NCBI RefSeq assembly: GCF_013283195.1
Contig: NZ_JABEKT010000001.1
Span: forward strand, 2,080,509-2,144,508
DNA from: Ensifer adhaerens
GTDB lineage: Bacteria > Pseudomonadota > Alphaproteobacteria > Rhizobiales > Rhizobiaceae
Reading direction: 5' to 3'
DNA length: 64,000 nucleotides
Positions 1-64,000 of this stretch are shown here, piece by piece. Under the pieces are notes generated by a model. The model was given only the letters and a program-made list of their open reading frames with translations, had not been told where the DNA came from and searched no databases. The stretch's first letter is position 1. Each line of letters starts with the position of its first letter. A program made the position numbers and the translations under genes.

Positions 1-109
1 GGTCTTTTTTTGTTTGCTTATGGCTGGGCGCGCTGTCCGGCTTATGCGCAATTGCCCGACCGACGTGGTCGGATCGAAACGGATATGCGGACGGAAGAGA
101 GCATCAGCC

Positions 110-841
110 ATGGAACGAGATCAGGCGGCAACGCCACCGGAGGCGGAACGGGAAGGCGCCGTCAATCGCGCGCGCGAGCCAGCTTTCAATTTGCCGGCGG
201 GGCTGACGTGCATTCTGCTGTTCCTCGTCGCCATTCACGCGTTGCGCACCTATGTTTTCTCGGAGAGTCTCGATCGGGAAATCATCCTGAACTTTGCCTT
301 CCTTCCTGCACGCTATGATCATCCGCTTGCCGAGCAGGGCCTCGCCTGGCTCTGGAGCCCGGTGACCTATTCGTTCCTGCACGGAAGCTGGGAACACCTG
401 ATCTTCAACATCTTCTGGATGGTTGCCTTCGGCGCGCCGGTGGTGCGGCGCATCGGCATGATGCGGCTTGCGGTTTTCTGGGTTCTTTCAGCCGCCGCCG
501 CCGTAGCACTTCACACGGTTTTTCACTGGGGCGAAATGATCGTCGTCGTCGGTGCCTCGGGGGTGGTTTCCGGCTTCATGGGAGGTGCAGCACGATTCGT
601 GTTCTCACCCAGCGGCCGTATCAGTCGTCAATTCGCCCATCTTAACCGCCGGCTTTCCGTCAAAGAGGCGCTGTCCAATCGTTCCGTCGTCGTTTTCAGC
701 GGCATCTGGTTCCTGACGAATTTTCTCGTCGGATTTGGCATGTTCACGCCAGGCGGTGCCGGCAGCGTGGCATGGGAAGCGCATATCGGCGGTTTCCTCT
801 TCGGCTTCCTCCTGTTCGCCCTGTTCGATCCGCGGGATTGA
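110..841 (+). CDS. Rhomboid family intramembrane serine protease
   Basis: Predicted inner-membrane serine protease of the rhomboid family (243 aa), which cleaves transmembrane substrates within the bilayer. The catalytic motif GASG lies at residues 148-151 (nucleophile Ser150), and the partner His225 is in the AHIGG segment of the last helix. The family's H-x4-H-x3-N pattern in helix 2 is seen as H91, H96 and N100. About six hydrophobic segments follow a roughly 28-residue polar cytoplasmic N-terminus. I chose the ATG at 110, preceded by GAGAG; the frame stays open upstream to position 14 but that extension is low-complexity and poorly supported. It is a stand-alone gene and its substrate cannot be told from context. 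Confidence 0.88.
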   Translation: MERDQAATPPEAEREGAVNRAREPAFNLPAGLTCILLFLVAIHALRTYVFSESLDREIILNFAFLPARYDHPLAEQGLAWLWSPVTYSFLHGSWEHLIFNIFWMVAFGAPVVRRIGMMRLAVFWVLSAAAAVALHTVFHWGEMIVVVGASGVVSGFMGGAARFVFSPSGRISRQFAHLNRRLSVKEALSNRSVVVFSGIWFLTNFLVGFGMFTPGGAGSVAWEAHIGGFLFGFLLFALFDPRD

Positions 842-1106
842 TAGCGGACCGATCCTGTTGCGATCATTGTCAGAACGCTTGATTTCCCCGGAACGCTGGC
901 GCACCATTTGAAACGGCCGTTTTCATTCAAGGGTGACGCGGTCCGTGAAGGCCGGGTGCCGGCAGGTCGATTGCGTCCCTGAGGAGCGTCGCGTTGACCT
1001 TGACAGCATCGGAAAGGGTATAGGTTCCATTGCCCGATTGTGCCGCACACGACAGGCCGGAACCTGCCTCGCCGACCCGGCGTCGTCGCAACGGGGAGAA
1101 GTGCGC

Positions 1107-1535
1107 ATGTCAGTAAAAGCGATACTCAATGAAAAAGGCCGGAACGTCGTGACCGTCGGTCCTCGCATGACGGTTCAACAGGCTGCAGTCCTTCTACGTG
1201 ACAATCATATCGGCGCGGTGATCATCATCGATGCGGATGATCAGATCGCCGGCATCCTGACCGAGCGCGATATCGTCGCCGCCATCGCCAAACACGGGGC
1301 AGCCTGTCTGGAGAAGCCGGTTTCGGCTGTCATGTGGCAGAACGTCTATTGCTGCACCGAGGACATGTCAGTCGATACGCTGATGGAGATGATGAGCAAG
1401 TTGCGGGCCCGTCATCTCCCAGTTGAAACCAATGGGCACCTGGCCGGCATCATTTCGATTGGCGACGTGATCAAGCATCACATCCGCGCCATGGAGCAAG
1501 AGGCCGAGCACATCAAGGCCTACATCGCCGGGTAA
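1107..1535 (+). CDS. CBS domain-pair protein
   Basis: A 142-residue protein made almost entirely of two CBS motifs, roughly residues 10-65 and 77-130, each ending in the family's G-I-[IL]-[ST]-x-x-D pattern (GILTERDIV and GIISIGDVI). CBS pairs bind adenine nucleotides or similar ligands and act as regulatory modules. No catalytic domain is attached, so this is a stand-alone sensor of unknown partner. The ATG at 1107 follows a good ribosome site (GGGGAGAA). The open frame continues upstream to 933 but without a ribosome site or family similarity. Small CBS-pair proteins of this size are common in rhizobia. Confidence 0.85.
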   Translation: MSVKAILNEKGRNVVTVGPRMTVQQAAVLLRDNHIGAVIIIDADDQIAGILTERDIVAAIAKHGAACLEKPVSAVMWQNVYCCTEDMSVDTLMEMMSKLRARHLPVETNGHLAGIISIGDVIKHHIRAMEQEAEHIKAYIAG

Positions 1536-1693
1536 TGGTAAAGGGCGGTTGCCGCCGCCCTTTCGTCACCCGCCTGCGGCATGGTCTCGAATATTCGCGC
1601 GGAGCGCCTGTTCGCGTTATGGCCTTTCGCGAAACATGCGACCGGTACGGCCATCTCTTGGGTCAACGCGAAAGCCTGGCGTCGCACCAGCCG

Positions 1694-2659
1694 TTAACGG
1701 ACGAGGACTTCCTGCATGCGGCGGATTTCGGCGAGCTTGGCCTTTGCTTCCTGATAGCCGCGATCGATCGCCTCGCCGGCGCGGTGGAATTCCGAAAGCC
1801 CGATATCGTTGAGCTTAGGATGGAGCGCGAGATCCGGCGGGTCGCCGGCAAGGCGTGCGCGCGAGATCCGATCCTGGATGATGTTGAAAGCCTGAACCAT
1901 GACGCTGGTCATGCCCATGCGCGCAGAATGGTGCGTCGGCTCCTTGGCGGGCGGCGTATCGTGGGTCTCGGAGCCGGCGTTGTGCTTGACGACGGCAGAA
2001 CGCCCATAGAGGTCGTAGTTGAGGTTCACCGCGACGACGAGCTGTTGTTCGTGAGCGCGGCAGACGGAAACGGGGACGGGATTGACGAGCGCGCCGTCCA
2101 TCAACATCCGGCCGTTGGCCTTGATCGGCTCGAAGATGCCGGGCAGGGCGTATGAGGCGCGGATCGCGGTGATCAGCGAGCCTTTTTCCAACCAGACTTC
2201 ATGGCCGCTATGCACTTCGGTGGCAACTGCGATAAACGGTCGGTCGAGGCCTTCAATGCTCAAGCCCTGCAGATGCTCCTGCATGCGCTTGGTCAAGCGC
2301 AGCCCACCGAACAGGCCTCCGCCGCCGATGGCGAAATCGAGCAGGCCGGCAATGCGCCTGACGGTGAGGGAGCGGGCGAACGTTTCCAGTTCATCAAGTT
2401 TGCCGGCGAGATAACAGCCGCCGACCAGGGCGCCGATCGAAGTTCCGGCGATCATGCCGACTTCGATGCCCTCTTCGTCAAGCGCCCGGAGCACACCGAT
2501 ATGCGCCCAGCCACGGGCGGCGCCGCCACCAAGGGCGATGGCGATCTTCGGCGGTTTGGGCGGCACGGCGGGTTCTGATGGTGTTGTCGAGAGTGATGAC
2601 CCATCCGGGTCGGTCAGGTCGGCAATCTGGCTGCTACGCGTAAAAGTCCAGTTCAACAT
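1694..2659 (-). CDS. Patatin-like phospholipase, RssA/NTE family
   Basis: A 321-residue patatin-family serine hydrolase with a Ser-Asp dyad. The oxyanion-loop motif GGGAARG is at residues 44-50, the nucleophile elbow GTSIG at 72-76 (Ser74), and the catalytic Asp in MDGAL at Asp188. The stretch GWAHIGVLRAL after the glycine loop is typical of the bacterial RssA/YlbK branch. There is no signal peptide or obvious membrane segment, so a cytoplasmic or peripheral location is likely. The first ~35 residues are polar and variable, so the start is less certain than the core. Likely activity is hydrolysis of phospholipid or lysophospholipid acyl esters. It stands alone between long spacers. Confidence 0.85.
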   Translation of the reverse strand: MLNWTFTRSSQIADLTDPDGSSLSTTPSEPAVPPKPPKIAIALGGGAARGWAHIGVLRALDEEGIEVGMIAGTSIGALVGGCYLAGKLDELETFARSLTVRRIAGLLDFAIGGGGLFGGLRLTKRMQEHLQGLSIEGLDRPFIAVATEVHSGHEVWLEKGSLITAIRASYALPGIFEPIKANGRMLMDGALVNPVPVSVCRAHEQQLVVAVNLNYDLYGRSAVVKHNAGSETHDTPPAKEPTHHSARMGMTSVMVQAFNIIQDRISRARLAGDPPDLALHPKLNDIGLSEFHRAGEAIDRGYQEAKAKLAEIRRMQEVLVR

Positions 2660-3065
2660 CCGGCACCTCCAACACCGCCGAACACTTGGCAGCGCAACAC
2701 GTCCTTCAGAATGCGCGAAGGGCGTTGTGGCGCTCCATGCATTGACTCAAACTTCCGAAGACCCGATTCGATCCTGGAACCACGCAATAATTTTTGAGCG
2801 CGCTTGTCTGGAGGATACCCTGCCAAGCCGGCGCTGGTGCCGGCCTTGTCCTTATTCATTGCTGAAAGACTGGCACCGTTACTCAGATTACCATCGATCC
2901 TGCCGCCGTGTGCGGCGGAGTCGATAAACATTCGCTACAGTCTGCAATACTGCCCGGCTTGTGGCCGTTCCCGGCGAAACTGTATCCTTGCCAAAGGATT
3001 AGGCGCCCGCTGGGTTACCAAAATATAAACGCAGTATGCACCCGCGCCAAAAAGGTGCGCAATGC
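2660..3065. other. Intergenic region, 406 nt
   Basis: No gene that I can support. The frames crossing it have no recognisable domain and no good ribosome site. Two GC-rich hairpins are visible: AAGCCGGC with GCCGGCC around 2825-2845 (loop GCTGGT), and CCGCCG-TGTG-CGGCGG around 2902-2918. The region must hold the promoter of the patatin-like gene on the minus strand and probably the end of the hisI transcript. A small RNA is possible but nothing here proves one. Confidence 0.4.
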
Positions 3066-3518
3066 TTAATTTTTGTCATAAACCTTGTTCGGGTCGAAAT
3101 GCTGATGATCGTCCGTGATCGTGACGGTCGCACGACCCTGCTCGACACCGACCGTGCGATAGAAGCAGGAGCGGCGGCCGGTGTGGCAGGTTGCATCGTG
3201 CCCGGCGACCGAGACCTTCAGCCAGATGGCGTCCTGGTCGCAATCGGTGCGAATTTCCTTCACCGTCTGCAAATTGCCGGAGCTTTCGCCCTTCTTCCAC
3301 AGGCTCTTGCGGGAGCGGCTGTAATAGTGGGCGACACCAGTCTCGATCGTCAGCGCCAGTGCTTCGGCGTTCATGTGCGCGACCATCAGCAACTCGCCGT
3401 CGCGCGCATCGGTCACGACTGCCGTGATCAGGCCCTTGTCATCGAAGCGGGGTGTGAAGGCCGGACCGGATTCCAGTTCGGCCTTGTTGGAAGAGGGGGT
3501 CTCGAAGGTCAGCGTCAT
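3066..3518 (-). CDS. hisI: Phosphoribosyl-AMP cyclohydrolase
   Basis: HisI opens the adenine ring of phosphoribosyl-AMP in the third step of histidine synthesis. The 150-residue protein carries the metal-binding TDCDQDA motif (Asp92, Cys93, Asp94, Asp96) and the CHTG segment with Cys111 and His112, followed by Cys118. It is the stand-alone form: the HisE pyrophosphohydrolase domain found in enterobacterial fusions is absent, as is usual in alphaproteobacteria. The ATG at 3518 has GGAG a few bases upstream. An open upstream extension to 3668 runs into folE and is rejected. It lies 23 nt downstream of folE in the same direction, so the two are probably co-transcribed. Confidence 0.95.
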
Positions 3519-3541
3519 CGAAGGCTCCGTTGATTGGAGCC

Positions 3542-4159
3542 TTACTTGAAGCCCCGCAGCATCGTCATGAAACGGGCCTGTTCGGCCGGTTCGGTCTGGA
3601 ACGTACCCGTAAATGTGGTGGTCAGTGTTGTCGAGCCTTGCTTCTGAACGCCGCGCATCGCCATGCACATATGCTCGGCCTCGATCATCACCGCGACGCC
3701 GCGTGGGGCCAGCGTTTCATCGATCACCCGGGCGATCTGCGCCGTCATCGATTCCTGCGTCTGCAGCCGACGTCCATAGATGTCGACCACGCGGGCGATC
3801 TTGGAGAGACCCAGTACTCTTCCGTTGGGCAGATAGGCGACGTGCGCCTTGCCGATGATCGGCACCATATGGTGTTCGCAATGGGAGTAGAACGGGATGT
3901 CCTTGACCAGCACCATGTCGTCATAGCCGGCAACCTCCTCGAAGGTCCGGCCGAGCACGTCTTCGGCTGCAAGATCATAGCCGCTGAAAAGCTCGCGGTA
4001 GGACTTGGCCACGCGTGCCGGTGTATCCAGCAGGCCTTCGCGGCTCGGATCGTCGCCGGCCCAGCGAAGCAGCACGCGCACGGCGTCCTCGGCTTCCTTC
4101 TGCGTCGGCCGGTCGCTCGCATTGTCGAGCACGGGGAAATTCTTCACTATGGCATCCAT
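3542..4159 (-). CDS. folE: GTP cyclohydrolase I
   Basis: FolE converts GTP to 7,8-dihydroneopterin triphosphate, the entry reaction of tetrahydrofolate synthesis. The 205-residue product has the zinc ligands Cys94 and His97 in the SHCEHH motif and Cys165 in [11 protein letters not shown]. The GRRLQTQE segment around 129-136 and the C-terminal STTLTT stretch are also family hallmarks. The ATG at 4159 follows AGAGG at proper spacing; a TTG at 4177 is a weaker alternative. It is the upstream gene of a probable folE-hisI pair on the minus strand, divergent from the Fe-S scaffold gene at 4502. Confidence 0.95.
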
Positions 4160-4501
4160 AATGGCCTCTTTGCGCAATACGGGGATTGCTTGACGTTTTA
4201 TCTTTCGGACAACTCGCCACTGGCCATTCGCCTAACCCTGCAGGCTTGGGTTCCGTCGGCGGGCTCCGGGGCTTTCTGGTCCTTGCTTAGCAGTGCAATG
4301 GACCGTCCGGCACGGTTTCCCAAACAACAGGCGACATTTGGTCCTCTTGCGGAACTGTCGCCCCAACACGACATAGCATATAGTATGGTGCCATAGAGAT
4401 GAAAGAGGCCGAGGGGACTGCGTCGTGCTTTTTTCCTGCCTACAGGAGAAAATCATGCGCCGATCACCCAAAACCGCGAAAAATCAGCCGGAACGCGTCA
4501 C
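4160..4501. other. Divergent intergenic region with a possible leader ORF
   Basis: This 342-nt spacer separates folE (minus) from the Fe-S scaffold gene (plus) and must hold both promoters. Its last part contains a strong ribosome site (AGGAGAAAA) followed by an ATG at 4455 that opens a very short frame ending at 4505, described separately. I found no tRNA and no clear intrinsic terminator here. Confidence 0.4.
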
Positions 4502-4505
4502 ATGA
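4455..4505 (+). CDS. Candidate 16-codon leader ORF coupled to the Fe-S scaffold gene
   Basis: A short frame, MRRSPKTAKNQPERVT, starts at an ATG placed 4-5 bases after AGGAGAAAA, the best ribosome site in this region. Its TGA (4503-4505) overlaps the ATG of the downstream scaffold gene (4502) in an ATGA arrangement. The scaffold start itself has only a weak site (GGAA). This looks like translational coupling through a leader peptide. Whether it is translated is inference; the peptide is basic and resembles nothing I recognise. Confidence 0.35.
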   Translation: MRRSPKTAKNQPERVT

Positions 4506-4948
4506 TGGATGACATCTACAACAATCGTATTCTCGACTTCGCCGGCAATATCCCGCGCATCGGGATTCTCGAAAATGCCGATGCCGAAGCAGTGGCCCAT
4601 TCGAAACTCTGTGGCTCGAAAGTGCGGATCTGGTTGAAGATGGACGGCGACGTGGTCACGGATTTTGCCCACGACGTGAAGGCATGCGCGCTCGGTCAAG
4701 CATCGTCTTCGATCATGGCGCGCCATGTGGTCGGCGCACAGGCGAGCGAAATCCGCCAGGCGCGCGACGAGATGCTGGCGATGCTCAAAGCCGACGGCGA
4801 AGGCCCCACGGGCCGTTTCGAGGATATGCGCTTCCTCAGACCTGTGAAGGACTACAAGGCCCGCCATGCATCGACCATGCTCACCTTCGATGCTGTCGTC
4901 GATGCGATCGGCCAGATCGAGGCCAGGCGTCTGGCAACGGCCGTTTGA
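4502..4948 (+). CDS. NifU/IscU-like iron-sulfur cluster scaffold protein
   Basis: A 148-residue protein of the NifU N-terminal/IscU family, which assembles Fe-S clusters for transfer to apoproteins. Two expected cysteines are present: Cys37 in KLCGSK and Cys62 in ACALGQASSS. The third, normally in an RxxCA context near residue 106 of IscU, is not: the equivalent stretch reads RHAST (residues 121-125). No cysteine desulfurase or isc/suf genes are nearby. It overlaps a possible leader ORF by four bases and is followed 3 nt later by yidD, so the downstream genes are probably in one operon. ATG codons at 4502 and 4505 are both possible starts. Confidence 0.8.
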   Translation: MMDDIYNNRILDFAGNIPRIGILENADAEAVAHSKLCGSKVRIWLKMDGDVVTDFAHDVKACALGQASSSIMARHVVGAQASEIRQARDEMLAMLKADGEGPTGRFEDMRFLRPVKDYKARHASTMLTFDAVVDAIGQIEARRLATAV

Positions 4949-4951
4949 GCC

Positions 4952-5326
4952 ATGTGCCGGGATCCGCATTGTGAACATTCGACAGCGGCAGGCCCCGTGT
5001 CTGCCTACAAGGGACGCAATTGGGCTGGTCCCTTCCGCAAGACGCCGGGGCGTCTCATCGGCATGGCCCTCATTCGTGCCTACCAGCTGACCCTTTCCAG
5101 TTTCATCGGCAATGCCTGCCGGCATCTGCCGACCTGCTCGGAATATGGTTATGAAGCAATCGCGCGCCATGGCTTGTGGGCAGGCGGCTGGATGACGTTT
5201 TTCCGCGTGACGCGTTGCGGCCCGGGCGGCACTCACGGTTTCGACCCGGTGCCGGAACGCCTGAAAGCCAGGCATCTCTGGTATGCACCGTGGCGCTACT
5301 GGCAGCCGCGGCCGAAGGGCGGATGA
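4952..5326 (+). CDS. yidD: Membrane protein insertion efficiency factor YidD
   Basis: YidD is a small membrane-associated protein that assists YidC in inserting inner-membrane proteins. The 124-residue product shows the family core LIRAYQLTLSS, then CRHLPTCSEYGYEAI with its paired cysteines, then the glycine-rich RCGPGGTHGFDPVP near the C-terminus. The N-terminus has about 30 extra residues compared with short bacterial YidD proteins. yidD is often beside rnpA and yidC; here it sits between a Fe-S scaffold gene and a DUF2267 gene, with the next start overlapping its stop. Confidence 0.93.
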   Translation: MCRDPHCEHSTAAGPVSAYKGRNWAGPFRKTPGRLIGMALIRAYQLTLSSFIGNACRHLPTCSEYGYEAIARHGLWAGGWMTFFRVTRCGPGGTHGFDPVPERLKARHLWYAPWRYWQPRPKGG

Positions 5327-5751
5327 ACGCGATGACCATCCCGATGGAGTACCGGCAGGCGTCGGTCGATTTCGACCGGTTTATCGTCGATGCCCGCGAC
5401 ATCGCGGGGCTTCAGACGACGAACCAGGCCTATACGATGGTTCAGGCCGTGCTGCAGACCTTTCGCTGCCGCCTGGACGTCGAGGATGCGATCCTGTTTG
5501 CTGATGTCCTGCCGCCGGTTCTAAGAGCGATTTTCGTTGCCGCGTGGGATCTTGAAGCGCCAAGGAGCCCATTTTCAGGCCGGACGACGATGACGCTTGA
5601 AGTGCAGGCGTTCCGCGGCGATCACAACATTTCGCCGGATACGGCGATTGCGGATGTGGCGGCTGCCTTAAGGAAGAATATCGACGAAGCGAAGCTCGAT
5701 CGCGTGTTGGCCCGTCTCCCGGCCGGCGCCGCCGACTTCTGGCGTGCATGA
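5323..5751 (+). CDS. DUF2267 domain protein
   Basis: A 142-residue protein matching the DUF2267 pattern: an alpha-helical domain of repeated amphipathic segments with AYTMVQAVLQTF, RLDVEDAILFADVLPPVLRAIF and a C-terminal helix ending near FWRA. Function is unknown. The start ATG at 5323 overlaps the yidD stop (ATGA) and the stop overlaps the next start, so translation of the three genes is probably coupled. The ribosome site is GAAGGGCGG inside yidD. No signal peptide or membrane segment is visible. Confidence 0.75.
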   Translation: MNAMTIPMEYRQASVDFDRFIVDARDIAGLQTTNQAYTMVQAVLQTFRCRLDVEDAILFADVLPPVLRAIFVAAWDLEAPRSPFSGRTTMTLEVQAFRGDHNISPDTAIADVAAALRKNIDEAKLDRVLARLPAGAADFWRA

Positions 5752-6308
5752 GCCAGGGAGTTCCGCGCGTGAAGAGTTACGTAGCGTTGCTCTACAGCAT
5801 TGTGCTTGGCGAAGGGCGCCGCGTCGTCATGGGGGACCTGAGGGCCATGGCCGAGCGGCTTGGCCACCGGTCTCCGCGGACGCTCGTCGCAACCGGCAAC
5901 CTGCTCTTCGACGCTGATAACGCCGCCGTCAACGATCTGGAGGCAGCGCTCGAGAACGCATTTGCCGAAACATTCGGCCGCCATGTCGACATCATCGTAC
6001 GCCCCGGCGTCGATTGGCTGCGGCTCGCCGCGACCAATCCGTTTCATACCGAAGGCGAGGAGGACGGCACCCGCGTCCATGTTCGCGTGATGCGCCAGCC
6101 ATTGTCCGGCACGGTGCCTGCTGATTTCGAACGCTACTGCACGGCGGGCGAGCGGCTGGCGGTCGTCGATGGTGATCTCTGGGTTCATTTCACCGGCCAG
6201 GCGAGCGAATCGAAACTGCTCGGCGCCTTGACCAAAAAACGTCTTGGAGTCGGTACGTTTCGCAACTGGAACACGGTGAAGGGCCTGGCCGCGCTGCTCG
6301 GCAGCTAG
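5748..6308 (+). CDS. DUF1697 domain protein
   Basis: A 186-residue soluble protein of the DUF1697 family, recognised by the N-terminal YVALLYSIVLGEGRRVVMGDLRAMAE, the central LVATGNLLFDAD (typical TGN signature) and the C-terminal TKKRLGVGTFRNWNTVKGLAAL. Biochemical function is unknown. The ATG at 5748 overlaps the preceding stop (ATGA); a GTG at 5769 would remove seven residues and is a reasonable alternative because family homology begins there. It is the last gene of the probable scaffold-yidD-DUF2267-DUF1697 operon. Confidence 0.8.
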   Translation: MSQGVPRVKSYVALLYSIVLGEGRRVVMGDLRAMAERLGHRSPRTLVATGNLLFDADNAAVNDLEAALENAFAETFGRHVDIIVRPGVDWLRLAATNPFHTEGEEDGTRVHVRVMRQPLSGTVPADFERYCTAGERLAVVDGDLWVHFTGQASESKLLGALTKKRLGVGTFRNWNTVKGLAALLGS

Positions 6309-6433
6309 GCTTGCCTTGCCTTTACTCGGCCTCGAAAAACCTCTATCAGGCCTGCGTCAAATAGCCGGCCCAAGCCGGTCAGTCATACCACACCATACCA
6401 CCCGCATTCGTTGGCGGGACTGGATAGGAGATC

Positions 6434-8419
6434 ATGATGTCGAATCCCGTTTCCCTTACATTTCCTGATGGCTCCGTCCGCGAATACGCCCCGGGCACGA
6501 CCGGGCGCGATGTCGCCGAGTCGATTTCGAAGTCACTGGCCAAGAAGGCTGTCGCCATTGCGCTCGACGGCGAGCTGCGCGACCTGTCCGACACTATCGC
6601 CGATGGCCGCATCGAAATCGTCACCCGCGACGACAAGCGTTCGCTTGAGCTGATCCGTCACGATGCGGCACACGTGATGGCGGAAGCCGTGCAGGAGCTG
6701 TGGCCCGGTACGCAGGTGACCATCGGGCCGGTGATCGACAACGGCTTCTACTACGACTTTGCCAAGAACGAGCCCTTCACGCCCGACGACCTGCCGGTCA
6801 TCGAGAAGCGGATGAAGGAAATCATCGCCCGCAACAAGCCGTTTACCCGGGAAGTCTGGTCGCGCGACAAGGCACGCCAGGTGTTTGCCGACAAGGGCGA
6901 GGCCTACAAGGTCGAGCTCGTCGACGCGATCCCGGAAGGCCAGGATCTGAAGATCTACTACCAGGGCGACTGGTTCGACCTCTGCCGTGGCCCGCACCTG
7001 GCGTCCACCGGCCAGATCGGCACGGCCTTCAAGCTGATGAAGGTTGCCGGCGCCTATTGGCGCGGTGACAGCAACAACCCGATGCTGACCCGCATCTACG
7101 GCACCGCCTGGCATACGCAGGAAGAGCTCGACCAGTACCTGCACATCCTGGCCGAAGCGGAAAAGCGCGACCACCGTCGCCTCGGCCGCGAGATGGATCT
7201 CTTCCATTTCCAGGAAGAAGGTCCCGGCGTCGTGTTCTGGCATGGCAAGGGCTGGCGTCTGTTCCAGACGCTGACGGCCTACATGCGCCGGCGGCTTGCC
7301 AATACCTACCAGGAAGTCAACGCACCGCAGGTGCTCGACAAGTCGCTGTGGGAAACCTCGGGCCACTGGGGTTGGTACCGCGACAACATGTTCAAGGTGA
7401 CCGTTGCCGGCGATGACACCGACGATGAGCGCGTCTTCGCGTTGAAGCCGATGAACTGCCCGGGTCATATCCAGATCTTCAAGCACGGCCTGAAGTCCTA
7501 CCGCGAACTGCCGGTGCGGCTGGCCGAGTTCGGCAACGTTCATCGCTACGAGCCGTCGGGCGCGCTGCACGGGCTGATGCGCGTGCGCGGCTTCACCCAG
7601 GACGATGCGCACGTCTTCTGCACCGATGAGCAGATGGCGGCCGAGTGCCTGCGCATCAACGATCTCATCCTGTCGGTCTATGAAGACTTCGGCTTCAAGG
7701 AAGTCGTCGTCAAGCTGTCGACTCGTCCGGAAAAGCGCGTCGGCTCCGACGAGCTCTGGGATCGCGCCGAAAGCGTCATGACCGACGTGCTGAAGACGAT
7801 TGAGGCGCAGTCCGAGGGCCGGATCAAGACCGGCATCCTGCCGGGTGAGGGCGCGTTCTACGGTCCGAAGTTCGAATATACGCTGAAGGACGCCATCGGC
7901 CGCGAATGGCAGTGTGGCACGACGCAGGTCGACTTCAACCTGCCGGAACGTTTTGGCGCCTTCTATATCGACAAGGATTCGGAAAAGCGTCAGCCGGTGA
8001 TGATCCACCGCGCGATCTGCGGCTCGATGGAACGCTTCCTCGGCATTCTGATCGAAAACTTCGCCGGCCACATGCCGCTGTGGATTTCGCCGCTGCAGGT
8101 CGTCGTCGCGACGATTACCTCGGAAGCCGACGACTACGGTCGCGAGGTCGCCGAGCTTCTGCGCGACGCCGGGCTGACCGTCGAGACCGACTTCCGCAAT
8201 GAGAAGATCAATTACAAGGTCCGCGAGCATTCGGTGACCAAGGTTCCGGTCATCGTGGTTTGCGGCAAGCGCGAATCGGAAGAGCGGTCGGTCAACATCC
8301 GCCGTCTCGGCTCACAGGCGCAGACGGCGATGTCGCTCGACGAGGCGATCGCTTCGCTCTCTGCCGAAGCGACGGCGCCCGATCTCAAGCGCAAGGCGGA
8401 AAAGAAAGCCCGGGGTTAA
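6434..8419 (+). CDS. thrS: Threonyl-tRNA synthetase
   Basis: ThrRS (661 aa, usual bacterial length about 640) charges tRNA-Thr. Domain order is visible: an N-terminal TGS domain (about 5-65), the editing domain beginning with the [10 protein letters not shown] motif (His76, His80), a class II catalytic core containing [14 protein letters not shown] with the zinc cysteine and [17 protein letters not shown], then a C-terminal anticodon-binding domain starting near [11 protein letters not shown]. Two consecutive ATG codons (6434, 6437) follow a GGAG site. I saw no T-box or threonine-rich leader in the 125-nt spacer. It is flanked by unrelated genes. Confidence 0.97.
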
Positions 8420-8428
8420 GACCCCGGG
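8409..8428 (+). terminator. GC-rich hairpin overlapping the thrS stop
   Basis: CCCGGGG (8409-8415), loop TTAAGA, CCCCGGG (8422-8428). The loop contains the thrS stop codon. There is no run of T afterwards, so it may be a transcript-stabilising 3' hairpin and not a Rho-independent terminator. Confidence 0.45.
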
Positions 8429-8514
8429 ACCTTCGCTCTGTCAGTAAACTGTCATATTAGCGGAATATCCGGATACTGCAGCGCCTTGTACCGGGCCATC
8501 CATCGGAGACTTCC

Positions 8515-9354
8515 GTGCAGTTCAAAGAGCTGTCCTACGCAAACGAAAATGACCGGCGCCTGAAGCGCTGGTTCATCCGCTCGATGGAAGGCTTGGCGGG
8601 TCGCAACCGATACGCCAAGCTCTATGCCCGCTGGCGGGCCGACATTGTCGGCAAGAGCGACCGTATCTTCGGCGAGATGTTGCAACTGATCGATGTGCGC
8701 CTGCGGCTTCAGGGCGAATGGCCTCCGCGCCACTTGCCGGACACGCCGCTGGTCATCGTCGCAAATCACCCGTTCGGCATCGGCGACGGTATCGCTGTTC
8801 TGGCACTCGCCGAGCAACTCGGCCGGCCGTTCCGGGTGCTGATCAACAACGAGCTGTTGAAGGTGCCGGAGATGGCGCCCTATTCGCTGCCGGTGTCTTT
8901 CGAGGAAACGAAGGAAGCGCTGGCGCTGAACATGGCTACACGCCATGAGGCCGTGCGGCTGCTGAAAGAGGGCGTGACGATCGTGATCTTTCCCGCCGGC
9001 GGGGTGGCAACGGCACGTTCGGGCTGGGGTAGGGCCGAGGATCTGCCGTGGAAGATCTTTCCCGCCAAGCTCATTCAGGCGGCGCGCGCCAGCGTCATAC
9101 CGATCTACTTCGAAGGGCAGAACGGGCGCATCTTCCATCTCGCGAGCAAGGTGTCGCTCACGCTCCGGATCTCACTGCTGATCCGCGAATTCCGGAGATT
9201 GTCGGGTACGACGATCGCGGCCCGCATCGGGCATATCCTGACATGGGAAGAGCTTTGCGCGCATGGCGACCGCAAGGATCTGCTCGGTCGGATCTATGAG
9301 GCGGTGTTTTCGATGGCTCCGCCGCGTCGTCGCTTTCTCAGGCGCGCCGGCTAA
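8515..9354 (+). CDS. PlsC-like lysophospholipid acyltransferase
   Basis: A 279-residue acyltransferase of the PlsC/LPLAT superfamily, which transfers an acyl chain to a lysolipid or related alcohol. The catalytic NH-x4-D motif reads NHPFGIGD (His85, Asp91). The second block, usually FPEGTR, reads IFPAGGVATA, a variant seen in the hemolysin-related and OlsA-like branch, so I do not name a substrate. The start is a GTG at 8515, seven bases after GGAGA; no better ATG lies nearby. The N-terminal 70 residues are basic and may bind the membrane face. It converges on the exported protein gene at 9400. Confidence 0.8.
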   Translation: MQFKELSYANENDRRLKRWFIRSMEGLAGRNRYAKLYARWRADIVGKSDRIFGEMLQLIDVRLRLQGEWPPRHLPDTPLVIVANHPFGIGDGIAVLALAEQLGRPFRVLINNELLKVPEMAPYSLPVSFEETKEALALNMATRHEAVRLLKEGVTIVIFPAGGVATARSGWGRAEDLPWKIFPAKLIQAARASVIPIYFEGQNGRIFHLASKVSLTLRISLLIREFRRLSGTTIAARIGHILTWEELCAHGDRKDLLGRIYEAVFSMAPPRRRFLRRAG

Positions 9355-9357
9355 CGC

Positions 9358-9382
9358 GGCGTGAGGCATTTGCCTTAACGCC
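9358..9382. terminator. Possible bidirectional hairpin between convergent genes
   Basis: GGCGT and ACGCC enclose an inner AGGCA-TT-TGCCT stem in the 45-nt gap between two converging genes. It lacks a clear T-run on either side, so it is only a candidate terminator. Confidence 0.3.
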
Positions 9383-9399
9383 AGCCCTCCACCGTAAGA

Positions 9400-10404
9400 T
9401 CAATCCTGCGCTTCCGCGGCCGCTTCCGGGCTTGCGGCGGCGCCGCCGTTGGTCAACAGCACTTCGATGTCGGTGTTGACGCCGGCCTTCACCGTGAAAT
9501 CGCGCTGGTAGATCTTGTTCTTGTTTCTCGCAACGGCCGTATAGTTGCCCTCGAGAAGAACGAGCGTCGGGAACGCGCCTTCCTCCTGGTCGACGATGTC
9601 GCCGGCCGAAGTGAGGATCGACCAGCCGGTATCGGCGATGGCTTCGCCACCCGCTTCGGAAACCAGCTTCAGCGTCAGCTTTGCGGCCTTGTGCTGGATC
9701 GTCGCCTCGGTGAGCTTGCCGGCTTCCACCTGGATGTCGGCGGTGATCACCGCGTTTGTCGTGCCGTAGTTGGAGCTGACATGGTAGGTGCCGGCGCCAA
9801 GGCGGATGACGGTGCTGGGTTTCACGTCGGCGGCAATCAGCGCCCGTTCACCATCGCCCTGCGTTTCGGAGGAATAGATGGAGAAGCTGAGTTCGCCCGG
9901 AGGAATGCGCACATCGCTGCCGGAGACAGCGTTCAGCGTCATGCCGCCGGCATCGAGCACCAGCACTTGTTTGTCGAGCGCACCGTCTTCCGGGATGCGG
10001 ATCTTGCGCGTGGCGGCCGCACGTCCGAATGCGACGTTGACGAAATACTCGCCTGGTACCAGGCTGAAGGCCGTTGATCCGCCTTCCGACGTTGCCAGCA
10101 GCGGCAGCTTGCCATCGCTTCCAGGGATGGGGCTGAACACCCGCCAGGTCAGGCCCGCCTCGACCGGGTGGCCCTTGCCGGTCAGAAGCGCCTCGAGCTT
10201 CACGTCCTTCAGCGTGCCTTCCTGTGTCGGGTCGGTGGTCATCGGGCTGAAGCCGGTCAGCTTCGGCATCTTGCGCGTTCCGGAAATCGACGGAAAGCTC
10301 TCGAAAGCCTCGGTCGCATCCTGCGCCAGGGCGCTGCCGGCGGTAATGCTTGCGAGTGCGACCGCCAAACCGGTTCTAATGAAAATACGAGGGCAGGTGC
10401 GCAT
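9400..10404 (-). CDS. Exported protein with repeated beta-rich modules, function unknown
   Basis: A 334-residue protein with a clear Sec signal peptide: basic MRTCPRIFIRTG, a hydrophobic stretch, and the cleavage site ALAQD near residue 27. The mature part shows several copies of the same pattern, a glycine-turn of the type L-x-P/A-G-x-Y-x-V followed by an I-x-V-x-x-G strand (SLVPGEYFVNVAFG, RLGAGTYHVSSNYG, VLLEGNYTAVARNK). These look like tandem carboxypeptidase-regulatory/Ig-like beta-sandwich modules. The C-terminus is Ala/Glu rich. It is probably periplasmic. I do not recognise a family name. The ATG at 10404 was preferred because it begins the signal peptide. Confidence 0.75.
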   Translation of the reverse strand: MRTCPRIFIRTGLAVALASITAGSALAQDATEAFESFPSISGTRKMPKLTGFSPMTTDPTQEGTLKDVKLEALLTGKGHPVEAGLTWRVFSPIPGSDGKLPLLATSEGGSTAFSLVPGEYFVNVAFGRAAATRKIRIPEDGALDKQVLVLDAGGMTLNAVSGSDVRIPPGELSFSIYSSETQGDGERALIAADVKPSTVIRLGAGTYHVSSNYGTTNAVITADIQVEAGKLTEATIQHKAAKLTLKLVSEAGGEAIADTGWSILTSAGDIVDQEEGAFPTLVLLEGNYTAVARNKNKIYQRDFTVKAGVNTDIEVLLTNGGAAASPEAAAEAQD

Positions 10405-10503
10405 GAGAGCAGTTGACTTCCTGACTGGGTGACTCCACTTGAGACGCCGGTATGGCATTTTCGTGGCTGCCGGTCGGCGGCAAAATAGTGGAATTCACCC
10501 AAT

Positions 10504-11088
10504 ATGAAAACCGAAATAAAGCTCGTTGATTATCTCGCGTCCCGGCGATCCATTCCCGCGTTTCAGATGGGCGAACCAGGGCCTGGTAAGGCCGAAGTCG
10601 AGGAAATGCTGACGCTCGCCTCGCGCGTGCCGGATCACGGCAAGCTCGCTCCATGGCGGTTCATCGTTTACCGTGGCGAAGAGAGAGCCCGCATCAGCGC
10701 CGAATTGAAGACAATGGCACTCGCCAAGAAACCTGATCTTTCGGAAGAAATGATCAAGGTGGAAGAGACACGGTTGTCGCGTGCGCCCGTGGTCGTCGCA
10801 GTGGTCAGCAAAGCGGCGCCGCATTTCAAGATCCCGGAATGGGAGCAGCAGATGTCGGCCGGTGCCGTCTGCCTCAACTTGTTGATGGCGGCCAACGCGC
10901 TGGGCTACGCTTCCAACTGGCTGACCGAATGGTACGCCTTTGACGAAGCGGCGTATCCGCTGCTCGGTGTCGAGCCGGGCGAAAGGGTCGCCGGATTCAT
11001 TCACATCGGCACCGCCATGGTTCCGCCGACCGAGCGTCCGCGCCCGGAGTTGGCCGAGATCGTCACCTGGGTCGGAGAAGAAGCCTGA
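10504..11088 (+). CDS. Nitroreductase family protein
   Basis: A 194-residue flavoenzyme of the nitroreductase family, closest in pattern to the small YdjA-type branch. Visible are the N-terminal RRSIPAF flavin-phosphate motif (S16), [17 protein letters not shown], and [22 protein letters not shown] in the second half. Such enzymes use FMN and NAD(P)H to reduce nitro, quinone or other acceptors; the natural substrate is unknown. Its stop overlaps the start of the next gene (TGATG), another flavin-binding protein, which suggests that the two work together or at least are made together. Confidence 0.88.
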
Positions 11089-11690
11089 TGTTCTACGATA
11101 CGGCCGCAAACAGGCATGGCCTGCCGCACGATCCGTTCAAGGCCATCGTCTCGCCGCGGCCGATCGGCTGGATTGGCACCCGCGCTGCGGACGGGTCGCT
11201 GAATGTCGCGCCCTATTCTTTTTTCAATGCGATCAGCGACCGGCCAAAACTCGTGATGTTCTCGTCGAGCGGCTACAAGGACTCTGTGCGCAACATCGAG
11301 GCGACGGGCGAGTTCACCGCCAGCTTCGCAAGCCGCAACCTGAGCGAGGCCGTCAACAAGACCTCGATTGCAGCGCCTCACGGCGAGAGCGAGTTTGCGA
11401 TCGCCGGGCTGACCCCCGTTGACGGAACGCTGGTAAAGGCGCCGTTCGTCGGCGAGGCCTATGCCGCGCTCGAATGCCGAATGACGGAGATGTTCCAGCC
11501 CAAGGGGCTCGATGGCGAGCCCTCGGACAATTACGTCGTCATCGGCCAGGTCGTCGGCATCCACATTCGCGACGAGGCAATCCGCGACGGTCGTTTCGAC
11601 ATGGCGACGGTGCGCCCGCTCGCCCGCCTCGGCTACATGGATTATTGCGACGGTGGCGATGTGTTCCAGATGGTGCGGCCGACGCGCTGA
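11088..11690 (+). CDS. Flavin reductase-like (FMN-binding split barrel) protein
   Basis: A 200-residue protein of the flavin reductase-like domain family. The early segment FKAIVSPRPIGWIGTRAADGSLNVAPYSFFNAISDRPKLV is the typical FMN-binding start of the split barrel, followed by KDSVRNIEATGEFTASF. Members reduce free flavin or use FMN as a cofactor, and branch members of this length have no fixed substrate. It overlaps the nitroreductase stop by one base pair pattern TGATG, so translation is coupled. Converges with the CitE-like gene. Confidence 0.85.
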   Translation: MFYDTAANRHGLPHDPFKAIVSPRPIGWIGTRAADGSLNVAPYSFFNAISDRPKLVMFSSSGYKDSVRNIEATGEFTASFASRNLSEAVNKTSIAAPHGESEFAIAGLTPVDGTLVKAPFVGEAYAALECRMTEMFQPKGLDGEPSDNYVVIGQVVGIHIRDEAIRDGRFDMATVRPLARLGYMDYCDGGDVFQMVRPTR

Positions 11691-11727
11691 ACCGTTTTCG
11701 ATTTGCTGATGCCTGCGGCCGATCGCG

Positions 11728-12432
11728 TCAATCGTCGCTATTCAGCCATGCCGCCTGCTCCGGGGAGCGGCAGACCACGGATGAGAACCCATCGGCGCGG
11801 CTGGCAGCAAATGCCTGCCGGGCAGCAAGCTCAGTGATGGCCGTCTGCGGCAGCACGTCGTAACAGGCAAGACCCGCTTCATGGGCGCGAAGAACGGTGG
11901 CGGCACGCCCGGCGGCAACAGGCGCCGCCGTGACCTGGTCCTGCCGTACCGGGAGTGGTTCGCAGCCTGTCGCCGCCGCTAGCTTTTGGCCGTCGAACAC
12001 AAGTCCTTCGAGACGTGGTGAGCTTTCGTGAAGGGAGTAGGGTGAAAGCACGCTTTCCGGGACGGCACCATATTCGGCAAGGATAGCGATCTGTTGCGGA
12101 CGAGAACCGGTGCTTGCCTCTGCGACACGCAACATGACGTCGAGCTTCTGCACGTCCGCACGGCTCCGGCATTCGGAGAGCAAGACGCCGTCAATATCGT
12201 TGCGAAGCAGCGCGAAGAGTGCGTCCTCCGTCACGCGGTTGATCGGAGGGATCCGTGTGAAGATGCGCAAGGCGCTTCTCACGACGCCCGCTGGTCGAGC
12301 AAGCGCGTCGCCACCAAACCTGAGTTCGACAATGAGGCCATCAACACTTCCGAAGACAGAGGATGTGAGGACAGGCGCTTCGGCGCCCTGAAACAGCAGC
12401 GGCTTCATGGTTTTGAAGCGGTTAACGGACAT
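11728..12432 (-). CDS. Diverged HpcH/HpaI aldolase (CitE-like) protein
   Basis: A 234-residue protein that follows the CitE/HpcH fold in outline: SVDGLIVELRF where the family has DAVILDLED, INRVTEDALFALLRNDIDGVLLSECRSRADVQKLDVML where it has the RVN...DGVLLPKVE segment, and LVFDGQKLAAATG near the usual LVFGPEDLA. Several catalytic or metal-binding acidic residues are not conserved, so the ordinary CoA-ester lyase or aldolase activity is doubtful. The start could be the ATG at 12432 or 12408. It is divergent from the DUF2336 gene with only 55 nt between starts. Confidence 0.6.
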   Translation of the reverse strand: MSVNRFKTMKPLLFQGAEAPVLTSSVFGSVDGLIVELRFGGDALARPAGVVRSALRIFTRIPPINRVTEDALFALLRNDIDGVLLSECRSRADVQKLDVMLRVAEASTGSRPQQIAILAEYGAVPESVLSPYSLHESSPRLEGLVFDGQKLAAATGCEPLPVRQDQVTAAPVAAGRAATVLRAHEAGLACYDVLPQTAITELAARQAFAASRADGFSSVVCRSPEQAAWLNSDD

Positions 12433-12487
12433 GGTGAACCAATCTTAAACCTTTGCCGGCTAGGCTTCCAACATCAGGTGGCTTTGG

Positions 12488-13645
12488 GTGTCTAGTGGGG
12501 CGTCGGTGATCATACAAGCATTTCTTCGCTGGGTGGAAACGGCGAGAACGGGCGATCGAGCTCGCGCTGCACGAGCCCTCGGCCGGGCGTATGTCGACGC
12601 GCAGATGAACGGCATAGATCGTCAGGCCGCCGAAATGGCCATGACCTTTCTGCTCGACGATCCCTCGCCAAAGGTGCGCTTCGCTCTGGCGGACGTGCTT
12701 GCCGCATCGTCCGATGTTCCGCGCGCCATCGTTCTCGGCCTTGCCGAAGACCAGCCTGAGATCGCCTATATCGTCATTTCCCGCTCGCCCGTTCTGACGG
12801 ACGATGATCTTGTCGATCTTGCTGCCCGCGGCTCGGTCGAAACGCGGGCGCTGATTGCGGCGCGTACGTTCGTTTCCCGCTCGGTCTCAGCCGCTATCGC
12901 TGAAATCGGCGGTGAAGAAGAAATGCTGATCCTGCTGGAAAACGCCGGCGCGCAACTGTCGCGCCGGTCGTTGAAGCGGATTGCCGACCGCCTCGGCCAT
13001 TCCGCATCCGTCCGCGACCTTCTGCTTGATCGTGCTGATCTTCCAGGTGACGCGCGGCACGCGCTTGTCGAAGAGGTTGGGGCAGCCCTTGCCGCATTCG
13101 GCCTGGTCCAGATGGCGATAGGCACGTCACGGGTAGAGCGCGTCACGCGCGAGGCCTGTGATGTCGCAGCGGTCGGCATGGCTGGTGCCCTGGCAGTGAA
13201 CGAATTGCCGAACCTCGTCGCCCATCTGCGCGAAACCGGCCGTCTGACGCCGGCCTTCCTGCTGCACGCACTTGTCACGGGCCGGGCGGAGTTTTTCTCG
13301 GCCGCGATCGTCGACCTCTCCGGCGTTGCGGAAAAGCGCGTTCGCTCGATCCTTTCGGGCGGCCGTATTCATTCGATCCGCGCGTTGTTCGAGAGCGCCG
13401 GTCTCGGGCGCGACGTCAGCGAAGCGTTTGCCGAAGCGGTCCTTCTTTGGCGCAGGGATGGCAATACGGGTGCTGACGATTGCCGCGCCTCCGTCTGCTC
13501 GGCGCTGCTTACAAGCCTGCGCGGCCAAGGTGCGTCTTCGCCGGCATGCAATGCAATGGCGGAAATTCTTGAGCGACTGGCCTTTGCCGAGCAGCGGCAG
13601 TCTGCTCGCGACTATGCTCAATTGGCCGCGCGCCAAGCCGCCTGA
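12488..13645 (+). CDS. DUF2336 domain protein
   Basis: A 385-residue, alanine-rich, all-helical protein of the DUF2336 family, which is largely restricted to alphaproteobacteria. The pattern DPSPKVRFALADVLAASSDVPRAIVLGLAEDQPEIAYIVISRSPVLTDDDLVDL resembles HEAT-like repeats, and similar units continue to about residue 330. There is no signal peptide or membrane segment, so it is cytoplasmic. The molecular function is not established. The proposed start is a GTG at 12488; a GTG at 12506 preceded by GGGG is equally possible. It converges with the small exported protein gene. Confidence 0.7.
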   Translation: MSSGASVIIQAFLRWVETARTGDRARAARALGRAYVDAQMNGIDRQAAEMAMTFLLDDPSPKVRFALADVLAASSDVPRAIVLGLAEDQPEIAYIVISRSPVLTDDDLVDLAARGSVETRALIAARTFVSRSVSAAIAEIGGEEEMLILLENAGAQLSRRSLKRIADRLGHSASVRDLLLDRADLPGDARHALVEEVGAALAAFGLVQMAIGTSRVERVTREACDVAAVGMAGALAVNELPNLVAHLRETGRLTPAFLLHALVTGRAEFFSAAIVDLSGVAEKRVRSILSGGRIHSIRALFESAGLGRDVSEAFAEAVLLWRRDGNTGADDCRASVCSALLTSLRGQGASSPACNAMAEILERLAFAEQRQSARDYAQLAARQAA

Positions 13646-13738
13646 CGTTGCCTCACCGAAGTTGAAGCCGAAGGGGCTACAGCTTCGTTGGGGTCACGCC
13701 GCCGGCATACGCGTTGATGCTGATCTCGCCTTCCTGCG

Positions 13739-14155
13739 TCAGTCGGTGAACCGCCGCGCCACCCAGGAGTAACCGTCCTCGATATAGTGAACCGGCTTGC
13801 TGACGAGGTTCTTCAACTTCTCGCGGTCTGGGACGGCGCCTGAGAGAAATTCCAATGCCCGTTTAGGCAGACCTGGTTGCGTCTCGGTCGCCTGAGGCAA
13901 TGGCGTCTCGGGCCGTGGTAGCGGAGCAGCCACCTCCTGCTGCGGTTCGTTGGTTGCAAGGCCGGGGCCGGAACTCTCGCAGACGGCAACGACCACCGGA
14001 TAGTTGGCGTTGGAGAAGCGTGGCAGCTGCTTCTGCGAATCCGTATCGCACTGCGCGATTGAGGGCCATGCCCCATCCACGGTCGAAATATATTGGCACT
14101 GGTTCACGTCGTGGTCACAGCCAAGAATGGTCATGACGATCAGGGCGGCTTTCAT
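13739..14155 (-). CDS. Small exported or lipoprotein-like protein, unknown function
   Basis: A 138-residue protein with a very short hydrophobic start, MKAALIVMTILGC, that could be a signal peptide or a minimal lipobox (ILGC). It is followed by a cysteine-containing segment with the spacing C-x5-C-QYISTVDGAW-x4-QC, a proline-rich middle (PLPRPETPLPQATETQPG) and a C-terminal helix ending SWVARRFTD. Rhizobial hypothetical proteins with the same cysteine pattern are known to me by sight, but not by function. It is followed on the same strand by no close gene and converges with the DUF2336 gene. Confidence 0.5.
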   Translation of the reverse strand: MKAALIVMTILGCDHDVNQCQYISTVDGAWPSIAQCDTDSQKQLPRFSNANYPVVVAVCESSGPGLATNEPQQEVAAPLPRPETPLPQATETQPGLPKRALEFLSGAVPDREKLKNLVSKPVHYIEDGYSWVARRFTD

Positions 14156-14385
14156 GGTCTGGCTGTGTCCATCTGGTGCATGATTGTGCGTTTTCTGACG
14201 TCAACTTATGCCTGTGTGATTCTTCCTGAAATGGGGCGATGGCTTGAATGCGCAGAAACAATTTGTTTCGTCGCGTCATTCGGATTGATGGGGCAGGTCC
14301 GTTTGTTGCGCAATTTGACGTATTGGCTCCCGATACGCCCGACCGTAGTTTCTTCCGCGAACCGTACCAGAACTCAGAATCAGCC

Positions 14386-14877
14386 ATGGATCAAAAATTG
14401 CCTGAAGTCACGATTGCCGAAGAGCCGCCGCGGCAGCCGGAAATCCTGCGCCTCCTGGAGATGTCGGACGCCTATGCCGCCTCGCTCTATCCCGCCGAAA
14501 GCAATCATCTTGTCGATGTATCGGCGCTGGAGCAGCCGGACGTATCATTCTTTGTTGCCCGCTTCGACGGGGCGATCGTCGGTTGCTGCGCGCTGGTGGA
14601 AGCCGGCGATGGCACGGCGGAGATCAAGCGCATGTTCGTCGATCCGCAAGCGCGGGGGCTGAAAGTCGGCAAGCACCTTTTACAGACACTCGAGCATCAC
14701 GCCGTGAGCATCGGGCTTGACGTGATCCGACTTGAAACCGGCATTCACCAACCGGAAGCAATCGGACTTTACAGAAACAGCGGATATGTCGAGCGTCCGC
14801 CTTTCGGCGGCTATCAGCTGGACCCGCTAAGCCTGTTCATGGAGAAGGTGCTGCAGCCGGCTGATCTCGACGGATAG
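14386..14877 (+). CDS. GNAT family N-acetyltransferase
   Basis: A 163-residue GNAT protein that transfers an acetyl group from acetyl-CoA to an amine. Motif A is clear: AEIKRMFVDPQARGLKVGKHLLQTLEHHA, the pyrophosphate-binding R-x-x-G-x-G variant being ARGLKVG. Motif B ends with LYRNSGYVERPPFGGY. The substrate is unknown. The ATG at 14386 was chosen because family similarity begins just after it; the frame is open upstream to 14248. It converges with parE across a strong hairpin. Confidence 0.85.
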   Translation: MDQKLPEVTIAEEPPRQPEILRLLEMSDAYAASLYPAESNHLVDVSALEQPDVSFFVARFDGAIVGCCALVEAGDGTAEIKRMFVDPQARGLKVGKHLLQTLEHHAVSIGLDVIRLETGIHQPEAIGLYRNSGYVERPPFGGYQLDPLSLFMEKVLQPADLDG

Positions 14878-14903
14878 GCCTTGTCGCTTCTGGCGCCACA
14901 GCG

Positions 14904-14935
14904 GGTGCCCGTCTGCCTGCAGGCAGATAGGCACC
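14904..14935. terminator. Large inverted repeat between convergent GNAT and parE genes
   Basis: Outer arms GGTGCC (14904-14909) and GGCACC (14930-14935) and inner arms TCTGCC (14912-14917) and GGCAGA (14922-14927) surround a TGCA loop, separated by two mismatched bases on each side. The position between two converging 3' ends suggests a shared terminator, though neither side has a long T-run. Confidence 0.5.
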
Positions 14936-14951
14936 GCGACGGATCGGTCGA

Positions 14952-17015
14952 TCAGATGTCGAGATTGTCGGCGAACACTGCCCGCTCCTGGATAAAGCGA
15001 AAGCGTGCGTCAGCCTTCGTACCCATCAGGTTGTCGACGGCTTCGCGCGTGCCTTCGAAATCGACGTCGTCGATCTGCACCTTCAGCAGCGTGCGGAACT
15101 TCGGGTCCATCGTCGTTTCCTTGAGCTGGGCCGGCAGCATCTCGCCAAGACCCTTGAAACGGCCGACTTCCACCTTGCCGCGACCGTTGAATTCGGTGCG
15201 CATCAGTTCTTCACGATGGGCATCGTCGCGCGCGTAAAGCGTCTTTGAGCCCTGGCTCAGGCGATAAAGCGGCGGCACGGCGAGATAGAGGTGGCCGCCG
15301 CGGATGAGCTCGGGCATCTCCTGATAGAAGAAGGTGATCAGCAGCGAGGCGATATGTGCGCCGTCGACGTCGGCGTCGGTCATGACGACGATGCGCTCGT
15401 AGCGAAGATCCTCTTCGCGGTACTTGCTGCGCGTGCCACAGCCGAGCGCCTGGATCAGGTCGGCGATCTGCTGGTTGGCGCCCTGCTTTTCGCGGCCGGC
15501 GCTGGCGACGTTCAGGATCTTGCCGCGCAGCGGCAGGATGGCCTGGTTGGCGCGATTGCGCGCCTGCTTGGCCGAGCCGCCAGCCGAATCCCCTTCGACG
15601 ATGAAAAGTTCGGCGCCATCAGCGGTGTTCTGCGAGCAGTCGGCAAGCTTGCCGGGCAGGCGCAGCTTGCGCACGGCGGTCTTGCGGTTGACTTCCTTTT
15701 CCTTGCGGCGGCGAACGCGCTCGTCGGCACGCTCGATCACCCATTCGAGCAGCTTTGCAGCCTCCGCCGGATTGTCGGCAAGATAATGGTCGAAGGGGTC
15801 GCGCAAGGCGTTTTCGACGATGCGCTGCGCCTCGACGGTTGCCAGCTTGTCCTTCGTCTGGCCGACGAATTCCGGTTCGCGGATGAAAACCGACAGCATG
15901 CCGGCGGCTGAAATCATCACGTCATCGGTGGTGATGATCGCGGCACGCTTGTTCTGCGTCAGCTCGGCGTAGTTCTTCAGACCCTTGGTGAGCGCGATGC
16001 GGAAACCCGCCTCGTGCGTCCCGCCTTCGGGTGTGGGAATGGTGTTGCAATAGGAATGGACCTGCTGGTCGCCGCCGTACCAGGTGACCGCCCATTCGAG
16101 CGAGCCGTGGCCGTTCGACTTCTCGGATTTGCCGGCAAAGATCTCGCGAGTGACAGTGAATTCCTTGCCGAGCGTGGCGGCGAGATAGTCCTTCAGGCCG
16201 CCCGGGAAATGGAACACCGCCCGATCCGGAATTTCGGAACCTTCCAGCAGCAGCGACGGATCGCACGACCAGCGGATCTCGACGCCGCCGAACAGATAGG
16301 CCTTGGAGCGGGCCATACGGAACAGCCGCGCCGGCTCGAAGCGGGCATGCGGTCCGAAGATCTGCGGATCGGGATGAAAGCGAACCCGCGTTCCGCGCCG
16401 ATTGTGGACGTCACCCAGTTCTTCCAGCCCGCCCTGCGGTACGCCGCGCGAAAAGCGCTGACGATAAAGCTTGCGGTTTCTGGCGACCTCGACCTCCAGA
16501 TCGTCCGAAAGCGCGTTCACCACGGAAACGCCGACGCCGTGCAGACCGCCGGAGGTCTCGTACGCCTTGCCATCGAACTTGCCGCCCGCATGCAGCACCG
16601 TCATGACGACTTCGAGCGTCGATTTTCCGGGGAATTTGGGGTGGTTTTCGACCGGAATACCGCGGCCGTTGTCGGTCACCGACAGATAGCCGTCGGCATC
16701 GAGATGGACGTCGATGAAGTTGGCATGGCCCGCCACCGCTTCGTCCATCGAATTGTCGATGACTTCGGCGAAGAGATGGTGCAGCGCCTTTTCGTCGGTG
16801 CCGCCGATATACATGCCCGGACGCCGACGGACCGGCTCCAGCCCTTCCAACACCTCGATTGCCGAAGCGTCGTAGTCGTCGCTGCCGCTGTTCTTGGGGG
16901 CAGGGCGCGGTTCTTCACGCGGGACCGGTGCCGCTCGCGCAGCGGGCGCGGCTTCCGGCGCAACGGGCTTCGGTTGTTCGGGCATTGCAGAGAAGAGGTC
17001 GTTGCTGTCGTCCAT
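14952..17015 (-). CDS. parE: DNA topoisomerase IV subunit B
   Basis: ParE is the ATPase subunit of topoisomerase IV, which separates linked daughter chromosomes. The 687-residue protein shows the GHKL ATPase motifs EVIDNSMDEAVAG and DNGRGIPV, the GGLHGVGVSVVNALS lid, and a TOPRIM domain with EGDSAGGSAKQ and DADVDGAHI. It ends with the family GRFKGLGEM and C-terminal segments. The first ~45 residues are a Pro/Ala-rich extension. Length and the lack of the long GyrB-specific insert favour ParE over GyrB. The ATG at 17015 follows a weak ribosome site. It is transcribed divergently from the exported hydrolase gene. Confidence 0.95.
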   Translation of the reverse strand: MDDSNDLFSAMPEQPKPVAPEAAPAARAAPVPREEPRPAPKNSGSDDYDASAIEVLEGLEPVRRRPGMYIGGTDEKALHHLFAEVIDNSMDEAVAGHANFIDVHLDADGYLSVTDNGRGIPVENHPKFPGKSTLEVVMTVLHAGGKFDGKAYETSGGLHGVGVSVVNALSDDLEVEVARNRKLYRQRFSRGVPQGGLEELGDVHNRRGTRVRFHPDPQIFGPHARFEPARLFRMARSKAYLFGGVEIRWSCDPSLLLEGSEIPDRAVFHFPGGLKDYLAATLGKEFTVTREIFAGKSEKSNGHGSLEWAVTWYGGDQQVHSYCNTIPTPEGGTHEAGFRIALTKGLKNYAELTQNKRAAIITTDDVMISAAGMLSVFIREPEFVGQTKDKLATVEAQRIVENALRDPFDHYLADNPAEAAKLLEWVIERADERVRRRKEKEVNRKTAVRKLRLPGKLADCSQNTADGAELFIVEGDSAGGSAKQARNRANQAILPLRGKILNVASAGREKQGANQQIADLIQALGCGTRSKYREEDLRYERIVVMTDADVDGAHIASLLITFFYQEMPELIRGGHLYLAVPPLYRLSQGSKTLYARDDAHREELMRTEFNGRGKVEVGRFKGLGEMLPAQLKETTMDPKFRTLLKVQIDDVDFEGTREAVDNLMGTKADARFRFIQERAVFADNLDI

Positions 17016-17260
17016 GGGGCGTCTAGATCATTCCTGTCGTGCGGAGGTGTCAAGGCCATAGCAAGACCGCGGTCTTGTCGCCATCCCCAGTCATTCGAAT
17101 CACCCGAATTCTGCCAGACTCTTGCCGATTGTGCGAACAAAAGGAGAATGGCGGCGCCGAATGCCTGCAAAATAATGCCTGAGCGTTGGCACCTGTCACC
17201 AACTGTTGCTTTGGTGCCGAGCCGATGGCAAGGCTTTGCGACGAACCAGGGAGCCCTTCG

Positions 17261-18157
17261 TTGTCCGTGTCCACAGCTCATTTTTGCTTTCGTCGTCTTA
17301 GCGCCATCGTGCTGTCCTTCGGGCTTGTTGCCGGGGCCGCTGCTTCCGCCGCGGCGCAGGTGTTGAAGCCATACAAGGATGATCTGTTTTCCTACGGCAC
17401 AGTGCTTGAGCAGAGCGACAATGGCGACTACCGCGTCGTCGATTATCAGGAATTGCGCGACATCAACGGGCGTGACGAAATTCCGGAGCGGCGGGTCAAG
17501 CGCGCCTTCGTTTCGCTTGGCGTCAAGGGAGATCAAGTCAACGAAACTATCGAAATCGGTGGGCGTTCTCTTGATGTAACACGCGTCGGTCGGGAGCAGG
17601 GCGCTGCATTCAGCGTAATCTTCATCCACGGGCGAGGCGGCGACCGGCGGCTAGGCGCCAACGACTTTTCGTTCGGTGGCAACTTCAATCGTCTGAAGAA
17701 CCTGGCTGTCGCCAATGGCGGCGTCTACTATGCACCGAGCGTCCGGTCGTTCGATACGGCCGGGGCGGCTGATGTTGCCGGCTTGGTCAAGCTTGTTGCC
17801 GAGCGCTCCGGCGGTCGGCCGGTCGTGCTGGCTTGCGCCTCCATGGGCAGCTTCATCTGTTGGGGTGTGGCCCGAGATGCCGGTGCCGTTGCGGCCCTTG
17901 GCGGCATGATAATCATGGGCGGCGTCGCCGATCCCGAATTCACGAAGAGTGCCGCGTACAAGGCAAGGCTGCCGATGTTCTTCAGCCATGGCAGCAAGGA
18001 TAGCGTCTATCCGGCCGAGAGCCAGAAGGCCCTCTATGGTGCGTTGAAAGGGCAGGGATACCCGACCCGCTTCGTGCTGTTTGAAACCGGTTCGCACGGA
18101 ACGCCGGTTCGCATGACCGATTGGCGCGACGCCTTGAACTGGATCGGCAGTCGCTGA
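17261..18157 (+). CDS. Exported alpha/beta hydrolase
   Basis: An alpha/beta-fold hydrolase with an N-terminal signal segment (RRLSAIVLSFGLVAGAAASAAAQ). The core has the oxyanion HGRGG motif, a nucleophile elbow CASMG (serine in the G-x-S-x-G position, with C for the first G), a strand-ending SHGSKDSVYP with the acidic residue, and a final GSHGTPV with the catalytic histidine. It is probably a periplasmic esterase or carboxylesterase with unknown substrate. The start is uncertain: a TTG at 17261 has GGGAG seven bases before it, while an ATG at 17225 has no ribosome site. It is followed by the HAD-UbiA gene after 129 nt. Confidence 0.75.
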   Translation: MSVSTAHFCFRRLSAIVLSFGLVAGAAASAAAQVLKPYKDDLFSYGTVLEQSDNGDYRVVDYQELRDINGRDEIPERRVKRAFVSLGVKGDQVNETIEIGGRSLDVTRVGREQGAAFSVIFIHGRGGDRRLGANDFSFGGNFNRLKNLAVANGGVYYAPSVRSFDTAGAADVAGLVKLVAERSGGRPVVLACASMGSFICWGVARDAGAVAALGGMIIMGGVADPEFTKSAAYKARLPMFFSHGSKDSVYPAESQKALYGALKGQGYPTRFVLFETGSHGTPVRMTDWRDALNWIGSR

Positions 18158-18286
18158 AACGCACCGTCCAGCACTCGGCATTTGTTAACCAGACCGGCAA
18201 TTTCCGGCTGCAACCTGGCCGCTTGTTTCCACCTTTGAAAGCGATCGGCGCGATGATCTTCGGCAGATATTGCTGGGGTATATTTC

Positions 18287-19729
18287 ATGGATGCGCGTAC
18301 CGAAACACGGCAGGTTCCGCTGTGTGTCGACCTGGACGGCACATTGCTGGCCGCCGATACGCTATGGGAAGGCGCCGCGATCATTCTGCTGCGCAACCCG
18401 CTGATGCTTGTGCCGATGCTCATGTGGTTGTGGCAGGGCAAGGCACGCCTGAAACATGAGGTTGCCCTGCGCTCGGGCCGAAAGGCGGAGGACTGGCCGT
18501 ACCGCCAGGCCGTCCTGGACCGCCTGTCGGCCGAACGTGCCGACGGACGCGAGATTGTGCTGGTGACCGGCGCGGCAGCTTCCGTCGCCCAGGACGTCAC
18601 AGCACATGTTGGCCTCTTTGCGTCGATCATGCATTCATCAGAGACACTCAACATGACGAGCAGCCGGAAGCGTGACGCGCTGGTCGAACGCTTCGGCAAA
18701 GGCGGTTTCGACTATATGGGCAACAGCCGCGACGACATCGCGGTTTTCGAAGTTGCGCGCCGGGCGATCGTCGTGGCACCCGATGCGGCCGCCGAGAAAT
18801 GGCGCCGCAACCACGACGCCGAGAAGCTCGACACCGGCAAGGTCAGCATGCTTGCCCCGCTGAAGTCGATCCGGGTTCATCAGTGGGCGAAGAACGTGCT
18901 GATCGGCGTGCCGATGATCCTCAATCACGAAGTGCTGCATCTCGATGCGCTGCTGAGCGTCACAATTGCATTCTTCGCGTTCAGCTTCCTCGCCTCCGCT
19001 GTCTACGTGATCAACGATCTGTCCGATCTCGCGAACGACCGGCGGCACGCAAAGAAGCGCAACCGGCCGCTGGCCAGCGGTCAGATGTCGGTGCCGACAG
19101 CATTGATGCTGGCAGTCTGCCTGATCCTCGCCTCGGTTTCGCTGACCTTTCTGCTTCCCTGGAAATTTGCCTGCGTACTCGCTTTTTATGCCTGCGCGAC
19201 GACGGCTTACACCTTCGTGCTCAAGCGCAAGCTTCTCGTCGACGTCTTCACGCTCGCCGGCCTCTATACCACCCGTATCGTCGCCGGCGCCGCTGCGACC
19301 GGAACGGAGCTCTCCTTCTGGCTGGTGTCCTTTGCGATCTTCTTCTTCCTGAGCCTGGCGCTGGTGAAGCGCTACGTTGAACTGCATGAATTCGACGACA
19401 AGGATGGTGGCGCCGTTCCTGGCCGTGGTTACCTCGCGGTCGATTTCGAAATGGTCGGGCAGGCAGGCGTGGCCTCAGCCTTCACCTCGGCCCTGGTGCT
19501 TGCGCTCTATGTGCACAGCAAGGAACTGCAGGAAATGTATACGACGCCGTGGGCGTTGTGGCCGCTCTGCCCGCTGGTGCTCTATATGCTGTTGCGAATC
19601 TGGATGCTTGCACGTCGTGGCATGCTGCACGAGGATCCTGTCGTTTTCATCATGCGCGACTGGCGCAGCCAGCTGACCATGCTGGTCGGGGCGTTACTCA
19701 TCCTTTTCGGAGCTGTCGGGCCGCAATGA
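18287..19729 (+). CDS. HAD phosphatase-UbiA phosphoribosyltransferase fusion (DPPR synthase-like)
   Basis: A 480-residue two-domain protein. Residues 1 to about 185 form a HAD phosphatase: DLDGT with Asp15 and Asp17, the VLVTGAAAS motif II near 91-99, and GNSRDD near 145-150. Residues about 190-480 form a UbiA prenyltransferase with multiple membrane helices and the motif N-D-x2-D-x3-D-x5-K-x2-RP (Asn243, Asp244, Asp247, Asp251, Lys257, Arg260). IRVHQWAKNVLIG matches the start of Rv3806c-type 5-phospho-ribose-1-diphosphate:decaprenyl-phosphate phosphoribosyltransferases. The predicted pair of steps is transfer of phosphoribose to a polyprenyl phosphate, then removal of the 5-phosphate by the fused HAD. 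The gene opens a five-gene operon; its stop overlaps the next start (ATGA). Confidence 0.88.
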   Translation: MDARTETRQVPLCVDLDGTLLAADTLWEGAAIILLRNPLMLVPMLMWLWQGKARLKHEVALRSGRKAEDWPYRQAVLDRLSAERADGREIVLVTGAAASVAQDVTAHVGLFASIMHSSETLNMTSSRKRDALVERFGKGGFDYMGNSRDDIAVFEVARRAIVVAPDAAAEKWRRNHDAEKLDTGKVSMLAPLKSIRVHQWAKNVLIGVPMILNHEVLHLDALLSVTIAFFAFSFLASAVYVINDLSDLANDRRHAKKRNRPLASGQMSVPTALMLAVCLILASVSLTFLLPWKFACVLAFYACATTAYTFVLKRKLLVDVFTLAGLYTTRIVAGAAATGTELSFWLVSFAIFFFLSLALVKRYVELHEFDDKDGGAVPGRGYLAVDFEMVGQAGVASAFTSALVLALYVHSKELQEMYTTPWALWPLCPLVLYMLLRIWMLARRGMLHEDPVVFIMRDWRSQLTMLVGALLILFGAVGPQ

Positions 19730-21048
19730 ACACGCAAGATTACGAAAGCTGGGGCCGGCTCGATCGCCGGCCGCGGCAGGGCATTTCGCCGGACGACTAC
19801 GAAGATCGCATAGGTTCGATCGAGCCGGAGACGTTCCTCCCGTTCGGCAACGGTCGCAGCTATGGCGACAGCTGCCACAACGATCTGGGCGTACTGATCG
19901 ACAATCGCCGCCACGCCCGCATACTCGCGTTCGACCCCGGCACCGGCATGATGACCTGCGAGGCGGGCATTACCCTTGGCGACGTTCTTGCACGTGCCAT
20001 TCCCCATCGTTTCTTTCTTCCGGTGACGCCCGGCACGGCTTTCGTCACGATCGGCGGCGCGCTTGCCAACGATGTTCACGGCAAGAACCATCATGCGCGG
20101 GGAACCTTCGGCAATCACGTCACCGGCTTCACGCTTTTGCGGTCCAATGGCGAACGCTTGACCTGCACGCCACAGGAAAGCCCGGAGCTGTTTGCAGCCA
20201 CGATCGGCGGCATGGGGCTGACCGGTTTGATCCTGACCGTGAGCCTTCGTCTCAACAAAGTGCCGTCGCCACATGTTCAGCAGCACGCCATTCGTTTCAA
20301 CAGTCTCGACGAATACTTCGGTCTGGTCGACGGCGTCGACGAGGAGCATGAATACTCCGTCGCCTGGATCGACCAGCTTGCAACCGGACGGCGCATGGGC
20401 CGTGGGGTCCTGCTCGCCGGGGATCATGCGGATGGCTCGTGCGAGTTTCCGGACATGCCGAAAGGCATGAAACTCTCGGTGCCGTTCTCGCCACCTTTCA
20501 ACCTTCTCAACTTCGCGACGCTCAAGGCGTTCAACGAATACTATTTCCGCAAGGAGAAGCCGGGCGAAACCGTTTCGACGGTGCCGTGGACGTCCTACTT
20601 CTATCCGCTCGATGCCATCGGCGCGTGGAACAGGCTTTACGGTCCCAAGGGGCTCTATCAGCACCAGAGCGTCTACCCTACCGAGAATGCCCGGGAAATC
20701 ACTGCGATCCTGATGGACACCGCGCGTCGTGCCGGACATGCATCCTTCCTCACGGTGTTGAAGCGCTTTGGGGACGTCGCCTCGCGCGGCCTGCTGTCGT
20801 TTCCCCGGCCTGGTTTTACCTTGACGCTCGACTTCGCCAATCAGGGTGAACGGACGGTAAAGCTGCTGGACCGCTTGGACGCGATCGTTGTCGAAGCCGG
20901 GGGCGCGATCAATCCTTACAAGGATGCGCGCATGAGCTCACAAGTCTTTGAAAAGTCTTTCACTTCTTGGCGATCGCTCGAGGCGTTGCGCGATCCGGCG
21001 CTGACGTCGAACTTCTGGCGCCGCACCGCGTTGGCTTTGTCAAAATGA
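19726..21048 (+). CDS. DprE1-like FAD-linked oxidase (polyprenylphosphoryl-ribose oxidase)
   Basis: A 440-residue FAD-dependent oxidase of the vanillyl-alcohol oxidase fold. The FAD-binding part includes PFGNGRSYGDSC (40-50), PVTPGTAFVTIGG (99-111) and NDVHGKNHHARGTFGNHV (115-132), which closely matches mycobacterial DprE1. The C-terminal substrate domain has LKRFG (345-349), SFPRPGFTLTLDF (358-370) and the conserved Lys399 in NPYKDAR. DprE1 oxidises the 2'-hydroxyl of decaprenylphosphoryl-ribose to a ketone. By my recollected alignment the DprE1 cysteine attacked by benzothiazinones corresponds here to Thr367. Start overlaps the UbiA stop. The usual partner reductase DprE2 is not recognisable next to it. 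Confidence 0.85.
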   Translation: MNTQDYESWGRLDRRPRQGISPDDYEDRIGSIEPETFLPFGNGRSYGDSCHNDLGVLIDNRRHARILAFDPGTGMMTCEAGITLGDVLARAIPHRFFLPVTPGTAFVTIGGALANDVHGKNHHARGTFGNHVTGFTLLRSNGERLTCTPQESPELFAATIGGMGLTGLILTVSLRLNKVPSPHVQQHAIRFNSLDEYFGLVDGVDEEHEYSVAWIDQLATGRRMGRGVLLAGDHADGSCEFPDMPKGMKLSVPFSPPFNLLNFATLKAFNEYYFRKEKPGETVSTVPWTSYFYPLDAIGAWNRLYGPKGLYQHQSVYPTENAREITAILMDTARRAGHASFLTVLKRFGDVASRGLLSFPRPGFTLTLDFANQGERTVKLLDRLDAIVVEAGGAINPYKDARMSSQVFEKSFTSWRSLEALRDPALTSNFWRRTALALSK

Positions 21049-21141
21049 GAATGCGGACAAATTTATTAAATTAAATGCGCGAACTTCACGGAATATGCGC
21101 CTCTTGCGTGTAGTTCATTTCCCGGGACTGGGAGTAAAACT
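21049..21141. other. AT-rich 93-nt spacer inside the lipid-linked sugar operon
   Basis: Unlike the other junctions of the operon, which overlap or nearly touch, the DprE1-like and small membrane protein genes are separated by 93 nt, including ATTTATTAAATTAAATG. It could hold a secondary promoter or processing site. No hairpin with a T-run is seen. Confidence 0.35.
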
Positions 21142-21582
21142 ATGAAATATATTCCATTCATTCTCTTCACTGTGCTGACCAATGCGGCCGCACAGCTGAT
21201 GCTGAAGCAGGGCATGATGTCGCTCGGGCCGATCTCGATGACGGCAGAGACGGCGATCGTTCGCCTGTTCCAGATCGTTTTCAATCCATGGGTCTTTGCG
21301 GGGCTCGCGACCTTCGTCATCTCCATGGCATCGCATCTCTACGTGCTGTCGAAGGTGGAGCTTTCCTTCGCCTATCCGTTCCTGAGCCTGGCCTACGTGG
21401 CGGTCGCGATCTTCGCCTACTTTGTTTTCCGCGAGGATCTCAATGCCTGGCGCATCGCCGGCATCGCGCTCATCTGCGTCGGAACGGTCCTGATCGCCCA
21501 GTCGGGCATGTCTTCCCATAGCGACGAAACGCCGGCCGATGCGGCTGGAGCAAGAACAGCAGATTTCGGGAGCAAGTCATGA
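21142..21582 (+). CDS. Small multidrug resistance/EamA-like membrane protein (ArnF-like)
   Basis: A 146-residue four-helix membrane protein of the SMR/EamA superfamily. The N-terminus YIPFILFTVLTNAAAQLMLKQGM has the typical first helix with a polar residue, and the helices near residues 50-70, 75-95 and 100-118 contain ELSFAYPFLSLAYVAVAIFAYFVFREDL and a G-I-A-L-I-C-V-G-T-V-L end, as in ArnE/ArnF and other lipid-linked sugar flippase subunits. The C-terminal 25 residues are polar. Its placement between sugar-modifying genes favours a transport or flipping role over drug export. Its stop overlaps the SDR start (ATGA). Confidence 0.75.
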   Translation: MKYIPFILFTVLTNAAAQLMLKQGMMSLGPISMTAETAIVRLFQIVFNPWVFAGLATFVISMASHLYVLSKVELSFAYPFLSLAYVAVAIFAYFVFREDLNAWRIAGIALICVGTVLIAQSGMSSHSDETPADAAGARTADFGSKS

Positions 21583-22589
21583 AGCATATTATCTTTGGTG
21601 GCGACGGGTTCGTCGGGCGGCATCTGGCGCAGCGCCTCGTTCAGGACGGCGAAGATGTCGTCGTCGCCGATATCGTCAAATCCGATCTGCCGCACTACAG
21701 CCGCGCGCGCTTCGTCCATTGCGACGTGACGCAGGTGAGCGATGTGCTGAAGGTCGGCATCGGTCCGGACGACATGGTCTACAACATGGCGGCCAAGATG
21801 CTGTCGCCGTTGCAGATCCGCTCGAAGCGTTGGGATTTCTTCTGGCCGGTCAACTACTACGGCGCCGAGAACATCATGAAGGCCATGGGTGTAGCGAACG
21901 CCTCGCGCCTCGTTCAGTTCACCACCGACATGATCTATGGCCACACGGTTCAGTCACCGCAGACCGAGGACCATCCCGCAAAGCCGCTCGGCGAGTACGG
22001 AAAGTCGAAGTGGGCGACAGAACAACTGGCCGTGCAATGGCGCAAGCAGGGCATGAGCATCTCGATCTTCCGCCCGCGCCTGATCATCGGCCCCGGTCGT
22101 CTCGGCATTCTCGAAAAACTGTTCAAGCTGATCGACATGAACCTGCCGGTGCCGATGATCGGTTCTGGCAAGGTGCCATACCAGTTCATCTCGGTGTTCG
22201 ATTGCGCCGAAGCGGCGCGGCTTGCCTGGAAAGGCGGTGTGCCCAATGAGGCCTACAACCTCGGCTCCGACAATCCGCCATCGGTTCGCGAACTGCTCGG
22301 CAACCTGATCAAGCACGCCGGCTCAAAGTCCTTCCTGCTGCCGACGCCTGCCTTTGCGGTCAAGCAGACGCTTGCACTCTTCGATCTGATCAACAAACCG
22401 ATCATGGATCCGGAGCAGTACCTGATTGCCGACGAACTGTGCGTGCGCGAGACGGGCAAGCTGAAGCATCAGCTCGGCTGGCGGCCGGAGTTCAACGACG
22501 GCGATATGCTGGTTGCCGCCTATGACGAATATCGGGCCAAGAAGTCCGGTGCCACGATGCAAAACGCCGCTGCCGTACCGGCCGAGTGA
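21579..22589 (+). CDS. Extended SDR, NAD-dependent epimerase/dehydratase family
   Basis: A 336-residue extended short-chain dehydrogenase. The Rossmann motif GGDGFVG is at residues 7-13, the DV/NMAAK segment near 65, and the catalytic YGKSK (Tyr-x3-Lys) near 144-148, followed by the substrate-binding FRPRLIIGPGR and GSGKVPYQF. The fold is that of UDP-sugar epimerases and dehydratases, not the short classical DprE2 reductase of mycobacteria. Possible roles are reduction or epimerisation of a 2-keto pentose or an unrelated nucleotide sugar. The gene overlaps the membrane protein stop and ends just before the aminotransferase. Confidence 0.82.
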   Translation: MKHIIFGGDGFVGRHLAQRLVQDGEDVVVADIVKSDLPHYSRARFVHCDVTQVSDVLKVGIGPDDMVYNMAAKMLSPLQIRSKRWDFFWPVNYYGAENIMKAMGVANASRLVQFTTDMIYGHTVQSPQTEDHPAKPLGEYGKSKWATEQLAVQWRKQGMSISIFRPRLIIGPGRLGILEKLFKLIDMNLPVPMIGSGKVPYQFISVFDCAEAARLAWKGGVPNEAYNLGSDNPPSVRELLGNLIKHAGSKSFLLPTPAFAVKQTLALFDLINKPIMDPEQYLIADELCVRETGKLKHQLGWRPEFNDGDMLVAAYDEYRAKKSGATMQNAAAVPAE

Positions 22590-22600
22590 GGGGAATGACC

Positions 22601-24055
22601 ATGCTGGATAGACCGAACCGCACAGCCGTCTCGGCACCGTCGCAAGAAGGTGGCGTCGCAAGGCCAAACCTGCTCACGGTCGAGCAGGCGAAAGCCATGT
22701 CGATCGGCGATATCACCACGGCCTTCAAGGACCACCTCAATCCAGGCCAGTTGCACTTCATGAAGCTGCTCGGTTTTCACAAGGTGAAGATCGAAAGCGC
22801 CGAGGGCATGTATTACACCGACCAGAACGGCCGGAAGATCCTCGATTTCTTCGGCGGCTTCGGCTCGCTGGCCTTTGGCCACAACCACCCGCGCATTCTC
22901 GAAGCGCGTCAGAAGTTCCAGGACGAGAAGCGCCACGAGATCGCCATCGCCTTCATGTCGCAATATGCCGCAGCGCTCGCCAAGAACATCGCAGCCTGCT
23001 CGCCCGGTGACCTCGATATGGTCTTCCTCGGGTCGTCCGGTTCCGAGGCGATGGAGGCAGCGATCAAGCTTGCCGAACGCGCCGCCGGCCCGAAGCGACC
23101 GAAGGTCGTCTATGCGGAAAATTCTTTCCACGGCAAGACCAAGGGGGTGCTTGCCATCACCGACGGGCAACTCTACCGCGCCGATTTCAAGCTCACTGAC
23201 AACACGGTGCGTGTTCCCTTCGCTGATATCGCGGCCGTGGAGAAAGCCTTCCAGTCCGATCCGGAGATCGGGGTGATCGTGCTGGAGACCATCCAGGGCG
23301 GCGGCGGCATCATCCAGGCACCGGCCGAATACTGGCAGCAGCTTCGCGCTCTGTGCGATCGCTATGGCGTTCTGTGGGTCGCGGACGAAGTGCAATGCGG
23401 TTATGGCCGCTCGGGCCGCTTCTATGCCTTCGAGCACTACGGCGTCGTGCCTGACGTTACCGCTCTCGCCAAGTCGCTCGGCGCTGGCAAGGCGGCGGTT
23501 GGCGCGATGATCGCGCGGCGCGAAGTCTACATGAAAGCCTATGGCACATCGAAGACGGCGATGATCCACGCCATGGCGACGTTCGGCGGCATGGGTGAAG
23601 CCTGCGTCACAGCGATCGAGGGCATCAACGTGCTCTACGACGATCATCTGATCGATCGCGCCGCCGACAGCGGCGACTATCTGCTTGAGCGTCTGCAGGC
23701 GTTGAAGGAGAAGTATCCGAAGATCATCAAGGATGTGCGCGGCAAGGGCCTGATGGTTGGCCTGGAGTTCCAGGATTTCAGTCAGACATTGCCGATGGTA
23801 CTGCGTCCCGTGGTTTCCGTGCTCGACGACAAGCTGAAGGGATCGCTCTCGGGCTTCATCGGCGCCTTGCTTCTGCGCGACTACGATGTGCTTGTCGCGT
23901 TTACCGAATACAATCGCAACGTCATCCGCCTTGAGCCGCCGCTGATCTGCGAACGTTCTCATGTCGACCAGTTCATTGCCGCGCTCGACGCGCTCCTGGG
24001 CCGTGGGATCGTGCGTATCGTCAAGGACTTCGTCGGCAGTCAGATCGGCAGCTGA
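22601..24055 (+). CDS. Class III PLP-dependent aminotransferase
   Basis: A 484-residue aminotransferase of the acetylornithine/GABA/putrescine class. PLP-binding hallmarks are SSGSEA (145-150), ADEVQCGYGRSG (261-272) with Asp262, and LAKSLGAGKAAVGA with the Schiff-base Lys291. The N-terminal DHLNPGQLHFMKLLGFHKVKIESAEG and the C-terminal YNRNVIRLEPPL resemble putrescine/lysine-type members. Class III enzymes normally aminate a terminal aldehyde; HpnO of hopanoid synthesis is a precedent for a lipid-linked pentose-derived substrate. The ATG at 22601 follows GAGGGG by seven bases and is preferred over ATG 22595 or GTG 22586. It is the last gene of the five-gene operon. Confidence 0.85.
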   Translation: MLDRPNRTAVSAPSQEGGVARPNLLTVEQAKAMSIGDITTAFKDHLNPGQLHFMKLLGFHKVKIESAEGMYYTDQNGRKILDFFGGFGSLAFGHNHPRILEARQKFQDEKRHEIAIAFMSQYAAALAKNIAACSPGDLDMVFLGSSGSEAMEAAIKLAERAAGPKRPKVVYAENSFHGKTKGVLAITDGQLYRADFKLTDNTVRVPFADIAAVEKAFQSDPEIGVIVLETIQGGGGIIQAPAEYWQQLRALCDRYGVLWVADEVQCGYGRSGRFYAFEHYGVVPDVTALAKSLGAGKAAVGAMIARREVYMKAYGTSKTAMIHAMATFGGMGEACVTAIEGINVLYDDHLIDRAADSGDYLLERLQALKEKYPKIIKDVRGKGLMVGLEFQDFSQTLPMVLRPVVSVLDDKLKGSLSGFIGALLLRDYDVLVAFTEYNRNVIRLEPPLICERSHVDQFIAALDALLGRGIVRIVKDFVGSQIGS

Positions 24056-24076
24056 TAGCGTTCGCAATCGATTGAG

Positions 24077-24108
24077 AGGGGGCAGGGCGCTTAGTGCTTC
24101 TGCCCCTT
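24077..24108 (+). terminator. Hairpin at the end of the five-gene operon
   Basis: AGGGGGCAG (24077-24085) pairs with CTGCCCCTT (24100-24108), one G-T pair included, followed by TATGTT. It overlaps the 3' end of the YceI gene on the other strand, so it may serve both. Confidence 0.5.
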
Positions 24109-24693
24109 TATGTTCATGTCGAATTCGACGACGTTGGAATAGATCGGTGTGCCGACGTCCATGCCGTAGGGCGAGCGAAAGATGCTGCCCCGGATCATGA
24201 ACGAGATCGAGCGGCTGTTCCAGTCCGTCAGCTTTACCGAGAAACGTTCCTTCCGGGTTTTGCCGCGCGCGGTCAGGGTGCCTTCGACAGCGGCTGAGTC
24301 AGGGCCGGTCTGCGTGATGCTGGTCGACCGGAAGGTGACGGTGCGGTAGGTTGCGCTGTCGAAGACTGCGCTCGACTTCAGAAAGTCTTCGACGCGGCTT
24401 TCTCCCGTCTCGACACTTTCGGGATAGAGCGTGAACTCGACTGACGAGCGGCTGATATTGTTGCCGTCTATGCGAAAATTGCCTGAGAATTTGCCGAAGT
24501 CGCCGACAATGCCGCCGCCACCGACTTGGGCGACGGAAAAATGAACGCGTGACGCCCCGGTAATGCCGTAGTTGCCGGCAGCGTCCTGGAGTTGCGGGGC
24601 ACTGGCTCTGGCAATACCTGGTCCAGACGCGCTCGTGAGCACGATACAAAGTGCCAATGCTGCTGGCGATGGTTTCGATTTCTGCATGATCAT
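24091..24693 (-). CDS. YceI family periplasmic protein
   Basis: A 200-residue member of the YceI family, small secreted lipocalin-like barrels that bind isoprenoid chains. A signal peptide is visible at the start (ALALCIVLTSASGPGIARA), then the family core VHFSVAQVGGGGIVGDFGKFSGNFRIDG, a SVEFTLYPESVETGES strand and a final YGMDVGTPIYSNVVEFDMN. The ribosome site is GAGG nine bases before the ATG at 24693. The cytochrome b561 gene upstream ends 3 nt before it; YceI and b561 genes are often paired, suggesting a shared redox or quinone-related role. Confidence 0.88.
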   Translation of the reverse strand: MIMQKSKPSPAALALCIVLTSASGPGIARASAPQLQDAAGNYGITGASRVHFSVAQVGGGGIVGDFGKFSGNFRIDGNNISRSSVEFTLYPESVETGESRVEDFLKSSAVFDSATYRTVTFRSTSITQTGPDSAAVEGTLTARGKTRKERFSVKLTDWNSRSISFMIRGSIFRSPYGMDVGTPIYSNVVEFDMNIKGQKH

Positions 24694-24696
24694 GGG

Positions 24697-25311
24697 TTAT
24701 TTCCTCTTGGCAACCAGGGGCGCGCCGCTGGCTTTCTCGATTTCGCCGTGACGCCGCTGCCGCAACGTCAACATGCGGGCCAGAACCTCATCGCGCCTGA
24801 TGATGTGGTGGTAGAGAGCGGCCAGGGCGTGGACGAGGACGAGGGTGAGCATCACGTAGGCCAGGATCGCGTGCGTTGACGTCCAGACGGTCTCGGCCGC
24901 CTCTGATTTCGCCATCGGCAGATGCGGGATGACGAACCAGTCGAAATAGAAGCTCGGAATGTTCAGGGTCGATGTCGACGCGACCGCCCAGCCGGCAAGG
25001 GGCACCGCCAAGGTGAGAACGATCAGCACAACATGCGTTGTTGCCGATGCCTGCCGTTCAAGTGGCGAAAGGCCCGCGGTCGCCTCTGGTTTCCGCTCCA
25101 GGAGATGCCAGGCGGCCCGAAGCGCCGCGAGAGCAAGCACGGTAAATCCGAACGATTTGTGCCATTGGTAGAGTGAGAATTGCAACGCCGGATCCAGCGA
25201 TAGTCTTCGCATGGCGAAGCCGAGCGCGATCAGGCCAAGGATCAAGGCGGCGATCGCCCAATGGAGGACGATCGTCACCCAGCCGAATGTCGATCTGCTG
25301 TTTCGCAGCAT
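24697..25311 (-). CDS. Cytochrome b561 family membrane protein
   Basis: A 204-residue di-heme cytochrome b561 (CybB-type) with four transmembrane helices. Candidate heme-ligand histidines are in VLHWAIAAL (helix 1), YQWHKSFGF (helix 2), TTHVVLIVLTLAVPLAGWAVAS (helix 3) and STHAILAYVMLTLVLVHALAALYHH (helix 4). These proteins move electrons between quinones and periplasmic acceptors. It is the first gene of a likely two-gene operon with yceI; the periplasmic YceI partner is the usual neighbour. The C-terminus is basic and cytoplasmic. Confidence 0.88.
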   Translation of the reverse strand: MLRNSRSTFGWVTIVLHWAIAALILGLIALGFAMRRLSLDPALQFSLYQWHKSFGFTVLALAALRAAWHLLERKPEATAGLSPLERQASATTHVVLIVLTLAVPLAGWAVASTSTLNIPSFYFDWFVIPHLPMAKSEAAETVWTSTHAILAYVMLTLVLVHALAALYHHIIRRDEVLARMLTLRQRRHGEIEKASGAPLVAKRK

Positions 25312-25524
25312 GGCAAGCTCCCGCGATTTCAGACGAAGTCCAAGACTTCGCTCTGGTCGCTCGGATGGGACCCACAGGCCCTGGCTTTTATTCGCCGACG
25401 ATACCGTAAATCTGCGGGCCGTTTACGTTGATGCGCGCGAAAGACGCCTCATTTGCTTGTGATCAGGCCGCGGGCTGGCTGGTCTGGTCTCTGCAAAAAT
25501 CCAACCTATCGCGGAACATCAATC

Positions 25525-25971
25525 ATGACCGAGAATAAGCCGACACACCAGTTGATCCCACTTGAAAACGTGGTGTTGGACCACGCAAACGCCGGCATTG
25601 CACTGGGGACGGAGCGCCGGTTCGAGGACGCGCTCGAACAGTGGCGGCTGGCCGCGCAACTGGCGGACGCAAATTTCGAGGGGGAAGATCTCTATTATTG
25701 GGTCAAGGGTGGTTATGGCGCTGCGCTTCACGACGTCGGTCGTCACCGCGACAGCATCGCCGTTTCGAAGCTTGTTCGTGCGTGGACGCTTTCACTGCGC
25801 CAGCCGCTCGCATCGATGACCATTGCACGCTCTTACCTGGCACTCGGCGAGGCCGAGAACGCCTATCCCCATATCCAGGACGTCCACCGGTTGGTGGGTG
25901 ACGAGGTGTTCAATTTGTTCGACCGGCGGCACCTGGCGGAAATCCGCAGGGCGCTTGCGGTGAAGGCGTAA
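25525..25971 (+). CDS. Small helical TPR-like protein, unknown function
   Basis: A 148-residue soluble protein with no strong family match. Its helices fall in TPR-like pairs: LDHANAGIALGTERRFEDALEQWRLAAQLADA, then YWVKGGYGAALHDVGRHRDSIAVSKLVRAW, then IARSYLALGEAENAYPHIQDVHRLVG, each with the small-residue and Tyr/Ala spacing of a 34-residue repeat. It may be a scaffold or adaptor. The ATG at 25525 begins the alignable part. It converges with the TetR gene with almost no gap (2 nt). Confidence 0.6.
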   Translation: MTENKPTHQLIPLENVVLDHANAGIALGTERRFEDALEQWRLAAQLADANFEGEDLYYWVKGGYGAALHDVGRHRDSIAVSKLVRAWTLSLRQPLASMTIARSYLALGEAENAYPHIQDVHRLVGDEVFNLFDRRHLAEIRRALAVKA

Positions 25972-25972
25972 G

Positions 25973-26584
25973 TCAGGGTGCCCCGGTCATCTCCTGAAGC
26001 GCGATGCCGAGGTCGTCGGTCACGGTCTGCATCATGAGATTGCGGACGGCTGGCGGCGACAGCAGGGGCACCGGCAGCACCGCCATGCTGGAAAGGCCAA
26101 TACCGAGACCGAGGATCCGCCACGCGATCGTTTCCGACACGGCGCCTGTGCGGAATTCATCGGCTGCAATGCCATCCGCGATGATGTCACAGAGAAGGCG
26201 ATGCCAACAGGAAACGGCCTCAGCGTAAGCCTCTGCCAACGCGATGTCGGCCTGGGCCGCCCTCCATGCCTCCGCCCAGAAGCGCATGCCGTTCTCGCGC
26301 GCGTTGTCCGTGTGGTCGCTGACGAAGAGCTTGAGTGCCGACGTCGCTGCGAGCGTCGGCCTCATCTTCACGAATTCGGCCCGGGCCGCAGCCTCGTAAT
26401 GCTGGAAGGCCGCACATTTGAGTTCGCTTGCGGTCTTGAAGTGATGGTGGATGATGCCGTTTGCCGCTCCCATTTCGGCGGCTACCCGCCGTGTCGTCAT
26501 CCCGTCAAAGCCGTCCTTCAGCATGACGGCAATGGCCGCCGCGATGATCGCCTCACGCCGGGCGAGGCGGGTCATGTACACCAT
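25973..26584 (-). CDS. TetR/AcrR family transcriptional regulator
   Basis: A 203-residue TetR-type regulator. The N-terminal helix-turn-helix is clear: RREAIIAAAIAVMLKDGFDGMTTRRVAAEMGAANGIIHHHFKTASEL, followed by an all-helical ligand-binding domain. The recognition-helix region NGIIHHHF is close to BetI-like repressors, but choline/betaine genes are not present here. The ATG at 26584 follows CGGAG at good spacing. A perfect 8-bp inverted repeat lies about 55 nt upstream of this start, in the spacer shared with the divergent GNAT gene at 26739, so autoregulation and control of that gene are plausible. Confidence 0.88.
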   Translation of the reverse strand: MVYMTRLARREAIIAAAIAVMLKDGFDGMTTRRVAAEMGAANGIIHHHFKTASELKCAAFQHYEAAARAEFVKMRPTLAATSALKLFVSDHTDNARENGMRFWAEAWRAAQADIALAEAYAEAVSCWHRLLCDIIADGIAADEFRTGAVSETIAWRILGLGIGLSSMAVLPVPLLSPPAVRNLMMQTVTDDLGIALQEMTGAP

Positions 26585-26638
26585 ATTCAGTCTCCGGTTG
26601 TATCCGGTTGACATAGCGCAGATTTGATCATATGTCCA

Positions 26639-26658
26639 ATTTGAGCGTTGGCTCAAAT
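26639..26658. promoter_or_regulatory. Palindromic candidate operator for the TetR regulator
   Basis: ATTTGAGC (26639-26646), spacer GTTG, and its exact complement-reverse GCTCAAAT (26651-26658). It lies in the shared promoter region between the TetR gene (minus) and the GNAT gene (plus), the usual place and size for a TetR-family site. Binding is inferred, not shown. Confidence 0.5.
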
Positions 26659-26738
26659 CGTTGGCGGACGATCTAAAACCGCGGCCGGCCTTTTTGGTCT
26701 GGTCTTCGTTTTCATCTATTGATTTTCAGGGAACGCTC

Positions 26739-27230
26739 ATGAGCGAACATGCATTGCCGTCCGATGCCGAAATCACCTTCCGCCGTATCTCGGCGCTGAC
26801 TGTCTGCGACGTCTGCGAACTCAGCGAAACGCTGAGCGAAGAACAGCGCAACATGGTGGCCGACAACGGCACGTCGATTGCCGAAGCACATTTCTCCGAG
26901 AATGCCTGGTTTCGCGCAATCTACGCCGAGGAAACGCTTGTCGGTTTCGTCATGCTGCACCAGGGATCGGATTGGGACGATGGCATCGATTGCCCCGGCG
27001 TCTACCTCTGGCGCTTCATGATCGCCCGACCTTTTCAGGGCAAGGGCATCGGCAAGAAGGCGATCGACCTTGTCGTGCGCGACCTCAAGGCGCGCGGGAT
27101 CCGCGAGCTTTACACCAGCTACGGCTTGGGCGAGGCAAGCCCGGAAGGCTTCTACAAGGGACTGGGCTTTGTTCGAACCGGTGACAGCTACGGCGAAGAG
27201 CCGGAGGCCGTGCTGAAATTTGCGGCCTGA
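26739..27230 (+). CDS. GNAT family N-acetyltransferase
   Basis: A 163-residue GNAT acetyltransferase resembling spermidine/diamine acetyltransferases. Motif A is VYLWRFMIARPFQGKGIGKKAIDLVVRDLKA with the acetyl-CoA loop QGKGIGK; motif B includes LYTSYGLGEASPEGFYKGLGFVRTGD. The N-terminal ITFRRISALTVCDVCELSETL resembles that of SpeG-like members. Substrate is not known; a polyamine is one possibility. The ATG at 26739 starts the alignable region. It is divergent from the TetR gene and 59 nt ahead of the methyltransferase-GNAT fusion, so the three may form one regulated locus. Confidence 0.82.
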   Translation: MSEHALPSDAEITFRRISALTVCDVCELSETLSEEQRNMVADNGTSIAEAHFSENAWFRAIYAEETLVGFVMLHQGSDWDDGIDCPGVYLWRFMIARPFQGKGIGKKAIDLVVRDLKARGIRELYTSYGLGEASPEGFYKGLGFVRTGDSYGEEPEAVLKFAA

Positions 27231-27289
27231 ACGAGACATCATTGGCGGCGCTCGACCCGGCGTCGCCTAGAATATTTTACGAGAGAGAC

Positions 27290-28609
27290 ATGCAAAACGA
27301 CCTGCACGAGGCCAATCGCCTCTCATGGAACGCGGCAACCGCCGCGCACAACAGCCACAAGGGTGATCAAGGCGCGTTCTTCCGCAACGGCGGCTCGACG
27401 CTCTATCCCGAAGAGATCGAATTGCTCGGCGACTTGGCCGGCCTCGATCTCTTGCATCTGCAATGCAACTCCGGCCAGGACAGTTTGAGCCTTGCCCGCC
27501 TGGGCGCCAACGTCACTGGCGTCGACATTTCCGACGAAGCCATCGCATTTGCCACAAGGCTTTCGAGCGAAAGCGGCATCGCGGCGACTTTCGAGCGCGC
27601 CGACCTTTTCCACTGGTTCGAAGGCGCTCGAGCACGCGGCGCTGTGTTCGATCGCGTCTTTGCGTCCTATGGCACCATATGCTGGTTATCCGACCTCGGG
27701 CCGTGGGCTCGAGGTATCGCTTCCGTGCTGAAACCCGGCGGCCGGTTCGCCTTCATCGAGTTTCATCCGTTTGCGATGGTCTTCGATGAAACGTGGACGC
27801 CACGTTATGACTATGCACCGCGAGAGCCGATCTCCGAAGCGGGCGTTGGCGATTACGTCGCAGGTTCCGGGACGGGTCTGGCGCCGGATGGCTACGAGCA
27901 GGGGGTGGTGGATTTCCGCAACCCCCACCCCTCATTCGAGTTAAATTGGGGCATCGCCGACGTCGTCCAGGCGCTGATCAACGCCGGTCTCAAGGTCGAA
28001 TGCCTGAAGGAATATCCCTATGCCAACGGCTGGGTCGGCTTCGAAGCGATGCGCGACAGTGGTGGCGGGCGGATGCTGCCACCCGAAACCATGCCCAGCA
28101 TTCCGCTGATGTATGCGATTGCGGCGGCGAAACCGGACGCGACAACGCAGGTTTCGGCAGGGAAACGGTCCGAGGCAATCATCCGTCCCTACCGCGCAGA
28201 GGATCGTGACAGGCTGGTCGATATCTGGCTCTCCGCCTCGCGCGTCGGGCACCCCTTCCTTGGCGAAGAGCGCCTGCTCGCCCAGCTAGAGATGGTTCGC
28301 GACACCTACCTGCCGATGGCGGATAATTGGGTTGCGGACGTGGACGGGCGTCCGGCCGGCTTCATCGGCCTGATCGACAGATTCATCGGCGGGCTGTTTG
28401 TGGATCCGGAGATCCATGGCGCCGGCATCGGCCGCGGGCTGATCGAGCACGCGGCAGCGCGGCTCGGGCATCTCGATGTCGGCGTCTATGCCGACAATGC
28501 CAGTGCCGTTGAGTTCTATCGCCGTCGCGGTTTTGTCGAGACCAGCCGGCAAGAGACGGATGATGAAGGGTTGCCTTTTGCTGTGATCCACATGGCTCGC
28601 CCTTCCTGA
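27290..28609 (+). CDS. Class I SAM methyltransferase-GNAT fusion protein
   Basis: A 439-residue fusion. The N-terminal part (to about 265) is a class I methyltransferase: motif I LDLLHLQCNSGQDSLSLARLGANVTGVDIS, an acidic D in the following ADLF, and a post-motif VLKPGGRFAFIEFHPF. After a linker near 280-295, the C-terminal part is a GNAT acetyltransferase with IIRPYRAEDRDRLVDIWL, GGLFVDPEIHGAGIGRGLIEHAAARLG and a YADNASAVEFYRRRGFVET end. The frame is continuous, so this is a genuine two-enzyme protein and not two genes. Substrates are unknown. The ATG at 27290 is preferred because upstream residues do not align. Confidence 0.82.
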   Translation: MQNDLHEANRLSWNAATAAHNSHKGDQGAFFRNGGSTLYPEEIELLGDLAGLDLLHLQCNSGQDSLSLARLGANVTGVDISDEAIAFATRLSSESGIAATFERADLFHWFEGARARGAVFDRVFASYGTICWLSDLGPWARGIASVLKPGGRFAFIEFHPFAMVFDETWTPRYDYAPREPISEAGVGDYVAGSGTGLAPDGYEQGVVDFRNPHPSFELNWGIADVVQALINAGLKVECLKEYPYANGWVGFEAMRDSGGGRMLPPETMPSIPLMYAIAAAKPDATTQVSAGKRSEAIIRPYRAEDRDRLVDIWLSASRVGHPFLGEERLLAQLEMVRDTYLPMADNWVADVDGRPAGFIGLIDRFIGGLFVDPEIHGAGIGRGLIEHAAARLGHLDVGVYADNASAVEFYRRRGFVETSRQETDDEGLPFAVIHMARPS

Positions 28610-28620
28610 GCAACAAACGA

Positions 28621-28651
28621 CCGACAGGGCCACTCGTTTCGGCCCTGTCGG
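28621..28651 (+). terminator. Terminator-like hairpin after the methyltransferase-GNAT gene
   Basis: CCGACAGGGCC (28621-28631) and GGCCCTGTCGG (28641-28651) form a perfect 11-bp stem with a nine-base loop (ACTCGTTTC), followed by GAATATTGC. The T-run is weak. Confidence 0.55.
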
Positions 28652-28738
28652 GAATATTGCGTGCCGCATGCTTTCCTTTGCCGGTGGCATTTGCTAGGCC
28701 GCTTCCCGGAGAAACGTACCTGACCCGGAGGAAATTTC

Positions 28739-29509
28739 ATGACGCCTGACATCCGCCCGCTCGTCGCCGGAAACTGGAAGATGAACGGAACGCGCGCCTC
28801 GCTCGATCAGATCAAGGCGATGGCCGAAGGGGTCAAGGGCGATCTGTCAGGTAAGGTCGAGACGCTGATCTGCCCGCCCGCGACGTTGCTCTACGTGGCG
28901 ACGGCGCTGTGCGACGACAGTCCTCTGATGATCGGCGCTCAGGATTGCCATCAGAAGCAGTCCGGCGCACACACCGGTGACATCTCGGCCGAGATGATCG
29001 CCGATTGCTTCGGTACCCATGTGATCGTCGGCCATTCCGAGCGCCGCACCGACCATGCCGAACAGGACGGGCTGGTGCGCGAAAAGGCCGACGCTGCACA
29101 CGCTGCCGAGCTCATCGCCATTGTCTGCATCGGCGAAACAGGTGACGAGCGCAAGGCGGGCAAGACGCTCGACGTGCTCAAGCGTCAGCTCGCCGAAAGC
29201 CTGCCCGATACCGCCACGGCGGAAAACACAGTTATCGCCTACGAGCCGGTCTGGGCGATCGGTACGGGCCTGACGCCGACAACTGCCGACGTCGAGGAGG
29301 CGCATGCCTTCATGCGCAACGAACTGGTGTCGCGCTTCGCCGACGCCGGTGCCAAGATGCGCATCCTCTATGGCGGTTCGGTCAAGCCGTCCAATGCCCG
29401 CGAGTTGATGGCCGTCGCCAATGTCGATGGGGCACTGATCGGTGGTGCGAGCTTGAAAGCCGAAGACTTCCTCGCCATTTACCGGGCTTATGAAGATTTG
29501 ACGGCCTGA
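28739..29509 (+). CDS. tpiA: Triosephosphate isomerase
   Basis: TpiA interconverts glyceraldehyde-3-phosphate and dihydroxyacetone phosphate. The 256-residue protein has the active-site residues Asn12 and Lys14 in GNWKMNG, His99 in VIVGHSERR and Glu169 in [11 protein letters not shown], then the phosphate-binding GGSVKPSNA and GGASL loops. Length is normal for the bacterial enzyme. The gene has a GGAGG ribosome site shortly before the ATG. Some rhizobia carry a second isomerase gene for erythritol metabolism, but neighbours here (secG, pyrG) fit the housekeeping tpiA locus. Confidence 0.96.
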
Positions 29510-29643
29510 TTGTCCGGCACAGATCGGGCAGGGGGTTGGAATAGCGGACAGGTTGGTATAAAGAGGCGCGAAAATTGCGCCCGGGAAACCCCGTGTCCGC
29601 GCAAGATTTGATTCGTTTGCCCAAAGGGCAGGACTGGAAGCTG

Positions 29644-30114
29644 ATGCAGACCGTACTACTCGTCATCTATCTCATGGTCGTCGTTGCCCTGATCGGCGTC
29701 GTTCTCATTCAGCGCTCTGAAGGCGGTGGCCTCGGCATCGGTGGCGGCTCGGGCTTCATGTCCGCACGCGGCACGGCCAATGCGCTGACCCGCACCACGG
29801 CGATCCTTGCCGCGCTGTTTTTCGTTCTGGCCCTGGCGATGGGTATCCTTGCCCGTTACGAGCCGCAGGCGACCGACATCCTTGACCGTATTCCGGGCAC
29901 CAGCTCGGGTGGCGGCGTGCTCGATTCGCTTGGCGGCGGCAACACCCAGGCTCCGGCTGGCGGTGCAACCCAGCAGCCGGCGACCGGCAATGGCGCCGCG
30001 GCACCGGCTCCCGCCACCACGGGCGAAGCTCCGGCCGGCGGTGCTGCGACAACGCAGACACCCGCAGCCGGCGCAAACGGCAATACGGGATCGCAAGTTC
30101 CCAGCGGCCAATAA
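29644..30114 (+). CDS. secG: Preprotein translocase subunit SecG
   Basis: SecG is a small integral membrane subunit of the SecYEG channel. The 156-residue protein has two transmembrane helices (about residues 2-22 and 54-75) with the family segment VLIQRSEGGGLGIGGGSGFMSARGTANALTRTTAILAALFF between them. The remaining ~70 residues form a long Ala/Gly/Pro/Thr-rich cytoplasmic or periplasmic tail of low complexity, typical of alphaproteobacterial SecG. The ATG at 29644 starts helix 1; the upstream open frame is not conserved. An intrinsic terminator follows. Confidence 0.93.
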   Translation: MQTVLLVIYLMVVVALIGVVLIQRSEGGGLGIGGGSGFMSARGTANALTRTTAILAALFFVLALAMGILARYEPQATDILDRIPGTSSGGGVLDSLGGGNTQAPAGGATQQPATGNGAAAPAPATTGEAPAGGAATTQTPAAGANGNTGSQVPSGQ

Positions 30115-30136
30115 GGTCGCAAATTAGAAGAACCCG

Positions 30137-30165
30137 CCGGCGGATGGCACCATCCGCCGGTTTTG
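30137..30165 (+). terminator. Rho-independent terminator after secG
   Basis: CCGGCGGATG (30137-30146), loop GCAC, CATCCGCCGG (30151-30160), then TTTTGTTTT. A 10-bp GC-rich stem with a clear T-rich tail, a strong candidate. Confidence 0.88.
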
Positions 30166-30213
30166 TTTTGTGTGAAAATCAGATTCCCTTCGAAGACGGA
30201 AAAATTCGGATAG

Positions 30214-31893
<1,680 letters not shown>

Positions 31894-31916
31894 TCCGCGA
31901 TCGCGGTTCTGAAAAT

Positions 31917-31951
31917 GACGGCCGGTCCCTTGTGACCGGCCGTCGTCGTTT
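31917..31951. terminator. Strong terminator after pyrG, possibly bidirectional
   Basis: GACGGCCGGTC (31917-31927), loop CCTTGT, GACCGGCCGTC (31934-31944), then GTCGTTT. Perfect 11-bp stem between pyrG (plus) and the SdpI-like gene (minus), so it may end both transcripts. Confidence 0.75.
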
Positions 31952-31971
31952 CAGCGTCCTGTGCTGCATCG

Positions 31972-32631
31972 TCAGCGGCGTGACGGATGTCCTTGCCGCC
32001 GTGAGAAGATGTAGCTGTACAGGCCGCCGACGGCGAACGGCAGCATGAAGGCTGCAATCGTTACCGCCGCGAGCAGCGGTCCGGCGTTTAGGGCCAATGC
32101 GGCCAGCATCAGCAGGCTGCCGGATACCAGCATCAAGCGGCCGGTGAGGCGATGCGTCGCTACCCAGTTTGCCGGGTCGGCGAGGGTCCATGGCAGGCGG
32201 AGGCCGGCAATGCCGTTGGGTTGCGATTTCGGCATCACGTTGCCGATGACGACGGAAAGCAGACCCATCGCGAATGCGATGACGTTGACCATCGATATGT
32301 CGAACCCGAGACCTATGAGCACGATGACGGTTTGGATTGCCATGAAGAGTGCAAGGATGCCGGTCGAAGCCGCGGAAACGACATGGCGGCCGGCCTGTCG
32401 TCCGGGTGCGAAGCGGTCGGTAAAAGCCATCAAAGCCAGAACGACCGTTGCACCGACCGGAGCCGACAGCAGCGCCCGGTCGCGCGGCCAGAACGCATCC
32501 GGCTTGCCGTCGAGACCCCAATGGATCGGAAGCTCGGTGGCGGACGGTATCATGAGATAGCCGGTGATCGTCGTGGCGACGAGCGCGGCGGCCAAGGGCA
32601 GCACCAGCGGAGAACGCAGCACAGAGGTCAT
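31972..32631 (-). CDS. SdpI/YhfL-type immunity-like membrane protein
   Basis: A 219-residue integral membrane protein with about six helices. It has the DUF1648 N-terminal segment (ATELPIHWGLDGKPDAFWPRD) followed by the SdpI family part, including MGLLSVVIGNVMPKSQPNGIAGLRLPWTLADPANWVATHRLTGRLM. In Bacillus, SdpI protects cells from the SdpC toxin and is controlled by SdpR. Here no SdpC-like toxin gene is visible, so an immunity role is only by family analogy. Its start overlaps the stop of the ArsR/SdpR-like gene (ATGA), and the two are certainly co-transcribed on the minus strand. Confidence 0.8.
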   Translation of the reverse strand: MTSVLRSPLVLPLAAALVATTITGYLMIPSATELPIHWGLDGKPDAFWPRDRALLSAPVGATVVLALMAFTDRFAPGRQAGRHVVSAASTGILALFMAIQTVIVLIGLGFDISMVNVIAFAMGLLSVVIGNVMPKSQPNGIAGLRLPWTLADPANWVATHRLTGRLMLVSGSLLMLAALALNAGPLLAAVTIAAFMLPFAVGGLYSYIFSRRQGHPSRR

Positions 32632-32903
32632 GGCGTTTGATCCTTCTTGCCCAGAAGTCCGCTCAAGGCTTCTTCCAGGATGGACATGTTGAGATGATAG
32701 ATGAGGCTGGTGCCCCGCCGTTCCACCGCGACCAGTTCGGCATCGCGCAGCTTGTTGAAGTGCACCGAAAGCGTCGGCTTGGTTAGATCGAAATGACCGG
32801 CGAGCTCGCCGGCGCTCATCGGACCGGTTTTCAGCAGGGTCAGAATTTGTCGCCGTACCGGGTGTGAAAGCGCTTCGAAGACGGTGTTGATCCGCATGTT
32901 CAT
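32628..32903 (-). CDS. ArsR/SdpR family transcriptional repressor
   Basis: A 91-residue winged-helix regulator. The pattern VFEALSHPVRRQILTLLKTGPMSAGELAGHFDLTKPTLSVHFNKLRDAELV is the autorepressor/ArsR type, and its pairing with an SdpI-like gene makes SdpR the closest known analogue. No metal-binding cysteine motif (as in ArsR or SmtB) is present, so metals are unlikely to be the signal. It overlaps the SdpI-like start by 4 nt. A long palindrome just upstream of its start is a plausible binding site for autoregulation. Confidence 0.88.
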   Translation of the reverse strand: MNMRINTVFEALSHPVRRQILTLLKTGPMSAGELAGHFDLTKPTLSVHFNKLRDAELVAVERRGTSLIYHLNMSILEEALSGLLGKKDQTP

Positions 32904-32912
32904 GTTCCGTTG

Positions 32913-32948
32913 TGACTCAATAGTTAGATAATTATCTAATTAGAGTCA
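32913..32948. promoter_or_regulatory. Palindromic operator candidate upstream of the SdpR-like gene
   Basis: A perfect 16-bp palindrome TTAGATAATTATCTAA (32924-32939) is flanked by the inverted pair TGACTC (32913-32918) and GAGTCA (32943-32948). It sits ten bases before the start codon of the ArsR-type gene, overlapping its probable promoter. Sequence is AT-rich unlike its surroundings. Confidence 0.6.
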
Positions 32949-33032
32949 ACGCGAAGAACGAAACGCGCTGAACAGCAAAACACCCGTCGCGAAACGCGCC
33001 GGGTGCATGGAGATTGCGCCTGAAGCCGGGGG

Positions 33033-34226
33033 CTATTGCTGATCGGCGCTTGCGAGCTTGCGCCATTGCGGGATGCGCCAGATGGTGATGAAGCGCAACA
33101 GCCACTCCAGTGGACCATAGGCGAAACGCTGCATCCACCAGCCGCTGAGAACGAGCTGTGCGGCGTAGATGATAAGGGCAATCAATACGGTTTCCAGCGG
33201 CGAAACGCGTCCGACCAGGCCCAGGCCATAGCCATGGAAGATCAGCGCGCAGACGAACGACTGCAGCAGGTAGTTGGAAAGCGCGGTGCGTCCGGCTGGT
33301 GCCAGCCGATCGCGCAGCCATCGGCCGCCGGCACTGTCAAGGAGCAGCACCATGGCGCCGACATAGGCTCCCGTCAGCAACGGTGCTGTCAGGAGCCCAA
33401 TGGCAAGCCCGATGATCGCCAGCGGCGTATCGCTCATCTCGACGCCGGTATAGGCATAAACGACGGCGCCGGGCAGGCCGACGAAGAGGCCGAGCCGAAC
33501 GAGCCGCCGGAGCAGGCCGCGGTTTTCCTGCGGGCGAGACAGGATCTGCCGGCGCCCGGCAATCAGGCCGACGAGGAACATGGCGAGCGCCGATGGCGCC
33601 TGCAACAGACCAAGGATCACCCAGACTGACGACAGTTCCGTCAGGTGCTGTCCGATGATCGATTGCCAATTGCCTCGGAAGGCCGCTTCCGTCGCTGCGG
33701 CCGCGGCGACGATTGCATCCCGGTCAAGCGAAGGAGGTTCCAGGACGGCGACGACGCCAAGAGCGAACCATGCGAGAGCCGTGCCGATCACCAGAAAGCG
33801 AGCGAGACGCCAGAGGGTGGCATCGCTTCGTGTCCGCAGCATCATCAGCGCGATGCCGAGAACGGCGTAGGTCGTCAGGATGTCGCCGTGAAACAAAAGC
33901 ACCCCATGCGCCAGCCCGATCAGCCAGAGCCCCACTTGGCGCCGCAGGAGGCGCGGCACAAAGGCATCGCCGGCTTTTTCGGCGGAGCGCATCTGCAGCG
34001 TGAAGCTGTAGCCGAAGAGGAAGGAGAAGAGCAGGTAGAACTTCATCTCGAAGAACAGCGCGACGATAAGGTGCACGGCGCGGTCGAGGCCGGTATCGTA
34101 CGACGGATCCGGCAGTTCGAGGCCGTAAAATGCCGAAGCGAACGCCATGCTGTTGACAAGCAGGATGCCGAGCAACGCGAACCCGCGCAGTGCATCGACC
34201 CCGTCTATGCGGTCTTGGGTGGTCAT
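33033..34226 (-). CDS. DUF418 domain membrane protein
   Basis: A 397-residue polytopic membrane protein. The N-terminal RIDGVDALRGFALLGILLVNSMAF is the acyltransferase-3-like motif, and the later part carries the DUF418 signature LAPAGRTALSNYLLQSFVCALIFHGYGLGLVG and ends in YGPLEWLLRFITIWRIP. About ten helices are predicted. Function of DUF418 proteins is not established. The ATG at 34226 follows GGAG at a good distance and is preferred over the ATG at 34232 two codons earlier, and over an open extension beyond. Confidence 0.82.
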   Translation of the reverse strand: MTTQDRIDGVDALRGFALLGILLVNSMAFASAFYGLELPDPSYDTGLDRAVHLIVALFFEMKFYLLFSFLFGYSFTLQMRSAEKAGDAFVPRLLRRQVGLWLIGLAHGVLLFHGDILTTYAVLGIALMMLRTRSDATLWRLARFLVIGTALAWFALGVVAVLEPPSLDRDAIVAAAAATEAAFRGNWQSIIGQHLTELSSVWVILGLLQAPSALAMFLVGLIAGRRQILSRPQENRGLLRRLVRLGLFVGLPGAVVYAYTGVEMSDTPLAIIGLAIGLLTAPLLTGAYVGAMVLLLDSAGGRWLRDRLAPAGRTALSNYLLQSFVCALIFHGYGLGLVGRVSPLETVLIALIIYAAQLVLSGWWMQRFAYGPLEWLLRFITIWRIPQWRKLASADQQ

Positions 34227-34511
34227 GGTCATCTCCGTTTCGGCAGGCGCTATGGCTCCCACCGGATCCAACTGATTCAAAACATGTATCGGAGAACGGA
34301 CCGGGCGATTGCACGGCCGATTTAGCCGCTTCAATCATCCATCTCGGTAGTGCGCCGCGTCAGCCGTTCAACGCTGGTCAGGTTGTGTTATTTAGTAAAT
34401 AGAGTAATCTGTCTAATAATTAGCGACGGTAACGTCAAGGCTCTCACCGGGCCGATATGGGCGAGGGCGGTCAAAGGATCGGTTTTGGAGATTGCAGTCC
34501 GGCTGACGCGA

Positions 34512-35165
34512 CTATTTACGTGTGGCGTTGGTCCTCAGCCAGACGGTCTGGCGCCGGGCGCGACGCAGCGCCGTGAACGCCGCGCCGAGTGCGACAATGA
34601 CAAGTGCGGCGAGTAACACTTCGCCATCGCCAAGCCACAGCCCCTCAAAAGCGGAAACCACGGCCGCGAGCGTGATTGCCGCCATGCGGTGCTGTTTTGC
34701 CATCGGGCCGGAAAAGTCGCTCGGCGCACCATTGGCGCGTCCGAGTTCGCGGACATAGGCAGTGAGCACGGCGAACGCGCCTGCGGCAAAGCCGAGCGCT
34801 GGCAGGCCCGTGCCGTAGCCGGCACCGACGAGAATGAAAAGGTCGGCGACCCGGTCGGGAAATTCGTTCCAGAAGGGACCATCCGGTGCCCCCTTGCCAC
34901 CCTCAACGGCAACCATGCCGTCAAACAGATTGCAGAGCAGACGCAACTGGCAGAACAGAGCCGCCGCCATGAAGAGAAGCGAGCGAAGTCCGTCCTGGGT
35001 CTCGCTCGTCAGCCAGAAGGCAAGGCCTGCCAGCGCCGCGGCCGCCATGCTCGACTGCGATATCTGGTTGGGCGTGATCGCCATCGCTGCGAGCCGCCGA
35101 GCGATCGTCTGTGCCCAGCGGGTGTTGCGGCTCGCGAGCGGCCTTCGGTCACCGGTGTCTGTCAT
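34512..35165 (-). CDS. CDP-alcohol phosphatidyltransferase-like protein with diverged motif
   Basis: A 217-residue membrane protein with the general shape of the CDP-alcohol phosphatidyltransferase family. The canonical motif D-x2-DG-x2-AR-x8-G-x3-D-x3-D is altered: Asn79 replaces the first Asp in NLFDG (Asp82-Gly83 retained), VAV takes the place of AR, and the last pair is Asp104 and Asp108 in PDRVAD, about four residues further away than usual. The flanking helices are intact, so it may be a distinct subfamily or an inactive homologue. It is the last of four genes (PlsC, CdsA, small protein, this) on the minus strand. Confidence 0.65.
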   Translation of the reverse strand: MTDTGDRRPLASRNTRWAQTIARRLAAMAITPNQISQSSMAAAALAGLAFWLTSETQDGLRSLLFMAAALFCQLRLLCNLFDGMVAVEGGKGAPDGPFWNEFPDRVADLFILVGAGYGTGLPALGFAAGAFAVLTAYVRELGRANGAPSDFSGPMAKQHRMAAITLAAVVSAFEGLWLGDGEVLLAALVIVALGAAFTALRRARRQTVWLRTNATRK

Positions 35166-35168
35166 GGT

Positions 35169-35555
35169 TCAAGTTCCCCCGCGGCTGATCGAATAGTTGT
35201 AGGCAACCGCATAGCTGGTCGAGACCATGAGCGGTACGGCAATGGTCTTCAGAATTTCCGGGGTTCCGGTTGCCGCGTGGATTGCAACGAGAATGCTCGT
35301 CGAGGCAAGGCAGGCCAGAAGCGGCGGCATCCAAAGCCGCGCGGTACCGCGGAAACGAAGCGACAGCGCATCGATCGTCGACTTCAGACAAAGCGTCAGC
35401 GCGGCTGAAAGCGCGCCCTGCACAATGCCGGCAACGAGCGGCCGCGGCATCGGGTGAAGCCTGTTGGCAAACAGCGCCCATCCGCCCATGGCCACAAAAG
35501 CAAAAAGCACGTGGACGACACTGCTGCGTGCAAGGGCGCGCAGATGGCTGTTCAT
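35169..35555 (-). CDS. Small membrane protein of unknown function in the phospholipid operon
   Basis: A 128-residue, hydrophobic protein with about four transmembrane segments (residues near 14-30, 37-57, 74-94 and 104-122) and short polar loops. I do not recognise a family. It lies between CdsA-like and CDP-alcohol transferase-like genes, its start overlapping the CdsA stop (ATGA) and its stop lying 3 nt from the next start. A role as a subunit or transporter for the lipid product is possible but only inferred. A longer open frame further upstream is an antisense-side artefact of the neighbouring genes. Confidence 0.6.
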   Translation of the reverse strand: MNSHLRALARSSVVHVLFAFVAMGGWALFANRLHPMPRPLVAGIVQGALSAALTLCLKSTIDALSLRFRGTARLWMPPLLACLASTSILVAIHAATGTPEILKTIAVPLMVSTSYAVAYNYSISRGGT

Positions 35556-36502
35556 GTCAGCGACCACCAGTATCGCGTCAGATGGAAGAAGATCGGTGCC
35601 GAAAACACCACGGAATCCAGACGGTCGATCAGGCCGCCATGTCCTTCGATCAGATGGCCCCAGTCCTTTACTCCGCGGTCCCGCTTGATCGCCGACATCA
35701 CCAGTCCGCCGAAAAAGCCCATCAATGTGATGATGAGAGACATCACGCCTGCCTGAAGCGGTGTGAACGGCGTGATCCACCACAGCGAGGCGCCGAGCAG
35801 CGTGGCGCTCGCAACGCCGCCGACAAACCCCTCCACTGTTTTCGATGGAGAGAGTTTTGGCGCGATCTTGGTGCGTCCGAAGAGTTTGCCCCAGACATAT
35901 TGCAGCACGTCGCTCGATTGCACGACGATCACCAGGAAGGCGATCAGGAGCACGTTGCGCCCTTCGTAACCGGGGATCTGCAGCGTCAAAAGCGCCGGTA
36001 CGTGCGAGGCGCAGAACACGCAGATCATCAGTGCCCATTGAACTTCCGAAATCCGCAGCAGGAAGTTTTGCGTGTCGCCTCGCAACACCGCGATGATCGG
36101 CATCAGCAGGAAGGCATAGACGGGAATGAAGATCGCATAGATGCCGTACTCTTCCGCCCAGAGCAGATAATAGTTGATCGGCAGGGCCAGGAAGAAGGCG
36201 GCGGCGATCGCCCAATGATCGGCGCGTCTCGTGTTGATCAGCGTGATGAATTCGCGCAGCGCTGCAAACGAGCAGAAGGCGAAAAGCAGAAGCACCCCGA
36301 CACGTCCGGCGATGAAGGCGATGGCGATGAGGAAGACCATTGCCCACCACGCCTTAATGCGGGCGTTGAGGTTCTCGATCGCGCCATTGGAGCCATCCGG
36401 CGACAGCTTGCGCTGCAGAACGTAACCGACCGACGAGGCGAACAGCAGGATGCCGCCGACGCCGAGCAGCAGGGTGACCATGTCGGAAGTCGTCGTGCTC
36501 AT
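35552..36502 (-). CDS. CdsA-like phosphatidate cytidylyltransferase
   Basis: A 316-residue membrane enzyme of the CdsA family, which makes CDP-diacylglycerol from phosphatidate and CTP. The C-terminal signature S-x-K-R-x4-K-D-x-G-x3-x-H-G-G-x2-D-R-x-D is complete in SAIKRDRGVKDWGHLIEGHGGLIDRLD, and the SKTVEGFVGG motif precedes it. About eight helices are predicted. This gene sits with PlsC and a CDP-alcohol transferase-like gene, not with the usual frr-uppS-dxr housekeeping set, so it is probably a second cdsA paralogue. Its start overlaps the acyltransferase stop by four bases. Confidence 0.88.
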   Translation of the reverse strand: MSTTTSDMVTLLLGVGGILLFASSVGYVLQRKLSPDGSNGAIENLNARIKAWWAMVFLIAIAFIAGRVGVLLLFAFCSFAALREFITLINTRRADHWAIAAAFFLALPINYYLLWAEEYGIYAIFIPVYAFLLMPIIAVLRGDTQNFLLRISEVQWALMICVFCASHVPALLTLQIPGYEGRNVLLIAFLVIVVQSSDVLQYVWGKLFGRTKIAPKLSPSKTVEGFVGGVASATLLGASLWWITPFTPLQAGVMSLIITLMGFFGGLVMSAIKRDRGVKDWGHLIEGHGGLIDRLDSVVFSAPIFFHLTRYWWSLT

Positions 36503-37146
36503 GCTTCGTTGTCCGTCTGGGTCGGGGCGAGGGACAGCAGTGCGCCTTGTGCCCTGGCGATGAAGTCTTCCTTGCTCTCGTCCGCTTCGACCTTGAGCGG
36601 TTCGCCGAAGTTGATTGTGCAGATCAGCGGGATCGGAACGAACTCGCCCTTCGGCATCACCCGGTTGAGATTGTTGATCCACACCGGGACCAGCGCCACG
36701 TCCGGCCGCTTGCGCGCGAGGTGATAGAGCCCGCTCTTGAACGGCAGCAGCTTGGCGTCTGTCTGGTTGCGCGTGCCTTCGGGAAAGACGATCAGCGAGG
36801 CGCCTTCGTCGAGTGCGGTTGCCATCTGCTCGACCGGGTCGCTGGTGCGAGCGGCGGGATCGCGCTCGATCAGAACGGCATTGAAGACGTCGCGGCCGAT
36901 AAAGGATGTCAGCTTTGACTTCAGCCAGTATTCGGCACCGGCGACAGGGCGGGCGCGTTGGCGAAGCCACGGCGGCAACACGGCCCAGATCAGAATGAAA
37001 TCGCCATGGCTTGAGTGATTGGCGAAATAGACGCTTTGTCTCGGAGGCAGGCCGGTTTCGTGCCAGAGTGCCCTGGCAGCGGTCAGCGCACGTGCAAACA
37101 TCATGATGGCGACTGAAGCGAGCTTGGCAAGAAAATCGCGAATCAT
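36499..37146 (-). CDS. PlsC-type lysophosphatidic acid acyltransferase
   Basis: A 215-residue 1-acylglycerol-3-phosphate acyltransferase-like protein. Canonical motifs are both present: NHSSHGD (residues 43-49, His44 and Asp49) and FPEGTR (121-126), with the third block VALVPVWI following. An N-terminal amphipathic or membrane helix precedes the core. It is the first gene of a four-gene minus-strand operon with CdsA and a CDP-alcohol transferase-like gene, so the operon could run from lysophosphatidate to a head-group-bearing lipid. It faces a 538-nt spacer upstream. Confidence 0.88.
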   Translation of the reverse strand: MIRDFLAKLASVAIMMFARALTAARALWHETGLPPRQSVYFANHSSHGDFILIWAVLPPWLRQRARPVAGAEYWLKSKLTSFIGRDVFNAVLIERDPAARTSDPVEQMATALDEGASLIVFPEGTRNQTDAKLLPFKSGLYHLARKRPDVALVPVWINNLNRVMPKGEFVPIPLICTINFGEPLKVEADESKEDFIARAQGALLSLAPTQTDNEA

Positions 37147-37684
37147 GCTGCTTCGATCTCACCCGCAAGAGATGCCGTTGTTGAAGGGCGCTTCGCCCCT
37201 CGTGCCCGGATGCGTCTCACGCTGTGCAATGCATTGATCAAATGGTGGCCCTCAAAATGGCAGGCCTGTCGTAACCTCAGGCTGCATTTGCCGACTTTAC
37301 GCGATTGCGTCCGCTTCACAAGCGGCCCCAGTCGCTGCTGAGATGATGACGTTTGGGCGCCGCGAATTCTTCGATCTCCGTAAGGTTTTTACGCGCACCC
37401 AGAAAAGATGCGACGTCTCACCGCAGTCTTTGCCTCAAGGACGGCTTCTATCCAGCGTTGACCGCTTGCAACTCCGGCGCTAATTTCCGAGGGTCAATAA
37501 GAGGAGCGTCGTCCAATGTGCCAGTAATGCCCGGTGAAAACCGAATTCGCCTCAACTTCGCTCGCGAAGGGGATGGACGATGGCATTGCTCGACCCGCAC
37601 AACGGACAGACGCAAAGGCACCTTTGCCTGCAAATTCCATTCCCCGTGAGCGGTCATGTTTGGACATGTTTCCAAGGACCGATT
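37147..37684. other. Long intergenic region, 538 nt
   Basis: Holds the divergent promoters of the phospholipid operon (minus) and the methyltransferase gene (plus). No conserved open frame, tRNA or intrinsic terminator that I can support. A short inverted repeat, CATGT-ttgg-ACATG, is described separately. I cannot exclude a small RNA. Confidence 0.4.
37655..37668. repeat. Short inverted repeat near the methyltransferase start
   Basis: CATGT (37655-37659), TTGG, ACATG (37664-37668). It is 17 nt before the start codon at 37685 and is followed by AAGGAC, the ribosome site. Could be a protein site; evidence is weak. Confidence 0.3.
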
Positions 37685-38494
37685 ATGCAAGACACAACGA
37701 ACAAGCTCGATATCATCGATCACAACCGCCAGGCCTGGGACCGCCAGGCAAGCGAGCAACGCGAATGGTCAAGACCGGTGACGCCGGAACTGATCGCTGC
37801 CGCCCGCAACGGGCAATGGCAAGCGCGGCTGACGCCCGGTGACCTCCCGAAAGGCTGGCTGCCCGACATTAGCGGCCTGAAGATCCTGTGCCTGGCATCG
37901 GCCGGCGGTCAGCAGGCGCCTATTCTGGCGGCAGCCGGTGCCGAGGTCACCGTCTTCGATATTTCGGAACGCCAACTCGATCAGGACCGGCTGGTGGTGC
38001 AGCGCGAAGGTCTGGCGCTGAAGGCCGTCCAGGGCGACATGCGCGACCTCTCGGTCTTTGCCGATGGCGCCTTCGACATCGTCTTCCATCCGATATCGAA
38101 CCTCTATGTGCCGGATGTGCAGCCGGTCTGGCGCGAATGCCACCGGGTGTTGAAGACGGGCGGACGACTGCTGGCAAGCTTTTACAACCCGGTCGTCTTT
38201 ATCGGCGACCGCGACCCGAGCCATGCCGAGCAGGGTCTCATCCGACCGGCCCACGCGCTGCCCTTTGTCGAGGCCGAGCATCTCTCCCCCGACCTGGTGC
38301 GGTCAAAGATCGAAAGGGGTGAGGCACTGGTGTTCGGGCATAGCCTGGCCGAGCAGATCGATGGCCAACTCCGGGCCGGTTTCGTGCTGGCTGGCTTCCA
38401 CGAGGATCGGCAACCGGTGCCGCGCTTCCTGATCGATAGGTTCATGCCGACCTTTATCGCCACCTGCGCCATCAAGAGCGATCTTGGTCTTTAG
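37685..38494 (+). CDS. Class I SAM-dependent methyltransferase
   Basis: A 269-residue methyltransferase. Motif I is ILCLASAGGQQAPILAAAGAEVTVFDIS, unusually ASAGGQQ in the glycine loop; the acidic residue follows in GDMRDLSVF, and post-motif III is VLKTGGRLLASFYNPV. The N-terminal helical region starts DHNRQAWDRQASEQREWSRPV, like the class of small-molecule methyltransferases annotated generically. The ATG at 37685 follows AAGGAC; the open frame upstream is non-conserved. Substrate unknown; no neighbours suggest one. Confidence 0.82.
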   Translation: MQDTTNKLDIIDHNRQAWDRQASEQREWSRPVTPELIAAARNGQWQARLTPGDLPKGWLPDISGLKILCLASAGGQQAPILAAAGAEVTVFDISERQLDQDRLVVQREGLALKAVQGDMRDLSVFADGAFDIVFHPISNLYVPDVQPVWRECHRVLKTGGRLLASFYNPVVFIGDRDPSHAEQGLIRPAHALPFVEAEHLSPDLVRSKIERGEALVFGHSLAEQIDGQLRAGFVLAGFHEDRQPVPRFLIDRFMPTFIATCAIKSDLGL

Positions 38495-38687
38495 CGCGCT
38501 TGAGCCGACCCCGCTGTTCGGGTCGTAAACACAAAGGTAACGAGGACAACCGCAGCGCCCGACGCGACGCTGCGGTTCCCAACGCCGCTCGTAATCCCAT
38601 GTTACGTCGTGTTACTGTTACGTACTCGCCAAATCATCGGATTCATTCTTTTCTGTTCTCCAGCGAAACCGGAAAGGGTCAATGCAT

Positions 38688-38858
38688 ATGCGCTACATAG
38701 CTTTGTTGTTTGTGCCTCTGACGATTGCCCTGCTGGGGCTGTCGGGCTGTGCCACGACGTCATCGAGCAATACGACCTACGCGCAGCCGCAAACATCCGC
38801 CCCCGGACTCGGAGCCTCGAGTACGGGCAATGCCACGGCGGCTCCAGGCTACTATTGA
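38688..38858 (+). CDS. Small lipoprotein
   Basis: A 56-codon gene. MRYIALLFVPLTIALLGLSGC has a lipoprotein signal peptide with the lipobox LSGC (Cys21), followed by a short Ser/Thr/Pro/Gly-rich tail that ends APGYY. It should be anchored as a mature ~36-residue lipoprotein. The ribosome site GGAAAGGG precedes it; an in-frame ATG at 38682 is an alternative start. No partner genes are evident. Small lipoproteins like this are poorly annotated, and its function is unknown. Confidence 0.65.
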   Translation: MRYIALLFVPLTIALLGLSGCATTSSSNTTYAQPQTSAPGLGASSTGNATAAPGYY

Positions 38859-39041
38859 CGCCGAGGCAGTTCGGCGCCTGCTGGCAGCCGTAAATCCGCG
38901 GCGGGGTGGTGCCCGGCGCGGACGGGTTGTGTTTGTTGAGGATGTCTGGGTCAAGGCGGCCAATCGGCGCCATGGCCGGCAGCCGGCTTGCATTCGCCGG
39001 GCAAAAGTTGCAAACAGCGGCAAACCATCAGGGAAACCGCC

Positions 39042-39932
39042 ATGAGCCTCTCCAAGCGCACCACCCGCCCGCTCGATCATCTCGTGCTGCCGGTGGACGC
39101 ACTTGAACAGGCGCGGCGACGGCTCAATGATCTCGGCTTCACCGTGGCCGAGGATGCACGCCATCCCTTCGGCACCGAAAACGCCTGCGTCTTCTTTTCC
39201 GACAGCACCTATCTCGAGCCGCTTGCCGTCGCTTCGCGTGAGGAATGCGAAGCCGCCGCCCTGGACGGCAACGCCTTCGTCGCCCGCGACCAGGCATTCC
39301 GTTTCCGTCAAGGGCCGCAGGGGCTGTCGGCGATCGTGCTCGGCACCGAGGACGCAGCCTCTGACCACATGCGGTTCCGCGCCCATGGTATCTCGGGCGG
39401 CGACATGCTGGAGTTTTCGCGGTCGATGCGGCTTCCCGACGGCCGGGAAGGGCTGGGCTCGTTCCGGCTGGCTTTTGCCGCAGACCTGCGCTCGCCGGAT
39501 TTCTTCCTGTTCAGCTGTCAGCGTGTGCGCGCGCTTCCGAGCGAGCGCGGTGCGCTGGAGCGGCACGACAACGGCGTGCTCGGGATTTCCGAGGTCGTGC
39601 TATCGGAGACGAACCCGACCGATTTCCAGTACCTCCTGCAAGAGGCAGTCGATGAGCGTGAAGTCGAAGCGCATTCTTTCGGCATGGACATCGAGACGAC
39701 GAACGCCAAGATCTCGGTGCTGAGCGCCGCCGGCATGGAAGCTTTCTTCGGCCGTTCCGTTCGCAGCGCCGAGCGCGGCCTGCGTGGCCGGGCCGTGGTC
39801 TTCCGTGTCGCCGACCTCGAGGTGACGCGCGCGCACTTTGCGCGCAACGACATCGAATTTTCAGAAATGGGCGGACGCCTCATTGTTCCCGAAATGCCGG
39901 GGCAAGGGGTGATCTTCGCGTTTGGAGCTTGA
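39042..39932 (+). CDS. Glyoxalase-like (VOC) domain protein
   Basis: A 296-residue protein with a vicinal-oxygen-chelate fold of the glyoxalase-like (Glyoxalase_3) type. The N-terminal [55 protein letters not shown] holds the first beta-alpha-beta module, with His24-like DHLVL and the acidic TYLEPL; a second module follows from [15 protein letters not shown] to the end. Metal ligands suggest a dioxygenase, isomerase or lyase of unknown substrate. It ends 2 nt before the kdsA start, so co-expression with kdsA is possible. The ATG at 39042 was chosen by similarity. Confidence 0.75.
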
Positions 39933-39934
39933 TA

Positions 39935-40774
39935 ATGGAAACGAATGCCAGAGTAGTTGTCGGTGAGGGTTCAAAGCAGGTCGCCTTCTCGCAGAAGGAG
40001 CGGCTGTCGCTGATCGCCGGCCCCTGTCAGATGGAAAGCCGCGAACACGCCTTCATGATGGCCGGAAAACTTGCCGAACTCTGCAAGTCGCTCGACATCG
40101 GCCTCGTCTACAAGTCGTCCTTCGACAAGGCCAACCGCACCTCGCTTTCGGGCAAGCGCGGCATCGGCCTCGACACGGCGATGGAGGTCTTTGCCGACCT
40201 CAAGAAGGAGTTCGGCTTCCCGGTGCTGACTGACGTCCACACCGAGGAGCAGTGCGGGCTCGTCGCCAAGACTGTCGACATCCTGCAGATCCCGGCCTTC
40301 CTGTCGCGCCAGACCGACCTGCTGGTGGCCGCCGCCAAGACCGGCCGCACCATCAACGTCAAGAAGGGCCAGTTCCTGGCGCCTTGGGACATGAAGAACG
40401 TGCTTGCCAAGTTCACGGAAAGTGGCAACCCCAACATTCTCCTGTGCGAACGCGGCGCGTCCTTCGGTTACAACACGCTGGTGTCCGACATGCGCTCGCT
40501 TCCGATCATGGCTTCGCTCGGCGCACCCGTCGTTTTTGACGCCACGCACTCGGTGCAGCAGCCCGGCGGGCAGGGTGGTTCGACCGGTGGCCAGCGCGAG
40601 TTTGTCGAGACGCTTTCGCGGGCGGCCGTTGCCGTTGGCATTGCCGGCCTGTTTGTCGAAACCCACGAGGATCCTGACAACGCTCCGTCCGATGGCCCCA
40701 ACATGGTGCACTTGAAGGACATGCCGCGGTTGCTCGAAAAGCTGTTGGCCTTCGATGCCGTTGCCAAGGGCTGA
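39935..40774 (+). CDS. kdsA: 3-deoxy-8-phosphooctulonate synthase
   Basis: KdsA condenses arabinose-5-phosphate and phosphoenolpyruvate to KDO-8-phosphate for lipopolysaccharide. The 279-residue protein has the PEP/aldol motifs [52 protein letters not shown], and [16 protein letters not shown], and ends with the [13 protein letters not shown] and [17 protein letters not shown] segments. Length is normal. The ATG at 39935 is seven bases after GGAG and is preferred over the TTG at 39929. It is followed by eno after 130 nt. Confidence 0.96.
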
Positions 40775-40787
40775 GACAGGCTCGTGA

Positions 40788-42179
<1,392 letters not shown>

Positions 42180-42207
42180 TAACCTCGATCGATCGTTGAA
42201 ATCTTGA

Positions 42208-42236
42208 CCCGCTCACGGCCTCCGTGGGCGGGTTTT
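42208..42236 (+). terminator. Rho-independent terminator after eno
   Basis: CCCGCTCACGG (42208-42218), loop CCT, CCGTGGGCGGG (42222-42232), then TTTT. One G-T pair; GC-rich stem with a T tail. Confidence 0.82.
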
Positions 42237-42321
42237 GCTTTATCCGGCCATTCATGGTCAACGGTCGGTTAATCAATGCCCGCTAGTCTCTATTCCGTAA
42301 TGCGTATCAGGGTGTGACGGG

Positions 42322-42642
42322 ATGTGGACACGGCATCATAAGAAACGGAAACTGGGCCGGCTGGTGCTGCCGCTGATCGCGGTCGCCTTTCTCTCCTATT
42401 TCGGCTATCATTCCATTCATGGCGGCTACGGCTTGAAGGCGACGGAACAATTCGATCGCCAGATCGTTGAGCGGCAGGCACGGCTGGACGAGCTCACAAA
42501 GCAGCGGACGACTCTCGAAAAAGAGGTTCAGCTGATGAGCGACGGTTCGCTGGAGCGCGACATGCTGGATGAGAAAGCTCGCCTCGCGCTCAACATGTCG
42601 CGGAGCGACGAAATCGTTATTTTCCACCGCATGACGAATTAA
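42322..42642 (+). CDS. ftsB: Septum formation initiator FtsB (DivIC family)
   Basis: A 106-residue divisome protein: a short cytoplasmic start, one transmembrane helix (RLVLPLIAVAFLSYFGYHSIHGG), then a periplasmic coiled coil (EQFDRQIVERQARLDELTKQRTTLEKEVQLM). The family's FtsL-binding tail around LERDMLDEKARLALNMSRSDEIVIFH completes it. FtsB forms a complex with FtsL and FtsQ that controls septal peptidoglycan synthesis. Its position between eno and pdhA is conserved in alphaproteobacteria. A palindrome overlapping its stop and reaching into the pdhA leader is listed separately. Confidence 0.9.
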   Translation: MWTRHHKKRKLGRLVLPLIAVAFLSYFGYHSIHGGYGLKATEQFDRQIVERQARLDELTKQRTTLEKEVQLMSDGSLERDMLDEKARLALNMSRSDEIVIFHRMTN

Positions 42643-42658
42643 CCGAAATTCGGTTAAT
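42638..42658. promoter_or_regulatory. Long palindrome at the ftsB stop, upstream of pdhA
   Basis: ATTAACCGAA (42638-42647), one central A, and TTCGGTTAAT (42649-42658) form a perfect inverted repeat. A T-rich stretch (TGATATTTTGTGTTTT) follows, so it may end ftsB transcription, or serve as an operator for the downstream pyruvate dehydrogenase operon. Confidence 0.5.
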
Positions 42659-42778
42659 TGATATTTTGTGTTTTAATTCAACATCTTACGCGGAATGCGA
42701 GCCATGCAAATATGGCATTGCTGTGGCGCTTTTCTTTCCCTATGGTAACCCTCAAAGGCTAACCATTGGGAGGAATGA

Positions 42779-43825
42779 ATGGCTCCGCGAAAAAACGCGT
42801 CCGTCTCCAGCCGTAAGACCGCAGCAAAGCCGGCCAAGAAGGACTTGAGCGGCGGCAATATCGCCGAATTCACCAAAGAAGACGAACTGAAAGCCTACCG
42901 CGAAATGCTGCTGATCCGGCGTTTCGAGGAGAAGGCCGGCCAGCTCTATGGCATGGGTTTCATCGGCGGCTTCTGTCACCTTTATATCGGCCAGGAAGCT
43001 GTCGTCGTCGGCATGCAGATGGCTTTGAAAGACGGCGATCAGGTCATCACCGCCTACCGTGACCATGGCCACATGTTGGCCTGCGGCATGAGCGCCCGTG
43101 GCGTCATGGCCGAACTGACGGGTCGTCGCAGCGGTCTTTCCAAGGGGAAGGGTGGCTCGATGCACATGTTCTCCAAGGAAAAGCATTTTTACGGCGGTCA
43201 CGGTATCGTTGGCGCCCAGGTGTCGCTCGGCACCGGTCTGGCGTTTGCCAACCGCTACCGCGGCAATGACAATGTCAGCGTCGCCTACTTCGGTGACGGC
43301 GCGGCCAACCAGGGCCAGGTCTACGAGAGCTTCAACATGGCGCAGCTGTGGAAGCTCCCGGTGATCTACGTGATCGAAAACAACCGTTACGCCATGGGTA
43401 CCTCGGTCACCCGCGCCTCGGCGCAGACCGATTTCTCCAAGCGCGGTGTTTCCTTCGGTATTCCCGGCTTCCAGGTCGATGCCATGGACGTTCGCGCCGT
43501 CAAGGCTGCGGGCGACGAGGCAGTCGAGTATTGCCGTTCCGGCAAGGGCCCGATCATTCTGGAAATGCAGACCTATCGTTACCGCGGTCACTCCATGTCC
43601 GACCCGGCGAAGTACCGCTCCAAGGACGAAGTGCAGAAGATGCGGTCGGAGCACGATCCGATCGAGCAGGTGAAGGCGCGTCTGGCTGAGAAGGGCTGGG
43701 CGAGCGAGGACGAGCTGAAGCAGATCGACAAGGACGTCCGCGATATCGTCGCCGACAGCGCCGATTTTGCCCAGGCTGATCCGGAGCCGGATGTATCCGA
43801 GCTCTACACCGATATCCTGCTTTGA
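42779..43825 (+). CDS. pdhA: Pyruvate dehydrogenase E1 component, alpha subunit
   Basis: The 348-residue E1-alpha decarboxylates pyruvate with thiamine diphosphate and passes the acetyl unit to lipoyl-E2. The ThDP-binding segment [31 protein letters not shown] is present, as are [16 protein letters not shown] and the C-terminal [20 protein letters not shown] loop. It is the heterotetramer (alpha2beta2) form, unlike the single-chain AceE of enterobacteria. A basic 22-residue N-terminus precedes the core. A ribosome site (GGGAGG) lies shortly before the ATG. First gene of the pdhABC operon; the next gene begins 17 nt later. Confidence 0.96.
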
Positions 43826-43842
43826 TCCGGGGAGGCTCAAAT

Positions 43843-45222
43843 ATGCCAGTAGAAATTCTCATGCCCGCCCTTTCCCCGACGATGGAGGAAGGCACGCTCT
43901 CGAAATGGCTGAAGAATGAAGGAGATAAGGTCTCCTCCGGCGACGTCATTGCCGAGATCGAGACTGACAAGGCCACCATGGAAGTGGAAGCCGTCGACGA
44001 AGGCACGATCGGCAAGCTGCTGATCGCCGCCGGCACCGAGGGTGTCAAGGTCAACACGCCGATCGCGGTCCTGCTGCAGGACGGCGAAGGTGCTGGCGAT
44101 ATTGCCGCACCGAAGGCGGAAGCGCCGAAGGCTGCAGCTGCAAGCGAAGCACCTGCCGCCGCCGCATCTGCGCCGGCACCGGTTGCCGCCCAGCCGAAGG
44201 TCGAAGTTGCTGCCGACCCGGCGATCCCGGCCGGCACCGAAATGGTGACGATGACCGTGCGCGAAGCTCTGCGCGACGCCATGGCCGAAGAAATGCGCGC
44301 CAGCGACGACGTCTTCATCATGGGTGAGGAAGTTGCCGAGTACCAGGGCGCCTACAAGATCACGCAAGGGCTGCTGCAGGAATTCGGCGCCCGTCGCGTC
44401 ATCGATACGCCGATCACCGAGCACGGCTTCGCCGGCGTCGGTGTCGGTGCTGCCATGACTGGCCTGCGTCCGATCGTCGAGTTCATGACCTTCAACTTCG
44501 CCATGCAGGCGATCGACCAGATCATCAACTCGGCCGCCAAGACGCTCTACATGTCCGGTGGCCAGATGGGTGCGCCGATCGTGTTCCGAGGCCCGAGCGG
44601 TGCTGCGGCCCGCGTCGCAGCCCAGCACTCGCAGTGCTATGCCGCCTGGTACAGCCACATCCCGGGCCTCAAGGTCGTCATGCCCTACACGGCAGCCGAC
44701 GCCAAGGGCCTGCTGAAGGCGGCGATCCGCGATCCGAACCCGGTCATCTTCCTCGAAAACGAAATCCTCTACGGTCAGACCTTCGAAGTGCCGAAGCTTG
44801 ACGATTTCGTCCTGCCGATCGGCAAGGCGCGAATCCACAAGGTCGGCAAGGATGCCACCATCGTTTCCTTCGGCATCGGCATGACCTATGCGGTCAAGGC
44901 AGTTGCCGAGCTTGAAGCGCTGGGCATCGACGTCGAGCTGATCGACCTTCGCACCATTCGTCCGATGGATCTGCCGACGGTGATCGAATCGGTCAAGAAG
45001 ACCGGCCGTCTGGTCACCGTCGAAGAAGGCTACCCGCAGTCTTCCGTCGGCACCGAGATCGCGACCCGTGTCATGCAGCAGGCCTTCGACTATCTCGATG
45101 CCCCGATCCTGACGATCGCCGGCAAGGATGTGCCGATGCCTTACGCCGCGAACCTCGAGAAGCTCGCGCTTCCGAACGTCGCAGAAGTCGTCGATGCGGT
45201 GAAAGCCGTTTGCTACAAATAA
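43843..45222 (+). CDS. pdhB: Pyruvate dehydrogenase E1 component, beta subunit with N-terminal lipoyl domain
   Basis: A 459-residue E1-beta subunit. Residues 1-80 form a lipoyl domain with the lipoylated Lys43 in ETDKATMEV, an arrangement known in Alphaproteobacteria such as Sinorhizobium and Zymomonas. An Ala/Pro-rich flexible linker (about 85-130) joins it to the transketolase-like E1-beta core, which carries [45 protein letters not shown]. The extra lipoyl domain on E1 shortens acetyl transfer within the complex. The ATG at 43843 follows GGGGAGG. Confidence 0.96.
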
Positions 45223-45237
45223 GGGGAGGGCCCTTCG

Positions 45238-46581
45238 ATGCCTATCAACATCACAATGCCTGCCCTCTCCCCGACGATGGAAGAAGGCAATCTGGCCAAG
45301 TGGCTGGTCAAGGAAGGCGATAAGGTCAAGTCCGGCGACGTGATCGCCGAGATCGAGACCGACAAGGCGACGATGGAAGTCGAGGCTGTCGACGAAGGCA
45401 CCGTTGCCAAGCTCGTCGTTCCCGCCGGCACCGAAGGCGTGAAGGTCAATGCACTGATCGCAGTTCTGGCCGCCGACGGCGAAGATGTCGCCGCGGCCGC
45501 CAAGGGCGGCAATGGTGCAGCATCTGCCCCGGCCGAAAAGAAGGAAGAGGCAGTGGCAGCACCTGCAGCCGCCAGTGCTCCGGCACCTGCCGCAGCTCAA
45601 GCCGTGGCGGCAGCACCGCAGGCGGCCAAGGCCGACACCGGCGCCCGCGTCTTCTCCTCGCCGCTCGCCCGTCGCCTTGCCAAGGACGCCGGCATCGATC
45701 TCTCGGCAATCGCAGGCACCGGCCCGCATGGCCGCGTCATCAAGAAGGACGTCGAAACGGCTGTTGCCGGTGGCGGTGCCAAGCCGGTAGCTGCGCCAGC
45801 AGCTGGTGCAGCAGCTCCTGCTGCAGCGCCGCTTGCCAAGGGCATGTCGGAAGACGCCGTCCTCAAGCTGTTCGAGCCCGGTTCCTACGAGCTCGTGCCG
45901 CATGACGGCATGCGCAAGACGATCGCCAAGCGCCTCGTCGAATCCAAGCAGACGATCCCGCACTTCTACGTTTCGGTCGATTGCGAACTCGACGCGCTTC
46001 TGGCGCTCCGCGCCCAGCTCAACGCTGCATCCCCTGAAAAGGACGGCAAGCCGGTCTACAAGCTCTCGGTCAACGATATGGTGATCAAGGCTCTGGCCCT
46101 GGCCCTGCGCGACGTTCCGGATGCCAACGTGTCCTGGACCGACAGCAACATGGTCAAGCACAAGCACGCCGATGTCGGCGTTGCCGTGTCCATTCCGGGC
46201 GGCCTGATCACGCCGATCGTCCGCCAGGCAGAGCTGAAGAGCCTGTCGGCCATCTCCAACGAGATGAAAGACCTCGGCAAGCGCGCCAAGGACCGCAAGC
46301 TGAAGCCCGAGGAATATCAGGGCGGCACCACTGCGGTCTCCAACATGGGCATGATGGGCGTCAAGAACTTCGCCGCCGTCGTCAACCCGCCACACGCCAC
46401 GATCCTCGCGGTCGGTGCCGGCGAGGAGCGCGTCGTCGTCAAGAACAAGCAGATGGTCATCGCCAATGTCATGACCGTCACGCTGTCGACCGACCATCGC
46501 TGCGTCGATGGCGCGCTCGGCGCCGAGCTGCTCGGAGCCTTCAAGCGCTACATCGAAAACCCGATGGGCATGCTGGTCTGA
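45238..46581 (+). CDS. pdhC: Dihydrolipoamide acetyltransferase, E2 component of pyruvate dehydrogenase
   Basis: A 447-residue E2. Residues 1-80 are the lipoyl domain (Lys43 in TDKATMEV). A linker rich in Ala and Pro follows, then a peripheral subunit-binding domain at about 138-173 ([35 protein letters not shown]). The catalytic acetyltransferase core ends with [16 protein letters not shown], containing His420 and Asp424 of the DHR-x2-DG motif. It forms the central core of the complex. The gene ends before a UUCG hairpin. Confidence 0.96.
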
Positions 46582-46590
46582 GGTGGATAA

Positions 46591-46621
46591 GGACCGGCCT
46601 TCGGGCCGGTCCGTTCCTTTT
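46591..46621 (+). terminator. UUCG hairpin terminator after pdhC
   Basis: GGACCGGCC (46591-46599), TTCG loop, GGCCGGTCC (46604-46612), then GTTCCTTTTC. A 9-bp stem with a stable tetraloop and T-rich tail, inside the pdh-lpd gene cluster, so it could lower downstream expression relative to pdhABC. Confidence 0.8.
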
Positions 46622-46647
46622 CGCGCAGTCGAAGGCGGGCTCGGACG

Positions 46648-47289
46648 ATGAAAACAGTTCTCTGCTACGGTGATAGTCTGACCTGGGGCTACGATGCCAC
46701 GGATGGCGGCCGCCATGCGCTTGCCGATCGCTGGCCGAGCGTCTTGCAGACAGCCCTGGGCTCGGACGTCCAGATCATTGCCGAAGGGCTGAACGGCCGT
46801 ACGACCGCCTATGACGATCACCTCGCCGATTGCGATCGCAATGGCGCCAAGGTGCTGCCGACCATTCTCCACAGCCATGCGCCGCTTGATCTGATCATCT
46901 TTCTGCTCGGCGCCAACGACATGAAGCCGATCATTCACGGAACAGCCTTCGGCGCCGTGAAGGGCATCGAGCGCCTCGTCAATCTGGTGCGCCGGCACGA
47001 CTGGCCGGTGGAGAGCGAGGGCGGACCGGATATTCTGATTGTCTCGCCGCCGCAGCTTTGCGAAACGGCCAATGCCGCCTTCGGTGCGATGTTCGCCGGC
47101 GGCATCGAGCAGTCGGGCATGCTGGCGCCGCTCTACCGTGATCTGGCCGATGAACTCGATTGCGGCTTCTTCGATGCGGGATCGGTTGCGAGGACGACAC
47201 CGCTCGACGGCGTGCATCTCGATTCTGAAAACACCCGCGCGATCGGCCGTGGCCTCGAGCCGGTCGTCCGGATGATGCTCGGGGTTTGA
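46648..47289 (+). CDS. SGNH-family hydrolase (arylesterase-like)
   Basis: A 213-residue SGNH/GDSL esterase. The block I motif GDSL is CYGDSLTWGYD with Ser10 as nucleophile, the block III asparagine is in LLGANDMK, and the catalytic Asp187 and His190 are in LDGVHLDSEN. No signal peptide is present, so it is cytoplasmic. Members include arylesterases and acyl-CoA thioesterase-like enzymes; substrate unknown. It sits between pdhC and lpd, 1 nt before the next GNAT gene, probably in the same operon. Confidence 0.85.
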   Translation: MKTVLCYGDSLTWGYDATDGGRHALADRWPSVLQTALGSDVQIIAEGLNGRTTAYDDHLADCDRNGAKVLPTILHSHAPLDLIIFLLGANDMKPIIHGTAFGAVKGIERLVNLVRRHDWPVESEGGPDILIVSPPQLCETANAAFGAMFAGGIEQSGMLAPLYRDLADELDCGFFDAGSVARTTPLDGVHLDSENTRAIGRGLEPVVRMMLGV

Positions 47290-47290
47290 G

Positions 47291-47872
47291 ATGACGGGTG
47301 ACGTCACGATCAGACCGGCGGAACGAAAAGAGGCGGCGGAACTCGCGGTTCTCGTTGACATCGCCTCGCACGGCTTTGCCGCCTGGCTCTGGTCCGGCGC
47401 CGTTCTCAATGGGGCGGCCGATACGGCGTTCGAGCGCGGGCGCAACAAGCTGCGCGAGGATGTTGGGCCGGGACACTGGCGCGACGCTGTTGTTGCCGAT
47501 GTCGAGGATGAGGTCGCGGGCGTATCGATCGGCTACGGCATCGACGTATCCGCAGTCGAAACCGAAGCAAGGCATGCGGTGATCGAACCTTTGCTGGCAT
47601 TGCAGCGGCAGGTGGTTGGTCACTGGTTCATCGATAGCCTCGGCGTATACCGCCATCGGCGCGGCCGCGGCATCGGACGCAGATTGCTTGCACATGAAAT
47701 TGCACGCGCCGGCTCGGCGCCGGTGAGCCTGATCACCGAAAGCCACAATGACGCGGCGCAGGCGCTCTACAGGAAAAACGGCTTTAAGGAGGCGGCTCGC
47801 GCTGAGGCCGTACCGCTCTTCGAAGGCAGCAGAAAACACGACTGGGTGCTCTTCACCCGCAAGGTCGCTTGA
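47291..47872 (+). CDS. GNAT family N-acetyltransferase
   Basis: A 193-residue GNAT protein. Motif A is LGVYRHRRGRGIGRRLLAHEIARAG with the Arg/Gly-rich acetyl-CoA loop RGRGIGRR, and motif B is SHNDAAQALYRKNGFKEAARAEAV. It starts with VTIRPAERKEAAELAVLVDIASHGFAAWLWS, as in several stand-alone GNATs with an N-terminal tryptophan-rich segment. Substrate unknown. Its ATG follows the SGNH stop after one base, and lpd starts 18 nt later. Confidence 0.82.
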   Translation: MTGDVTIRPAERKEAAELAVLVDIASHGFAAWLWSGAVLNGAADTAFERGRNKLREDVGPGHWRDAVVADVEDEVAGVSIGYGIDVSAVETEARHAVIEPLLALQRQVVGHWFIDSLGVYRHRRGRGIGRRLLAHEIARAGSAPVSLITESHNDAAQALYRKNGFKEAARAEAVPLFEGSRKHDWVLFTRKVA

Positions 47873-47890
47873 GACAAAGGCAGGAAACAC

Positions 47891-49336
47891 ATGGCTGAGA
47901 ATTACGACGTCATCGTCATCGGTTCGGGTCCGGGCGGCTATATCGCCGCCATTCGTGCGGCACAGTTGGGTTTCAAGACCGCGGTCGTCGAGCGCGAGCA
48001 CCTGGCCGGCATCTGCTCCAACTGGGGCTGTATTCCGACCAAGGCGCTGCTGCGTTCGGCCGAAGTGCTGCACTACGCCCAGCATCCAGGCAGCTACGGC
48101 ATCAAGATCGAGGGTGCGGTGACACCTGATCTGAAGGCGATCGTTGCCCGCTCGCGCGGCATTGCCGAGCGCATGAACGGCGGCGTCGGCTTCCTGATGA
48201 AGAAGAACAAGGTCGATGTCATCTGGGGCGAAGCCAAGCTGACGAAGCCCGGCGAAATCGTCGTCGGCAAGTCGACGAAGCCGGCCGTCCAGCCGCAGGC
48301 GCCGTTGCCGAAGAACACCAAGGGCGAGGGCACCTACACCGCCAAGCACATCATCATCGCCACCGGTGCGCGTCCGCGCGCGCTGCCGGGCATCGAGCCG
48401 GACGGCAAGCTCATCTGGACCTATTTCGAGGCGATGAAGCCTGAGGAAATGCCGAAGTCGCTGCTGGTCATGGGCTCGGGCGCGATCGGCATCGAATTTG
48501 CCTCGTTCTACCGCACCATGGGCGTCGACGTGACCGTTGTCGAAGTCATGCCGAACGTCATGCCGGTCGAAGACGCCGAGATCTCGAGCATTGCCAAGAA
48601 GCAGTTCGAAAAGCAGGGCATGAAGATCCACCTCGAAGCCAAGGTGACGAAGGTCGAGAAGGGTGCCAATTCGATCACCGCCCATGTCGAGATGAAGGAC
48701 GGCAAGGTCGAAAAGATCACCGCGGACCGGATGATTTCTGCCGTTGGCGTTCAGGGCAATATCGAGAATCTCGGTCTCGAAGCGCTGGGGATCAAGACCG
48801 ACCGCGGCTGCATCGTCATCGACGGCTACGGCAAGACCAACGTTCCCGGCGTCTATGCAATCGGCGACGTTGCCGGCCCGCCGATGCTCGCGCACAAGGC
48901 TGAGCATGAGGCGGTCATCTGCGTCGAGAAGATCGCCGGGCTGCCGAACGTCCATCCGATGGACAAGCTGAAGATCCCGGGCTGCACCTATTGCCACCCG
49001 CAGGTTGCCTCCGTCGGCATCACCGAAGCCAAGGCGAAGGCCGAAGGCCGCGATATCCGCGTCGGGCGCTTCCCCTTCGTTGCCAACGGCAAGGCGATTG
49101 CGCTGGGAGAAGACCAGGGCATGGTCAAGACGATCTTCGACAAGAAGACCGGCGAGCTTCTGGGCGCCCACATGGTCGGCGCCGAGGTGACCGAACTGAT
49201 CCAGGGCTTCGTCGTTGCCATGAACCTGGAAACGACGGAGGAAGACCTGATGCACACGATCTTCCCGCATCCGACGATCTCGGAGACGATGAAGGAAAGC
49301 GTGCTCGATGCTTACGGACGTGCACTGAACGCCTAA
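47891..49336 (+). CDS. lpd: Dihydrolipoamide dehydrogenase
   Basis: The 481-residue flavoprotein reoxidises the dihydrolipoyl groups of 2-oxoacid dehydrogenase complexes with NAD+. FAD-binding GSGPGGYIAAIRAAQLG is at the start, the redox-active pair is Cys42 and Cys47 in ICSNWGCIPTK, NAD-binding GSGAIGIEFAS is central, and the C-terminal HTIFPHPTISETMKES contains the catalytic His-Glu. This is probably the E3 of the pyruvate dehydrogenase complex encoded just upstream; rhizobia usually have several E3 paralogues, which I cannot distinguish by number from sequence alone. Confidence 0.95.
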   Translation: MAENYDVIVIGSGPGGYIAAIRAAQLGFKTAVVEREHLAGICSNWGCIPTKALLRSAEVLHYAQHPGSYGIKIEGAVTPDLKAIVARSRGIAERMNGGVGFLMKKNKVDVIWGEAKLTKPGEIVVGKSTKPAVQPQAPLPKNTKGEGTYTAKHIIIATGARPRALPGIEPDGKLIWTYFEAMKPEEMPKSLLVMGSGAIGIEFASFYRTMGVDVTVVEVMPNVMPVEDAEISSIAKKQFEKQGMKIHLEAKVTKVEKGANSITAHVEMKDGKVEKITADRMISAVGVQGNIENLGLEALGIKTDRGCIVIDGYGKTNVPGVYAIGDVAGPPMLAHKAEHEAVICVEKIAGLPNVHPMDKLKIPGCTYCHPQVASVGITEAKAKAEGRDIRVGRFPFVANGKAIALGEDQGMVKTIFDKKTGELLGAHMVGAEVTELIQGFVVAMNLETTEEDLMHTIFPHPTISETMKESVLDAYGRALNA

Positions 49337-49376
49337 TCCAAAAGGCTGAGGCCGGAACTTTTTGGCGCCATCCGGC

Positions 49377-49396
49377 ATTGAGGACTTGTCCTCAAT
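49377..49396 (+). promoter_or_regulatory. Hairpin in the leader of the GlsB/YeaQ-like gene
   Basis: ATTGAGGA (49377-49384), loop CTTG, TCCTCAAT (49389-49396), a perfect 8-bp stem ending four bases before the GGAG ribosome site and 14 nt before the ATG at 49411. It could modulate translation or end the lpd transcript. The T-run is absent. Confidence 0.4.
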
Positions 49397-49410
49397 GAAC
49401 GGAGATCACC

Positions 49411-49662
49411 ATGAGCTTGAACGGCGTCGGCATTCTGGCTGCGATCATCATCGGCGGGTTGGCCGGATGGCTCGCGGAGCGTTTCATGAACAGCGATATG
49501 GGGCTGTTCATGAACATTGCGCTCGGCATCATCGGTGCGGTGGTGCTGAATTTCATTCTGGCGGCCTTCGGCATGGCCTTTGCCGGGTGGCTTGCCTATC
49601 TGGTTACCGGCTTTATCGGCGCCTGCCTGCTGATTGCCGTCGGCCGCGCTGTCAAGCGATAG
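49411..49662 (+). CDS. GlsB/YeaQ/YmgE family small membrane protein
   Basis: An 83-residue three-helix membrane protein of the transglycosylase-associated (GlsB/YeaQ/YmgE) family. The pattern IIIGGLAGWLAERFMNSDMGLFMNIALGIIGAVVLNFIL with the glycine-rich helices and the middle loop is typical, followed by a third helix (AYLVTGFIGACLLIAVGRAV). The function is unclear; some members are induced by stress. It lies between lpd and lipA with a separate ribosome site. Confidence 0.85.
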   Translation: MSLNGVGILAAIIIGGLAGWLAERFMNSDMGLFMNIALGIIGAVVLNFILAAFGMAFAGWLAYLVTGFIGACLLIAVGRAVKR

Positions 49663-49796
49663 CCTGCGACGCTTCCTTTACAAGCGGTCGGGCCGTCGAG
49701 CAAAAGGTGGCCTGACATTTCGCGTCGGGCCATCTATATAGATCGAAAATGGGTCTGCCGGCACGACGCCGGACCCGCCGCGACGAGGAAGACAGT

Positions 49797-50768
49797 ATGG
49801 TAACGGTGTTCGATGCCGTCTCTGAACGGGCGCAACGCGTCCGCCATCCGGAAAAGGCCCACAAGCCCGATACCGAAATGCTGCGCAAGCCGGAGTGGAT
49901 CCGCGTCAAGGCGCCGACCTCCAAGGGCTACCAGGAGACGCGCGAGCTGGTGCGTTCGCACAAGCTGGTCACCGTCTGTGAAGAGGCCGGCTGCCCGAAT
50001 ATCGGCGAGTGCTGGGACAAGAAGCACGCCACCTTCATGATCATGGGCGAGATCTGTACTCGCGCCTGCGCCTTCTGCAATGTCTCGACAGGCAAGCCGA
50101 ATGCGCTCGACATGGCGGAACCGGAGAATGTCGCCAAGGCCGTCAAGCAGATGGGCCTCTCCCACGTCGTCATCACGTCCGTCGACCGCGACGATCTGCC
50201 GGATGGTGGCGCCGAGCATTTCGAAAAGGTGATCTGGGCGATCCGCGCCGCGTCGCCGCAGACGACGATCGAAATCCTCACACCCGACTTCCTGAAGAAG
50301 CCCGGCGCGCTGGAGCGCGTGGTCGCTGCCAAGCCCGACGTCTTCAACCACAACATGGAAACCGTGCCGGGCAACTATCTGACTGTCCGTCCGGGCGCTC
50401 GCTACTTCCACTCGATCCGCCTGCTTCAGCGCGTCAAGGAACTCGACCCGACGATGTTCACCAAGTCCGGCATCATGGTCGGTCTCGGCGAAGAGCGAAA
50501 CGAAGTGCTGCAACTGATGGACGATCTGCGCACCGCCGACGTCGATTTCATGACCATCGGCCAGTATCTGCAGCCGACCCGCAAGCATCACAAGGTCGAG
50601 AAGTTCGTGACGCCGGAGGAGTTCAAGTCCTACGAGACTGTCGCATACACCAAGGGCTTCCTGATGGTCGCCTCAAGCCCGCTGACCCGCTCGTCGCACC
50701 ACGCCGGCGACGATTTCGCCCGCTTGCGCGCAGCCCGCGAAAAGAAGCTCGCCGCCGTAGCCGGGTAA
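49797..50768 (+). CDS. lipA: Lipoyl synthase
   Basis: LipA inserts two sulfur atoms into protein-bound octanoate, completing the lipoyl cofactor used by the E2 and E1-beta proteins encoded nearby. The 323-residue radical SAM enzyme has the auxiliary-cluster cysteines Cys61, Cys66 and Cys72 in [12 protein letters not shown] and the radical SAM Cys87, Cys91 and Cys94 in CTRACAFC. The conserved C-terminal serine motif [10 protein letters not shown] is present. The ATG at 49797 follows GAGGAAG. Confidence 0.97.
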
Positions 50769-50791
50769 GGCCGAGGCATTTCGAGACAACA

Positions 50792-50818
50792 GAAACTCCG
50801 GCCCCGCGCCGGAGTTTC
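50792..50818 (+). terminator. Hairpin after lipA
   Basis: GAAACTCCGGC (50792-50802), loop CCCGC, GCCGGAGTTTC (50808-50818): a perfect 11-bp stem, followed by a weak GCTGTTT tail. Likely transcript end for lipA. Confidence 0.6.
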
Positions 50819-50856
50819 GCTGTTTACCGTTGTTCCCGTATCTGCCGGGAGTTCCC

Positions 50857-51447
50857 ATGGACCAGCCGTCAAAACCGGCAGGGATGAACTATGTCGATGA
50901 TGCCGTGGGTGCCAATTGCATCCGCAACGCTCGACGCATCCTCGTCGTGGGATGCTCCGGTGGCGGCAAGTCGACGCTTTCGCAGAAGCTCGCTCGACAT
51001 TTCGACCTGAGCTACATCTCGATCGATCGCGACATCCTGTGGCTGCCCGGCTGGCAGCAACGTGATCGGGCCGAGCAACGTCAGCGCATCGTCGAGAGGA
51101 TCGCCGCCGAGCGCTGGGTCATGGATGGCACAGGTCCTTCTACTTTCGATCTGCGCGTGCCGCGGAGCGATGTCGTGATCTGGGTGCGCATGCCGAGGCT
51201 TCGGTGCATCTGGGGCGTTCTCAGCCGCTGGTTGAGGTACTTTGGGCGCACCCGTCCAGAGATGGCGCCGGGATGCATCGAGAAGGTCGACTGGGAATTC
51301 ATCGAGTTCATCTGGACCTTCGAGCAGAAATTCTCGCCGCGGATTGTCGCAGGCCTGGCAGAGCATGGCCCTGACGTGCCGGTTCTGCAGTTGAAATCGC
51401 GTCGCCAGGTGCAGGGGCTCCTTGATCTTCTCGGTCTGCCCGCTTAA
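50857..51447 (+). CDS. P-loop AAA/adenylate kinase-like protein
   Basis: A 196-residue nucleotide-binding protein. The Walker A loop is ILVVGCSGGGKSTLSQKLA, and a DxD-type or Lid region follows with LSYISIDRDILWLPGW. It resembles the small adenylate kinase-like (TopAB/FlaR-like) P-loop proteins whose function is not defined. Two Arg/Lys-rich segments follow, and the last 60 residues are less conserved. The ATG at 50857 follows GGGAG. It precedes the COQ10-like gene by 9 nt, so the two may be co-transcribed. Confidence 0.75.
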   Translation: MDQPSKPAGMNYVDDAVGANCIRNARRILVVGCSGGGKSTLSQKLARHFDLSYISIDRDILWLPGWQQRDRAEQRQRIVERIAAERWVMDGTGPSTFDLRVPRSDVVIWVRMPRLRCIWGVLSRWLRYFGRTRPEMAPGCIEKVDWEFIEFIWTFEQKFSPRIVAGLAEHGPDVPVLQLKSRRQVQGLLDLLGLPA

Positions 51448-51456
51448 CTCCCCTTT

Positions 51457-51906
51457 ATGCCACACTTTGAAACGAACCATGTCGTCAAGCACACGGCCGA
51501 CCAGATGTTTGATCTCGTTGCCGATGTCGAACGCTACCCGGAATTTCTGCCGCTCTGCGAGGCTCTGACCGTGCGCTCGCGCAAGGAGAGGGATGGCAAG
51601 GTTTTGCTGCTGGCTGATATGACCGTCGGCTACAAGGCGATCCGCGAGACATTCACGACGCAGGTGCTGCTCAACAAGGCCGAGCGGGTGATCGAGGTGA
51701 AATACATTGATGGCCCGTTCAAGTATCTCGATAATCGCTGGCGCTTCGAGCCGGCGGGCGAGGGGCAGTCGTCGGTGCATTTCTACATCGACTACGAGTT
51801 CAAGAGCCGCATCCTTGGAGCTCTGATGGGCTCGATGTTCGACCGCGCCTTCCGCATGTTCTCCGACGCGTTCGAGAAGCGCGCCGACAAGATCTACGCC
51901 GTCTGA
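51457..51906 (+). CDS. COQ10/RatA-type ubiquinone-binding START domain protein
   Basis: A 149-residue polyketide cyclase/START-fold protein of the COQ10-RatA group. The start PHFETNHVVKHTADQMFDLVADVERYPEFLPLCEAL and the middle VGYKAIRETFTTQVLLNKAERVIEVKYIDGPFKYLDNRWRFEP are characteristic. Eukaryotic Coq10 binds ubiquinone and supports respiration. Although the same fold is labelled a RatA toxin in Escherichia coli, there is no antitoxin gene beside it here. Its 3' end overlaps the cinA gene on the opposite strand by 13 nt. It belongs to the conserved lipA-COQ10 neighbourhood of alphaproteobacteria. Confidence 0.88.
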   Translation: MPHFETNHVVKHTADQMFDLVADVERYPEFLPLCEALTVRSRKERDGKVLLLADMTVGYKAIRETFTTQVLLNKAERVIEVKYIDGPFKYLDNRWRFEPAGEGQSSVHFYIDYEFKSRILGALMGSMFDRAFRMFSDAFEKRADKIYAV

Positions 51907-52391
51907 GCGACCTCGGCCAGCATCTCCAGCGCCGTTCGGACGGTTGCGAGCCGCACGGCGTCGCGGCCGATATCGCCGTAGCGCATCTCGCGGTGGAGAG
52001 CGGTGCCTGTGCGCCCGGTTGCCGACAAATGCACCAGTCCAACAGGCTTTTCTGCCGATCCGCCACCCGGGCCCGCAATGCCGGTGACGGCGACGGCAAA
52101 ATCAGCCTCGGAGCGTGAGACAGCGCCGCGCGCCATTTCGACGGCCGTCTGCCTTGAAACGGCGCCATGGGCCGCGAGCGTCGCCGGATCGACGCCGAGC
52201 ATCTGGATCTTGGCGTCGTTGGAATAGGTCACGAAACCACGGTCGACGACTGCCGACGATCCGGCGATTTCCGTCAACGCGCCGGCGATCAATCCGCCGG
52301 TGCAGGATTCGGCCGTTGCCACCTTGAGGCCGCGGGCGGTGAAATCGGCAATGATCTTGCCGGCCGTCGCTTGAATGTCATTCGGCCACAT
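51894..52391 (-). CDS. CinA family nicotinamide-nucleotide amidohydrolase
   Basis: A 165-residue protein of the CinA C-terminal domain family, deamidating nicotinamide mononucleotide for NAD recycling (PncC activity). The pattern [41 protein letters not shown] with the catalytic serine and [16 protein letters not shown] is clear. The amino-terminal CinA competence domain is absent. The start overlaps the ispDF stop region by 14 nt, so they are coupled. The ATG at 52391 begins the conserved [13 protein letters not shown]. Confidence 0.9.
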
Positions 52392-53601
52392 CGTGGATGC
52401 CCCCCGAGGTGTAAACGACGGTTGCGGTCGCGATTGCGGCGATACCTTCGTCGCGACCGACAAAGCCGAGGCGCTCGTTCGTCGTCGCCTTGACCGAGCA
52501 CCGGTCGAGGTCGATGCCGAGCATGGCGGCAAGGTTCTCCCGCATGGCCTGTCGATGCGGTCCGACCTTCGGCGCTTCGGCAATCAGCGAAATATCGGCA
52601 TTGGTGATGGTGCCGCCGCGCTGGCGCACGATATTGGCCGCATGCTCGAGGAAGATGCGTGAAGGCGCACCCTTCCACTGCGGGTCGGATGGCGGAAAGT
52701 GGTCGCCGATGTCGCCAGCGCCGCAGGTGGCCAAGAGCGCATCGGTCAGCGCATGCAACGCCACGTCGGCATCGGAATGGCCGGAGAGCTTTTTGGTGTG
52801 CGGGATGAGAACGCCACAAAGCGTGACGCCATCACCTTCGACCAGCTGGTGAACGTCGTAGCCATTGCCGGTGCGGACATCCGGGATGAGATGTCGCTTG
52901 AGTTTTTCGTCGGCCATGGCGATGTCCCTTTTCAGTGTGAGCTTGACGTTGTCGACCGTGCCCTCGACGAGAGTGACAGGAATGCCCGCCCATTCGGCGA
53001 TTGAGGCGTCGTCGGTAAAATCCGTCCGTCCGCTGCTGGCTGCGGCCCTGTGGGCGTCGAGGATGGTCGTGAGGTCGAAGGTTTGCGGCGTCTGTGCCGC
53101 ATGAAGGTGATTGCGCGAAACGGTTTCGGTCACCATGCCGGCGGCATCGGCGCGCTTCAGCGTATCCGACACGGCAATTGCCGGCAGCACGGCGCGCGCT
53201 CCCTTCGCCACCGCTTCCGCGCAGCGCGAGAGCAGGGCATGATCGGCAAACGGGCGCACGGCATCGTGAATCATGACGTAGCGTGAGCCGGTTGCTGCTA
53301 CGGCTTCCAGGCCTGCCAGTACCGATTGCTGTCGGGTTGCGCCGCCGTGAACGACGATCAGGGCGCGTGTCGGCGATCGCCTGCGCGCCGCTGCCAACAG
53401 ATCTTCATCGTCAGGATGGATCACAACGACGATCGGTCCAGTCCCCGGCCATGTCGCGAAAGTGTCAAGCGTATGGGCGATAACCGGCTTGTCGCCGATG
53501 GTGCGGTACTGTTTCGGCCCCTCGGCCGACTGTCCCGCGCGTTCGCCGCGCCCTGCTGCAACGATCACAATGCCGCAGGAAAGCTGTTCTTCAGGCTGCA
53601 T
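52378..53601 (-). CDS. ispDF: Bifunctional IspD/IspF enzyme
   Basis: A 407-residue bifunctional enzyme of the MEP isoprenoid pathway. The N-terminal half is the IspD cytidylyltransferase: [30 protein letters not shown], and the substrate segments up to about 230. The C-terminal half is IspF, 2-C-methyl-D-erythritol 2,4-cyclodiphosphate synthase, with [12 protein letters not shown], the metal DxH ligand pair, and [17 protein letters not shown]. IspF also shows [20 protein letters not shown]. Fusion of the two is common in alphaproteobacteria. ATG at 53601. It overlaps the CinA gene start and is divergent from dusB. Confidence 0.95.
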
Positions 53602-53750
53602 CTTCTGTATGTGGTCCCGGATTTCGCCAATCTTCGCCGTGATGTACCGCGAAGGTCCGCGCTTTGCCAGCCGAACAGGGAAATTTGCCCGACGCTTCGA
53701 AATCGCTTGGCAAGCCAGAGAACAATGTCTAAAAATAGTGCAAGAACAAC

Positions 53751-54779
53751 ATGTGCCTGAAAGATATGCATTTGCCAGCTCCGGCTTTGTCATCACCGCT
53801 TCGGATCGGGAATATCGAAATCCGCAACCGGGTGGCGCTCGCCCCGATGTCAGGTGTCACGGACCTGCCATTCCGCACTTTGGCCTGGCGCTTCGGTGCG
53901 GGGTTTGTCGTGACGGAAATGGTAGCGAGCCGCGAACTGGTCGGTAACGCCTCGGAATCCTGGGCGAGGCTGAAGAACTCCGGCATCAAGCCGCATATCG
54001 TGCAGCTGGCCGGACGCGAGGCGCATTGGATGGCCGAGGCGGCCAAGATTGCCGCCGCCAACGGCGCCGATATCATCGATATCAATATGGGTTGCCCGGC
54101 AAAGAAAGTGACGGGCGGCTATTCCGGCTCGGCGCTGATGCGCGATCCCGATCACGCTCTGTCGCTGGTCGAGGCGACCGTCAACGCGGTCGATGTGCCG
54201 GTCACTTTGAAGATGCGGCTCGGCTGGGACGAGAACTCGATCAACGCGCCGCTGATTGCTAGGAGGGCGCAGGAGGCCGGTGTCCAGGCGATCACCGTGC
54301 ATGGCCGCACCCGCATGCAGTTCTACACCGGCAAGGCCGATTGGGACGCGATCCGCGCCGTGCGCGACGTCGTGACTGTGCCGCTGGTCGCCAACGGCGA
54401 CGTCGATACCGTCGCGGATGCGCAAGAGATCCTCAGGCGTTCCGGCGCCGACGCCGTCATGGCTGGGCGGTCCTCACAGGGCCGTCCCTGGCATGTCGGC
54501 GTTCTCGCTGGTGCTGCAGGCCATCCTGACCAGGCGGCGATCGCCGACATTTTCGTGGAGCACTATGAAATGATGCTCGAATTCTACGGTGCCGACACGG
54601 GCTTGAGGCATGCACGCAAGCATGTCGGCTGGTACTTGGACCGTTTCGCATCCGATCTTGCCGGGACGGAGAAGGGAGCGATCCTGACGTCGACCGATCC
54701 CAAATCCGTCGCCGCGCGTGCCTCGGAGGCCATTCGCAGTTCGCATGCGCCCCTCGCAAGCGAAGGGATCGCGGCATGA
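53751..54779 (+). CDS. dusB: tRNA dihydrouridine synthase (NifR3/DusB)
   Basis: A 342-residue flavoenzyme that reduces uridines in tRNA. The FMN-binding TIM-barrel start [26 protein letters not shown], the catalytic-cysteine segment [22 protein letters not shown] and the RNA-binding [18 protein letters not shown] are intact. In rhizobia and Rhodobacter this gene is nifR3, the first gene of the ntr operon. The ATG at 53751 has a weak site; an alternative ATG at 53766 follows GAAAG and may be the true start. Its stop overlaps the ntrB start (ATGA), coupling them. Confidence 0.94.
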
Positions 54780-55933
54780 CGGACAAGCCCAACACGCCGG
54801 AAGCCATGGCTGCTGCCAACGGGCTGTCGATGGCCGTTCTGAATGCCATTCAGAACCCGGTAATTCTCGTCGATCAGAATGGCCTGGTCGCCTTTGCCAA
54901 TTGGGAAGCCGAATCCTTCTTCGGCGCCAGCGCCAATCATCTCGCCCGCCACGATATCAGTGCCTTCATCCCGTTCGGCAGTCCGCTTCTGACGCTGATC
55001 GAGCAGGTGCGCGAGCGCAAGGCGCCGGTCAACGAGTATCGCGTCGATCTGAGTTCCCCGCGGCTGGGTGCCGACAAGCTGGTCGATCTCTACGTGGCGC
55101 CGGTGATTTCGGAGCCCGGCTCCGTCGTGGTCGTGTTCCAGGAGCGGTCGATGGCCGACAAGATCGATCGCCAGTTGACGCATCGCGCGGCGGCGCGCTC
55201 GGTCACTGGCCTTGCCTCGATGCTGGCGCATGAGATCAAGAACCCGCTTTCCGGCATTCGGGGTGCGGCGCAATTGCTGGAGACCTCCGTCAACGACGAG
55301 GATCGGGCGTTGACCCGGCTGATCTGTGACGAGACCGACCGGATCGTATCGCTGGTCGATCGCATGGAAGTGTTTTCCGACGAGAGGCCGGTCGATCGCG
55401 TGCCGCTCAACATTCACTCGGTGCTCGATCACGTGAAGGCGATCGCACGGGCCGGTTTTGCGCGCCGGATCAAGGTGACGGAAAACTACGACCCGTCCCT
55501 TCCGTCCGTCTTTGCCAACCGCGACCAGCTCGTGCAGGTGTTTCTCAATCTCATCAAGAATGCGGCGGAAGCGATCGGCGATCGGCCGGAAGGCGAGATC
55601 ATGCTGACGACCGCCTACAGGCCCGGCATTCGCCTTTCGGTCGCCGGCACCCGCGAGAAGATCTCGCTGCCGCTGGAGTTCTGCGTCCACGACAACGGCC
55701 CGGGCGTTCCTTCCGACCTGCTGCCGCACCTGTTCGATCCGTTCATCACCACCAAGACCAACGGTTCGGGCCTTGGGCTGGCGCTCGTCGCCAAGATCAT
55801 CGGCGGGCATGGCGGCATCGTCGAATGCGACAGCCAGCAGAACCGCACGACTTTCCGCGTCCTGATGCCGGCCTCAAAGGGGCAGGCGGCGGATGAAGAC
55901 GACATGCCTATGACAAAAGGAAACATTGCATGA
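54776..55933 (+). CDS. ntrB: Nitrogen regulation sensor histidine kinase NtrB
   Basis: NtrB is the cytoplasmic kinase/phosphatase that phosphorylates NtrC when nitrogen is limiting, under control of PII proteins. The 385-residue protein has a PAS-like N-terminal domain, HisKA with His152 in [19 protein letters not shown], and the HATPase domain with [10 protein letters not shown] and [15 protein letters not shown]. No transmembrane segment is present, as expected. Its start overlaps the dusB stop, and its stop overlaps the ntrC start. Confidence 0.96.
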
Positions 55934-57384
55934 CGGGCGCCACGATCCTCGTCGCGGATGACGACGCAGCCATTCGCACCGTGCTCAATCAGGCGCTGAG
56001 CCGCGCCGGCTACGATGTCCGGATTACATCGAACGCAGCGACGCTCTGGCGTTGGATTTCCGCGGGCGACGGTGACCTTGTTGTCACCGACGTGGTCATG
56101 CCCGACGAGAATGCCTTCGATCTTCTTCCGCGCATCAAGAAGGCGCGACCGGACCTGCCGGTCCTTGTTATGAGTGCGCAGAACACCTTCATGACGGCGA
56201 TCAAGGCTTCCGAGAAAGGCGCTTACGACTACCTGCCGAAGCCCTTCGATCTGACCGAGCTGATTGGCATCATCGGCCGGGCGCTGGCCGAGCCGAAGCG
56301 ACGCCCGGCGAAGATCGACGACGATTCGCAGGATGGCATGCCGCTGGTCGGTCGCTCCGCAGCGATGCAGGAAATCTACCGCGTTCTCGCCCGCCTGATG
56401 CAGACCGATCTCACGCTGATGATCACCGGCGAATCCGGCACCGGCAAGGAACTGGTGGCGCGGGCGCTGCATGACTACGGCAAGCGCCGCAACGGCCCTT
56501 TCGTTGCCATCAACATGGCCGCGATCCCGCGCGACCTGATCGAATCGGAACTGTTCGGTCACGAAAAGGGGGCCTTCACTGGCGCGCAGACACGGTCAAC
56601 CGGTCGTTTTGAGCAGGCCGAAGGTGGAACGCTCTTCCTCGACGAGATCGGCGACATGCCGATGGACGCACAGACGCGGTTGCTGCGCGTGCTGCAGCAG
56701 GGCGAGTATACGACGGTGGGCGGACGCACGCCGATCCGCTCCGATGTGCGCATCGTCGCTGCAACCAACAAGGATCTGAAACAGTCGATCAACCAGGGTC
56801 TCTTCCGCGAGGACCTGTATTACCGGCTGAATGTGGTGCCGCTGCGCCTGCCGCCGCTGCGCGATCGTGCGGAAGACATTCCCGATCTCGTACGCCATTT
56901 TGTCCAGCAGGCCGAAAAAGAAGGCCTGGACGTCAAGCGTTTCGATCAGGAAGCGCTGGAGCTGATGAAGGCGCATCCGTGGCCGGGCAACGTGCGCGAG
57001 CTCGAAAACCTCGTGCGACGACTGACCGCCCTTTACCCGCAGGATGTCATCACGCGGGAGATTATCGAAAACGAACTGCGGTCGGAAATCCCCGACAGCC
57101 CCATCGAAAAGACGCAGGCGCGCAACGGCTCTCTTTCGATCTCGCAGGCGGTTGAGGAGAACATGCGGCAATACTTTGCCAGCTTCGGGGACGCGCTTCC
57201 CCCAAGCGGTCTTTACGAGCGGGTGCTCGCCGAGATGGAGTATCCTCTCATCCTTGCCGCTTTGACGGCGACGCGAGGAAATCAGATCAAGGCCGCAGAT
57301 TTGCTCGGCCTCAACCGCAACACGCTGCGCAAGAAGATCCGCGAACTCGGCGTCTCTGTGTATCGCAGCTCACGTACGGCTTGA
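55930..57384 (+). CDS. ntrC: Nitrogen regulation response regulator NtrC
   Basis: NtrC is a sigma-54 activator of nitrogen-assimilation promoters. The 484-residue protein has the receiver domain with phospho-acceptor Asp54 in VTDVVMPDE, the AAA+ domain with [12 protein letters not shown], the GAFTGA sigma-54 loop in [14 protein letters not shown], and a Fis-type helix-turn-helix at the end ([29 protein letters not shown]). Overlaps the ntrB stop by 4 nt. The following spacer to ntrY is 213 nt. Confidence 0.97.
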
Positions 57385-57597
57385 CTTGGCCGCAACCACC
57401 GTTGCATTTTCGCCACAATGCGTTGCTTGAACGTGTTATGACCGCCGAATAGAGCGGTGTTGCGCTGCTTTGCCTGGCCTTGGGGGCTGTGGCTGATGCG
57501 CAACAGCTCCGGTTGACGGTCCGGTCAATACCTTGACCCGGGATGTGCGTGAGAATTGCTGGTGTCGATAGGCGCCGGTCGGGGGAACGTTTTTTAC

Positions 57598-59868
57598 ATG
57601 GTGGATGCAATGGCCTTGCCGCTGGGCACAGATGACGGATTGGCGGCGCACGACCGTCGCGCGTCCTTTGCCTTACCGGGCCTCATGCTGGCGATCGGCG
57701 CACTCGTCTGCGCCACTCTGTCTCTGCTCGTTCTGCTTGGGCTGACGCCGATTCGGCTGGAACGCAACATTTTCATCGCCTGTGCCGCGATCAACGGACT
57801 ATTTGTCGTCGGCCTGATCTATCTCATCGTTCGCGAAATTCTCAGGCTGCTGCGGGCGCGTCGCAAGGGGCGGGCCGCCGCGCGGCTTCATGTCCGCATC
57901 GTCGCGCTGTTTTCGATCGTCGCCATCACGCCCGCCATTCTGGTCGCGATCTTCGCCAGCATAACGCTCGATGTCGGACTTGACCGCTGGTTTTCGCTGC
58001 GCACGCAGGCGATCGTCCGGTCGTCGATCAGCGTCGCCCAGGCCTATGTGCTGGAGAATGCCAGCTATCTCCAGGGTCAGACCGTTTCGATGGCCAATGA
58101 TCTTGAGCGCAACCGGCAACTCTACAGCCTCGACCGCACCGGCTTTACTGAACTGGTGACGCGCCAGGCCAGAGGGCGCGGCATGCTCGGCGCGTTCCTC
58201 GTGCGGGCAGACGGCAGCGCCATTCTGCAGGCCAACATCTCGACGGAAAAACCCCTGCCGGCCATCCCGCCGGATGCGCTCAAAAGCTCGGTTTCCGGAC
58301 AGCCGACATTGATACCGCCCGGGATTACCAATCTGGTGGGTGCGGTGATCCCGCTTGACGATATTCCCGGCACCTATCTTTACACCGTTCGCAACGTCGA
58401 TCCGGAAGTGATGCGTTCGCTGCGGCTGATGGAAGAAAACACGGCGGAGTATAAGACGCTCGAAGCCGGGCGCGCCTTTACGCAGATTGCCTTCGGCGTG
58501 CTCTATATCGGCTTTGCCCTGATCGTGCTTCTGGCGGCCATCTGGACGGCGATCGCCGTCGCCGACCGCATCGTTCGACCGATCCGCCAACTGATCGGCG
58601 CCGCCGACAGCGTTGCTGCTGGTAATCTTGATGTCGTCGTGCCGGTGCGTGCCGTCGATGGCGACGTCGGCAATCTTTCGCGTACGTTCAACAAGATGGT
58701 TTCGGAAATCCGCACCCAACAGGAGCAGATCCTTGAGGCCAAGGATGAGGTCGACCACCGACGGCGTTTCATCGAGGCAGTTCTTTCGGGCGTCACGGCA
58801 GCGGTCATCGGCGTCGGCCGCGACCGGCAGATCACCATCGCCAATTCCTCTTCGGAGGAGTTTCTGAAGAAGACCGCTCCGGATCTGCTCGGTGCGGATC
58901 TGCGCGTGGTTGCGCCTGAGATCGAAGAAGTGCTGGTCGAAGCGGAAAGCCGCTACCGCAACAATTTCCGCAAGCAGATCAACATTATGCGCGGAGGAAC
59001 AGAGCGCACGCTGAACATCCAGGTGACGCGCGAAGAAGGCGGCGAGGCAAACGAATCCTACGTCATCACCATCGACGACATCACGGATCTCGTCATCGCG
59101 CAGCGCTCCACCGCCTGGGCCGATGTGGCGCGCCGTATCGCACACGAAATCAAGAACCCTCTGACGCCGATCCAGCTCTCGGCCGAGCGCCTGAAACGTC
59201 GCTATGGCAAGCAGATCGATCAGGAAGACAAGGCCGTCTTCGATCAGTGCACCGACACGATCGTAAGGCAGGTCGAAGATATCGGTCGCATGGTCGATGA
59301 GTTCTCCGCCTTTGCCCGCATGCCGAAGCCGACGAAGGAGAAGGTGGATCTGCGCGCAATTTTGAAGGACGCCGTGTTTCTGCGCGAGATGGGCAACAAC
59401 CACATCCGCTTCATCCGCGAATTCGGCGACGAGCCGCTCCAAGGCATGTTCGATGGCCGCATGCTCGGACAGGCCTTCGGCAATATCGTCAAGAATGCCG
59501 TGGAGTCGATCGAGGCGGTGCCGACGGACGCTGTCCGTGGCGAGCCGACAGTGCTCGTGCGTGCGCAGCAGGATGGCGTCGCCGGCCGGTTTGTCGTCGA
59601 TGTCATCGACAACGGCAAAGGCCTGCCGACCGAGAACCGGCATAGAATATTGGAACCGTATATGACGATGCGCGAGAAGGGCACGGGCCTCGGGCTCGCG
59701 ATCGTCAAGAAGATCATTGAGGACCATGGCGGACAATTGGAATTGCACGACGCACCGGCCGATTTCGATGGCGGCGTTGGAGCAATGATCCGCGTGATCC
59801 TGCCGCCTGCCGGAGAAGCCGCGGGCGAAGACACTTTGAAGGGTAAGGGTACGAGCGATGGCCGCTGA
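57598..59868 (+). CDS. ntrY: Membrane sensor histidine kinase NtrY
   Basis: NtrY is the membrane-bound partner of NtrX in the second Ntr system of alphaproteobacteria. The 756-residue protein has transmembrane segments at about 28-50, 59-80, 99-122 and near 295-315, a periplasmic sensor portion between the last two, then HAMP (VADRIVRPIRQLIGAADSVAAGN), a PAS domain (FIEAVLSGVTAAVIGVGRDRQITIAN), HisKA with the phospho-His in [17 protein letters not shown], and HATPase (NIVKNAVESI, DNGKGLP, GTGLGLAIVKK). ATG at 57598 follows GGGGGAA; GTG and TTG codons upstream are less likely. The end overlaps ntrX by 11 nt. Confidence 0.95.
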   Translation: MVDAMALPLGTDDGLAAHDRRASFALPGLMLAIGALVCATLSLLVLLGLTPIRLERNIFIACAAINGLFVVGLIYLIVREILRLLRARRKGRAAARLHVRIVALFSIVAITPAILVAIFASITLDVGLDRWFSLRTQAIVRSSISVAQAYVLENASYLQGQTVSMANDLERNRQLYSLDRTGFTELVTRQARGRGMLGAFLVRADGSAILQANISTEKPLPAIPPDALKSSVSGQPTLIPPGITNLVGAVIPLDDIPGTYLYTVRNVDPEVMRSLRLMEENTAEYKTLEAGRAFTQIAFGVLYIGFALIVLLAAIWTAIAVADRIVRPIRQLIGAADSVAAGNLDVVVPVRAVDGDVGNLSRTFNKMVSEIRTQQEQILEAKDEVDHRRRFIEAVLSGVTAAVIGVGRDRQITIANSSSEEFLKKTAPDLLGADLRVVAPEIEEVLVEAESRYRNNFRKQINIMRGGTERTLNIQVTREEGGEANESYVITIDDITDLVIAQRSTAWADVARRIAHEIKNPLTPIQLSAERLKRRYGKQIDQEDKAVFDQCTDTIVRQVEDIGRMVDEFSAFARMPKPTKEKVDLRAILKDAVFLREMGNNHIRFIREFGDEPLQGMFDGRMLGQAFGNIVKNAVESIEAVPTDAVRGEPTVLVRAQQDGVAGRFVVDVIDNGKGLPTENRHRILEPYMTMREKGTGLGLAIVKKIIEDHGGQLELHDAPADFDGGVGAMIRVILPPAGEAAGEDTLKGKGTSDGR

Positions 59869-61222
59869 CATTCTGGTTGTAGACGATGAGGAAGACATCC
59901 GCGAGATCGTCTCCGGCATCCTGTCCGACGAGGGGCACGAGACCCGAACGGCTTTTGATAGCGACAGTGCGCTGGCGGCGATCAGCGACCGCGTGCCGCG
60001 GCTCGTCTTTCTCGACATCTGGATGCAGGGCAGCCGCCTCGACGGCCTCGCCCTGCTCGACGAGATCAAGGCGCGCCATCCCGATTTGCCGGTGGTGATG
60101 ATTTCGGGGCACGGCAATATCGAAACGGCGGTCAACGCCATCAAGCGCGGCGCCTATGATTTCATCGAGAAGCCGTTCAAGGCTGACCGCCTGATCTTGA
60201 TTGCCGAGCGCGCGCTCGAGAACTCCAAGTTGAAGCGCGAAGTCTCGGAGTTGAAGAAGAAGTCGGGCGATCCGGTCGAACTGATCGGAACCTCGGTGGC
60301 CGTCTCGCAGCTCCGCCAGACCGTCGAAAAGGTCGCGCCGACCAACAGCCGCATCATGATCCAGGGACCGTCCGGCTCCGGCAAGGAGCTGGTGGCGCGC
60401 ATGATCCACCGCAAGTCGACCCGCTCGACCGGTCCGTTCGTGGCCCTGAACGCCGCGGCGATCACGCCCGACCGCATGGAGATCGCGCTTTTCGGAACCG
60501 AGGGAACGCCGGGGCAACCGCGCCGTACCGGTGCTCTCGAAGAGGCACATAGCGGCATCCTCTATCTTGACGAAGTCGGCGAAATGCCGCGCGAAACGCA
60601 GAACAAGATCCTGCGGGTTCTCGTCGATCAGCAATTCGAGCGGGTCGGCGGCACGAAGCGCGTCAAGGTCGACGTCCGCATTATCTCCTCGACGGCCTAC
60701 AACCTCGAAAACATGATCTCCGAAGGCCTCTTCCGCGAGGATCTCTTCCACCGGCTCGCGGTCATCCCGGTGCGGGTGCCGGCTCTGGCCGAGCGCCGCG
60801 AGGATATTCCGTTTCTTGTCGACATGTTCATGCGCCAGGTCAGCGAGCAGGCGGGTATCCGCCCGCGCAAGATCGGCGACGATGCGCTTGCGGTGTTGCA
60901 GGCCCACGATTGGCCCGGCAACATTCGCCAGCTCCGCAACAATATCGAACGGCTGATGATCCTGGCCCGCAGTGACGGCCCGGATACGCCGATCTCGGCC
61001 GACATGCTGCCGACCGAAGTTGGCGATACCTTGCCGAAGATCTCCGCGCAGGGCGACCAGCACATCATGACGCTGCCGCTGCGCGAGGCTCGCGAAATGT
61101 TCGAGCGGGATTATCTGATCGCTCAGATCAACCGATTCGGCGGCAACATTTCCCGCACGGCCGAATTCGTTGGCATGGAGCGGTCGGCGCTTCACCGCAA
61201 GCTGAAGTCGCTGGGCGTTTGA
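59858..61222 (+). CDS. ntrX: Response regulator NtrX
   Basis: NtrX is the NtrC-family partner of NtrY, linked to nitrogen metabolism, respiration, motility and envelope functions in alphaproteobacteria. The 454-residue protein has a receiver with Asp53 in FLDIWMQG, an AAA+ domain with GPSGSGKELVAR, and a Fis-type helix-turn-helix (FGGNISRTAEFVGMERSALHRKLKSLGV). The GAFTGA sigma-54-contact loop is replaced: after ALFG the segment reads TEGTPGQPRRTG. This agrees with the absence of sigma-54 activation known for this subfamily. The gene overlaps ntrY by 11 nt. Confidence 0.96.
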   Translation: MAADILVVDDEEDIREIVSGILSDEGHETRTAFDSDSALAAISDRVPRLVFLDIWMQGSRLDGLALLDEIKARHPDLPVVMISGHGNIETAVNAIKRGAYDFIEKPFKADRLILIAERALENSKLKREVSELKKKSGDPVELIGTSVAVSQLRQTVEKVAPTNSRIMIQGPSGSGKELVARMIHRKSTRSTGPFVALNAAAITPDRMEIALFGTEGTPGQPRRTGALEEAHSGILYLDEVGEMPRETQNKILRVLVDQQFERVGGTKRVKVDVRIISSTAYNLENMISEGLFREDLFHRLAVIPVRVPALAERREDIPFLVDMFMRQVSEQAGIRPRKIGDDALAVLQAHDWPGNIRQLRNNIERLMILARSDGPDTPISADMLPTEVGDTLPKISAQGDQHIMTLPLREAREMFERDYLIAQINRFGGNISRTAEFVGMERSALHRKLKSLGV

Positions 61223-61274
61223 GCGATAGATTTCTTCTGGCCGACGGCCGCCTGTACCTTGGTGAAAGAACGAC

Positions 61275-62651
61275 ATGAAGGTGATCATTTGTGGTGCGGG
61301 ACAGGTCGGCTACGGCATCGCCGAACGGTTGGCCCAGGAAGACAATGACGTCTCGGTGATCGACACATCGGCGGCGCTCATTGCCAACATTACCGAAAGC
61401 CTCGATGTGCGTGGCTATGTCGGCCACGGCGCCCACCCGGACGTGCTGGCGAAAGCCGGTGCCGATCAGGCCGACATGTTGATCGCGGTCACGCTGTTCG
61501 ACGAGGTCAACATCGTCGCCTGTGAGGTGGCGCATGCGATCTTCAATGTGCCGACCAAGGTCGCCCGTATCCGCGCTCAGAACTATCTGGCGCCGGAATA
61601 CGCCAACCTTTTCTCCCGCGAGAACGTGCCGATCGATGTGACCATTTCGCCGGAAGTCGAAGTCGGGCGCTTGGTGCTGCGGCGCATCTCGTTCCCGGGC
61701 GCGACGGATGTCGTACGCTTTGCCGACGACCGGATCGCGATGGTCGCGATCGAGTGCATGGAAGACTGCCCGGTGGTCGACACGCCGCTGCAGCAGTTGA
61801 GCGAACTGTTTCCCGATCTGCAGGCAACGGTCACCGGCATCTTCCGCAACGGCAAGCTGATCGTGCCGCATTCGTCGGATCAGTTGCAGACCGGCGACCT
61901 TGCCTATGTCGTCTGCGACCGCGACCATGCGCGCCGCACGCTGGCTCTGTTCGGCCACGAAGAGCAGGAAGCGCGCCGCATCGTCATTCTCGGCGGCGGC
62001 AATATCGGCTATTTCGTCGCCAAGGCGATCGAGGAAAACCAGCCGAGGACCCGCGTCAAGCTGATCGAGAACGATCGAGACCGTGCGGTGATGATGGCCG
62101 ACAAGCTCAGCAACACTGTCGTTCTCAACGGTTCGGCGATGGATCAGCGTATCCTGATGCAGGCCGACGTGCAGGATGCAGACCTGGTGGTGGCGCTGAC
62201 CAACAACGACCAGATCAATATCCTCGGCAGCATGATGGCAAAACGGCTGGGCGCCAAATCGACGCTCGTTTTGATCAACGAACCGTCCTACCAGGATTTC
62301 GCGGGAACGGCCGGTGTCGATGCCTATATCAACCCGCGTGCGGTGACGATCTCGCGCGTGCTTCAGCACGTGCGCAAGGGTCGTATCCGCTCGGTCTATG
62401 CCGTCCAGAAGGGCACGGCTGAAGTGATCGAAGCCGAAGCGCTGGAAACCTCGCCGCTGGTCGGAAAAGCACTGCGGGAGCTCGATCTGCCCGATGGCAT
62501 TCGCATCGGCGCGCTCTACCGGGACAAGACATTCATCCGCCCGCACGGCGACACCAAGATCAAGGCTAGGGATCGCGTCGTGCTCTTTGCCGCCGCCGAG
62601 GCCGTCCGCCACGTCGAACAGCTCTTCCGCGTCAGCATCCAGTTCTTCTGA
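61275..62651 (+). CDS. trkA: Trk system potassium uptake protein TrkA
   Basis: TrkA is the peripheral NAD-binding subunit that controls the TrkH potassium channel. The 458-residue protein has two RCK modules: the first starts VIICGAGQVGYGIAERLAQEDNDVSVID near residue 3, and the second VILGGGNIGYFVAKAIEENQPRTRVKLIEND near residue 237, each followed by a TrkA-C (RCK_C) domain. Length matches the two-module bacterial TrkA. It follows ntrX by 52 nt, an order conserved in rhizobia, and precedes dat by 15 nt. No trkH gene is in the window. Confidence 0.96.
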   Translation: MKVIICGAGQVGYGIAERLAQEDNDVSVIDTSAALIANITESLDVRGYVGHGAHPDVLAKAGADQADMLIAVTLFDEVNIVACEVAHAIFNVPTKVARIRAQNYLAPEYANLFSRENVPIDVTISPEVEVGRLVLRRISFPGATDVVRFADDRIAMVAIECMEDCPVVDTPLQQLSELFPDLQATVTGIFRNGKLIVPHSSDQLQTGDLAYVVCDRDHARRTLALFGHEEQEARRIVILGGGNIGYFVAKAIEENQPRTRVKLIENDRDRAVMMADKLSNTVVLNGSAMDQRILMQADVQDADLVVALTNNDQINILGSMMAKRLGAKSTLVLINEPSYQDFAGTAGVDAYINPRAVTISRVLQHVRKGRIRSVYAVQKGTAEVIEAEALETSPLVGKALRELDLPDGIRIGALYRDKTFIRPHGDTKIKARDRVVLFAAAEAVRHVEQLFRVSIQFF

Positions 62652-62666
62652 GGTCAAACAAACGCC

Positions 62667-63530
62667 ATGCCGAGAATTGCCTATGTCAACGGCGCCTACG
62701 TGCCGCACGCCGATGCTGCCATCCATATCGAAGATCGTGGCTACCAGTTCGCAGATGGGGTCTACGAGGTCTGCGAGATCCGTCATGGCTTCATCGTCGA
62801 TCTGACCCGCCATCTCGACCGCCTTGGTCGATCGCTGAGTGAACTTCGCATCGACTGGCCGATGAACCGTGCGGCGCTGACGCATGTCATTCGTGAAGTC
62901 GTGCGCCGCAACCGGGTGCGAAACGGCCTGTTCTACATGCAGGTCACGCGCGGTGCCGCTCGCCGCGATCACGTCTTCCCGGCAAAGGGCACCGTGCCGA
63001 CGATCGTGGTGACGGCCAAGCGCACTGATACCGCGGTAATCGCCAGGAAGGGTGCTGAAGGTATAGCGGCCATAACGGTTCCGGAGAACCGCTGGGATCG
63101 GGTCGACATCAAGTCCGTCGGTCTTCTGCCGAACGTGCTGGCCCGCCAGAAGGCCAAGGAGGAGGGCGCCCAGGAGGCGATCTTCGTCGATCCTGATGGC
63201 ACGGTGAAAGAAGGTGCTGCGACCAATGTCTGGATCGTCGATCGCGACGGCGTCCTGCGTACGCGTCCGGCCGATCACGGCATTCTCAGGGGTATTACCC
63301 GCACGACGCTGATGGACGTGGCCAGGCCCCTTGGCATCAAGATCGAGGAACGGGCCTTCTCAGTGGACGAGATGCTCGCAGCGCGCGAGGTCTTCATCAC
63401 GGCCGCAACGAGCATCTGTTTTCCGGTCGTTTCCATCGACGGCAAACCGATCGGCAACGGTCATCCAGGAAGCATAGCACAGAATATTCGTGAAGCCTTT
63501 TTCGACGTTGCGGAAAAGACATTGATTTGA
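62667..63530 (+). CDS. dat: D-amino acid aminotransferase, PLP class IV
   Basis: A 287-residue fold-type IV aminotransferase, probably D-alanine aminotransferase, which interconverts D-amino acids and 2-oxo acids. The start RIAYVNGAYVPHADAAIHIEDRGYQFADGVYEV is typical, Lys149 in RVDIKSVGLLPNVLARQKAKE is the likely PLP lysine, and the FVDPDGTVKEGAATNVWIVD and GITRTTLMDVA segments follow. Branched-chain specificity cannot be excluded from sequence alone. Gene order trkA-dat-hfq is conserved in rhizobia. Confidence 0.88.
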   Translation: MPRIAYVNGAYVPHADAAIHIEDRGYQFADGVYEVCEIRHGFIVDLTRHLDRLGRSLSELRIDWPMNRAALTHVIREVVRRNRVRNGLFYMQVTRGAARRDHVFPAKGTVPTIVVTAKRTDTAVIARKGAEGIAAITVPENRWDRVDIKSVGLLPNVLARQKAKEEGAQEAIFVDPDGTVKEGAATNVWIVDRDGVLRTRPADHGILRGITRTTLMDVARPLGIKIEERAFSVDEMLAAREVFITAATSICFPVVSIDGKPIGNGHPGSIAQNIREAFFDVAEKTLI

Positions 63531-63541
63531 TACCAAACTGA

Positions 63542-63578
63542 CAGAGGCGTCGGGGGAAGGGTACTTGTGACGCCTCTG
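63542..63578. repeat. Inverted repeat between dat and hfq
   Basis: CAGAGGCGTC (63542-63551) and GACGCCTCTG (63569-63578) are exact inverted arms with a 17-nt loop, about 60 nt upstream of hfq. On the minus strand the hairpin is preceded by a T-run; on the plus strand it is followed by ATTGAAAAAATA. Function unknown: dat terminator, hfq leader element or both. Confidence 0.5.
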
Positions 63579-63640
63579 ATTGAAAAAATAGACAAAATGC
63601 ACCGGCGCGCGACGCCGGCAAATAAGAAAGAATCGGCGCG

Positions 63641-63883
63641 ATGGCGGAACGTTCTCAGAACTTGCAGGATCTTTTCCTTAATACGGTCCGCAAACAAAAG
63701 ATTTCTCTGACAATTTTTCTTATCAACGGCGTCAAATTGACGGGCGTTGTCACGTCATTTGACAATTTCTGTGTGTTGTTGCGCCGCGATGGTCATTCGC
63801 AGCTCGTCTACAAGCACGCGATCTCGACCATCATGCCGGGCCAGCCGCTGCAGATGTTCGAGAACGAAGAAGCCGCATCCTGA
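63641..63883 (+). CDS. hfq: RNA chaperone Hfq
   Basis: Hfq is the hexameric Sm-like protein that binds sRNA and mRNA. The 80-residue protein contains the Sm1 motif ([42 protein letters not shown]) and the Sm2 motif [10 protein letters not shown], with a short acidic C-terminus (NEEAAS), the usual length in rhizobia. The ribosome site GAAAGAA precedes the ATG. hfq is followed by hflX, the normal order. Confidence 0.97.
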
Positions 63884-63898
63884 CGGGACGTAAGGCAC

Positions 63899-64000
63899 AT
63901 TACCAAACGGGATTCAAAGTCGTCGTCGATCATTCCGGAGCTTGAAACGCTCCGCGACGACATGCGCGCAGTCGTTATTGTGCCGGTCTTGAAAAAGACC
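63899..64000 (+). CDS. hflX: GTPase HflX, 5' end only
   Basis: The window ends inside the first codons of a frame that begins just after the hfq stop. From an ATT at 63899 the translation is ITKRDSKSSSIIPELETLRD, then DMRAVVIVPVLKKT; the last part matches the beginning of HflX-family GTPases. There is no ATG, GTG or TTG in the region between the hfq stop and the ATG at 63962, so the gene either starts at 63962 or at the rare ATT codon with an AAGG site three bases before it. The gene runs beyond the window. hfq-hflX adjacency supports the call. Confidence 0.65.
   Translation, partial: MTKRDSKSSSIIPELETLRDDMRAVVIVPVLKKT

Follow-up and report, generated by a model that had tools for sequence, protein, structure and literature searches.

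We describe in Ensifer adhaerens a five-gene operon that constitutes an inherited set and very probably encodes a pathway producing a lipid-linked pentofuranose donor. The operon lies within the 64,000-nucleotide stretch of DNA analysed here (the window). It is probable that the lipid-linked pentofuranose carries an amino group, and we somewhat favour the fuller reading in which the product would be an aminated pentofuranose linked to undecaprenyl phosphate and sent to the periplasm. Placement of the amino group at C2 is a tentative suggestion, slightly more open to doubt than to belief.

Gene order and co-inheritance

ORF and profile scans identified five open reading frames on the + strand, encoding a HAD-UbiA fusion, a DprE1-like oxidase, an ArnF-like SMR protein, an extended SDR and a class III aminotransferase (AT) (Table 1). 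Five co-directional genes with two ATGA overlaps had been noted in a sequence-only reading, and the ORF coordinates and profile matches bear this out: the overlaps occur at 19726-19729 (HAD-UbiA/oxidase) and 21579-21582 (SMR/SDR). A GTGA overlap at 22586 (SDR/AT) requires GTG as the AT start; the ATG is the more likely start because GGGGA lies just upstream of it. The sole clear gap in the operon is the 93 bp preceding the SMR gene.

Table 1. Genes of the operon, with coordinates in the window
Predicted product	Position	Strand	Length
HAD-UbiA fusion, predicted polyprenyl-phosphate phosphoribosyltransferase with its own 5-phosphatase (PPPRS type)	18287..19729	+	480 aa
DprE1-like FAD oxidase, predicted C2 oxidation of lipid-linked ribose	19726..21048	+	440 aa
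ArnE/ArnF-like half-size EamA/SMR membrane protein, predicted flippase	21142..21582	+	146 aa
Extended SDR, predicted epimerase/reductase of lipid-linked pentose	21579..22589	+	336 aa
Class III PLP aminotransferase, predicted keto-pentose amination	22595..24055 (alternative GTG 22586)	+	486 or 489 aa

Conservation of the operon was examined in two sets of loci. The named loci, i.e. the best 80 of 498 relatives (mostly Mesorhizobium), contain all five genes in 78 cases; in the other two a contig end truncates the locus. The second set comprises 39 loci, from 38 of the 151 AT-bearing genomes of the family and one genome of another family, picked along the ranking and not randomly; all five genes are present in 35 of them. 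The synteny across relatives that the sequence-only reading had proposed as a check is thus present, and such recurrence argues that the set is not the product of chance. In the genome of the other family (L059) all five genes occur in a changed order, while in L074 and L089 the SMR, SDR and AT genes stay together, with UbiA and the oxidase elsewhere. The oxidase gene is separated from the remaining genes in some genomes.

At the family level, the AT was detected in 151 of 297 genomes and the oxidase in 150 of these 151; the co-occurrence persists where the oxidase is unlinked. Presence was scored at E-values of 1e-90 (AT), 1e-60 (A4 and SDR), 1e-40 (oxidase) and 1e-20 (A3), A3 and A4 being membrane-protein families discussed below, and the genome lists for the oxidase, A3, A4 and SDR counts were compiled by hand. 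One genome counted as AT-positive (G625) holds only joined UbiA and AT remnants, with an AT score below those of the listed orthologs; locus L096 was left out, its contig not being the intended one of G625. Among 72,556 plasmid records a single AT was found, in Neorhizobium sp. SOG26 (76%).

Predicted proteins of the pathway

The HAD-UbiA protein scores 92.5 bits for UbiA and 23.1 bits for HAD (below the Pfam cut-off of 27), and reaches 577.9 bits with the fusion model PRK08238, above its cut-off of 351. Its closest solved structure is a decaprenyl-phosphate phosphoribosyltransferase (8j8j, E 1e-26). The PPPRS signature, composed of a HAD nucleophile Asp, the UbiA motif N-D-x2-D-x3-D and R-x2-E, is found in 40/40 aligned rows, in all of which D15 and D17 of the phosphatase and N243, D244, D247, D251, R362 and E365 are invariant. 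These correspond to residues tested in Citrobacter ORF15, a HAD-UbiA protein shown in vitro (PMC11127046) to produce polyprenyl-phosphate-type ribofuranose, 5-dephosphorylation included. By analogy, the HAD domain would serve as the 5-phosphatase, as had been suggested from the sequence alone.

We name the oxidase (FAD_binding_4, 69.3 bits) DprE1-like, its 340 bits with the DprE1 NCBIfam equivalog model missing the cut-off of 500. Two DprE2-linked homologs that were scanned miss it too (343.4 and 336.5 bits), so this cut-off does not separate the branches described below. The strong structure matches of the oxidase are to DprE1 only (4aut, E 3e-69), the next family appearing at E 1e-9. H118 is conserved in 48/48 rows, and K120, K346 and K399 in the window and in 115/115 cluster-linked rows, many of which are near-copies; we take these to be the active-site histidine and the lysines of the FAD/substrate pocket of DprE1.

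The small membrane protein matches EamA with 32 bits and stays under the NCBIfam equivalog cut-offs of both ArnF (54.9 of 99) and ArnE (36.1 of 92). It is encoded in 118 of 119 AT loci, the exception (L152) being a cut locus.

In the SDR (Epimerase, 110.8 bits) the GxxGxxG and YxxxK motifs are intact, with Y140 and K144 present in 38/38 rows. It was detected in 147 of the 297 family genomes, and each of these 147 also has the AT. Two genomes (G434 and G604) have kept UbiA, the oxidase, SMR, AT and A4 without giving an SDR match at E 1e-60; G604 is 79% complete, yet its locus is whole in L229. The SDR is usually retained (147 of 151 AT genomes), an observation that speaks against SDR-free amination. 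A hopanoid route, with the AT as HpnO and the SDR as HpnA, was considered and rejected, since the SDR scores 57 bits against an HpnA cut-off of 367.65; to our knowledge such a route has no place for UbiA or DprE1. In Citrobacter, the choice between xylose and ribose in vivo depends solely on ORF13, an SDR carrying the motifs TGxxGxxG and YxxxK (PMC11127046).

The AT belongs to class III (Aminotran_3, 285.8 bits). Its best NCBIfam model is PigE (351.9 bits, below the cut-off of 850), and the nearest solved structures are 4ppm, followed by putrescine aminotransferase (4uox). The PLP lysine K293 and D264 are present in 39/39 rows, and among the matches listed the orthologs score 582 to 1089 bits versus about 180 bits for paralogs. 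Class III aminotransferases mostly act on terminal amines and aldehydes, not on sugar ring ketones, and the substrate of PigE is an alkanal. Frames of ~780-870 aa over the AT gene in several genomes raised the possibility of an SDR-AT fusion, which was rejected, as the two genes lie in different frames in L061; in the other examined loci having both genes the matches were separate and no fusion was seen.

A member of the A3 or A4 family is encoded in 150 of 151 AT genomes versus 3 of 146 genomes without AT. In 19 of the 39 picked loci A3 lies directly behind the AT gene, and its predicted fold in a structure model is that of a GT-C glycosyltransferase, nearest to ArnT; the A3 alignment (A5) excludes L112, in which a stop codon interrupts the chosen frame shortly before its end, and L141, which is cut. 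The genome of the window carries an unlinked A4 (G000:C1:2292599-2294320), for which a single-sequence fold model was poor (pLDDT 42.7). In Ensifer the candidate transferase genes are unlinked; in Mesorhizobium they lie beside the operon. The pathway would need a periplasmic transferase, for which A3 and A4 are candidates; this component had been missed by the sequence-only reading, which was otherwise largely right.

Aminotransferase loci and DprE2/GtrA loci

Fifteen AT-less genomes encode the oxidase, of which 14 were inspected (G591 was left out): ten contain DprE2 and four contain orphan oxidases. DprE2 adjoins the oxidase in all ten of the former loci, usually together with GtrA (8/10), and none of the ten encodes the SMR protein. 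Conversely, tblastn with two DprE2-like queries found no DprE2 within about 10 kb of the operon in the window or in the 119 AT loci, and GtrA was not found in these 119 loci. Since DprE2 and GtrA were found in AT-less loci and in none of the AT loci, the arabinose branch is taken to have been replaced by that of the AT. The proposal that the SDR and AT together substitute for the missing DprE2 therefore stands as regards the absence of DprE2 near the operon; the two genes do not form one inseparable replacement, because G434 and G604 have lost the SDR and kept the rest. The small membrane protein changes in parallel (SMR with AT, GtrA in 8/10 DprE2 loci), as might be expected of a flippase, the candidate role proposed for it earlier.

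The UbiA-GtrA-DprE1-DprE2 operons of AT-less family genomes (L220-L226, and partly L204-L206) share the HAD-UbiA protein and the DprE1-like oxidase with the window operon, and have DprE2 and GtrA where the latter has SDR, AT and SMR. Their oxidases lie outside the AT-linked oxidase clade, and A4-related membrane proteins adjoin the operons in L222, L224 and L226. In one AT-less genome (G681, L228) three genes stand in a row, for a divergent UbiA, a membrane protein of 570 aa and a weak relative of SMR (28%, 46 bits). An SMR protein by itself is consequently no marker of an amino sugar, and this locus slightly lowered our confidence in the amino group.

The four orphan oxidases retain open frames, which indicates that the oxidase gene can outlive the pathway. 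Changes of K120, K346 and K399 are confined to these copies; they differ at 4 to 8 invariant sites, a range overlapping the 0 to 5 found among the remaining unlinked copies and those linked to DprE2. The G245 oxidase has 13 differing sites. Identity of parE (91-93%), together with genome size, tentatively suggests that g338, a group with an orphan oxidase, is Sinorhizobium.

Proposed pathway, alternatives and related systems

The reactions that we infer would start from polyprenyl-phosphate ribose, which the DprE1-like oxidase would convert into a 2-keto sugar. Instead of reduction to arabinose by DprE2, the ketone would be aminated by the AT, giving a 2-amino-2-deoxy-pentofuranosyl lipid. The SDR might set a further stereocentre (as a C3 epimerase, like Citrobacter ORF13) or complete the redox chemistry. 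The aminated lipid would then be flipped by the ArnF-like SMR protein, and an unlinked or adjacent A3 or A4 membrane protein would transfer the sugar to a putative envelope glycan.

A different division of labour, which we consider unlikely, would have the SDR stand in for DprE2, or epimerise C3 as its counterpart in Citrobacter O2 does, leaving a neutral pentose on the lipid; once the SDR had carried out a second oxidation, the AT would aminate C3 or C5, and the product would be an amino-pentose, not a 2-amino sugar. The in vivo effect of ORF13, the strict inheritance of the SDR with AT (147/147) and the generally known preference of class III enzymes for primary aldehydes are in its favour, but G434 and G604, giving no SDR match, would have no operon source of the second carbonyl, unless an unrelated SDR elsewhere supplied it. 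More improbable still is the absence of any amino sugar, with UbiA, the oxidase and the SDR producing a lipid that bears neutral arabinose, xylose or lyxose and the AT acting on another, co-regulated substrate, e.g. the acceptor lipid. The non-sugar substrates of the nearest AT relatives and the SMR relative beside UbiA in L228 are consistent with this, although AT presence tracks both the absence of DprE2 and the change of flippase type, SMR, SDR and AT remain together where UbiA and the oxidase are elsewhere (L074, L089), and ArnF, to which the SMR protein is closest, carries an amino-pentose. A chance grouping of unrelated envelope or metabolic genes, to which the separate oxidase of some genomes (with UbiA in L074 and L089) might be ascribed, has a negligible chance: it is refuted by the synteny of the named and picked loci, the reordered set in L059 and the co-occurrence with unlinked oxidases.

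Several known systems resemble the proposed pathway. Arn assembles its amino sugar on UDP in pyranose form and uses an aminotransferase of a different type. The Arn pathway (ArnABCDEFT, Und-P-L-Ara4N) would be alike in its amino-pentose on undecaprenyl phosphate, ArnE/F-type flippase and ArnT-like transferase fold; unlike in Arn, the sugar would be a furanose derived from PRPP and modified on the lipid, and membership of the ArnF and ArnT families is not claimed. From the mycobacterial decaprenyl-phosphate arabinose pathway (Rv3806c, DprE1, DprE2, Rv3789, Emb/Aft) the operon differs in having no DprE2 nearby, a fused HAD domain and an added AT. The flippase comparison with mycobacteria is unsure, Rv3789 being of the GtrA type; it is called SMR-family in PMC11127046. 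The three-component systems of Citrobacter youngae O1/O2 (PPPRS, MATE flippase, GT136; Kelly et al. 2024, PMC11127046) have the same HAD-UbiA architecture and catalytic residues, and the candidate flippase and transferase would follow their flippase and GT-C logic; in O2 the identity of the sugar is set by an additional SDR. As described there, these systems have neither a DprE1-like oxidase nor an aminotransferase (a word absent from the main text), the flippase is MATE, not SMR, and the transferase is GT136. The noeC, noeH and noeO genes of Azorhizobium caulinodans (Nod-factor arabinosylation), compared by description only, resemble mycobacterial D-arabinose donor genes and belong to a symbiosis operon, with no SDR/AT branch mentioned in the available text of PMC2443382; the window operon lies near parE. 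Literature searches, in which subscription papers were mostly outside the scope, found no description of the five-gene set; none found an amino-pentofuranose glycan of these bacteria.

It is close to an even chance, perhaps slightly less, that about half of the sampled family genomes (Ensifer, Mesorhizobium and relatives) encode the synthesis of an envelope sugar not described before, an amino-pentofuranose assembled on undecaprenyl phosphate, in a pathway where the AT intercepts the DprE1 ketone before it is reduced and two interchangeable families of membrane glycosyltransferases attach the sugar, with SDR loss (G434, G604) yielding a stereochemical variant and one genus having lost the pathway while keeping a retuned orphan oxidase. 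If so, lipid-linked pentofuranoses would extend beyond ribose, xylose and arabinose, and the DprE1 ketone would be a branch point to a cationic sugar made on the carrier by a class III aminotransferase working on a membrane-bound substrate. The A3 and A4 families would gain a candidate role, and the alternative gene sets (DprE2/GtrA versus SDR/AT/SMR) would be a genome marker predicting the sugar. A positive surface charge on root-nodule bacteria would, moreover, matter for symbiosis and for the ability to withstand antimicrobial peptides of the host.

Composition of the operon

At two junctions the five genes overlap by ATGA in the sequence; a third junction is an overlap only if GTG 22586 is taken as the aminotransferase start. 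The host genome is 7.07 Mb in size, and the nearest named relatives of the aminotransferase, among the best 80 of 498, are those of Ensifer oleiphilus HO-A22 and Sinorhizobium sp. A49 (99% each).

The first gene encodes a HAD-UbiA fusion, which scores 577.9 bits with the PRK08238 model (cut-off 351); its strong solved relatives comprise only two entries, both decaprenyl-phosphate phosphoribosyltransferase. According to PMC11127046, Citrobacter ORF15 is the same fusion, forms farnesyl-phosphate ribofuranose from PRPP, and was subjected to residue tests, in which the R and E mutants retained activity. The counterparts of the tested residues, D15 (HAD part) and N243, D244, D247, D251, R362 and E365 (UbiA part), are kept in 40/40 alignment rows. 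The second protein is related to DprE1 structures (E 3e-69) and scores 340 bits with the curated DprE1 model, below its cut-off of 500, as do two DprE2-linked relatives.

For comparison, 39 loci were picked along the match ranking, from 38 aminotransferase-bearing genomes of the Rhizobiaceae and one genome of another family. The small membrane protein (SMR) has ArnF as its nearest model (54.9 bits, below the cut-off of 99), the SDR is of the extended type (GxxGxxG and YxxxK conserved in 38/38 rows), and the aminotransferase belongs to class III (PLP lysine in 39/39 rows). Identity across the picked loci is higher for these three proteins (mostly 65-85%) than for UbiA and the oxidase (mostly 45-60%).

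Coordinates of the operon and of related loci
Sequence	Positions	Strand	Feature
Window	18287-24055		Five co-directional genes, flanked by an alpha/beta-hydrolase gene (with parE) on one side and a YceI gene on the other
L222	12310-17110		Two or three tandem A4-related membrane proteins behind UbiA-GtrA-DprE1-DprE2
L224	12340-15617		As L222
L226	1970-5179		As L222
L204	10757-13267	-	Arylsulfotransferase-like 837-aa protein adjoining a UbiA-DprE1-DprE2 set
L228	5346-8879		Three consecutive genes: divergent UbiA, membrane protein of 570 aa, small SMR-like protein; separate UbiA locus of aminotransferase-less G681
L059	2864-4582	-	573-aa membrane protein, no Pfam match, adjoining the rearranged cluster of another family
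L231	7898-9411		UbiA piece joined to aminotransferase piece, intervening genes missing, intact A4 adjacent (G625)

Co-inheritance and natural loss of the SDR

An aminotransferase ortholog occurs in 16/16 genomes of the genus (including that of the window), in 151/297 genomes and 63/109 genera of the family, and in 1/384 other genomes sampled from the class. The complete set is present in 35/39 picked loci and in 78/80 named loci (the best 80 of 498 relatives, mostly Mesorhizobium). In G245, the single genome from another family, the genes run SMR-SDR-UbiA-oxidase-aminotransferase, and the UbiA (301 aa) is devoid of the HAD part. The 573-aa membrane protein of L059 is possibly a third type of transferase.

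Within the same 297 family genomes, the oxidase is found in 150/151 genomes with the aminotransferase versus 15/146 without it, and all 147 genomes with the SDR carry the aminotransferase. Two families of membrane proteins, A3 (predicted GT-C fold nearest ArnT) and A4, are candidate transferases; one or the other occurs in 150/151 versus 3/146 genomes, and both in nine, the sole exception among aminotransferase genomes (G651) being 81% complete. In L061, L065, L067 and L085, A3 is adjoined by one gene family, assigned by Pfam (L067 copy only) to FkbM-type methyltransferases, which possibly modifies the same glycan.

Four aminotransferase genomes lack the SDR. In G503 the aminotransferase match begins at base 42 of the contig, while G625, from which the oxidase is also absent, has joined remnants with no N at the junction, reflecting either deletion or misassembly. 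In G434 (L084) and G604 (L229) all remaining genes are kept, and SMR and aminotransferase stand without an SDR between them; the gene is present in a sister genome (G535, L230), so it is missing in 2/3 genomes of that genus. These two loci amount to a natural SDR knockout, and they point to an aminotransferase that would act directly on the oxidase product. Their state resembles that of Citrobacter serotype O1, which appears to have lost ORF13, the protein that converts ribose to xylose on the lipid (PMC11127046); ORF13 serves as a model for the operon SDR.

Oxidases in genomes without the aminotransferase

We examined 14 of the 15 family genomes with the oxidase but without the aminotransferase. 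In ten, a DprE2-like classical SDR adjoins the oxidase; seven of these loci (L220-L226) have the order UbiA, GtrA, oxidase, DprE2, and GtrA occurs in eight. In 119 aminotransferase loci, neither DprE2 (two queries) nor GtrA (three queries) was detected by tblastn. The tandem A4-related proteins of L222, L224 and L226 are perhaps successive arabinosyltransferases. L228, whose neighbourhood lacks an oxidase or aminotransferase of the operon's kind, is perhaps a plain ribose-type three-component system. It is a counter-case on the flippase: its SMR relative (weak: 28%, 46 bits) occurs without an aminotransferase, so the presence of an SMR-type protein does not by itself establish an amino sugar.

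The remaining four genomes, all of one genus (g338; L200-L203), have the order parE-hydrolase-oxidase-YceI, with UbiA, SMR, SDR and aminotransferase missing. No HAD-UbiA was found at E 1e-10 in three of them, and G460 has a match elsewhere in the genome (38%). In a tree of 58 oxidases, all 38 aminotransferase-linked family sequences form one clade (100/99) together with these orphans, which nest beside the window oxidase (100/97), and one unlinked copy (G461). Outside it lie the DprE2-linked oxidases and four other unlinked copies from aminotransferase genomes; the G245 oxidase groups with the DprE2-linked rows on a long branch.

The orphan frames are open. Against 59 sites invariant across 115 cluster-linked rows (many of them near-copies), the orphans have 4 to 8 changes and eight other unlinked or DprE2-linked oxidases (40-62% identity) 0 to 5, so that the counts overlap. 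Active-site lysines K120 and K346 are changed in all four orphans and K399 in two, but never in those eight; such losses are limited to genomes without the other operon genes. Counted by leave-one-out, 13 sites that are otherwise invariant differ in the G245 oxidase, which keeps the lysines.

A predicted branch point at the DprE1 ketone

Lipid-linked pentofuranose donors have precedents, among them the one for mycobacterial arabinan. Such donors are also described in PMC11127046, and the sequence-only reading had rightly connected related genes with Nod-factor arabinosylation in Azorhizobium, to the extent that PMC2443382 covers it. In the literature searched, we found no description of an aminotransferase branch. 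We infer that amination occurs and at which site, as well as which way flipping runs and which type of molecule, a glycan, accepts the sugar. The contrast between aminotransferase-linked and DprE2-linked genes is consistent with an exchange of steps at the DprE1 ketone: in the arabinose form, DprE2 would reduce this ketone and the GtrA protein would export the product, whereas in the other form the aminotransferase, with the SDR, would aminate it and the ArnF-like protein would serve in export.
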